From: a virus
IMG/VR virus record: IMGVR_UViG_3300032242_002521
Span: 1-31,851 of that record
DNA: 31,851 nt
Reading direction: 5' to 3' (one strand)
Under the pieces are notes generated by a model. That model had not been told where the DNA came from. It did no database searches and saw only the letters and a list, made by a program, of their open reading frames with translations. This document shows, one piece after another, positions 1 through 31,851 of this stretch (position 1 is the stretch's first letter; each line of letters starts with the position of its first letter). The position numbers were made by a program, and so were the translations under genes.

Positions 1-156
1 ACCAACTTCAATATCGGTCACTTCGGCGCCCACCGCAACAACCTTACCACGGTTGGCTTCGGTGGCGTCTGCTTTTGCCAATACGATTCCACCAGCTGAA
101 ACAGTATCTTTTTCAATCAATTCTAAAATCACTTTAGACTTTAATGGTCTTAGCAT
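1..156 (-). CDS. GroES-like co-chaperonin, N-terminal part
   Basis: The first 52 codons are visible; the 3' end lies outside the window. The protein starts MLRPLKSKVILELIEKD and continues with SAGGIVLAKAD, then a turn and the GKVVAVGAEV strand. This is the GroES order: an N-terminal beta strand, then the mobile loop ending in GGIVL, which in GroES-family proteins inserts into GroEL. T4 supplies an analogous protein (gp31) for folding its major capsid protein, so a role with host GroEL in capsid folding is a reasonable inference. The ATG at 156 has an AAGGA Shine-Dalgarno 7-8 bases upstream and follows the stop of the upstream gene by one base. It is the last visible gene of the unit read from the promoter at 4125-4153. 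Confidence 0.85.
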   Translation of the reverse strand, partial: MLRPLKSKVILELIEKDTVSAGGIVLAKADATEANRGKVVAVGAEVTDIEVG

Positions 157-157
157 A

Positions 158-355
158 TCAATAATTCCTTTTTAGGTTTCTACATTCTTCGATTACTTTT
201 GATGGCACATCTGGATGCCAGCCACCTAATAACATATCACAATTATATCTGACCTCGGTGTCCTTGGCAAATAGTTTATGGTAATCATCGTCTGATATAA
301 AACCATATACCAAAGCAAATACAATTACGAGGCCAAATACTTTTAAGGTTTCCAT
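158..355 (-). CDS. Small membrane-anchored or secreted protein
   Basis: A 65-residue protein. Residues 4-19 are hydrophobic (KVFGLVIVFALVYGF) and would serve as a signal sequence or membrane anchor. The rest is polar with two cysteines (CDMLLGGWHPDVP and VIEECR), which could form a disulfide in the periplasm. Its start overlaps the last 13 bases of the epimerase gene, suggesting translational coupling, and its stop is one base before the GroES-like start. I recall similar short secreted proteins with a GGWHPDVP-like core in other T4-like phages but know no function. Confidence 0.65.
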   Translation of the reverse strand: METLKVFGLVIVFALVYGFISDDDYHKLFAKDTEVRYNCDMLLGGWHPDVPSKVIEECRNLKRNY

Positions 356-1173
356 TTCATCATTTCTTCATAGGTGTAATTTCTAGTCATCAATTTAGAA
401 GGATTTGGTAAATACATTGCCTCTAAATCTCCAGGTCTTGCATCTTTATATATCACCTGAAAATCGACTCCGTTCACCTCTTTGAAAATTTCGATGATTT
501 CTTTTACCGTTCTTGTATCATTATAGGCCAAATTCTCAATATTATTGGTTGGTGTATCGATAGCACGGATCAAAGCATGACAGATATCGATTACATGAAC
601 ATATTCACGAACACAGGTGCCATCTTTGGTATTGTAATTTGTTCCGTATAGATTGAATGCTCCTGTATTGACTGCCTTGACTAAGTTATAGAATAACCCG
701 TCCGGATTTGTTGCGGGGAATCCTTCTGTACCAGTTACATTATAGAAACGAAAAATAGTATGATTTTCGGGAGTACACTCTTTTACAATATCTTCCGCAC
801 AACGTTTTGAATAACCATAAGGAGAATTAGGATTTGCGGCCGCACCAGTTGAAGCAAAAACAAAATTGTCGTAATTTAAATGCTTCAACACATTTAAAGT
901 ACCATTGATATTTGTATCATAATACATTGTTGGGTATTTTACAGACTCTCCAACTTGAACCAAAGCTGCAAGGTGAATAACCGCATCAAAGTGGTGTTTA
1001 GTTACATCGCTAAAACGAACCATATCTTCTGAACGGATGTCAATGCCATATTTTTTATAACCAAAATAACCATTAATATCTAAACGATGTAGTTCAACAT
1101 CTTGCTTTTCGAGAATTGAACAAAGGTGTTGACCAATATAACCTTCGGATCCAGTAACTAATATTTTTTTCAT
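343..1173 (-). CDS. NAD-dependent sugar epimerase/dehydratase (short SDR, GalE-like)
   Basis: A 276-residue extended short-chain dehydrogenase/reductase. The Rossmann GxxGxxG motif is at residues 8-14 (GSEGYIG), an acidic LDI segment follows the second strand, and the catalytic YxxxK is Tyr119/Lys123 (YGYSK) with Ser/Thr 108-109 before it. FRFYNVTGT and REYVHVIDI match GalE/UDP-glucose 4-epimerase and related nucleotide-sugar epimerases. It is about 60 residues shorter than bacterial GalE, a common size among phage versions. The family interconverts nucleotide-sugar stereochemistry via bound NAD. It probably supplies a sugar for glycan modification, and glycosyltransferases are encoded at 27177-30260. 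The start ATG overlaps the TGA of the small upstream gene (ATGA). Substrate is not predictable. Confidence 0.88.
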   Translation of the reverse strand: MKKILVTGSEGYIGQHLCSILEKQDVELHRLDINGYFGYKKYGIDIRSEDMVRFSDVTKHHFDAVIHLAALVQVGESVKYPTMYYDTNINGTLNVLKHLNYDNFVFASTGAAANPNSPYGYSKRCAEDIVKECTPENHTIFRFYNVTGTEGFPATNPDGLFYNLVKAVNTGAFNLYGTNYNTKDGTCVREYVHVIDICHALIRAIDTPTNNIENLAYNDTRTVKEIIEIFKEVNGVDFQVIYKDARPGDLEAMYLPNPSKLMTRNYTYEEMMKWKP

Positions 1174-1295
1174 TGTGGGTTTATCTGCCTTTTAATATTT
1201 TCAATGTGTTGTAATATTTCGGTACGAATAGGATTTCCATAGGGAACCCAAACGACTATGTGTTGTAGTAATCTCAGTAAATCTCTAATATCCAT
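1170..1295 (-). CDS. 41-residue protein of unknown function
   Basis: A short gene: ATG at 1295 immediately follows the TAA of the upstream gene at 1296, and its TGA overlaps the epimerase ATG (ATGA at 1173-1170). The protein starts MDIRDLLRLLQHIVVW and ends KRQINPQ, and is predicted mostly helical and amphipathic. No family is recognised. It is accepted because it fills an otherwise unexplained 120-base space exactly, with perfectly abutting junctions at both ends. No strong Shine-Dalgarno is visible, so translation probably depends on coupling. Confidence 0.55.
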   Translation of the reverse strand: MDIRDLLRLLQHIVVWVPYGNPIRTEILQHIENIKRQINPQ

Positions 1296-1556
1296 TTATT
1301 CGTTTTGCCTAGTAAGAAATTTAATTACTGGTAATCCATTTGCTACTTGTAGAAATGCATCTCGTCTAGACATTGCAACAGGAAAACAAATAAAGATTCC
1401 ATCTTCGATAATTAAATCGAATGGTGCAACACCAACCCAAGACTCATCAATGATACAACGAATCTCATATCTTTTGGCCGCTTTACATCTTTTAATTAAA
1501 GCACTATATATTTTTTTAGGATCAAAAGGATCGAATTCTATTACTTCATTTGCCAT
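1296..1556 (-). CDS. Conserved-looking small protein, unknown function
   Basis: An 86-residue protein starting MANEVIEFDPFDPKKIYSA. It alternates charged helices (LIKRCKAAKRYEIR) with a hydrophobic stretch (VGVAPFDLIIEDGIFICFPVA) that looks like a beta core rather than a membrane segment. Its start overlaps the upstream gene by 11 bases. A longer frame on the opposite strand covers the same bases, but codon context, operon direction and junction overlaps favour this strand. No family recognised. Confidence 0.6.
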   Translation of the reverse strand: MANEVIEFDPFDPKKIYSALIKRCKAAKRYEIRCIIDESWVGVAPFDLIIEDGIFICFPVAMSRRDAFLQVANGLPVIKFLTRQNE

Positions 1557-1752
1557 TTTCAGTTAAAAAGCTAGGGCCACTTTCCTGTTCCATTAAAACA
1601 TAATCTTCAGCCAGATTTTCGGCTTTGGCAAAATCGGCAATAACTTCTTTTTTAATTATTTTATTTTTTAAGTAATAAGAAATTGTGTAACTATAGTCAG
1701 CACGTTCAATAATTGCCTTCTTATCACCATTAGTAAATTTAGATAGTTGCAT
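1546..1752 (-). CDS. 68-residue protein, unknown function
   Basis: The frame stays open upstream to 1950, but that extension runs through the neighbouring gene. The start at 1752 (MQLSKFTNGDKKAIIERAD) is chosen because GGAGAG lies 7 bases before this ATG and it gives a normal 14-base overlap with the upstream gene. The protein is charged, with an aromatic YSYTISYYLK segment, and has no recognisable domain. It sits in a chain of four small overlapping genes following the VWA protein gene. Confidence 0.6.
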   Translation of the reverse strand: MQLSKFTNGDKKAIIERADYSYTISYYLKNKIIKKEVIADFAKAENLAEDYVLMEQESGPSFLTENGK

Positions 1753-1957
1753 GTGATTCTCTCCAAACAAATAACTGAGCATATTCTTGAGCTTTTGATT
1801 CATCCGTAAAAAATTGAGTGGTAGTAACAAATGATTCTTCATCACCTTCAACACACTCAACTTCAAATTGGTCGAATATATTTCTCCAGATAATGGTAGC
1901 AGTTCTCCTACCACCTTCACCCATAAAAGTAACAATTCTTTTTTCGCCATCTATCAT
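1739..1957 (-). CDS. 72-residue protein, unknown function
   Basis: Starts MIDGEKRIVTFMGEGGRR at 1957, with AGGA about 8 bases upstream and its ATG overlapping the TGA of the VWA protein (ATGA). The protein is a small, mainly beta-predicted, acidic unit with a pattern such as RRTATIIWRNIFDQFEVECVEGDEESF. The tight coupling to the VWA gene suggests co-translation, but nothing ties it functionally to that protein. No family recognised. Confidence 0.62.
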   Translation of the reverse strand: MIDGEKRIVTFMGEGGRRTATIIWRNIFDQFEVECVEGDEESFVTTTQFFTDESKAQEYAQLFVWRESHATI

Positions 1958-4101
1958 GATATCAATCCTATAAAACGGTTTAACACAACACGATTGTTTA
2001 ATCGATTACCAGCAAACTTACTAAATGCAGAAACTAAACCACGAGTTGTGGCATTTTGTTTCACTTCAAAAGATACATCTTCATCTGTATCAAGGCCTTC
2101 ACTTCTCAACAAATAATATTCATCGAAACCGGCATTGGTAACGGTCAATGATTTGTTTTTACGGAATTCATATTTAATTTTATCTTGAACCTGTATACCA
2201 GCGTTAGGATAAAAATGATATAATTCACGGCCTAATTCTCTACCAGATAATACATAGAAACCAACAATGTTACATTGAGTTCTTTGTTTCAATAATTTTA
2301 TATAGGCTGCGGTTAAATCACGGCCTTGAGCACGACTAACAATTTCTTGATTCTTGTTGATAGGATCACGCAAAACTAATTGTCGTTGAGTTTTCCAATC
2401 ATTAGAATTATATTCAATTTCTTTGTTGGTTGTGCCGCTTGTCTTGTGTCCTGAATTGTTAGTGTAAAATACTTCACGATTACTATGGCCTTCACCATCA
2501 GTCAAAAAGACTGTATTAACAATTTGCAATTTATATTGCTTTTGAAATTCAGGAACAATTTTCATTGCAGAGATAACAGCTTCGTTTAAAGGAGTTCCAC
2601 CTTTCTGAAGCCAATTTGGTTTCCAGCCATAACGATACGTAGACATTTGAACCAAAGCAGAACCAGCGTAAGTGAATTCAGCAGCAGTCATTTTGCTAGA
2701 TAATAAATTTAGCAATTTAAAATTGTGCAATTCAATATCACCTTCTTTAAATTCTTGGCGATAGGGTTCATCATATTCTTGACTGAAAGCATATACATCG
2801 TAAGGAATGTTTACTTTTTTGCAGAACATTACCAAATTGATTAATTGTTTGATGGTATTTTCCATATGATCGGACATAGAACCCGACCAATCAAGGAACA
2901 TAACAAGTCCGTGAGATTTTGCACCAGGAACTACTGTCATTTTTTTGAAGATATCATCAGTCAATTGATAAGAATAAATTTTATTCATATTCAAATCGCC
3001 AGTTTTAGCAATAGAAGCACGTTTCAACTGGTCAGCGTTTTTACGCAATTCAAATTCTTTAGCCAAATAGCCAACAACTTTCTTTGAATCGTTACGCAAT
3101 TTCATGAATTTTTTGATATCGGTGCCGGTAAAGTCATCCGCACGATATCTTAAAGCATCAGTAGCCGAATTACGATAACGTTTCCACAATGATTTATGAT
3201 TTACAATTGCTTTTGATAAATCAACATCAGGAATGTTGCCGTAATAATGGGTACTGTTATCTTGTGCAAACAATTTACTTTCATTTTTACGATAAGATTC
3301 ATCAGTATATGATTTTGTTTGGCTTTCAATTTCATTAGGTTTTGATCCGCCACTATTGAAAGTTTTTTCTGAATCTAATTCTTCATCAGTTTCTTCTTCA
3401 CCAGAATCGGAATCATCATCACCTTTACGGTTTTCAGTATCTTCGTCCCAATCATCGGAATCATCGTAACCTTCAGAATCAAATCCTTCATAATCACCAT
3501 CTTCATCTTCTTCAAATTCTTCAGGATGATTCTTTTTGTGCTCTTCAGCTTCTTCTTTTAGATAGTCACAAACGAGGCGAGCAACCACCATAACATCATC
3601 ATAGGTCTCGGTACCTTCAATTTTGCTAACAAGTGTTTGCTCATAGGGGGTAAATTTAATGCCTTGTGCTGCTCCACCTTTGGTGTACATATTCACACGG
3701 TCAATAAAATTTAAATCATTCAAATCGGTATCATTTGTACCAAAGAAATCTTTGTCAATCAATTCACGATAAGCACGAACAAAGCTGATACGAATACCAG
3801 GATATTTGTTTTTGATTTTTCTTTCAATGCGAACATCTTCCAATACATTCATGATGCTCATTGGAATTTTTTCTTCATGAGCACGAACCATGCCAGAAAG
3901 TGGAGTGTATAGTGCATGTCCAACTTCGTGGCCCATGAAAAGGTCATAAAGATGACCAGAAATATTTTTATCTAATACGGGTACAGTTAATACACGATTT
4001 TTAACATCAAACGATGCTGTTTGAACATTTCTTTGTTCAATGATAAGATTTTCTGTAGCCATTAATTTGGCTAGTAGTGTTTTTGATTGAATAAGTTCCA
4101 T
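1954..4101 (-). CDS. HExxH metallopeptidase-like protein with C-terminal VWA domain (CobT-like)
   Basis: A 715-residue protein. Near the N-terminus is a zinc-binding HExxH motif, HEVGHALYTP at residues 58-67, with a downstream acidic helix (NVLEDVRIERK) that could give the third ligand. Residues about 194-246 are a long Asp/Glu-rich low-complexity linker. The C-terminal half is a von Willebrand factor A domain with a complete MIDAS: DWSGS at 404-408, GGTP (Thr503) and LTDGEG (Asp535). The acidic region followed by VWA resembles cobaltochelatase subunit CobT and MoxR-associated VWA proteins, which work with an AAA+ ATPase; no such ATPase is in this window. Related proteins occur in T4-like marine phages, generally as uncharacterised peptidases. 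It is the first gene after the promoter at 4125-4153, with a GGAG site before its ATG. Substrate unknown. Confidence 0.85.
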   Translation of the reverse strand: MELIQSKTLLAKLMATENLIIEQRNVQTASFDVKNRVLTVPVLDKNISGHLYDLFMGHEVGHALYTPLSGMVRAHEEKIPMSIMNVLEDVRIERKIKNKYPGIRISFVRAYRELIDKDFFGTNDTDLNDLNFIDRVNMYTKGGAAQGIKFTPYEQTLVSKIEGTETYDDVMVVARLVCDYLKEEAEEHKKNHPEEFEEDEDGDYEGFDSEGYDDSDDWDEDTENRKGDDDSDSGEEETDEELDSEKTFNSGGSKPNEIESQTKSYTDESYRKNESKLFAQDNSTHYYGNIPDVDLSKAIVNHKSLWKRYRNSATDALRYRADDFTGTDIKKFMKLRNDSKKVVGYLAKEFELRKNADQLKRASIAKTGDLNMNKIYSYQLTDDIFKKMTVVPGAKSHGLVMFLDWSGSMSDHMENTIKQLINLVMFCKKVNIPYDVYAFSQEYDEPYRQEFKEGDIELHNFKLLNLLSSKMTAAEFTYAGSALVQMSTYRYGWKPNWLQKGGTPLNEAVISAMKIVPEFQKQYKLQIVNTVFLTDGEGHSNREVFYTNNSGHKTSGTTNKEIEYNSNDWKTQRQLVLRDPINKNQEIVSRAQGRDLTAAYIKLLKQRTQCNIVGFYVLSGRELGRELYHFYPNAGIQVQDKIKYEFRKNKSLTVTNAGFDEYYLLRSEGLDTDEDVSFEVKQNATTRGLVSAFSKFAGNRLNNRVVLNRFIGLIS

Positions 4102-4124
4102 ATAATCTCCGAGTTAATGAAACC

Positions 4125-4153
4125 ATTATACTCTATAAATTGCTTACCGGCAA
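4125..4153 (-). promoter_or_regulatory. sigma70-type promoter for the VWA gene
   Basis: On the minus strand there is TTGCCG (4153-4148), a 17-base spacer and a perfect TATAAT (4130-4125), ending about 24 bases upstream of the VWA start codon at 4101. The bases after the -10 read GGTTTC, the same as in the second promoter at 5068-5096. It lies in the only non-coding gap between 4102 and 4193. Confidence 0.7.
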
Positions 4154-4193
4154 ATAAAAGTAAAAATGATGTTGTTTTTTAGCGACAGATTGG

Positions 4194-4355
4194 TTATTGA
4201 TAATATTCCATACGCTTTTGGTAGTCGGAAAGGTCTTTTTCCATACCTGAAAGCGCTGCCCATTTTCGGATTACTAAATCCAGACTTTTCCAAGCAGGAA
4301 TTTCTGTATTATCCACTTCGGCATCAAGCCAAATGTAATATCCTTTGTTAGTCAT
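4194..4355 (-). CDS. 53-residue protein, unknown function
   Basis: The frame extends upstream to 4379, but the start at 4355 (MTNKGYYIWLDAEVDN) has AAGGA about 7 bases before it and is preferred. The protein has a short beta-like N-terminus then a charged helix (MEKDLSDYQKRMEYYQ). It overlaps the upstream gene by 8 bases and is the last gene of the unit starting at the 5068-5096 promoter. No family recognised. Confidence 0.55.
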   Translation of the reverse strand: MTNKGYYIWLDAEVDNTEIPAWKSLDLVIRKWAALSGMEKDLSDYQKRMEYYQ

Positions 4356-4536
4356 GTTTAATTCCTTCATTTTTATCAAAAAATTGATGTTCTAGAGCAG
4401 CTGCCAGCTCATCCGCAAGCTTCGGATTGAATTTTACTAGAAAATAAGCGACATCATCGACAGGCAAACGCTTCAAATTGAACATCACCTCGTCAATTCC
4501 TTTTAAAATTTGTGTTTCTTCGTGTTTGCTATACAT
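4348..4536 (-). CDS. 62-residue helical protein, unknown function
   Basis: Read from the ATG at 4536 (MYSKHEETQILKGIDEV), 7 bases after the stop of the upstream small gene and preceded by a GAGAA element. A longer form to 4599 would overlap that gene substantially and is less likely. The protein looks mostly helical with a hydrophobic face (VAYFLVKFNPKLADELAAAL). No family recognised. Confidence 0.55.
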   Translation of the reverse strand: MYSKHEETQILKGIDEVMFNLKRLPVDDVAYFLVKFNPKLADELAAALEHQFFDKNEGIKHD

Positions 4537-4543
4537 ATTTTTC

Positions 4544-4702
4544 TCATTGTAAAGTATCGGATTGATCGGAAGTGACTGTGCTGCCTCTTTCCTTAGCAAT
4601 TCCTACGGATTTTAACCATTCAATTTCAATTTGTAATTGGGCTTCTGATAAAGTTTCAAGATATTCTTCATATTCTTCCCATTCTTCTTTACTAATACTC
4701 AT
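4544..4702 (-). CDS. 52-residue acidic protein, unknown function
   Basis: ATG at 4702 overlaps the stop of the upstream gene (ATGA at 4702-4699), and the frame runs 52 codons to a TGA at 4544. It starts MSISKEEWEEYEEYLETLSE, a strongly acidic helix, and ends in a Ser/Thr-rich tail. It fills the space between two better supported genes with standard phage junctions. No family recognised. Confidence 0.5.
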   Translation of the reverse strand: MSISKEEWEEYEEYLETLSEAQLQIEIEWLKSVGIAKERGSTVTSDQSDTLQ

Positions 4703-5040
4703 CTTCTCATACTCGCTATGTCTTTTGCTTCATTATCTGTAAAAATTGGCACAGCATTTGATTTATGCATTGTGCCAATACCTTTAATTTTTTCACCGGT
4801 ATATAAATTTCCGAATTTTTTCGTACAAGCCACAAATCCTGTATCCAAAGATGCGACTTTAGGGGTTTCTCTGTGAAAAATAGCCACCTTTTTTAATGGC
4901 AATTTACTTTTTGTAACAGGAGAATGAGAATACCGTTTTGAAGAGATTTTATTGATAGAAGCTAACCATAAATCTTTTTGCTCTTGTTGAGCTTTGGTTA
5001 ACTTTTTTGGTTTGGATTTTGGAATATAACCGTATATCAT
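4699..5040 (-). CDS. Conserved phage protein, unknown function
   Basis: A 113-residue basic protein. The C-terminal half (DTGFVACTKKFGNLYTGEKIKGIGTMHKSN then VPIFTDNEAKDIASMRR) resembles a small family I have seen repeatedly in T4-like phages of aquatic bacteria; its function is unknown to me. It is the first gene after the promoter at 5068-5096, with GGAG upstream of the ATG at 5040. A gene directly behind a strong host-type promoter is likely expressed early, which is inference. Confidence 0.7.
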   Translation of the reverse strand: MIYGYIPKSKPKKLTKAQQEQKDLWLASINKISSKRYSHSPVTKSKLPLKKVAIFHRETPKVASLDTGFVACTKKFGNLYTGEKIKGIGTMHKSNAVPIFTDNEAKDIASMRR

Positions 5041-5067
5041 ATATGTATTTCTCCATGTGAAGAAACC

Positions 5068-5096
5068 ATTATATTACAGTTTAGTTTTAAAGTCAA
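5068..5096 (-). promoter_or_regulatory. sigma70-type promoter, near consensus
   Basis: On the minus strand: TTGACT (5096-5091), a 17-base spacer and TATAAT (5073-5068), followed by GGTTTC. It ends 28 bases upstream of the gene starting at 5040. Five of six -35 bases and all -10 bases match the bacterial housekeeping consensus, indicating use by host RNA polymerase. It shares the 12-base sequence TATAATGGTTTC with the promoter at 4125-4153. Confidence 0.75.
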
Positions 5097-5101
5097 GCTA
5101 T

Positions 5102-5121
5102 TTGTTGCGGGGAAACAACAA
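5102..5121. repeat. Small inverted repeat upstream of the promoter
   Basis: TTGTTG and CAACAA arms flank an 8-base loop, just upstream of the -35 element at 5091-5096. There is no T run after it on the minus strand, so it does not look like a terminator. It could be an operator or a transcript hairpin, or chance. Confidence 0.25.
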
Positions 5122-5167
5122 TATTACCAATACCTTTATTTCAAAGGCGGACATACCTACTTATGAT

Positions 5168-5209
5168 AAAAAAATCTAAATTAAATGGTATATTTAATAT
5201 TTTTTAGAT
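5168..5209 (-). terminator. Rho-independent-type terminator
   Basis: On the minus strand an AT-rich hairpin has an outer stem ATCTAA/TTAGAT (5209-5204 with 5179-5174) and an inner stem ATTTAAT pairing with its complement (5198-5192 with 5186-5180), a 5-base loop and an internal bulge. It is followed directly by seven T residues (5174-5168). The stop codon of the 5194-5382 gene lies inside the stem. The stem is weak in G+C but position and T run are typical. It separates the RNase H unit from the promoter at 5068-5096. Confidence 0.6.
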
Positions 5210-5382
5210 TGTGAAATTTCTTCTTCATCATAATTATAAGAATCTTCATACTCGTGGTTCTTTAATTTTTTAATTTCACCATGTTCACCTCTACGGCGCT
5301 TGCTATGTAAGAAATTTTTTGCATAATCATAATCTTCATTATAATCTTGATTCTTACGAAACTTACCTACAAACTTAGTCAC
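5194..5382 (-). CDS. 62-residue charged protein, GTG start, unknown function
   Basis: Starts with GTG at 5382, read as MTKFVGKFRKNQDYN, with AGGAG about 7 bases upstream. The protein has a basic centre (SKRRRGEHGEIKKLK) and an acidic Tyr-rich C-terminus (EYEDSYNYDEEE), so it is strongly bipolar in charge. Last gene of its unit; the terminator overlaps its stop codon. I recall similar short proteins beginning MTKFxGKFRK in T4-like phages, without a function. Confidence 0.65.
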   Translation of the reverse strand: MTKFVGKFRKNQDYNEDYDYAKNFLHSKRRRGEHGEIKKLKNHEYEDSYNYDEEEISQSKKY

Positions 5383-5391
5383 TTATTTCTC

Positions 5392-5763
5392 CTATTTCAA
5401 GGTTTCAAACGTAATGCCTTTAATTTTAGTTTCAGGCATGTTGTGCATATCCTCTTGAGAAACATATACGATGTCCGCATTAGGATAACAAATTTGAGCT
5501 ATTTTGAGTAATTGGCAGACTGTGCCATCGGAATCATTAAATGTCATAACTTCATCAACAATATTTAAACTTTTTACAATTTCACGCCTAGAATCATAAT
5601 TTTGTACAAACCCTCCTTGTGACCACATCATATACCAATCTGTATGAACACCGACTATCAACCAATCACCTTTTTGCTTACATTTTCGTAAGAAAATGAG
5701 TTCTTTGATTGATAATGGGTCAAACGAACCGCTAGTTATTATTATTCGGTCTTTTGGATACAT
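5392..5763 (-). CDS. Cytidylyltransferase-like fold protein lacking the HxGH histidines
   Basis: A 123-residue protein with the layout of the RfaE/GCT-like nucleotidyltransferases: a first strand ending GSFDP (residues 12-16), a later DWLIVGVHTD strand, YDSRREIVKSL then IVDEV (normally RxxxVxxxxxVDxV), and ADIVYVSQED. The nucleotide-binding HxGH after FDP is replaced: the alignment gives S-I-K-E, losing both histidines and the glycine. The late TKIKG partly resembles the STTxxR region. Known family members transfer CMP or AMP to sugar or polyol phosphates; this copy is probably inactive or has a changed role, such as ligand binding. It abuts the DUF6433-like gene (TAAATG). Confidence 0.6.
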   Translation of the reverse strand: MYPKDRIIITSGSFDPLSIKELIFLRKCKQKGDWLIVGVHTDWYMMWSQGGFVQNYDSRREIVKSLNIVDEVMTFNDSDGTVCQLLKIAQICYPNADIVYVSQEDMHNMPETKIKGITFETLK

Positions 5764-6189
5764 TTATGGTAGAAGTTTTGGGAATGCCTCTTTTACAAAT
5801 TTATATGTTAAACCTTTTACGCCTTGGTCTTTTTGAAAAATACCAATAATTACTTCGGCTTCACGTGGTTCTAATGATTCCAACAGTTGCAATAATAATT
5901 CATTTCTTTTCTTTGTTGTCAAAGATTCTGCCATTGGATTATCTTTTCTAAACAAATACATTTTTCTCAATTCAGTTGATAACTGTGTTGCAGAAAGTCC
6001 AGGTAAAGTATCCGTTGGAACTTTATAATTATCTGGCATCTCTTTTACTAACCATTGAATGCCTGGATGAAATGTCATTTCTAAAACACTAACCAATGTG
6101 TGATTGAGATTTCTACCAATTACATCCATTCTTTCTTTTTTAGTTGAAGCTTGTTCAAATTCATCAAATACTTCATAAATGTTTTTCAT
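5764..6189 (-). CDS. DUF6433-like conserved phage protein
   Basis: A 141-residue, mostly helical protein (MKNIYEVFDEFEQASTKKER). It resembles a family common in T4-like phages that I recall as DUF6433, of unknown function, often found beside DNA replication genes. Residues about 100-141 (LLESLEPREAEVIIGIFQKD) carry the most family-like sequence. Its ATG overlaps the RNase H stop by one base (TAATG), implying co-translation. No catalytic motif is visible. Confidence 0.7.
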   Translation of the reverse strand: MKNIYEVFDEFEQASTKKERMDVIGRNLNHTLVSVLEMTFHPGIQWLVKEMPDNYKVPTDTLPGLSATQLSTELRKMYLFRKDNPMAESLTTKKRNELLLQLLESLEPREAEVIIGIFQKDQGVKGLTYKFVKEAFPKLLP

Positions 6190-7034
6190 TAAAATTCCTC
6201 TATTACTTCCATTAAATTTTTCAGTTTATGTTCAATAAAATAATTCAACAATTTATTGCGTTTTGCTGGAATCGTTTCTTCAAAGGTATTTATAATCTTT
6301 TCTTTTATTTCTTGTGGAATGAAAGTCAAATCAATAAGTGTTTGATTCCTACCAAAATTAACAGTTTCATCATATGAAAAGTTTTTAACATCTTCATTTA
6401 GATATTTTTCTAAAGTTTTTTGTGTGATAGGTTTTTGACGGAGGTCACGCACAAAACAATCGGAAGGTGAAAACATATTTGGAATACCATCACCCTTATC
6501 TCCACGAATAATCTTCTCCTTGAGTTCTAGGAGTGGATTCTCAGACTTAACATATTTCTTTTGTGAAGGATTATATTGTTTAACATTACTACCATATTGT
6601 TGCAGTTGTAAAAAATCTCCATCACTTGATAAAATCAAAATCTTTTCGTGTGGTGCATACATTGGTACCAAAGTGCCAATGATGTCATCTGCTTCGGCAC
6701 CTTCAACATCGAGTACTTTATATGGAAAGTTTTCTTTGAGTTCGGCTTTAAACTTAGCAAGCATATCAAAAATTAAATGCCAATCTAAATCAGATTTTTC
6801 ACGATTTTTCTTGCGACTGGCTTTGTAAAATGGAAAATATTCTTTACGCCAATACTTACGGTTATCGCAACATAATATTACATCACCATATTCATTTTTG
6901 AAATTCTTAATATGGTTACGAATAATATTTAAAATCATATGGCGAATTAAACTTTCATCTAATTTACCTTTATGGTTGGCAATTTGAGCCATAAGACCGG
7001 CTAGTAGTACTTGATTTAAGTCAACGAGAATCAT
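6189..7034 (-). CDS. rnh: T4 RNase H-type 5'-3' exonuclease (FEN-1 family)
   Basis: A 281-residue flap/5' nuclease. Metal-binding carboxylates appear in family order: Asp5 (MILVDLNQ), Asp57 (CCDNRKYWRKEYFPFYKASR region), EGAEADD at 111-117, SSDGDFLQL with Asp138 and Asp140, and the H3TH-type GDKGDGIPN at 178-186. In T4 this enzyme removes the RNA primer and nearby DNA from Okazaki fragments on the lagging strand. Its size is close to the T4 protein (about 305 residues). It belongs with the gp61-like primase and gp41-like helicase in this window. The start at 7034 has only a weak Shine-Dalgarno. A perfect TATAAATA inside the gene (6294-6287) is probably chance. Confidence 0.88.
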   Translation of the reverse strand: MILVDLNQVLLAGLMAQIANHKGKLDESLIRHMILNIIRNHIKNFKNEYGDVILCCDNRKYWRKEYFPFYKASRKKNREKSDLDWHLIFDMLAKFKAELKENFPYKVLDVEGAEADDIIGTLVPMYAPHEKILILSSDGDFLQLQQYGSNVKQYNPSQKKYVKSENPLLELKEKIIRGDKGDGIPNMFSPSDCFVRDLRQKPITQKTLEKYLNEDVKNFSYDETVNFGRNQTLIDLTFIPQEIKEKIINTFEETIPAKRNKLLNYFIEHKLKNLMEVIEEF

Positions 7035-7053
7035 AACAAACTTTCAATAGTTT

Positions 7054-7069
7054 CAATAGGTGTCTATTG
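7054..7069. repeat. 16-bp perfect inverted repeat
   Basis: CAATAG-GTGT-CTATTG, six-base arms with a four-base loop, in the 37-base gap between the 7072-7413 gene and the RNase H start. On the minus strand the sequence CTATTGAAA is repeated in tandem next to it. It could be a protein-binding site or an RNA hairpin before rnh; chance occurrence is possible. Confidence 0.3.
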
Positions 7070-7071
7070 TA

Positions 7072-7413
7072 TCACGAATTCATCAGTTTGGCAAATGTAT
7101 TTTGTATAAAATTATTTGAAGTGGTGGTGCGCTTGGCCATAATACCATACCATTGTTTTGGTATTAATTCGGAAATATATTCAAATGGATCGGTAAAGAT
7201 TGCTTCAAACTGGTCAACATCAACTAATTCACCATCTTTAGCTTCTTTGAATAGTATAACATGATAACTGTCTCCCATGGTAGACCCACCTAGTTTTTCT
7301 CCAGGGTTTTTGTATGTTGCAGCTTCTATTTGAACGGAATCTTTTTGCTCACCTGGGAGAAAAAAGATTGCATCGTGTTCATCTTTATTGAAGTCTTTTA
7401 AGAAGTCTAGCAT
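7072..7413 (-). CDS. Unknown phage protein
   Basis: A 113-residue acidic protein with alternating beta strands and loops (DAIFFLPGEQKDSVQIEAATY then LGGSTMGDSYHVILFKEAKDGE) and a helical C-terminus. No known motif. Start 7413 has AAGGA about 6 bases upstream and overlaps the GIY-YIG gene by 29 bases. Position between replication and nucleotide genes suggests early expression, which is inference only. Confidence 0.6.
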   Translation of the reverse strand: MLDFLKDFNKDEHDAIFFLPGEQKDSVQIEAATYKNPGEKLGGSTMGDSYHVILFKEAKDGELVDVDQFEAIFTDPFEYISELIPKQWYGIMAKRTTTSNNFIQNTFAKLMNS

Positions 7414-7819
7414 TATAGTCCTTGATATGTGATTTTCTAACTCGTACCATTATCCATGTATTGTAATAATCGTCTGTTTCCAGAGCACCACGGATAAATT
7501 GTTCTTTAGCTTCGAGATAACCACATTCGCCTTTTGTTCGGCAAAGATGCAAAATCTCTCTACGAAAGCACTCATGTCCTAATAATAACACATCTTTAGT
7601 TACTTCGGCACTACTTCCATAGTAAGTTTGCCAATCACTAGATACCTTAATTTTTTTCTTTTTACCTTTGACTTGTTTGGTTTTGGCAGAATAAAAAAAT
7701 TTCTTGCCTATGTATTTTTTACCATTCGTCAGATTAATTATCTGATACACGAACCCGTAATTATCACCAATCAAGTCTTCCGTAAAATCTTTATCTTGAT
7801 ACTTCCAGTTTATTCCCAT
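7385..7819 (-). CDS. GIY-YIG-type nuclease
   Basis: A 144-residue protein with an N-terminal GIY-YIG module: GFVYQI at residues 22-27 and KKYIGKK at 34-40, with the usual spacing. It has a Lys-rich segment and a conserved-looking LEAKEQF (candidate catalytic Glu). The YYGSS and GECGYLEAKEQF segments are typical of a single-domain family in T4-like phages. Members cut DNA; some are free-standing homing endonucleases, others may act in DNA processing. No intron or intein is associated. The ATG lies within the stop region of the zinc-ribbon gene (10-base overlap). Confidence 0.72.
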   Translation of the reverse strand: MGINWKYQDKDFTEDLIGDNYGFVYQIINLTNGKKYIGKKFFYSAKTKQVKGKKKKIKVSSDWQTYYGSSAEVTKDVLLLGHECFRREILHLCRTKGECGYLEAKEQFIRGALETDDYYNTWIMVRVRKSHIKDYNARLLKRLQ

Positions 7820-7995
7820 TCCTCATTGTCCAAATCATCTTCATCCTCTATATAGTCTTCCGATAATTCTTCAATCTGTTCTCCACAGAACGGACAAATT
7901 TCTGGTAAATCTTGAGATACTAATTCTTCCATATATGATATACTATAAGTCGATTCACAACTTAAGCATTCTCCTGATAATTGTTTTTGTGTCAT
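7810..7995 (-). CDS. Small zinc-ribbon protein
   Basis: Starts at 7995 (MTQKQLSGECLSCESTYS) with AAGG 7 bases upstream; a longer frame to 8055 lacks this and would overlap the upstream gene. Two CxxC knuckles, CLSC (residues 10-13) and CPFC (34-37), make a classical zinc ribbon, followed by an acidic tail (EEQIEELSEDYIEDEDD and beyond). Proteins of this size in T4-like phages often bind nucleic acid or regulate transcription; nothing here identifies the partner. Confidence 0.68.
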   Translation of the reverse strand: MTQKQLSGECLSCESTYSISYMEELVSQDLPEICPFCGEQIEELSEDYIEDEDDLDNEEWE

Positions 7996-8009
7996 TGTTA
8001 ACCTTATTT

Positions 8010-8642
8010 TTATTCTTTTTGATACATGACTGTATTTGTATCTCCTAAAGCCCACTTGGCATCAGTTTCAACCGACCATAATTTTGTTGCTACTCTAAAA
8101 TCGGGAAATTTCAATTGTGGTGGATTGCTACTTGGCTCAAAAAACAAAGTTCTATTATTTGGCTGAGCCGCAAATTGGCCATTATTACATTTAATAAAAT
8201 TAAAAGACTTGTGGTCTTCCGCATCTTCAGCATAAGTAATGTCTAATGTGTTATAGTCAGGACTTGCTGAATCTACTGTAAACATATATTGACCGTGAAT
8301 CATTTGTTTATTCTTGCTTAAGAAAGCACAAGATAAATTTTCTATCAAGGATTTCTTTAATACTGTAACATCATACGACATACAGTTCCAAATTTGCAAA
8401 TAATCTAATGGTAAAGGATCGCCTTCAATTTCTTTCCAACAATAACCATGCAAAGGTACTTTATCGTATAGAGCTCCATACTCTGGTAAATATGATTCAA
8501 TACGAAATGCTTGTCCTTTAATAGATTTTAAACTAACCCATTGGCAAGGTACAAGTTCACCTTGACCTTTTTCAAAATCATATAAAAACTCACGGCGAAT
8601 AAAACACTTAACTGGTGGTAAATTCGCAATCAAAAAACTCAT
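8010..8642 (-). CDS. Conserved phage protein, unknown function
   Basis: A 210-residue protein read from the ATG at 8642 (MSFLIANLPPVKCFIRREFL), which has AGGAG with a normal 6-base space; another ATG two codons upstream touches the Shine-Dalgarno and is less likely. It looks mostly beta and is rich in aromatic residues (GYCWKEIEGDPLPLDYLQIW). I recall a family with the same beginning (MSFLIANLP) in T4-like aquatic phages, without a function. It overlaps the SET-domain gene by 35 bases, so the two are probably co-translated. Confidence 0.7.
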   Translation of the reverse strand: MSFLIANLPPVKCFIRREFLYDFEKGQGELVPCQWVSLKSIKGQAFRIESYLPEYGALYDKVPLHGYCWKEIEGDPLPLDYLQIWNCMSYDVTVLKKSLIENLSCAFLSKNKQMIHGQYMFTVDSASPDYNTLDITYAEDAEDHKSFNFIKCNNGQFAAQPNNRTLFFEPSSNPPQLKFPDFRVATKLWSVETDAKWALGDTNTVMYQKE

Positions 8643-9000
8643 CGTCATCTCCTATTGTATCATAATCTACTATCAATTCTTCACCTATCATAATATCACG
8701 GTTTGCTATATGTATGTAATAATTAGGTGAATCAATATTTGGCCAATCACAATGATTCATCCAATTGGCGTTGTCGCAAGATTTAATCCAACCTTGACGA
8801 TTTTTATCGTAACAACAAAAATGCTTAATGTAGTCTTTTGTTGCTTCGCTATATAAACTTAAATTGGCTGAATAAAACCAGCCATCTAATAAATCATCAT
8901 GTTTCCAAATTACTGTGCCTTTTGGTATATCTTGTTCGGCAAACAGTCCTAGTCCTTCGATAGAACTTGGTTTTATTTTTGTTTTAACTAATAAAGGCAT
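8608..9000 (-). CDS. SET-domain protein (putative protein lysine methyltransferase)
   Basis: A 130-residue protein that is essentially one SET domain, read from the ATG at 9000 (MPLLVKTKIKPSS), 2 bases after the nrdB stop. Landmarks: EGLGLFAEQDIPKGTVI (residues 15-31, the GxG SAM-binding part), NANWMNHCDWPN (77-88, matching NHSCxPN) and GEELIVDYD (106-114, matching GEELTxDY, with the C-terminal Tyr113). SET domains transfer a methyl group from SAM to lysine in proteins. It lacks pre-SET or full post-SET cysteine clusters. The target is unknown: host or phage protein. A longer upstream reading exists but runs into nrdB. Confidence 0.85.
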   Translation of the reverse strand: MPLLVKTKIKPSSIEGLGLFAEQDIPKGTVIWKHDDLLDGWFYSANLSLYSEATKDYIKHFCCYDKNRQGWIKSCDNANWMNHCDWPNIDSPNYYIHIANRDIMIGEELIVDYDTIGDDDEFFDCEFTTS

Positions 9001-9001
9001 A

Positions 9002-9991
9002 TTAATGTGCCCACACATCACTCCAATCTCCAGACAAAGCGCCTTTTGCATAATCAGTAGCTCTATTCTCAAAGAAATTAGTATGTGTTGGTGCGTTAAT
9101 CATTTCTTCAACCCATGGTAATGGATTCTTTTTCACTTTGAATTGACCTTTTAGTCCTAAAGAAATCAATCTTCGGTCGGCAATATAACGAATATACTTT
9201 TTAACATCTTCAGCAGACAAATCTTCCATGGCGCCCATTTGGAAAGCCAAGTCGATAAACTTATCTTCTAATTCTACCATGCGTTCAGCAATAGTATATA
9301 ATCTGCCTTTTAATTCATCGTTCCAAATTTCACGATTTTCTTCAATGTAAGTTCTAAACAATTTAACCATGTTTTCGGTATGTTGTGTTTCATCAACGAT
9401 AGACCAAGTAACAATCTGTCCCATACCTTTCATTTTACCATGTCGTGGAAAATTAAGTAACATAATAAAAGAGCTAAACAACTGCATACCTTCGGTAAAT
9501 GCCGAAAATACAGCGATATGAGTTGCTGTGTTTTCTTTAGTAGTATTTTTTTCAGAAATGTCCATAACATAATCATGTTTCTCTTTCATCTGTGCATATT
9601 CCATAAACTCATTATAAGTTGTATCTGGAAGACCAAGAGTTTCAATCAAGTGTGAGTAAGCAGCAATATGTAAAGCTTCACGAGCAGCAAAACCTAATAA
9701 CATCATGCGTATTTCGGGTTGAGGAAAATAAGGCAAATAATTATTAACATAACCACCAGCAACGTCAATATCTCCTTGGGTGAAGAATCTAAAAATGTGG
9801 GTGAGAAATTGCTTTTCTTCTTTAGTGAGCTTTTTCTTCCAATCTTTAACATCTTCCAGCATTGGAACTTCGGTGTGTAACCAATGAGATTGCTCATGCT
9901 TAAGCCATGCATCATAAGCCCAAGCATAATTGAAAGGTTTAAAATATGTTCTTTCATCGGTCATTTTTGAATCTGTTATTTTCTTAATCAT
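9002..9991 (-). CDS. nrdB: Class Ia ribonucleotide reductase, small (beta) subunit
   Basis: A 329-residue ferritin-like protein read from the ATG at 9991 (MIKKITDSKMTDER), which has AAGGA 6 bases upstream; a longer frame to 10015 would run into nrdA. Iron ligands and radical site: an Asp in TQGDIDVA (about 74-76), Glu105 and His108 (REALH), the radical Tyr112 at the E. coli Tyr122 position, a Glu in FTEGMQLF, and ETQH for the last Glu/His pair. With NrdA it reduces ribonucleotides to deoxyribonucleotides for phage DNA synthesis. Its ATG follows the nrdA stop by 2 bases. Confidence 0.95.
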   Translation of the reverse strand: MIKKITDSKMTDERTYFKPFNYAWAYDAWLKHEQSHWLHTEVPMLEDVKDWKKKLTKEEKQFLTHIFRFFTQGDIDVAGGYVNNYLPYFPQPEIRMMLLGFAAREALHIAAYSHLIETLGLPDTTYNEFMEYAQMKEKHDYVMDISEKNTTKENTATHIAVFSAFTEGMQLFSSFIMLLNFPRHGKMKGMGQIVTWSIVDETQHTENMVKLFRTYIEENREIWNDELKGRLYTIAERMVELEDKFIDLAFQMGAMEDLSAEDVKKYIRYIADRRLISLGLKGQFKVKKNPLPWVEEMINAPTHTNFFENRATDYAKGALSGDWSDVWAH

Positions 9992-9993
9992 TC

Positions 9994-11778
9994 TTATCCT
10001 TCGCAAGCAATACAATCGTTACCTTGAGCAATTTGCGTCATATCCAACTCTTTGATAACGTCTCTTTCTATCTTTTTGGCAACCTTATCGGCTTTGCCAA
10101 TCTTTTCTGAACGGCAATAATATAAAGTTTTCAATCCTTTTTTCCATGCCATATAATGAATAGCATGAATATATTTGATGTGTGCATCTGGTCTGAAAAA
10201 TAGATTCAAACTTTGTGCTTGGTCAATATATGCTTGACGGTCAGCAGCAAGGTCGATAACCCATCTTTGGTCGATTTCCATAGAGGTTTTAAATACATCT
10301 CTTTCAGCGTCAGAAAGGATATCGAGATGCTGGCAAGAACCATCATTAGCAATAATACTAGACCAAATGTCGTTGTAGTCTTGTTCATCTTTTGCTTTCT
10401 CTTTAATAATTTTATCTAACCAACGATTTTTATTTAAGAAAGAACCTGAAAGAGTATCCTGCCGATAAGCGTTGGCACGGTAAGGTTCAATACTAGGAGA
10501 AGTATTCCCCATGATAATGGAAGAAGAAGCATTGGGAGCAATAGCCATAACATGACTAAACCTACGACCAGTACCGGCCGCATCAGGCGCCTCACCTCTT
10601 TCGGAACCAAGTTTGAGATTAGCTGCATCTAAACCCTCTTTAATAGATTTAAAAATTTTATTATTTGCCACTTTAGCCATGACGCCTTCGAAAGCAATAC
10701 CATTCTTTTGGAGATAAGCATGAAAACCAAGGGCACCAATACCAATGCTGCGCTCACGGCTCGCACTATACTTAGCCCGTGCAATAGCAGAAGGAGCATT
10801 ATCAATAAAATACTGCAAAACATTATCAAGCATTTCTGCAACATCTTTAAGAAAAAGGGGTTCATTCTTCCACTCATCATAAGTCTCCAAGTTCAAAGAA
10901 GATAAACAACATACTGCTGTTCTTTCTTCATTAGTGGGTAAAATAATTTCAGAACAAAGGTTTGATTGGTGAATCTTTAAACCTTTATCTTTAAGCCATT
11001 GTGGCATTTCACGATTGCTTGTATCAATAAAGTGAATATATGGTTCACCTGTATGCATACGCAATTCTAAAATTTGTTGCCAAAGGTGTCTTGCTGATAC
11101 CACTTCACGCAACTCACCTGAATGTGGATCTTTTAATTGCCAATCATCTTTAGCTTCAGGATCCAACATACAATTTTCCAGCAATTGCATAAAGTCATCT
11201 GTAATATTAATACCATGGTGTAAATTTAAACAGCGAACATTAGGATCGCCTGTTGGTTTACGCATTTCTAAAAATGGGATAATATCTGGATGACTGATAT
11301 CGAGATAAGCAGCATAACTGCCCCGGCGAGTACGACCTTGGCGATATGCCAAAGAACTCGCATCATAGATTTTGAGGTGAGGCATAACACCTGTAGATTT
11401 ATCGTCTGCTGAACGAATACCAAAACCGATGCCAACACCGCCACCAAGCATAGAAAGCCAATTAGTTTCTGATAGATTATCAACTAAACCTTCCGCAGTA
11501 TCTTCAATATAGTTAAGGAAACATGATATAGGCAAGCCACGCTTACTGCGACCAAAAGAAAGAATGGGAGTAGAATAACTGAGCCAATGCTTGCTACTGT
11601 ATTCGTATAGTCTTTGTGCATGTTCTGTATTACTTCCAAATGATTTTGATACAAATGCAAATCTGTGTTGCGGTGAGGTTTCATCCTCTTTCATGTATGA
11701 TTCTTGTAATCGTTTTATCCCTAGTTCGTCAAAAAGTTTATCTCGTTCTAAATCTATGTTAATTCCTAGATATTCCAT
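9994..11778 (-). CDS. nrdA: Class Ia ribonucleotide reductase, large (alpha) subunit
   Basis: A 594-residue protein read from the ATG at 11778 (MEYLGINIDLERDK) after AAGGTG; a GTG two codons earlier is less likely. Catalytic parts: Cys86 (ISCFLNY), Asn273-Cys275-Glu277 (NLCSE, the thiyl radical site), Cys290/291, a LYYCR tyrosine pair for radical transfer, and a C-terminal CxxC (589, 592) for re-reduction by thioredoxin or glutaredoxin. The N-terminal ATP-cone is missing: E. coli NrdA has 761 residues. Loss of that site would remove dATP feedback inhibition, which suits bulk dNTP supply in infection. It works with the adjacent nrdB. Confidence 0.95.
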   Translation of the reverse strand: MEYLGINIDLERDKLFDELGIKRLQESYMKEDETSPQHRFAFVSKSFGSNTEHAQRLYEYSSKHWLSYSTPILSFGRSKRGLPISCFLNYIEDTAEGLVDNLSETNWLSMLGGGVGIGFGIRSADDKSTGVMPHLKIYDASSLAYRQGRTRRGSYAAYLDISHPDIIPFLEMRKPTGDPNVRCLNLHHGINITDDFMQLLENCMLDPEAKDDWQLKDPHSGELREVVSARHLWQQILELRMHTGEPYIHFIDTSNREMPQWLKDKGLKIHQSNLCSEIILPTNEERTAVCCLSSLNLETYDEWKNEPLFLKDVAEMLDNVLQYFIDNAPSAIARAKYSASRERSIGIGALGFHAYLQKNGIAFEGVMAKVANNKIFKSIKEGLDAANLKLGSERGEAPDAAGTGRRFSHVMAIAPNASSSIIMGNTSPSIEPYRANAYRQDTLSGSFLNKNRWLDKIIKEKAKDEQDYNDIWSSIIANDGSCQHLDILSDAERDVFKTSMEIDQRWVIDLAADRQAYIDQAQSLNLFFRPDAHIKYIHAIHYMAWKKGLKTLYYCRSEKIGKADKVAKKIERDVIKELDMTQIAQGNDCIACEG

Positions 11779-11828
11779 GTTCACCTTGTTATTGTTATTG
11801 TTGATTTAAAAAATTATAATATAAAATG

Positions 11829-12842
11829 CTAAACTTTTTTCCAGTTCACGAACTCCATTTTTGCTCTAAGATTTACGACTGTATATTTATCTATAATGTC
11901 TTGAATTTCGTCAGGTGAGAAACCATTTAAAACCATGTCATTAATATCTTTTTCTTCAATAAATTCTGGCCAAATAACCACATTAAAATGATTATCTATG
12001 GCATGTTCTAACTTCGCCACAATCTCTTTGTTCCTAGGCTCGTTGTCAAACACCAAAACCACCTTGGACTTGTCCAATACATCGGTAATTGATTCTAAAT
12101 TAGAGTCTGCTGTTGCTACTGCATTGTCTAAGAACATTGAGTCGATTGGACCTTCAACAACACATACTAATTTATCCTCATCTATTCTATCAAGTCCATA
12201 AATCTTTTTATTGTCATCGTGTAATTTTAGTGTGATATACCGGAGTTTCGATTCACCCAATGAGCGGCCCTGTATGGCAACAAGATTTTTTTCCTTATCG
12301 TAGAAAGGAATAACGAGGCGCTGGTCATTTTTATGCAATCCTTCTTTCTCAATCCCAAGATTTTGTATGAAGGCTGCGAAATCTTCCGCAAAGTATAATT
12401 GCGAGTAAAAGGTCTCTGGAATCCTTCGTTGCTGAACATAGCTTTTAGCAAAATGCGCTTCTGGTAAAGAGTCAATTGTCGGAAGTTCGAGTGCTTTTTT
12501 GAATGACGGTTTCTCCGACTTAAATTCTTCAAACTCCGGTTTTGGATAGTTGTTATTTCCTGTTTCACCATTTTTATATCTCTCTAATTGATATTCTTTT
12601 AATAAATTAGGATCAACTTCCTTTAAGAAATTATAGAAAGTGGTGGACACACCACAGTTATGACACATATAGAAGTAATCATTTTTCTTACGAAAAATAT
12701 AACCTCGGGATTTGATTTTATTTTTTTGTGAGTCGCCACAAAGCGGACACCTGAAATTATAAAGGTCATCCTTCTTTTTAGAAAACCTTTGTAATTTAGG
12801 CGAAACTTGCAACAGGAAAGACCTGTCGATAAAAACACTCAT
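11829..12842 (-). CDS. DNA primase (T4 gp61-like / DnaG-type)
   Basis: A 337-residue primase. The N-terminal zinc finger has CPLC (Cys32, Cys35) and CHNC (Cys60, Cys63). The TOPRIM catalytic region has VCVVEGPIDSM with Glu230, then VVLVFDNEP with Asp266. It synthesises RNA primers for the lagging strand and in T4 acts with the gp41 helicase; the helicase C-terminus lies at the far end of this window, so primase and helicase genes are not adjacent. The stop is 50 bases before nrdA. No clear Shine-Dalgarno precedes the ATG at 12842; the upstream sequence is AT-rich (TATTATTATATTATG). Confidence 0.88.
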   Translation of the reverse strand: MSVFIDRSFLLQVSPKLQRFSKKKDDLYNFRCPLCGDSQKNKIKSRGYIFRKKNDYFYMCHNCGVSTTFYNFLKEVDPNLLKEYQLERYKNGETGNNNYPKPEFEEFKSEKPSFKKALELPTIDSLPEAHFAKSYVQQRRIPETFYSQLYFAEDFAAFIQNLGIEKEGLHKNDQRLVIPFYDKEKNLVAIQGRSLGESKLRYITLKLHDDNKKIYGLDRIDEDKLVCVVEGPIDSMFLDNAVATADSNLESITDVLDKSKVVLVFDNEPRNKEIVAKLEHAIDNHFNVVIWPEFIEEKDINDMVLNGFSPDEIQDIIDKYTVVNLRAKMEFVNWKKV

Positions 12843-12869
12843 AATATAATAATACCAAAAAGTTAATAC

Positions 12870-13292
12870 TTATTTAAAGGAATGTAGTATTGTATCAATA
12901 TTTGTCTTAGATAACAACCATGTGACTACAAATATACCACCAACGATTGACCATTTCCACTTATTCAATTGTTCAAATTGTGCTTTAGAAGCGGCACTAT
13001 GTTCACCCATGGACTTTTTGAGTCCTTTGATTTCTTCCATAATACGAACTTCAGATTCTTGAAGTTTATCTAATACCACATCTATTCTATTGTGGATGTC
13101 AGAAATATCTTCGTCTTTTTCTTTTCTTTGATTGTCCATATTTTCATATACTTTATTGAGGTGACGGTCGTGTTGATCTACCAGCTTTTCTATGACCTGG
13201 TCCATTTTATTACAAAGAGCAGATAAAGTCAATACTTGGGTTTTTAATACACCAACATCAACTTTGATTTCGGATATTTCTTCTACTGACAT
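12870..13292 (-). CDS. Coiled-coil protein with C-terminal membrane anchor
   Basis: A 140-residue protein. Residues about 5-110 are heptad-like and highly charged (VGVLKTQVLTLSALCNKMDQ then IHNRIDVVLDKLQESEVRIM), a long coiled coil. Residues about 113-130 (KWSIVGGIFVVTWLLSK) form one membrane helix. The arrangement is like XhlA/hemolysin-type lysis accessory proteins. It is the last gene of the lysis cassette and its start overlaps the upstream stop by one base. Role in lysis is inferred from neighbours. Confidence 0.65.
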   Translation of the reverse strand: MSVEEISEIKVDVGVLKTQVLTLSALCNKMDQVIEKLVDQHDRHLNKVYENMDNQRKEKDEDISDIHNRIDVVLDKLQESEVRIMEEIKGLKKSMGEHSAASKAQFEQLNKWKWSIVGGIFVVTWLLSKTNIDTILHSFK

Positions 13293-13474
13293 TATTTTTT
13301 AACTGGTACAGCAGTACCTTCTAATTTTTTGTGTACTTTAATGACTTTACAAACATCTTTTTCTTGTTTCGTTTTTGGATCCACTTGCTTAACACAAGCT
13401 TTTTCAACAATACCTTCGGCATATATTGAAGGAACACACAACATTAACGCAGCAACTAACAGTAATTTTTTCAT
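13292..13474 (-). CDS. Small periplasmic protein with signal peptide
   Basis: A 60-residue precursor: basic N-terminus, hydrophobic core (MKKLLLVAALMLCVPSIYA) and a signal peptidase I-type AxA-like site before Glu20. The mature part is about 40 residues, lysine-rich, with two cysteines that could form a disulfide. AAGGA precedes the ATG. It lies in the lysis/envelope cassette. No family recognised. Confidence 0.65.
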   Translation of the reverse strand: MKKLLLVAALMLCVPSIYAEGIVEKACVKQVDPKTKQEKDVCKVIKVHKKLEGTAVPVKK

Positions 13475-13485
13475 TTTATTTTCCT

Positions 13486-13701
13486 TTATTTTGGTGCAAA
13501 TTTTTCAGATGCAGTAAATCCTAAACCCGCAATTACAATATACATCATAGAATCAAATAAATGTGAATCAGCTTTATAATTTGTCAATAAATCAACCATA
13601 AAAGCAGAAGCGCAAAGCAAGAAAGCAATAAATGTTATTACTCTTTTGCTGCTGACAGAATTGTTGCTTCCATCAGCCAACATACTAGTTAACCAAGACA
13701 T
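13486..13701 (-). CDS. Two-helix membrane protein, holin-like
   Basis: A 71-residue protein with a polar N-terminus (MSWLTSMLADGSNNSVSSKR), membrane helices at about 21-39 and 50-65, and a short charged tail (SEKFAPK). Size, two transmembrane segments and location four genes from the endolysin fit a class II holin or a holin-like protein. The tail MYIVIAGLGFTASEKF resembles short membrane proteins of other T4-like phages. Topology suggests it, but function is inferred. Confidence 0.6.
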   Translation of the reverse strand: MSWLTSMLADGSNNSVSSKRVITFIAFLLCASAFMVDLLTNYKADSHLFDSMMYIVIAGLGFTASEKFAPK

Positions 13702-13702
13702 C

Positions 13703-14203
13703 TTATAACTCCGGTTGTGGTGGTTGAATAGGCATTGGTTTGCCTGTTGAACTCATTGTAACACCAGGAACAAAAGGAGGAGATGCTGGCGGCATTGGTG
13801 CTGGGGTAAATGCTGAAGGCATACTCAATGGCACACTACCCGACATACCACCAAATGGAGATGGTGTTGGTGGTGCAAATGAAGTTGTTGCGGGTGTTGA
13901 AGGTTTAGACCAGCCAGCATTAGCAGCAGTCAATGCTTGCTTCTGTGCATCTTTGTCATTTCCTGCCAACATAATACCAGATAATGTACCAGTTAAAAAT
14001 GTGGCAATAGGTACAATCAACTCAAAGAATTTTTGGTCGATTGGTGAAATAGCATTGAGTGGTTGTGTTACAAAAATTAAAGAATATAACACAACAAATA
14101 CGATACCAAATAAAGTAAGTGATAAACAGATACCAATGAAGAATTTCAGTCGAGCCATCAACTGTTCTTCTGTATACATTATCGGTACATTATTATTTTC
14201 CAC
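13703..14203 (-). CDS. Two-helix membrane protein with Pro-rich tail (holin or envelope protein)
   Basis: Read from a GTG at 14203 (VENNNVPIMYTEEQL), 7 bases after AAGGAG; a longer frame to 14254 ignores this site and covers more of the upstream gene. Two membrane helices occupy about residues 19-45 and 60-80 of the 166-residue protein. The C-terminal half is low-complexity Pro/Ser/Ala/Met (for example PSAFTPAPMPPASPPFVPG), probably extended in cytoplasm or periplasm. Possibly a holin, antiholin or spanning protein of the lysis cassette. A 176-codon opposite-strand frame over it is a shadow of the Pro/Gly bias. Confidence 0.62.
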   Translation of the reverse strand: MENNNVPIMYTEEQLMARLKFFIGICLSLTLFGIVFVVLYSLIFVTQPLNAISPIDQKFFELIVPIATFLTGTLSGIMLAGNDKDAQKQALTAANAGWSKPSTPATTSFAPPTPSPFGGMSGSVPLSMPSAFTPAPMPPASPPFVPGVTMSSTGKPMPIQPPQPEL

Positions 14204-14468
14204 AATTTGCTCCTTGTGTAACAGGTGTTGTAGTAGTTGCTTTATTCGGTTCATCTTTTGGTGGTCCTAATCTTGGATCACGTTGTCCTTTAAAAATATG
14301 TTCAGGACAAGTTCTGGTCACATCACATAATGGCATCTTGCAAATATCTTTATCCCAATTTGCCGGATCTTGGCAAGGATAACGAAATCTTTCGCTGCTA
14401 CACATACCCAATGCCAACGGAAAAAACAATAAAAGAAGTAGGTATTTACCTAGTTTCCTATCGTTCAT
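14193..14468 (-). CDS. Small secreted Cys-rich protein, possible lipoprotein
   Basis: A 91-residue precursor with a leucine-rich signal (residues 7-22) leading to GMC at 21-23. The -1 Met makes a poor lipobox, so it may instead be cleaved as a normal secreted protein. The mature part has six cysteines (CSS, PCQ, ICK, LCD, TCP, NCG) and many prolines, suggesting a disulfide-bonded periplasmic protein. Its ATG overlaps the endolysin stop region (ATGA). Role unknown; a link to lysis is positional only. Confidence 0.6.
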   Translation of the reverse strand: MNDRKLGKYLLLLLFFPLALGMCSSERFRYPCQDPANWDKDICKMPLCDVTRTCPEHIFKGQRDPRLGPPKDEPNKATTTTPVTQGANCGK

Positions 14469-15094
14469 GATTGAACTCCAAACACTTGCAAAGCATGTTT
14501 ATAATGTGCAATGCGATCATCTAATCCAATAGTACCGCCATTGATACGTTTTGTCATGCCAAGAATATCTCCAGCATCAGCAAAAGCGTTTAAATTATTT
14601 TGTTCCCAAAACCAACAAGCGGACTGTGCGGCACCTTCAAAGGTTTGAAGATATTCAGAAGCTTCATCTGGAGAGATACCAATTGAAGCGGCAAACCAAG
14701 AATAATTGTCTTTACCTGTTAATTGAATTAAACCACGTCCACAGTAACGGAAACCATCACCAGACGATTCATCACCATTGCCCATACGATTAGCGTAGAC
14801 TCTATTGGCAATCGCTTCCTGTTTGTTTGGAAGATTGGCATATTGATTAGCAATCTCATCTGTTGGAAAGTACTTAGGAAATATCTTACGGAGAGTTACC
14901 GCACGATAATTCAAGTTTTCTTTGAGAGCGGTAAACTCACCAGATTCATGAGCACATTGAGCCAAAAAGGCAGCAATACGTTGTGGTGTATTGATTTCAT
15001 AATCTGGCAATAACTGTGAAAGAGCATTATACCATTGATCGATATAGGGGTTCTTAGGCAATAGTTGTTTTAATTGTTCTTTAGTCAGTTCCAT
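14465..15094 (-). CDS. Endolysin, GH19 chitinase-type muramidase fold
   Basis: A 209-residue single-domain glycoside hydrolase family 19 protein. RIAAFLAQCAHESGEFTAL (residues 39-57) holds the catalytic Glu50 in the AHESGEF signature, with Glu53 close by. FRYCGRGLIQLTGKDNY and AACWFW-like sequence (SACWFWEQNNLNAFAD) complete the family pattern, as does the late KRINGG. Phage GH19 enzymes cut peptidoglycan glycan strands. There is no signal peptide, so release needs a holin; holin-like proteins follow in the same operon and spanins precede it. Confidence 0.9.
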   Translation of the reverse strand: MELTKEQLKQLLPKNPYIDQWYNALSQLLPDYEINTPQRIAAFLAQCAHESGEFTALKENLNYRAVTLRKIFPKYFPTDEIANQYANLPNKQEAIANRVYANRMGNGDESSGDGFRYCGRGLIQLTGKDNYSWFAASIGISPDEASEYLQTFEGAAQSACWFWEQNNLNAFADAGDILGMTKRINGGTIGLDDRIAHYKHALQVFGVQS

Positions 15095-15104
15095 GTTTTT
15101 ACCA

Positions 15105-15311
15105 TTAGTACATTAGTGAAGCTGCGGTTACAGCGGCATTCAAAATAGTATTCAACTGTTCTTTTAATGCCATGCCTTCAGCATCATCGTTAATTCCTTC
15201 CATGATATTTATTCCAGTTAATAGCTGAAGATACTCTTCTTTAGTGATACTTCCTGCCTCTACCATGGCTTTATACTGGTCGCATAAATTTTGTAGGTCT
15301 TGTGGGTTCAT
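15105..15311 (-). CDS. 68-residue helical protein, unknown function
   Basis: Begins MNPQDLQNLCDQYKAMVEAG, all predicted helical, acidic, ending in a small hydrophobic Ala-rich helix (LNTILNAAVTAASLMY). The ATG overlaps the TGA of the lipoprotein gene (ATGA). The middle (GSITKEEYLQLLTGI) resembles a short helix pair seen in phage structural and chaperone proteins, without a firm match. It sits between lipoprotein and endolysin genes. Confidence 0.58.
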   Translation of the reverse strand: MNPQDLQNLCDQYKAMVEAGSITKEEYLQLLTGINIMEGINDDAEGMALKEQLNTILNAAVTAASLMY

Positions 15312-15712
15312 CTTGGTTTTCTCCCTAATGCTTGTTGAATGGTATCAGCAGAAGTTACAATCTGTTGAAGTTTGGCTTTACAGAAAATTGGTGAAATTTT
15401 CTCAGCTTTATTAAAATAATCTCTGGTATCTTTAGTCAATGTAAATAACTTATCCGATAACTTTGTGGCATCTTCATTGTGTGGAATACTTGCTGTAAAA
15501 TTTTTAAATTCTAAAGAAGTAATATACAAATCATTTACTTGAGAAATAATCAAAATTTGATTAGGACAATTTTCTTCAGCAACTTGCGCTTTAGTTTTAA
15601 TTTGATTTATCAACGAATATTCTGTCGTGTCATATTTTGCCATAAAATAAGAATCAAATACAATACAACCATTTAACATGAATACAAGAGAAATTGCAAA
15701 TACTTTTTTCAT
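15308..15712 (-). CDS. Putative lipoprotein
   Basis: A 134-residue precursor with a clear lipoprotein signal: MKKVFAISLVFMLNGC with lipobox LNGC and modified Cys16. The mature protein is helical and polar with two further cysteines. Likely anchored in the inner or outer membrane of the host late in infection. It follows the secreted nuclease gene by one base. It may act in lysis, superinfection exclusion or protection from the nuclease; the sequence does not decide. Confidence 0.68.
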   Translation of the reverse strand: MKKVFAISLVFMLNGCIVFDSYFMAKYDTTEYSLINQIKTKAQVAEENCPNQILIISQVNDLYITSLEFKNFTASIPHNEDATKLSDKLFTLTKDTRDYFNKAEKISPIFCKAKLQQIVTSADTIQQALGRKPR

Positions 15713-15713
15713 A

Positions 15714-16538
15714 TTAATCTACCGAAGCGTTAGCACCACATTTAGCACGTTTAGCATTTGTTAAAGCACCAAAGTCTACTGGCCATTCTTGACCAGGAGC
15801 AAGTTCTTTAGCTCCCTGAGGAAATGCAAAGTTTACTCCTGCTTGTCCTTGCAATTGTGCAATACCGACACGGAATTTAGTTAAATCATTACCAAGGTTT
15901 GGATAAGGTGCAACATGAGGAAATGCCCAAGCGGCAACTTCATTTGTTTGGTTGTTTATAACAATTTTATAAAAACCATGTGGCACTACAACACCATTAC
16001 CAATTTTTTTATCTGTAGCATTATACAAACCACCAACGTAAATTGTATATGATTGATTGCGTTGAACAGCCCAGCCACGAACAGATGTTTCTAAAAGTTT
16101 CCAAATACCACGATTTAATGAACCTGCCTGTGGACTCATATTAGTCATTAAGAAAGATTCATATTCAACTTGAACATCCCACGATTGGTCACCATCGGGT
16201 GACATATGACCTTTATCATATCCTGTACCAACATAGTCTTGCGGTGAAGCACCATTAGGTGTTGTTTCATCTTTAACGAAAGCGTTAGTCCTTGCAACAC
16301 AACCTAATGCATTTTGTGGAAGCAATGTGTATGTTACATATCGTGGCAATTTTGCGGCCGCATCATAACCAACAAAATAACCTTGACGGCAAATTGGATA
16401 TGTTGGTGGATTGGTTGCTGGAAATCCATAAGGCGATTGATTAATACATTGTGCCTGTGCTGCATTAGGCCTTTGTGTCCAAGCATATGATGTTAGTGAT
16501 GTTAAAACTAATACTAAAGATAGGATAATTTTTTTCAT
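15714..16538 (-). CDS. Secreted DNA/RNA non-specific endonuclease (DRGH type)
   Basis: A 274-residue precursor with a signal peptide (residues 1-19, cleavage after SYA). The mature enzyme carries the beta-beta-alpha-metal nuclease signature GYDKGHMSPDGDQ with Asp108-Lys-Gly-His111; the usual Arg is Lys, a tolerated variant. NMSPQ (Asn133) and LNRGIWKLLE (Asn142, Glu150) are the magnesium-binding and catalytic partners of the Serratia nuclease/NucA family. Such enzymes degrade DNA and RNA outside the cytoplasm. In a lysis cassette it could clear DNA from lysate viscosity, act on incoming superinfecting DNA in the periplasm, or yield nucleotides. Five cysteines in the mature part suggest disulfides. 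Confidence 0.88.
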   Translation of the reverse strand: MKKIILSLVLVLTSLTSYAWTQRPNAAQAQCINQSPYGFPATNPPTYPICRQGYFVGYDAAAKLPRYVTYTLLPQNALGCVARTNAFVKDETTPNGASPQDYVGTGYDKGHMSPDGDQSWDVQVEYESFLMTNMSPQAGSLNRGIWKLLETSVRGWAVQRNQSYTIYVGGLYNATDKKIGNGVVVPHGFYKIVINNQTNEVAAWAFPHVAPYPNLGNDLTKFRVGIAQLQGQAGVNFAFPQGAKELAPGQEWPVDFGALTNAKRAKCGANASVD

Positions 16539-16828
16539 TTTACACTTTCAAAAATTTGTTTTTGTTGTTTATACCATTCCTGCCAAGAAGTATACCTTGC
16601 GAGTATATCATAATAAATGCCGTAATTTTCATTGGCATTATCTATCAAATCGGTAAGTGTTTTCTTATCGTCCGGTAGCGTCTTTAGTGTTGGTGCTGGT
16701 TCCATTAGAACTTCTGGTGCTGTTGGAAACTTTTGGGTCAACGGAACGGTTGTAGAGCAACCAAGCAGTATCAGACAGACGGCACTCAGCATCAATTTTT
16801 TGACGTTGTGCTTGAATATCTTTAGCAT
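16535..16828 (-). CDS. o-spanin (outer-membrane lipoprotein, Rz1-like)
   Basis: A 97-residue precursor with lipobox LLGC and modified Cys24, followed by a Pro-containing stretch (TVPLTQKFPTAPEVLMEPAP) and a helical C-terminus. It starts inside the i-spanin gene in another frame, AAGGTG lying 8 bases upstream of its ATG. Lipoprotein plus overlap with a coiled-coil membrane protein is the Rz/Rz1 arrangement, in which the pair bridges the periplasm and fuses inner and outer membranes in the last step of lysis. Longer than lambda Rz1 (60-residue precursor). Confidence 0.8.
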   Translation of the reverse strand: MLKIFKHNVKKLMLSAVCLILLGCSTTVPLTQKFPTAPEVLMEPAPTLKTLPDDKKTLTDLIDNANENYGIYYDILARYTSWQEWYKQQKQIFESVK

Positions 16829-17165
16829 TTTCTTTCACCTTACCTTTTATATCATCTCTTTTTTTATTTAATTCATCACTTAAAACTTGGTTTGCTTGTT
16901 CCGATTTTTTTTCGGCTTCGTCTATTTTTTGTTGCATTTCTGCAATTCTGTGACGATACATCATTTCAACACCATAACCACCTTCAAAATAAACACCAGT
17001 AACAAATATTACTATTCCTATTTGGCGTGCAATTATAACATAAGGACTTATTAATGGCAAGTCTTTTAAAAAACTGCCACCAAAAGTTAAAAACAGTCCA
17101 GCAAAGACCATGCTGTGTACTACTATTTTCAACATACCATCAGGAATAAATGACAAAAACCACAT
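16665..17165 (-). CDS. i-spanin (inner-membrane coiled-coil protein, Rz-like)
   Basis: A 166-residue protein with two hydrophobic segments (about 11-32 and 43-62), where lambda Rz has one, then a long coiled coil (MQQKIDEAEKKSEQANQVLS and following) and a C-terminal ECRLSDTAWLLYNRSVDP with a cysteine, which resembles the periplasmic tip of other Rz proteins. The o-spanin start lies 164 bases inside it, out of frame. Two membrane segments would place the coiled coil in the periplasm only if the N-terminus is also periplasmic, a topology worth noting. The C-terminal Ser/Thr-rich tail is shaped by the overlapping frame. Confidence 0.8.
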   Translation of the reverse strand: MWFLSFIPDGMLKIVVHSMVFAGLFLTFGGSFLKDLPLISPYVIIARQIGIVIFVTGVYFEGGYGVEMMYRHRIAEMQQKIDEAEKKSEQANQVLSDELNKKRDDIKGKVKENAKDIQAQRQKIDAECRLSDTAWLLYNRSVDPKVSNSTRSSNGTSTNTKDATGR

Positions 17166-17166
17166 A

Positions 17167-17439
17167 TTAAATTTTAGGAGCTTTTCTGCGTCCCATTCCC
17201 GTCATAATTGGATTTCTTTTTTTAGACACACCGGGTTCTCGCTGAGCAACAGGCATTCTAGAATCACCAGAACCTGCTACAGCAGCAACACTCATACCAC
17301 CAGCTGCACCGCCAGCACCACCATCTTCTTTAACACAACTACCTTTGGAGAAAGGTTCTTTACCTTGCACAGGTTTATATCCTGTCCAACATCTACCTTT
17401 TTCTTCTAAATTCTTTTTAAATTGTTTAAATGTTTTCAT
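17167..17439 (-). CDS. Small CTS-like protein, paralogue of its neighbour
   Basis: A 90-residue protein starting MKTFKQFKKNLEEKGRCWTGY at 17439; the TAATG junction with the upstream stop sets this start. The first seven residues are identical to those of the upstream gene product and match the T4 capsid-targeting sequence (MKTYQEF). CWTGYKPVQGKEPFSKGSCV is the same short Cys module as in the neighbour (CWTGYTAVGTKEKNGRTVPN). The rest is Gly/Ala-rich and then basic (SKKRNPIMTGMGRRKAPKI). Likely a head-packaged protein, by inference. Confidence 0.65.
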   Translation of the reverse strand: MKTFKQFKKNLEEKGRCWTGYKPVQGKEPFSKGSCVKEDGGAGGAAGGMSVAAVAGSGDSRMPVAQREPGVSKKRNPIMTGMGRRKAPKI

Positions 17440-17963
17440 TAGCAATTCCACTTTCTTAAAGCTAATGCTTTACGAGTCGGCTTTCCATTTTTTCTCATAG
17501 GACCTTTCATGCCACCCATACGAGCACAAAATGATTTCCTACGTTTAGCTGCCTTACTACCTTTTTTCAATTTTGATGGAGGTGTAGTTACAGCCATTTT
17601 TAACTTAGAACCTGGATTTTCTCTGCGATAAGAAGCAACACCTTTACGGTTCAATCCGCCTTTTGGATCTTTGCCTTCTTTTCTACGCCATGCAGCTGTT
17701 TCATAGAGCTCTTCATCGGTTACATCTTCTAAATTTTCCCAAAGAATATCCGGATCAATATTATTTTCTTCTGCAATACCATTAACAACATCTTCAATGA
17801 TGTCAAAAAGTTCTTCCAATTCAACTTCTTCTGGTACACAATTGGGAACGGTGCGTCCATTCTTTTCTTTTGTGCCGACAGCAGTATATCCTGTCCAACA
17901 AGCTTTCTTTAAATCACCTGTTGGTTTTTTAACTTCGTTAACGAATTGCTTAAATGTTTTCAT
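17439..17963 (-). CDS. Basic head-associated protein with CTS-like N-terminus (DUF6321-like)
   Basis: A 174-residue protein. Residues 1-10 (MKTFKQFVNE) resemble the T4 internal-protein leader MKTYQEFIAE, including a V-x-E cleavage-type site. A short Cys module (CWTGY, then GRTVPNCVPEE) follows, then an acidic helix (EELFDIIEDVVNGIAEE), then a strongly basic C-terminus, GKDPKGGLNRKGVASYRREN on through KKGSKAAKRRKSFCARMGG to the end. The C-terminal part looks like the family I recall as DUF6321, found near head genes in T4-like phages. A DNA-binding role in the capsid is inference. The ATG overlaps the upstream stop (ATGA). Confidence 0.7.
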   Translation of the reverse strand: MKTFKQFVNEVKKPTGDLKKACWTGYTAVGTKEKNGRTVPNCVPEEVELEELFDIIEDVVNGIAEENNIDPDILWENLEDVTDEELYETAAWRRKEGKDPKGGLNRKGVASYRRENPGSKLKMAVTTPPSKLKKGSKAAKRRKSFCARMGGMKGPMRKNGKPTRKALALRKWNC

Positions 17964-18346
17964 ATTTGCCTCAGTATCTCTGCGATATCCATATCAACTG
18001 GTATTTCAGAAGTACGGATGTTTTTACCTTTAATGCCATATACCATATCTGGCATTATATTTAAGTACAATAAAAAAGTTTTCAAAATATCATAATCTCT
18101 TTCATCAATTCTATAAAACAATATTCTTGCGGTCACTTCTGGACCAAAAACATTGTTCAATAAAATGATATGGTTTAATATCAATCGTTCTTTAAGAGTT
18201 TTGGTAACCTTGTATCTACGAAATAATCGTTTCAAATATTTGGTTCTCTTAATATCTCCTTCAAATTCAGACATAACACAATGTGGTGATGCATAACACT
18301 TCATTGCATACATCATAAAATTTTCATCATTCAAATCATCAAACAT
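17960..18346 (-). CDS. Conserved T4-like phage protein, unknown function
   Basis: A 128-residue helical protein starting MFDDLNDENFMMYAMKCY. The patterns YAMKCYASPHC, RTKYLKRLFRRYK and LKERLILNHIILLNNVFGPE recall a widespread family in T4-like phages (annotated as unknown, I believe DUF7207 or similar). It is basic in the middle and could bind nucleic acid, but no motif proves this. It sits between genes encoding CTS-like leaders, in a late cluster. Confidence 0.7.
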   Translation of the reverse strand: MFDDLNDENFMMYAMKCYASPHCVMSEFEGDIKRTKYLKRLFRRYKVTKTLKERLILNHIILLNNVFGPEVTARILFYRIDERDYDILKTFLLYLNIMPDMVYGIKGKNIRTSEIPVDMDIAEILRQI

Positions 18347-18350
18347 ATTA

Positions 18351-18707
18351 TTATTCTTCTTTTAGTATTTCTTCCAATCCTGATTCGTCTGTTACTGTAG
18401 CAAATGAATCATATGAACCATCTTCATTCAACCAAAAACTATAGTAAAAATAATAATCAGTACCTTCACAATTTAAGATGATAACTTCTTCATCTTCTTC
18501 TATATCTTCAAATACTACATTAGGTAGGTCAATTCCAAATCGAGATAAAACTCTTTGTGAATTTAACCAATCATAATATGGATTATTACTAGATTCATTC
18601 AATGAATAATTAAGTTCCTCATTGATTTTATCAATCTCCAAGGAAGAAACGGAGATAACCGTTAAGTCATCTCCGTTCGATTCAACAAATTGTTGAAATT
18701 TCAACAT
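18351..18707 (-). CDS. Acidic small protein with CTS-like N-terminus
   Basis: A 118-residue acidic protein. Its N-terminus MLKFQQFVES resembles the decapeptide of the other head-cluster proteins (MKTFKQFVNE), the weakest of the set because the final Glu is shifted (V-E-S). The rest is Asp/Glu/Tyr-rich (IEEDEEVIILNCEGTDYYFY), unlike the basic neighbours. No domain recognised. The ATG overlaps the stop of the Ig-like protein gene by one base. Packaging into the head is inference. Confidence 0.6.
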   Translation of the reverse strand: MLKFQQFVESNGDDLTVISVSSLEIDKINEELNYSLNESSNNPYYDWLNSQRVLSRFGIDLPNVVFEDIEEDEEVIILNCEGTDYYFYYSFWLNEDGSYDSFATVTDESGLEEILKEE

Positions 18708-19441
18708 TAAGCAGAAATTAAGATTCTAGCATTAGCAGAGTATGCTGTTGCGGAAGAATTTGTAATTCCTGGGTTTGTTGCGGTAACTACAGCACGGAAC
18801 AAGAAATTGTTTGCTGTAACTGCTGTTGGATCCAAGACCAAAGTTGCTGTATTTGCACCAGTCTTGATCATATCGCCAGGTTGGCCAGTTGTAACACCAT
18901 TACCTGTATCAATGTTAACCCATGTACCACCTGGTTGATTATTGTTAACTTGCCATTGATAAGTCAATGCTGCGGATGGAGGAACAACAGTTGTACCAGC
19001 AACAGAAAGAGTGATTGTATTGGCACTAGCTGCACTAATTGGACCACTCAATGTAACAGGTTGACCGATTGTAATAATTGCATCAGCTAATGTAGAATCG
19101 TCAGAATTATTGTCTGTTGTTACATTTGCCAAAGCAACCAAAGTTTCCCAATGTACACGACCAGCACGACCACCTGAACCAGTAACTTTCAAATTCCATC
19201 CGGAATGTGGTGGCTTAGAAGAACCGGCTTCTTGAACTTGTTCTTCAGCTGCATCAACCAAAAACAAGCCAACAGTTTCATTTGTTGTATATACATTAGG
19301 TGTAGTATTGCCGTATAGCAAAGCTACGTTAGCAGCTGTAGGACGTGTTCCAACGGGCTGTGCATCTACAGTTGTGAGTGCAGAGTTGATAGCCCAATAT
19401 GGTGCGTTTGCTGCGTTATCTTTATTTCCCCAAGATGACAT
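18707..19441 (-). CDS. Virion surface protein with C-terminal Ig-like domain
   Basis: A 244-residue protein. The N-terminal part (MSSWGNKDNAANAPYWAINS, later VALLYGNTTPNVYTTNETVG and GWNLKVTGSGGRAGRVHWET) belongs to a short family I associate with virion genes in T4-like marine phages. The C-terminal part, from about residue 126, is one Ig-like domain with the usual TYQWQ strand and a late LFRAVVTAT strand. Ig-like domains often decorate phage capsids, fibres or tails and bind surfaces weakly. A strong AGGAG precedes the start at 19441 and a late-promoter-like motif lies 33-40 bases upstream. Function as decoration is inference. Confidence 0.7.
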   Translation of the reverse strand: MSSWGNKDNAANAPYWAINSALTTVDAQPVGTRPTAANVALLYGNTTPNVYTTNETVGLFLVDAAEEQVQEAGSSKPPHSGWNLKVTGSGGRAGRVHWETLVALANVTTDNNSDDSTLADAIITIGQPVTLSGPISAASANTITLSVAGTTVVPPSAALTYQWQVNNNQPGGTWVNIDTGNGVTTGQPGDMIKTGANTATLVLDPTAVTANNFLFRAVVTATNPGITNSSATAYSANARILISA

Positions 19442-19468
19442 TGTTTTTCTCCTTTAAATGTCCGTTTA

Positions 19469-20995
19469 TTAGTTATTTATCTTATTTTTCTTCTTGCTAT
19501 TATCACCAATCTTGTCCTTCATGTTTCCATTTAGGTCTGGTCGATTCTTCATCATCGGATCAATTTCCAATGTATCTCTTGCATCACCGGTTAAGGTGGT
19601 ACCACCAGTTAAAACCGCACGAGCTTCTGGTTGTTTAGTGGTTGGTGATTTTTCGTCATCCTTCATCATTTTTGGTTTTTTACCATAAGAAGTCTGATTT
19701 TTGTCATCTTTTTCCCAATCGTATGTATCTTCTTTCATATTGTGTTTTTTATATAAAGACTTAATCATACGAGCAGATTTGGACATCTGTTTTTTCTTGT
19801 CAGAAGTATCATCTGTATTGTTACCTCCATCAAAAACGGACTGAGTTGCGGCTTGTGGATCCTGAAATACATCTTCAGAAGTAGGTTTCATACCAATCTT
19901 ACGTTGTAAATAACCTTTAAGTCCTTTAACCCGTTTTTTCGCAATATCATCAGATTTTTTATGCAAGTCAGCAAAACCTTTGGACATATGTTTACCATGT
20001 TCGGATGCGTCACGGTTTGCTTGAGCATTTTTAAGACTGGCTGTAGATTTGTCTTTGTAAGAAGATAATGTTGATTGTTTAAGTTCATTAATTTGTTCTT
20101 CATCTATAGATTTTGAAACAGAATGAAATTTTTTAATATCTTCATCACTCCAAGGATTTAAATGTTCAGGATTAACTTTGTGCTTTTTGGCTACTTCATG
20201 ACGGAGTTCATGTTCTTTTTGAGCATATTTACGATAACTGTTCCTTAATAAAGGATGTCCTTCTTTTTCAATTCTTGATCTAAATTCAAGATTTGCTGGA
20301 TGACTGTTTGGAATATCTCCTATTACAGTTTCTTCTTTATTCAAATGTGCCTGTAAACGGTCAATTGCAGAACTCATACCAGAACCATCTTTAGATTGTT
20401 TCTTTTCAATCTCAGCATGTTTTTTGGCACGTTCGGCTGCAGCTTGACGAAACTTATCTAATGCAGTACCCTGTATGGTTTTAGCTTCACCATGTAGACT
20501 TCTTTCCATGCCACCAGTACGAATCTCTTTATGTACATTTTTAGATTTATCTAAATCGTGTTTCTTTATTTGCGTAGGTGTATGTGTAGTAGTTTTGGTT
20601 TCTTCGTGTATATGATCTTGTTTCCATTTAATGAAAGCACCAGATTTTGAATAAGAAACTTTAATGTTTGTTGGAAGATGTTCAGGATTAATACCTCTAG
20701 ATAATAAAAATTTGTCCAATAAAGCATCTTCAACTAAAGTTTCTTCGGTTTCAACTTCTTCAAACTTACGGTCATTTTTCCATTTCTGATATGTGCCAGA
20801 TTTGGCATGAGAAATTTTGGTTTCTCTTGAAACAAATTTAGGATTAATTCCTTTAGCTAAAAGGTATTGATTTAAACTAGAATCTTCAGCAATGTTTGCT
20901 TTAGCCGACCAAGGATCTGAAGGATTTACTCCAACGGTACCTCTAGCTGGCTCAGGATTCTTTTTGATTAAATCTTTTATTTTTTTATTAATCAT
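19469..20995 (-). CDS. Large Lys-rich modular protein with internal repeats
   Basis: A 508-residue, very charged protein without recognisable catalytic motif. Two copies of a roughly 38-residue unit lie near the N-terminus: residues 39-77 (LNQYLLAKGINPKF, ISHAKSGTYQKWK) and about 91-129 (LDKFLLSRGINPEH, VSYSKSGAFIKWK). Later parts contain INELKQSTLSSYKDKS, a short element I have seen in several T4-like phage proteins, and low-complexity Lys/Asp/Asn stretches at the C-terminus. Likely a late structural or head-core-associated protein. The size and modularity resemble the next upstream gene product. Confidence 0.65.
   Translation of the reverse strand: MINKKIKDLIKKNPEPARGTVGVNPSDPWSAKANIAEDSSLNQYLLAKGINPKFVSRETKISHAKSGTYQKWKNDRKFEEVETEETLVEDALLDKFLLSRGINPEHLPTNIKVSYSKSGAFIKWKQDHIHEETKTTTHTPTQIKKHDLDKSKNVHKEIRTGGMERSLHGEAKTIQGTALDKFRQAAAERAKKHAEIEKKQSKDGSGMSSAIDRLQAHLNKEETVIGDIPNSHPANLEFRSRIEKEGHPLLRNSYRKYAQKEHELRHEVAKKHKVNPEHLNPWSDEDIKKFHSVSKSIDEEQINELKQSTLSSYKDKSTASLKNAQANRDASEHGKHMSKGFADLHKKSDDIAKKRVKGLKGYLQRKIGMKPTSEDVFQDPQAATQSVFDGGNNTDDTSDKKKQMSKSARMIKSLYKKHNMKEDTYDWEKDDKNQTSYGKKPKMMKDDEKSPTTKQPEARAVLTGGTTLTGDARDTLEIDPMMKNRPDLNGNMKDKIGDNSKKKNKINN
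19474..19481 (-). promoter_or_regulatory. Possible T4-type late promoter for the Ig-like gene
   Basis: GATAAATA on the minus strand, one base off the T4 late -10 motif TATAAATA, 33-40 bases upstream of the Ig-like protein start. It overlaps the last codons of the upstream gene (Ile-Asn-Asn-stop), so the match may be incidental. The 27-base gap before 19441 is large for this genome and gives room for a separate start site. Confidence 0.3.
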
Positions 20996-21004
20996 CGTAT
21001 TCTC

Positions 21005-22615
21005 TTAATTGGAAATCTTACCCATCATGGTTTCTGTTTTAATTTTCTTTAAAGCTGAACGAGCTAAGTCTTTTGCACGGGACATTGGTGTATGTTTTGC
21101 GCCAGATTTATCTGTTACTGTAGCTTTAGTTGCTTTCCATGGAGTTTCTTTATGCCATGATCCTGGATCTTTTTCTTCATTACGTTGTTTTGCATAATAA
21201 GCAGCAAGAGCCATTTCTTTGCGCTTGGCTTTAGATTTACCAGCAAACTTAGGATTGTCTGAGTGAATAAAATCGTGAATCCAATCACCAGCATCCGCAT
21301 CTTTAGAAAGAACTTCATTAATTTGTTCATCTAATTCAGCTTCTTCTTTATGCATTTTACTTAAAGTGATTGCAAGGCGAGCACGCTTTCCCGCTTTGCC
21401 TGAATCATGTTTATGTTTCTCAGCATAAGCTTGAGTGGACATACCGGCACGTTTAGCTGCAGCGGTCTCAGCTCCGGGCTTTTTTACGGCACCAGCGATC
21501 CAATTTTTTTCTTCTTTAACTGTCGTATGACGCTCAACTTTGGTCAAACGGCAACCTTCTTTACATTTTTCATGAGCTTGTTTAATAGCATCTTCATCAT
21601 CTTTAGCTACCAATAAATTCATACCGGTCCACTCACCTTTATCGTTTTCGTAATGAGCTGCGTGTGTATGTGAATCATTTGATTCTGTTTTTAAATTTGG
21701 CAAATTAACATGTGGTTCTTTTGCTTTGATTGATTTAATTGCAGGAGTTTCTTCTGGCTCTTCCATTTCTGGAGCATGCATTTCACCATCAGATTTTAAT
21801 TTTAATTTAAATGATTTGAAATCATTTGCTTTACCACCATCAACACGACCACGAATCATATCTGTAGTAATTTTATTCGGATTTTCATCTGGCGTGGTTA
21901 CTTTAGCTTCGTCCAATTCAACTTCTTCGTTACGTGCCTTAGCAAGGTTATCTTTATGAGAAATAGTATCTTTCTTAGGACCTTTAACATCGGACATAGA
22001 CAAAGGTTTTTCACCTTTTGCTTTTCGTAGATAAGCAGGAACATCAGACTTACTAACTTCTTCACCCATGTTATTATCAGTGAAAGTTTCTTTTGGTCCG
22101 GAGCCTTTGTTTTCTTTAATTTTTGCCTTGACTTTTTCTTTCCATTTTTTAGCAATGGTCATTTCTTCTTCGTGATGCATTTTCTTTTCATGACCTTTTA
22201 CTTCTTTTTTGGCAATATTTTTGACTTCTGGCTTAGTTACGCAATCACCTTCTTCTTTAAGGTCTTTTTCTTTAGGACCTTTCATTTTATCTAATTCGTG
22301 TTTAGTCTGGTCACGGTGAGCTTTCGCAGCATTACCATAACGATGGCCGTAAACTTTCATACCAGTTTTAGTTTGCACTTTTTCAGAAGCAGCTTCATCC
22401 ATTTCGATGGCTTCTTTATGTGACTTTGCAGTAACAGGATACTTTTTACCCTGGAACTCAAAATGAGTTTGATTGGCTTTCTTAGCGGCATGTGCAGCTT
22501 TATGAAAACCTGTTTCGTCAAGTTCTGGCTCAAGAAGAAGTTCTTTTTTTTCTTCAGCAAGAATTTTGCTGACGGCATCAATCATTGATTGAGTTACTTT
22601 ACTTTTTGCAAACAT
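21005..22615 (-). CDS. Large modular Lys-rich protein, head-cluster, possible polyprotein
   Basis: A 536-residue protein made of short modules: residues 1-75 (LLEPELDETGFHKAAHAAKK, then HFEFQGKKYPVTAKSHKEAI), a Lys/Glu-rich stretch to about 300, a unit at 314-370 (HAAHYENDKGEWTGMNLLVA), WIAGAVKKPGAETAAAKRAG at 372-391 with DSGKAGKRARLAITL, and FAGKSKAKRKEMALAAYYAK at 457-476. I recall these modules as conserved in proteins of T4-like aquatic phages. EMDEA, ELDEA and ELDEQ (71-75, 233-237, 427-431) match the L-x-E pattern cut by T4-type prohead protease, which suggests processing in the head. No catalytic motif. Confidence 0.68.
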   Translation of the reverse strand: MFAKSKVTQSMIDAVSKILAEEKKELLLEPELDETGFHKAAHAAKKANQTHFEFQGKKYPVTAKSHKEAIEMDEAASEKVQTKTGMKVYGHRYGNAAKAHRDQTKHELDKMKGPKEKDLKEEGDCVTKPEVKNIAKKEVKGHEKKMHHEEEMTIAKKWKEKVKAKIKENKGSGPKETFTDNNMGEEVSKSDVPAYLRKAKGEKPLSMSDVKGPKKDTISHKDNLAKARNEEVELDEAKVTTPDENPNKITTDMIRGRVDGGKANDFKSFKLKLKSDGEMHAPEMEEPEETPAIKSIKAKEPHVNLPNLKTESNDSHTHAAHYENDKGEWTGMNLLVAKDDEDAIKQAHEKCKEGCRLTKVERHTTVKEEKNWIAGAVKKPGAETAAAKRAGMSTQAYAEKHKHDSGKAGKRARLAITLSKMHKEEAELDEQINEVLSKDADAGDWIHDFIHSDNPKFAGKSKAKRKEMALAAYYAKQRNEEKDPGSWHKETPWKATKATVTDKSGAKHTPMSRAKDLARSALKKIKTETMMGKISN

Positions 22616-22616
22616 T

Positions 22617-24521
22617 TTAAATTGCTCCCTTTTTATTTTTCTTTTTAATTACACTTGTTGCACGAATTTTCATATCGTATGGTGTATCCATGGGTTCTTT
22701 ATTACCAGCACCACCTGTTGTACCACTAACTCCCATATCAAAAGCTCCCGGATCATCAATAGCTTCTTTTTTAATTGATTTTCTAAACTTTTTAAAGTCT
22801 TTTTCTTTATCCGCATGAGAATCAAAATTATAATCACTACTTAAAGGATTTGGTGACCCTCCTGATGGCATCGCTGTCGTATCAGGATTTGCATTACTAT
22901 AACCTTGACTCTCGCTATATGTCTGATTACCCAACCCAGCACCACCAGTTAATCCTGAACCGTTGGTACGGGTATTCCATTCAGAAGCAAATCCGTCTGC
23001 TTTAGAGGTGCGACCATCGCTTACTGAAGTGTATTTTGGTTTTTTTACTTTTTCTTTGTCTTTGCTGAAGTTGCTTTCTTTTTTGTCGGCGTAGACTTTG
23101 AGCGTTGGGCTTTTGGCTTCTGCCGTGTAGGCGGCGTGCCAAGCACCACCGGTGGTTGATTTCCCGTTGGGGTTTTTTCTTGGGTGCGTGTTGCCTTTGA
23201 TTTCGTCTCCACTATAGGTGGCTGAGTTGTCTGGAGTGCTGTCTCCTGGACTTCTGGTTGTGATTCCTGAGTTTTTGGTCCTGTGAAGAAACCGATTATA
23301 GCTTTTAACATTTTTATCTTCCTTAAATAATGAATTAATATTTTTGTTGTTTCGATTCAACCAATCTTCCGAGGTTTCATTTAATACTTTAACATCCAAG
23401 AAATTGTTAGTAAATTCATATACTTGGTGTATATCTTCTACTTTTTCTGAGATGCTACCTGTATTATCAAAAACAACGAAATTTTTAAAGGCCTCGTTGA
23501 AATATTTAGTATTTCTCTGAGATTTCGACCATTTATCTTGACGTACTGATTCTACCATCATTCTAGATAATAGAGAGTTTCTTTCTTTACTCACTTCATC
23601 TGTGGTATTCACAAAAATCATCATGGTCTTATAACCAAGCTCTTCTAATTCTTCTTTAATATAAGCAATTCTATCTTTATCGTCAGCTGGACCATTAATG
23701 ATTAATGGACCACGATTCCGAATGGCTTCTCTTCGAAAATCACTAGTTTTTTCTGATAGTTTTTGTTTATCGCCCAAGTAATCTTGTGCTTGAATAAAAT
23801 TCAATTCAACGATACGACTTTCAGCAATAGCTTCACGAATAATAACATCTTTACCTGAACCAGGACCACCAGTCACAAATATTGCATGAAACATTCCACG
23901 TTCAGCATTTTCGTGTAAACCCATACCTTTACGAGTATCATGCATAAGTTCTTTTGCGTGTTTATCGGACACATGGTGTGGAACACCTTTACGAAATTCT
24001 TTAAAATCACCAGTAGAAGCGTGATGCCTCATTTTTGTTCCGGATACACCCTCATCACCCTCAGCATCAGGATCACGATGACCTGCGGAATGAACATGAA
24101 TCTTTTTAAAGTTATATAATGCACCTTTATGTGTACCATTATATTTGTGTAATTTTTCTTTCATTTCTTTAACACGGTCAGAACCAACGACCATATGCAA
24201 ATGAGTTACACCATTTTTATGTAAATGTTCTGCATGGTTTAAAAATGTAGGATGTTCTTTTGAAGATTTCTCAAAATGCGTACCCGGAGAATATCTTTTT
24301 AAATGTTTTACTTTTTGTTCACCACTCAAAGGATTCTTTTTAGCATCTTGAGAGTGAGATACAACAACAGAATGTGTTGCGTTATGTTTATGAGCAACTT
24401 CTTTAACTTTATCAATTAATTTCAAATGACCTGTGGTGGGCGGATTCATCCGACCAAATGTCATCACATGGTGTTTACCGGAAGATTCTTCCTCTTTAAT
24501 TACTTCTAAAAAAGACTTCAT
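22617..24521 (-). CDS. Adenylyl/cytidylyltransferase plus P-loop fusion protein with CTS-like N-terminus
   Basis: A 634-residue protein. Residues 1-10 (MKSFLEVIKE) resemble the T4 capsid-targeting leader. Residues 18-200 form a nucleotidyltransferase domain: GRMNPPTTGH (23-32, the GxxxPxxxGH motif), VVVSHS, VVGSD (111-115), and GVSGTKMR (158-165, the SxTxxR-like motif). This resembles NMN adenylyltransferase/NadR. Residues 210-380 form a P-loop ATPase domain: Walker A GGPGSGKD (218-225) then LIINGPADD. The C-terminus is low-complexity and ends KKKNKKG. In T4-like cyanophages related proteins are annotated as cytitidyltransferase. Domain 1 contains about 13% histidine. Substrate is not certain: NMN, a nucleotide, or a polynucleotide. 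Confidence 0.78.
   Translation of the reverse strand: MKSFLEVIKEEESSGKHHVMTFGRMNPPTTGHLKLIDKVKEVAHKHNATHSVVVSHSQDAKKNPLSGEQKVKHLKRYSPGTHFEKSSKEHPTFLNHAEHLHKNGVTHLHMVVGSDRVKEMKEKLHKYNGTHKGALYNFKKIHVHSAGHRDPDAEGDEGVSGTKMRHHASTGDFKEFRKGVPHHVSDKHAKELMHDTRKGMGLHENAERGMFHAIFVTGGPGSGKDVIIREAIAESRIVELNFIQAQDYLGDKQKLSEKTSDFRREAIRNRGPLIINGPADDKDRIAYIKEELEELGYKTMMIFVNTTDEVSKERNSLLSRMMVESVRQDKWSKSQRNTKYFNEAFKNFVVFDNTGSISEKVEDIHQVYEFTNNFLDVKVLNETSEDWLNRNNKNINSLFKEDKNVKSYNRFLHRTKNSGITTRSPGDSTPDNSATYSGDEIKGNTHPRKNPNGKSTTGGAWHAAYTAEAKSPTLKVYADKKESNFSKDKEKVKKPKYTSVSDGRTSKADGFASEWNTRTNGSGLTGGAGLGNQTYSESQGYSNANPDTTAMPSGGSPNPLSSDYNFDSHADKEKDFKKFRKSIKKEAIDDPGAFDMGVSGTTGGAGNKEPMDTPYDMKIRATSVIKKKNKKGAI
23045..23311 (-). 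CDS. Nested out-of-frame ORF, possible overlapping gene
   Basis: An 88-codon frame fully inside the 22617-24521 gene, starting MLKAIIGFFTGPKTQESQPE and ending in a basic tail (STPTKKKATSAKTKKK). AAGGA lies 8 bases upstream of its ATG at 23311. Over 23101-23280 I count 96 G or C of 180 (53%), well above the surrounding AT-rich sequence, as expected where two frames are constrained. The product has a short hydrophobic start, a Pro/Thr/Gln-rich middle and a basic end, like small phage proteins of MLKxIxxFF type. It may still be a by-product of the host gene's low-complexity sequence. Confidence 0.38.
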   Translation of the reverse strand: MLKAIIGFFTGPKTQESQPEVQETALQTTQPPIVETKSKATRTQEKTPTGNQPPVVLGTPPTRQKPKAQRSKSTPTKKKATSAKTKKK

Positions 24522-24524
24522 ATT

Positions 24525-25097
24525 TTATGTTGCACCAATTTTCATGTTTGTTAGAGGACCATTGTTATGTTTAGCTTGTAAAGAAAAAACTTTATGTCCT
24601 TTTTTATCGTTTTCATGTTCGTGTGTATGAACGTTGATGTTTGCTTCGCCACCTTTATGAAAACTAAAGTGGTGTGCATTTCTAATCTTATGGTAAGTTT
24701 CATTATCGGAAGGATCACTTACAGTAGCTTTAGCCTTCTTATCGTGGCCACCTTGGCCGTGAACTTTAACATAAGGTAAAGAATGTTCAGAGTTGCCTTT
24801 GATGTAAGTACTCAACAGATGATGTTTTAATTCTTCATGATGGCTTTTGGCCATCTGAGAATAACCTTTATGAAGTTTATCTCTTACTTCACCATTAATT
24901 TTTTTAGCGTGTTCTCCAGCTTTTTTATAAAGTTCACTTTTTTTGTATTCTGGATTTTCTACTTTTTTCTCAGCATCTAAATGTTTAGGACCTTTAATTG
25001 CTCTTACTGCGGCCGCCTTATTAGTTCCTAAGCCATGTTTGGCCATAAATTCTAAATGGCGTTTGTGTACATGAGAATGAATATCATACTCACTCAT
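24525..25097 (-). CDS. His-rich protein, unknown function, coupled to its upstream gene
   Basis: A 190-residue protein starting MSEYDIHSHVHKRHLEFMAK at 25097 with AGGAGG 5-6 bases upstream. By my count 24 of 190 residues are His (about 13%), mostly HxH or HH pairs (HTHEHEN, AHHFSFH). It overlaps the upstream His-rich gene by 8 bases, and the two may derive from one longer protein: in other T4-like phages I recall a single protein spanning both parts. No leader like the CTS is present. No motif of its own recognised. Confidence 0.62.
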   Translation of the reverse strand: MSEYDIHSHVHKRHLEFMAKHGLGTNKAAAVRAIKGPKHLDAEKKVENPEYKKSELYKKAGEHAKKINGEVRDKLHKGYSQMAKSHHEELKHHLLSTYIKGNSEHSLPYVKVHGQGGHDKKAKATVSDPSDNETYHKIRNAHHFSFHKGGEANINVHTHEHENDKKGHKVFSLQAKHNNGPLTNMKIGAT

Positions 25098-25881
25098 GGC
25101 TGCCTCCTAAATGTTTACTTAAAAAGCCACTAAGTTCTTTTGTTCCGCCGTTATGAAATCCAATTTTACTAACAGCACTGGATTTTGCTGAAATACCCAA
25201 ATAATGATGCTTTGCTGATGAAGGTTTTTTATGAAACTTAACAGCAACATCACTTGGGTTTTCTTGTTGTGAAGCTTTGATGCCTGTTTTCTTTTCAATG
25301 TCGCCTGGTTTATGTGTCATATGAACTTCATGAACACCTTCATATCCAGCTTTTTTAGCATGGTCGATAAAAACTTTGTGTTGTTCTTTAGCTCTATCTT
25401 CTTGAGTCTTTACTTCATGTGTTCCATATTTTTTATCGTGGTCGGCTAATTTAGATTTATGGTGTTTATCTAATTCTTCATGTTCTTTATCAATATACTT
25501 ACCACCGTTTAAATGTTTAGCTAATTGAGTTTCGTTGTAACCGCCACGATGTGGATTAACAGAAGCTGATGCTTTTTTTGCAGCTGCATGCTTTTCTTTT
25601 TCAGCATCAGTCATATCAGGCTTTTTAGCAAGCTCATCTAATCGTTCTTCATGCAACTTATCAACTAGAATCATGCCATGTTGCTTTTTCAATTCTTTAG
25701 CAACTTCATCTGGAGTCAGGTGGCCTGAAAGAGTGTGGGATAAATCGCCAAATTTATTGTGAACATGATACACGTCTTTTTCGGCGTCATGGCTTAACTT
25801 ATACATCCCTTTAATTGGATGATAGAAAGAATGAAATCCTTTTTTAATTTGTTCTTTTAAAAACAAAGCAAAACTTTTCAT
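25090..25881 (-). CDS. CTS-like, His-rich protein with possible PD-(D/E)XK-like motif
   Basis: A 263-residue protein. Residues 1-10 (MKSFALFLKE) match the capsid-targeting-like leader. By my count 28 His of 263 (about 11%). The C-terminal half has YNETQLAKHLNGGKYID (about 115-131), then PSDVAVKF (209-216) and GISAKS (229-234), a P-x-D ... S-x-K pattern reminiscent of PD-(D/E)XK nucleases with Ser at the second acid position. KIGFHNGG follows. I cannot confirm a nuclease fold; motif spacing is only suggestive. It overlaps the ligase-like gene and the following His-rich gene, which together form a tight translational unit. Confidence 0.62.
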   Translation of the reverse strand: MKSFALFLKEQIKKGFHSFYHPIKGMYKLSHDAEKDVYHVHNKFGDLSHTLSGHLTPDEVAKELKKQHGMILVDKLHEERLDELAKKPDMTDAEKEKHAAAKKASASVNPHRGGYNETQLAKHLNGGKYIDKEHEELDKHHKSKLADHDKKYGTHEVKTQEDRAKEQHKVFIDHAKKAGYEGVHEVHMTHKPGDIEKKTGIKASQQENPSDVAVKFHKKPSSAKHHYLGISAKSSAVSKIGFHNGGTKELSGFLSKHLGGSHE

Positions 25882-27068
25882 TTTCTCACCTTTAATAAAT
25901 TCTGTTTAGCAAATTCAGCACGGTTTACCAATTTAGTTGGTTGATTATCATGATGTACAACAAAACCTTCTGGTTTAGATTTTTTACCAGCAATATGATG
26001 TTGGTAATGTCCTTCGTGAGTTTCTAAAGATTTAACCAAAGAGTTTTTGGCTTGATGCAGGTGATGATGCATTGAAAACAAATTACTGTAATGTTCTGCG
26101 TGTTTTTCAACATGCTTAATTTGTTTCTCACCTTCACCAATTTTTTCAGATTTACTCTTATCAGTTTTAACTTTATCGGCCATCTTTTGATGTTCACGAT
26201 GTAAATGTGTTTTGAAACCTTTAGTATTAGGAACTTCATCGTGTCTAACTGTATGATTTATATATGTTGCTAGGTGGCCATGTTCTCCACTATGTTTTGG
26301 ATGAATGGCGTCATACATCTTGTGACCATTTGTGTCATGAATTTCTCTAGCTGCAGCCATGTGTTTCTGAAAGTGTTTTTCATTCTCTTCCGAATGTTTT
26401 ACTTTACTTGTATCATGTTCGGCACCATGAATATGAACATCTGGATGTTCTTTAAATTTACTGGTATCAACATGAGGAGAAGCTGAAGTCATGTCGTGAT
26501 TATATTCATGATGCACCACAACACCAACTTTAGATTTTTTAATCTTTTCAGCTTCTTTACCTTTGGCTGTATATGTTATGGTATTTGGTGTAAAAGATAC
26601 TTTATGTTCTTTTTCTTCAAAAATATAACCTTCATGCAAAGTTTTAGTATCTGCATGATGCATTAAGTCACCTTGGAATACGCCAGTTTTTGGTGTAACT
26701 TTTGGTAGATGTTTTAGAGCATGTTTGAGTGTATGTGCTAAACCGGGGGCATGGCCATGGTTTCTGTCGATATCGGTTTCTGTATGATTAATCTTTGGAT
26801 TTTTATTAAAAGCAGATTTGGTTGCAACAAAAAACTTACCATTCTTAGGATGATGACCAAAAACAATCGATGGTGAACCATCATATTTCATTGTTAAATT
26901 GGTATTTTTATGACCAGCCTTCATGTGAGCATGAGCTTTCATTAAAGCTTCGTGAGCATGTTCAAAACCCGAATGGCCGTGCATTAATGGTCTATCTTCA
27001 GCATGATGTATATGCTTTAGTTTCGAACCTTCAGATTCTTCTTTTAAGAATGATAAAAATGACTGCAT
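25878..27068 (-). CDS. Ligase-like nucleotidyltransferase with CTS-like N-terminus (DUF6267-like)
   Basis: A 396-residue protein read from the ATG at 27068 (MQSFLSFLKEESEG), which has GGAG upstream; a longer frame to 27092 is less likely. After the CTS-like leader come ligase-superfamily motifs: KYDG with Lys61 as the candidate adenylated lysine (KxDG, motif I), FVATKS (80-85), FQGDL (131-135, motif III-like), EGFVV (367-371, motif IV) and TKLV (378-381, motif V). This pattern fits DNA/RNA ligases and related adenylyltransferases. It is about 14% His (57 of 396 by my count). I recall the family as DUF6267. Activity unproven. First gene behind the late promoter motif at 27113-27120. Confidence 0.68.
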   Translation of the reverse strand: MQSFLSFLKEESEGSKLKHIHHAEDRPLMHGHSGFEHAHEALMKAHAHMKAGHKNTNLTMKYDGSPSIVFGHHPKNGKFFVATKSAFNKNPKINHTETDIDRNHGHAPGLAHTLKHALKHLPKVTPKTGVFQGDLMHHADTKTLHEGYIFEEKEHKVSFTPNTITYTAKGKEAEKIKKSKVGVVVHHEYNHDMTSASPHVDTSKFKEHPDVHIHGAEHDTSKVKHSEENEKHFQKHMAAAREIHDTNGHKMYDAIHPKHSGEHGHLATYINHTVRHDEVPNTKGFKTHLHREHQKMADKVKTDKSKSEKIGEGEKQIKHVEKHAEHYSNLFSMHHHLHQAKNSLVKSLETHEGHYQHHIAGKKSKPEGFVVHHDNQPTKLVNRAEFAKQNLLKVRK

Positions 27069-27112
27069 GAATTTTTCTCCAGATTGCAACACACTATGGT
27101 TGCCGGTTTACT

Positions 27113-27120
27113 TATTTATA
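27113..27120 (-). promoter_or_regulatory. T4-type late promoter motif
   Basis: TATAAATA on the minus strand, a perfect match to the T4 late -10 element read by gp55, 45 bases upstream of the ligase-like start at 27068. It sits in the non-coding gap after the hairpin at 27142-27161, where a new transcription unit is expected. Such 8-mers occur by chance several times in 32 kb of AT-rich DNA, so position is the main support. Confidence 0.55.
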
Positions 27121-27141
27121 CAACTTTTGATTCCTTACCTT

Positions 27142-27161
27142 GCCAACTTTAAAAGGTTGGC
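27142..27161. terminator. Hairpin between the glycan block and the head cluster
   Basis: GCCAAC and GTTGGC arms with an 8-base loop (TTTAAAAG on the plus strand), 16 bases after the stop of the 27177-27980 gene. There is no T run after it on the minus strand, so it is at best a weak or Rho-aided terminator or an RNA-stabilising hairpin. Confidence 0.35.
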
Positions 27162-27176
27162 TTTACTACATAGTGA

Positions 27177-27980
27177 TCAAATTGTTGGATCCTGATACTC
27201 TTTGAATATGATAAATGGAGAATTTTCAAGAATTGGGTGTAATTCAAATAGTTCAGGTTTTTGTAAATATGACATTAACATTAGAGTTTGATCATCATCA
27301 ATCAGATTATTTTTCATTAACTCATTAATACTATGATATATTAGACCTTCCAAAACCGGCCAAAGCGTCTTATCCGCAACGATCATAGATCCATGCATGT
27401 GAACTACATTATTTGCAATAACGTCTTGGATGTATGTTCCTTCAACAAAATCTCTGGTATTGAAGAAATGTATTTTGTCTTTTGTAAATGAATATTGCCA
27501 CTTTTTAACGCCATTAAGTGTTGATTCTTCTCTGCAATAACCAAAATCCAACCAAGCAATTTGATCGGTACCAATGATTTCACTTTGAATTGCACGATTG
27601 ACAAATGAAGATTTTAAGGCATTTACTATAACATAATCTGCATTCCAGTATTCTGGATTGCGTACTTGCATGGGATTTATTTTACTTAGATATTCAGAAT
27701 CTTTCTGAATTTTTGTAATTTGTTCTCGTAACACATTGAAACTATTAGGAAAATCAATGGTCAAAATGTCGGTTGGCCTATCTTGCCTAAGAAATTTTAC
27801 TCGGTCAACTAGGTCTTTAGAAGTAAAAACTACCATAGGATTTTCTAATTTGGCCATGTGACCAAATCGTTCAAAATAAGTATCAGTTGTTCTATGAAGA
27901 TAATGTGGTAATCCTTTTTCAGGAGTCCAGTCTCCACGACCAATATCAAAGAAGGCAGTAACTATGGTAATGTCATTCAT
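27177..27980 (-). CDS. HtrL/YibB-family protein, probable glycosyltransferase
   Basis: A 267-residue protein. The start ITIVTAFFDIGRGDW (residues 4-18), LHRTTDTYFERFG and PMVVFTS, and the central AWLDFGYCR are typical of the HtrL_YibB family, found in bacterial LPS gene clusters and in T4-like phages. The family has a GT-A-like look but poorly known chemistry. It starts inside the stop of the methyltransferase gene (4-base overlap). Last gene of the glycan block. Confidence 0.78.
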   Translation of the reverse strand: MNDITIVTAFFDIGRGDWTPEKGLPHYLHRTTDTYFERFGHMAKLENPMVVFTSKDLVDRVKFLRQDRPTDILTIDFPNSFNVLREQITKIQKDSEYLSKINPMQVRNPEYWNADYVIVNALKSSFVNRAIQSEIIGTDQIAWLDFGYCREESTLNGVKKWQYSFTKDKIHFFNTRDFVEGTYIQDVIANNVVHMHGSMIVADKTLWPVLEGLIYHSINELMKNNLIDDDQTLMLMSYLQKPELFELHPILENSPFIIFKEYQDPTI

Positions 27981-28660
27981 TTTACACCATTAATGTGAAT
28001 TTGTGATGGAGATTTAAATTCTGTATTTTCTTTTTTTCTTATAATAGCATGGACATAACATGGGTAGATATAAACATTACCATCATAAGGTTTTAATTCT
28101 TTTAATCCAGTTGAACTCATACACTCAGATAGGTATAGTCCAACCAATTCATAATTATTTTCTCTGGCCAAACATTCAAAGAATACTGGACTATATGAGA
28201 AGAATCCGTGATTTGCTTCTAAACAAGGCAAAACATGGATGGCAGTACCATATACTTTTAATAAATCGTGTACTAATTTAAATGCGGATAGTTGACCAAT
28301 TAAGTGTTCTGTTGTTCCATGATTTGTAACTAACTCATAACGACCCATATGTTCTTCAGGACATTGTATGTAATTTAAATCCCATTGTAAAGATTCTGGA
28401 TCTAAAGGATCCAAATCGATAGAGGTATAATCATGTCCCCACGATTGGTGCATGGACTTGCAACTCATGTTATACTTATATTGTTCCGCCAAATTAGGAT
28501 CTAAACCTAAAGCAGTTAAGTATTCTTCAAAAAAAGGCTTATCTTCAAAATGAACGGTTTGGGCGCCCAACTCCATGATTTTAATTTTATCAGTAAAATC
28601 AGTATATCCTTTATCCTTTAAAGTTTTATAGTGGACCAAAGTTTCTCTAGTAACACCCAT
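27977..28660 (-). CDS. SAM-dependent methyltransferase-like protein
   Basis: A 227-residue protein with a Rossmann-type methyltransferase layout: KIKIMELGAQTVHF (motif I-like), YTSIDLDP (residues 78-85, acidic end of strand 2), ELVTNHGTTEHL (109-120, motif IV-like) and a helix with TAIHVLPCLEANHGFFSY. This matches FkbM/Methyltransf_11-type enzymes that act on small molecules or sugars. With glycosyltransferases on both sides, methylation of a sugar is a reasonable guess. TAATG junction with the upstream gene. Confidence 0.7.
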   Translation of the reverse strand: MGVTRETLVHYKTLKDKGYTDFTDKIKIMELGAQTVHFEDKPFFEEYLTALGLDPNLAEQYKYNMSCKSMHQSWGHDYTSIDLDPLDPESLQWDLNYIQCPEEHMGRYELVTNHGTTEHLIGQLSAFKLVHDLLKVYGTAIHVLPCLEANHGFFSYSPVFFECLARENNYELVGLYLSECMSSTGLKELKPYDGNVYIYPCYVHAIIRKKENTEFKSPSQIHINGVK

Positions 28661-29544
28661 TACATATCCGTCCTAAAAGTAATAACATCTTCATCTGGTG
28701 TGTATTGTGAAATAATCTTGACGCCATATTTTTCTTCATAAAATTTCTTCCAAGCACGAACTCTATCATATTGATGAACAATAACAAAAGGATTCTTAGT
28801 TTTGGCATCTTTGACCAAACCATCTTCAAAAAGTGGCCTTTCTTCTAACAAATAAGGACCAAATTCTTCATATTGAGATTCACGATTGGTAACATGAGCA
28901 TTAACCGCCCAAGCATCTTCCAATCGAGCAACCCAAGTATTCAGATTGTATGGATACATTCTCATTAAGAAATTATATGCCGCTTGATCCGCAACCCAAT
29001 CGGCACGATTGATTGATAATTGAAATAACATACCACATAAATCAGCAATTGCATAACCGGTGCCGGCTAACGTACCAACACAGAGAACTTCTTGTTCTTT
29101 GATGTGTTCATAAAAAGTTTCACCGAAACATTTAAAAATATTTTCTTTGTTCCATTTTTCATTTTTAATTTGAATTACTTCTGAAGATGCAACTAATACA
29201 TGGTCACCAATAATATGTTCTTCTAGCCAATCACTAGGATTTGATTGAAAGATTACATCACGAACATCGGTAGTAATAACATATCGATAATCTAGTTTTG
29301 TATCTTTGAGATAATTAAAAAGGTGTAGGAATCGTTCCATATGGAACATCATCTTACCATCGGATTTTTTGGGAATTACGGTAAAACCAGCATCACGAAT
29401 TTTTTGATTAGTTTCTTCTGATACATTAATAGTAATGAGTACTTTATCACCATTAAAATCGGTTTGATTGATTGATTCAATCCAAGGTTTTACTGCATCA
29501 TAATCATAATTACTAAATGCGCCAATTATAAGGTCTTTTGCCAT
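28660..29544 (-). CDS. Glycosyltransferase-like protein (GT-A type)
   Basis: A 294-residue protein. DLIIGAFSNYDYDAVKPWIES opens like a GT-A nucleotide-sugar transferase, and YRYVITTDVRDVIFQSNP carries a D-x-R-D-type motif in place of the canonical DxD. ADLCGMLF and WVADQAAYNFLM (a DQxxxN segment) match proteins of unclear specificity in polysaccharide clusters. It is co-translated with the GT2 gene, overlapping it by 19 bases. Acceptor unknown. Confidence 0.7.
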   Translation of the reverse strand: MAKDLIIGAFSNYDYDAVKPWIESINQTDFNGDKVLITINVSEETNQKIRDAGFTVIPKKSDGKMMFHMERFLHLFNYLKDTKLDYRYVITTDVRDVIFQSNPSDWLEEHIIGDHVLVASSEVIQIKNEKWNKENIFKCFGETFYEHIKEQEVLCVGTLAGTGYAIADLCGMLFQLSINRADWVADQAAYNFLMRMYPYNLNTWVARLEDAWAVNAHVTNRESQYEEFGPYLLEERPLFEDGLVKDAKTKNPFVIVHQYDRVRAWKKFYEEKYGVKIISQYTPDEDVITFRTDM

Positions 29545-30260
29545 GGTAATGTTCCATTATATTTTTGTTTCATCAATTCATTATGATGTAAGAAGAATTC
29601 TTTTTGAACAGACCTTTCGGTATTTCCTGTTCGATAATTAAGAGTATACTTGTAATTGGTGTCACATGTCAAGTTATTTTGGCGGAGAACATGAGATAAC
29701 ATCCTATCTACTTCTGGCACTCCCGGTTCTCTGGCTTTGCGATACCAAATAGGTGTTAATTGTAATGCAATATTTTTTGGTAAGAAATAACAACCAACAT
29801 CAACAAAATAATCTTGTTCACTTAAACAAGATGGCCATTTACCCAACGATTCACAATCATCATTGCACATATAGTTGCCATCTTTATCGGTAATCTTTCG
29901 CAATGAAAATGCCCATTGATTACCTGCTTCAATGACTTTCATAAGTGATTCTACATGATCAGAATCTAACCAGTTATCTTCATCCAAGAACATGACGTAA
30001 TCACCTTTAGCCAAATATGTCGCTGCACCATAGATGCGGTGGCCATTGTATCGGTCTGTTCCTGTTGCGTAAGGAAGATAAATTGTATCCATATCTTCAT
30101 TATAATTCTCAAAAATAATGTTATCCGCTTCTTCGTGTGGACCATCCACAACTACCAGATGTTGAATATTTTCATAAGTTTGAGATTTAACAGACTCAAG
30201 AGCTTGCTTGAGATAAGAAGCGCCTGTTGTAGGTGTAATCACGGTTACAATTGGTTTCAT
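29526..30260 (-). CDS. GT2-family glycosyltransferase
   Basis: A 244-residue family 2 transferase read from the ATG at 30260 (MKPIVTVITPTTGASYLKQA); a TTG two codons upstream is the alternative. Features: the N-terminal VITPTTG strand, SVKSQTYENIQHLVVVDG, DYVMFLDEDNWLDSDHV with the DED metal-binding motif and a late REPGVPEVDRMLSHVL. It transfers a sugar from a nucleotide-sugar donor to a glycan, lipid or protein. The substrate may be the host surface or a virion component. First gene of the four-gene glycan block. Confidence 0.85.
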   Translation of the reverse strand: MKPIVTVITPTTGASYLKQALESVKSQTYENIQHLVVVDGPHEEADNIIFENYNEDMDTIYLPYATGTDRYNGHRIYGAATYLAKGDYVMFLDEDNWLDSDHVESLMKVIEAGNQWAFSLRKITDKDGNYMCNDDCESLGKWPSCLSEQDYFVDVGCYFLPKNIALQLTPIWYRKAREPGVPEVDRMLSHVLRQNNLTCDTNYKYTLNYRTGNTERSVQKEFFLHHNELMKQKYNGTLPWQKTL

Positions 30261-30262
30261 AA

Positions 30263-30541
30263 TCAATCTCTAGTTAATTTTAAAATCTTTTCTATTTGCG
30301 ATTCAATTACAGGTTTACGATTTGGCCAATATATGTATTCTTTATCTCCGGTCGATTGTAGTTTTACCAAGAAAGGAAGAATCATATCTTCTAATTGTTT
30401 TAATCTTGCTTTGTAATCATCTGCTGTTGCAGCAGTTTTATTAATTACTGAATTATATTCCTCTTCAGAAACCGCAGAAAAACCAAAGTCATCTGAGTTT
30501 TCATATTGTTTTGCTAACTTATCAAAATCGATTAGTGCCAT
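30263..30541 (-). CDS. Small acidic conserved phage protein, unknown function
   Basis: A 92-residue helical protein (MALIDFDKLAKQYENSDDFG), with a coiled-coil-like middle (DDYKARLKQLEDMILPFLVKL) and a C-terminal helix. AAGGAAAT precedes the ATG. I recall closely similar proteins (starting MALIDFDKL) next to gp41-like helicases in T4-like aquatic phages, without a function. It could be a helicase-associated factor by position only. Confidence 0.65.
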   Translation of the reverse strand: MALIDFDKLAKQYENSDDFGFSAVSEEEYNSVINKTAATADDYKARLKQLEDMILPFLVKLQSTGDKEYIYWPNRKPVIESQIEKILKLTRD

Positions 30542-30550
30542 TTTATTTCC

Positions 30551-31657
30551 TTATCTAATAATTTGAATGTCTTTACCTGAAGTCCACACTTCAAGTTCAT
30601 TACGCAAACGACTTTCAGCTTTTAATGTTTCATATCGATTGGTTGCTTTATTTTTCCACCAAGATATAATATTACTTAGTTCATGTTTATCGTAATTTTC
30701 ACCTGGTAAAAGTTTATCGGTTTTACAATTAATGTAATCTATTGTATTTTTAAATCCATAATCAGAAACATAATATCTTTTCTTTTCTGTCAACTTTTTA
30801 GCGTTCTCAATCGTTGTATCAAAAGATTCTAGTTCAGATGTTCCTTTTAGTGCAGCTCTTGTCAAAGAAATAATCTTCATTGAAATTTTTAGTTTTCTAC
30901 TAGAGATATTATCGTCAACAATCTTACCAACTTTACCTTCTACAAATTCAACCAAATCTGAATATGGTTTGCCGTGCATCATAGGTAGAAAATCGGATTC
31001 GGTTAAACCTTTGTATCGAATAAAAGGTTTCATGCCATCATATTGTGAGGAAGATTTAGAAGAACCATACAAACTGGTGGTTTCAAATAAACATAGATTC
31101 ATACCATATTTTTTATTACAGATTTCTCTGACTGTATGACTGGTACAAATGGCAGCTAAAAGTTTACCACCCAAGTAATTGTAACCAAAAGGCTGAGATG
31201 GTACAATTACAAAACCCATCAGGCAGGCCTCATTGAATCTTTTAGACCATTCAGGTTGTTGTGTAAACACTTGTCCAAGCATTTCATTACGGGGTTTCAT
31301 ATTGATCACAGGTGAACCTAGACGAATGAATCCTACAAACTTTCCTGTGTTTCTTTCTCGAACGGCAAGTTTTAGTTGTTTGCCAACAGGTTGGATATTA
31401 ATGTGTGAAGAAGTGATTGAGAGTAGTGTTTCCCATGTATCAGGATTAATTTCCACCACTTCTAAATCCATGTCATTTGGATGCATCGAGAAATCTGAAA
31501 ATAAATCATCTTCTGGTGCAAACAATGGATTGATAGACATTTCGGATAAAGAATTCATTTTTTGATCTCGCATATATTCATCTATGCGGTCAAAATTACC
31601 AAAATAATCTTCAAATGCCTTGGCACAAACTAAAGCATCTTGTTTATTCAACATCAT
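30551..31657 (-). CDS. Large conserved phage protein, faint DruA/DUF4338 resemblance
   Basis: A 368-residue protein starting MMLNKQDALVCAKAFEDYFG. The central part GKFVGFIRLGSPVINMKPRN (about 104-123) and GFVIVPSQPFGYNYLGGKLL, followed by REICNKKYGMNLCLFETTSL, has the order of conserved elements (self-reporting GSP strand, hydrophobic strand, helix, ETT) that I associate with DUF4338, the family of DruA of the Druantia system. The match is partial and by eye. It starts in an ATGA overlap with the helicase gene. Conserved in T4-like aquatic phages as an unknown. Function unclear. Confidence 0.6.
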   Translation of the reverse strand: MMLNKQDALVCAKAFEDYFGNFDRIDEYMRDQKMNSLSEMSINPLFAPEDDLFSDFSMHPNDMDLEVVEINPDTWETLLSITSSHINIQPVGKQLKLAVRERNTGKFVGFIRLGSPVINMKPRNEMLGQVFTQQPEWSKRFNEACLMGFVIVPSQPFGYNYLGGKLLAAICTSHTVREICNKKYGMNLCLFETTSLYGSSKSSSQYDGMKPFIRYKGLTESDFLPMMHGKPYSDLVEFVEGKVGKIVDDNISSRKLKISMKIISLTRAALKGTSELESFDTTIENAKKLTEKKRYYVSDYGFKNTIDYINCKTDKLLPGENYDKHELSNIISWWKNKATNRYETLKAESRLRNELEVWTSGKDIQIIR

Positions 31658-31851
31658 ACTTTGAAACCTTCAAAAGACTTCTTCTCATGTTTAATTTTAT
31701 TCTGAGCACCTACATGTCCAGCATCAGCAATACCTTGTTGTGCTGATTGTTCAACATCATATAATTTCATTTTAGCTCTATCAACACCAACAGTAAATCG
31801 TTTGTAATATGTTGGATCGTTATATCTATTCTTCAATTGTTTTACCATAAT
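31654..31851 (-). CDS. C-terminal end of a gp41-like replicative helicase
   Basis: The frame is open to the window edge, so this is the last 65 or so codons of a gene starting outside. The sequence VKQLKNRYNDPTYYKRFTVG then VDRAKMKLYDVEQSAQ resembles the C-terminus of T4 gp41-type DnaB-like helicases, where KNRY, a GxDRAKMKLYD segment and an acidic tail are conserved. It would unwind DNA with the primase encoded at 11829-12842. Only the tail is visible, so catalytic motifs cannot be checked. Confidence 0.6.
   Translation of the reverse strand: MMVKQLKNRYNDPTYYKRFTVGVDRAKMKLYDVEQSAQQGIADAGHVGAQNKIKHEKKSFEGFKV

Follow-up and report, generated by a model that had tools for sequence, protein, structure and literature searches.

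SET enzymes are best known for the methylation of histones. A minimal viral member of the family, lacking pre- and post-SET parts, is vSET (A612L; 1n3j, 3kma) of chlorella virus PBCV-1, a virus of a eukaryotic alga; its substrate is a histone, with methylation at Lys27 of H3 (Manzur et al. 2003, cited in PMC1282579). The SET methyltransferases encoded by bacteria, among them LegAS4/RomA of Legionella and NUE of Chlamydia, have been reviewed (PMC3980110); these two are secreted into eukaryotic cells and have histone targets. Free-standing SET proteins (PF00856) of approximately 120-145 aa are encoded by bacteria and archaea, and UniProt entries named 'SET domain containing protein' from uncultured Caudovirales (A0A6J5L8Y2, A0A6J5P3I3 and A0A6J5PTS6) are known by annotation alone. 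Phage SET proteins had been described in the original prediction as poorly studied, and in agreement with this statement no papers on them were found in the open-access literature.

The DNA analysed here (the window), a viral contig from IMG/VR that is 31,851 bases long, encodes a 130-residue SET protein. This protein shares its minimal viral form with vSET, but a bacterial host offers no known histone of the kind that vSET methylates. It has the length and motif order of the free-standing bacterial and archaeal proteins, which are cellular whereas the window protein belongs to a phage. LegAS4/RomA and NUE are likewise prokaryote-encoded SET methyltransferases but differ in their secretion into eukaryotic cells and their action on histones, and LegAS4 is much larger. 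The predicted fold is shared with the uncultured Caudovirales entries (Foldseek E values from 8e-7 to 6e-5). The kind of protein is therefore already known, since both bacteria and archaea have free-standing SET proteins and databases name some from phages. The best cellular relatives, mainly from Patescibacteria, small archaea (e.g. Pacearchaeota), Parachlamydiaceae and Bdellovibrionota, were 34-41% identical to the window protein over nearly its full length.

The SET gene and its surroundings

Besides the SET gene and the ribonucleotide reductase genes nrdA and nrdB, the window encodes a T4-type primase and exonuclease, a SegE-like GIY-YIG nuclease and an endolysin. Together these genes indicate a T4-like phage, confirming the phage origin that had been claimed from the sequence. 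Judging by the sample series of its sister contigs, the virus is presumably of freshwater origin. The features of the locus were as follows.

9994..11784, minus strand: nrdA, ribonucleotide reductase large subunit (Pfam Ribonuc_red_lgC, 2e-107)
9002..9991, minus strand: nrdB, ribonucleotide reductase small subunit (Pfam Ribonuc_red_sm, 3.7e-75)
8608..9000, minus strand: SET gene, complete, 130 aa; free-standing minimal SET-domain protein and predicted protein-lysine methyltransferase (Pfam, profile and AF2 model)
8649..8653, minus strand: AGGAG, putative ribosome-binding site of gene X, 6 nt ahead of the X ATG at 8642 and within the final SET codons (located by eye)
8010..8642, minus strand: gene X, 210 aa, phrog_3704 (PHROG, 1e-81), the constant neighbour of SET; its ATG lies 35 nt within the SET gene

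Translation of the minus strand from 9000 to 8608 gave MPLLVKTK...WMNHCDWPN...GEELIVDYD...EFTTS followed by a stop codon, a product of 130 aa; a plus-strand reading of 8608-9000 was rejected due to stop codons. The SET gene had been reported to follow nrdB by 2 bases. The nrdB gene, preceded by nrdA, does lie upstream, but its stop codon occupies 9004-9002 and the SET ATG 9000-8998, so that a single base (9001) separates them. At the other end of the gene, the last 35 nt overlap the start of gene X. A 5-bp hairpin (GGGCA-TGCCT; 8995-9012, minus strand) was seen over the SET start codon, and no good ribosome-binding site was present upstream of it; the hairpin and the poor upstream site would fit translation that is coupled to that of nrdB.

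The original prediction had suggested early action from expression with nucleotide metabolism. The T4 late promoter TATAAATA was found twice in the window, which is below chance expectation, and never near SET, and sigma-70-like sites were only modestly above shuffled sequence. Given these counts, the timing of expression is not readable from promoters.

Three other minus-strand genes of the window were recorded. The product of 7385-7819 matched Pfam SegE GIY-YIG (8.6e-39), yet it falls in PHROG 447, which is named 'NAD synthetase', a name that T4-GC 213 likewise carries in P-SSM7; judged from the Pfam match, this name may be wrong. A small zinc-ribbon protein, weakly similar to Lar restriction-alleviation proteins (phrog_6422, 1.4e-5), is encoded at 7810-8055, and a 634-aa protein with a cytidyltransferase-like N-terminal part (phrog_3041, 7e-66), adjoined by other large proteins without assigned roles, at 22617-24521.

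Fold and active site of the SET protein

The 130-aa protein matched the Pfam SET profile (PF00856) over positions 1-104 of 105 with an E value of 2.5e-10; its score of 41.1 bits is well above the cut-off, which is 22.4 bits. When a profile built from 33 phage SET proteins was compared with the PDB, it matched the MLL3 SET domain (7e-17), vSET (9e-12) and LegAS4 (5czy; 6e-11). An AF2 model (pLDDT 81.6, pTM 0.68) was used for structural searches, and SET enzymes were found throughout the matches listed by both Foldseek (E values to 1e-6) and VIA-align (Z up to 12.0 over 77 residues, rmsd 2.0; Z 10.2 over 69 residues for vSET). The Foldseek TM scores were low, at about 0.5; the probable reason is the low confidence with which the insert between the motifs was modelled. 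No usable name for the protein was obtained from PHROGs or NCBIfam, and no defence system model in PADLOC matched at SET.

In SET proteins the GxG of motif I binds SAM, and Ser is the customary residue after the Asn-His pair of motif III. The corresponding segments of the window protein, all encoded on the minus strand, were as follows.

8938..8961, minus strand: motif I region IEGLGLFA, residues 14-21; G16 and G18 invariant in close relatives
8737..8757, minus strand: motif III, N82-H83-C-D-W-P-N88; N82, H83 and N88 invariant in close relatives
8659..8685, minus strand: motif IV GEELIVDYD, residues 106-114, with the predicted catalytic Tyr113, which is conserved

The Asn and His of the equivalent motif in SET7/9 contact SAM (PMC1282579). 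G16, G18, N82, H83 and Y113 were invariant in an alignment of ten phage relatives; among the 33 phage SET proteins the first four were nearly invariant and Y113 was present in at least 90%. The minimal SET protein of the original prediction, recognised there by NHCDWPN and GEELIVDYD, was thus upheld by the Pfam match, the intact SAM and catalytic motifs and the fold. Substitution of Tyr113 or of the NHC residues in close relatives had been named as a result that would speak against it; Tyr113 and the Asn82-His83 pair did not vary, and C84 is peculiar to the window copy, with Ser in every close relative. As Ser is the usual SET residue, this difference is no argument against activity. In L001, one of the sister contigs, P87 is replaced by Ala.

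A search for relatives, as had been proposed, identified SET proteins of 130 aa in 13 other IMG/VR contigs (62-83% identity), where nrd genes adjoined SET wherever the flanking sequence covered them. Pairwise dN/dS values were about 0.12-0.24 over the full gene and similar when the X overlap was removed; the gene is under purifying selection. The equal length in 13 contigs, the dN/dS values and the SET fold recovered in the structural search place the match far beyond chance. The low dN/dS together with the invariant SAM and catalytic residues indicates that the gene is kept for its protein, which looks catalytically competent. From the sequence and the model, the window protein is very probably an active SET protein-lysine methyltransferase. 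Its acidic tail, IGDDDE, is conserved but was not read as functional, since the DNA that encodes it holds the ribosome-binding site and the 5' end of X.

SET adjoins gene X in four phage groups

The SET gene was found next to X in four phage groups with three different surroundings. The first group comprises the window, L001 and 12 sister contigs. L001 has the gene order of the window, nrdA-nrdB-SET-X, while the remaining sister contigs with informative flanks have nrdA-SET-X-(other genes)-nrdB. The second, L122, has nrdA-SET-X-nrdB, and its SET protein is about 32% identical to that of the window. In the third, Synechococcus phage SynMITS9220M01, the order is SET-X-gene 25-gene 6 (baseplate) and SET ends 4 bases inside X; this arrangement likewise occurs in its IMG/VR kin L033 and L040-L042. 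The fourth, L026, has the reversed order dUTPase-X-SET-dCMP deaminase. With about 250 genes per phage, the probability that one given pair is adjacent by chance would be near 1%, a figure that is a rough estimate and not a survey. The position in an nrd operon that had been assigned to SET therefore needs to be qualified. SET does lie within the nrd cluster of a T4-like phage, but the conserved link is to X and not to nrd; the place after nrdB is found in two contigs, and elsewhere SET follows nrdA, stands by gene 25 or lies between X and dCMP deaminase.

In SynMITS9220M01 the SET frame (L015 5977-6357, plus strand; about 51,724-52,086) was for the most part overlooked in the annotation, where only the final 64 codons appear, under the name of a hypothetical protein.

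X was much commoner than SET, with 114 phage records carrying X versus two records of the window SET subfamily in the phage collection. SET was missing from the flanks of 78 of 79 further X loci, L122 being the only one with it, and no SET gene was found anywhere in the X-bearing genomes of HTVC008M, Mosig and S-TIM5. In a quick tree the X-adjacent SET proteins were scattered (4 changes); a single SET-X clade was not rejected (AU p 0.43). Several independent SET-X pairings were consequently dropped as an established result, since one ancient pair may have been carried along.

Identity of gene X

The 114 phage records give X the names PurM, ferredoxin or transcriptional regulator, and the copy in P-HM1 has been given as purM (PMC3037559). 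X corresponds to T4-GC 171. Pfam searches with the window X and its relatives gave no credible match and no AIRS domain (PF00586), and an AIRS domain was absent from the whole genomes of five phages that carry X (S-SM1, P-SSM4, S-TIM5, HTVC008M and SynMITS9220M01). ACG-2014e does have a genuine AIRS domain, but at another place than X. X as PurM (AIR synthetase) was rejected on these grounds and, as judged from the sequences, the PurM label is wrong for the family; the database names PurM and ferredoxin are unsupported or wrong. Two sequence matches of X in the PDB, to a spider toxin (E 0.009) and to one other entry (0.43), were chance-like and were also rejected.

In the AlphaFold model (pLDDT 82, pTM 0.79), X is a pair of small beta-barrels. 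Foldseek placed Tudor domains (SETDB1, 53BP1 and FXR2) first, but these matches were weak (best E 0.03, TM 0.2, probability up to 0.97). In VIA, 50-60 residues of each barrel were aligned with Z no higher than 4.3, and KOW barrels and beta-propellers were listed as well. Sequence profile searches with X detected no Tudor domain, and profile comparison detected no internal repeat between the barrels. A methyl-lysine reader of the Tudor type would need an aromatic cage for the mark, and X does have conserved aromatic residues (W35, F46, Y55 and Y59) that might contribute to one. The modelled fold thus weakly resembles Tudor and KOW folds, a lead and not an assignment. When residues peculiar to SET-bearing phages were sought in X, only a weak E54 was found, with no lysine and no aromatic residue.

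Other phage SET proteins

A second phage SET subfamily, phrog_28741, has members of about 100 aa, is named 'unknown function' and matched Pfam SET with E values of 5e-10 to 2e-11. None of the following members is annotated as SET.

L224 3001-3300: P-SSM7 (ADO98903.1)
L225 2995-3294: P-RSM6 (AGH56934.1)
L226 2986-3294: Pelagibacter phage Kolga (gp27)

Like the window protein these are small phage SET proteins, and in P-SSM7 the gene also lies shortly downstream of nrdA-nrdB, with one small hypothetical gene between nrdB and SET; in P-RSM6 it is directly ahead of gene 25. They differ from the window protein in having no long insert between the motifs, and X was absent from all three genomes.

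Further phage SET subfamilies have varied surroundings; in L057, for example, thyX is 1 kb from SET. The Asn-His pair has been lost in distant SET-like proteins of four loci, which may possibly be inactive paralogues, judging by this loss.

L064 1534-2004: SET-like protein without Asn-His
L052 248-718: SET-like protein without Asn-His
L043 3498-3968 and 3971-4402: two such proteins in tandem
L059 3971-4402: SET-like protein without Asn-His

Discussion

The reading that we tentatively prefer, at somewhat less than an even chance, is that an active SET lysine methyltransferase is co-translated with nrdB and X and has X, or a complex that contains X, as its substrate. Its frame would be read on the phage mRNA between those of nrdB and X, with translation coupled to both neighbours, and the enzyme would transfer methyl groups from SAM to lysine side chains in proteins. 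It would work with X, such that X, or a protein or complex bound by X, would be either the substrate or the site where the mark is used. The partnership is supported by the repeated adjacency of SET and X although the wider surroundings differ. Against it, X often occurs where there is no SET, and P-SSM7, P-RSM6 and Kolga conversely have SET without X; X has no lysine or aromatic residue that is restricted to SET-bearing phages, and the tree allows one ancient pair.

The same three genomes favour a different explanation, in essence that of the original prediction. Here the active enzyme would methylate a host protein, for example a component of the nucleoid, the ribosome or RNA polymerase, and would do so independently of X, whose neighbourhood would be a tolerant site of insertion. 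SET in genomes without X is evidently able to function without it, and most other phage SET subfamilies have different neighbours. However, no particular host protein is indicated, and the adjacency in four groups, one of them reversed, is left unexplained; we regard this explanation as the main alternative, though one that is rather unlikely to be correct. The nrd genes themselves suggest another target, ribonucleotide reductase or a different enzyme of nucleotide metabolism, methylation of which would tune dNTP supply. These genes are neighbours of SET in L122 and the window group, and in P-SSM7 they are close to a SET gene of the other subfamily; there are further genes of this type in L026 (dUTPase and dCMP deaminase) and near SET in L057. 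In contrast, many phage SET loci have no nucleotide-metabolism gene in the flanks examined, SET stands by baseplate genes in SynMITS9220M01 and P-RSM6, and nrd clusters of related phages contain X without SET, which makes such a target improbable.

It is equally doubtful that the SET fold was kept while its chemistry was lost, leaving a binding protein or decoy. The distant SET-like proteins without Asn-His show that the pair can disappear, and C84 and the nearby W86 are unusual in the window copy, but every SAM and catalytic position is kept in the window and its group, and the gene is under purifying selection. The modelled barrels of X raise one further idea. Tudor domains are readers of methyl-lysine in eukaryotes, and for this reason SET was considered as the writer and X as a Tudor-like reader of a lysine-methylation pair that would mark a host or phage protein in some T4-like phages. 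We think this very unlikely. If it were true, host-made marks would be what X reads where it occurs alone, in more than 100 records of cyanophages and pelagiphages.

Returning to the preferred reading, lysine methylation of proteins during phage infection has hardly been studied, and a phage SET protein that is under selection and has a recurring partner provides a concrete enzyme with few candidate substrates. X itself is present in more than 100 sequenced records of cyanophages and pelagiphages, and the rejection of its PurM name corrects an 'auxiliary metabolic gene' label in phage genomics.
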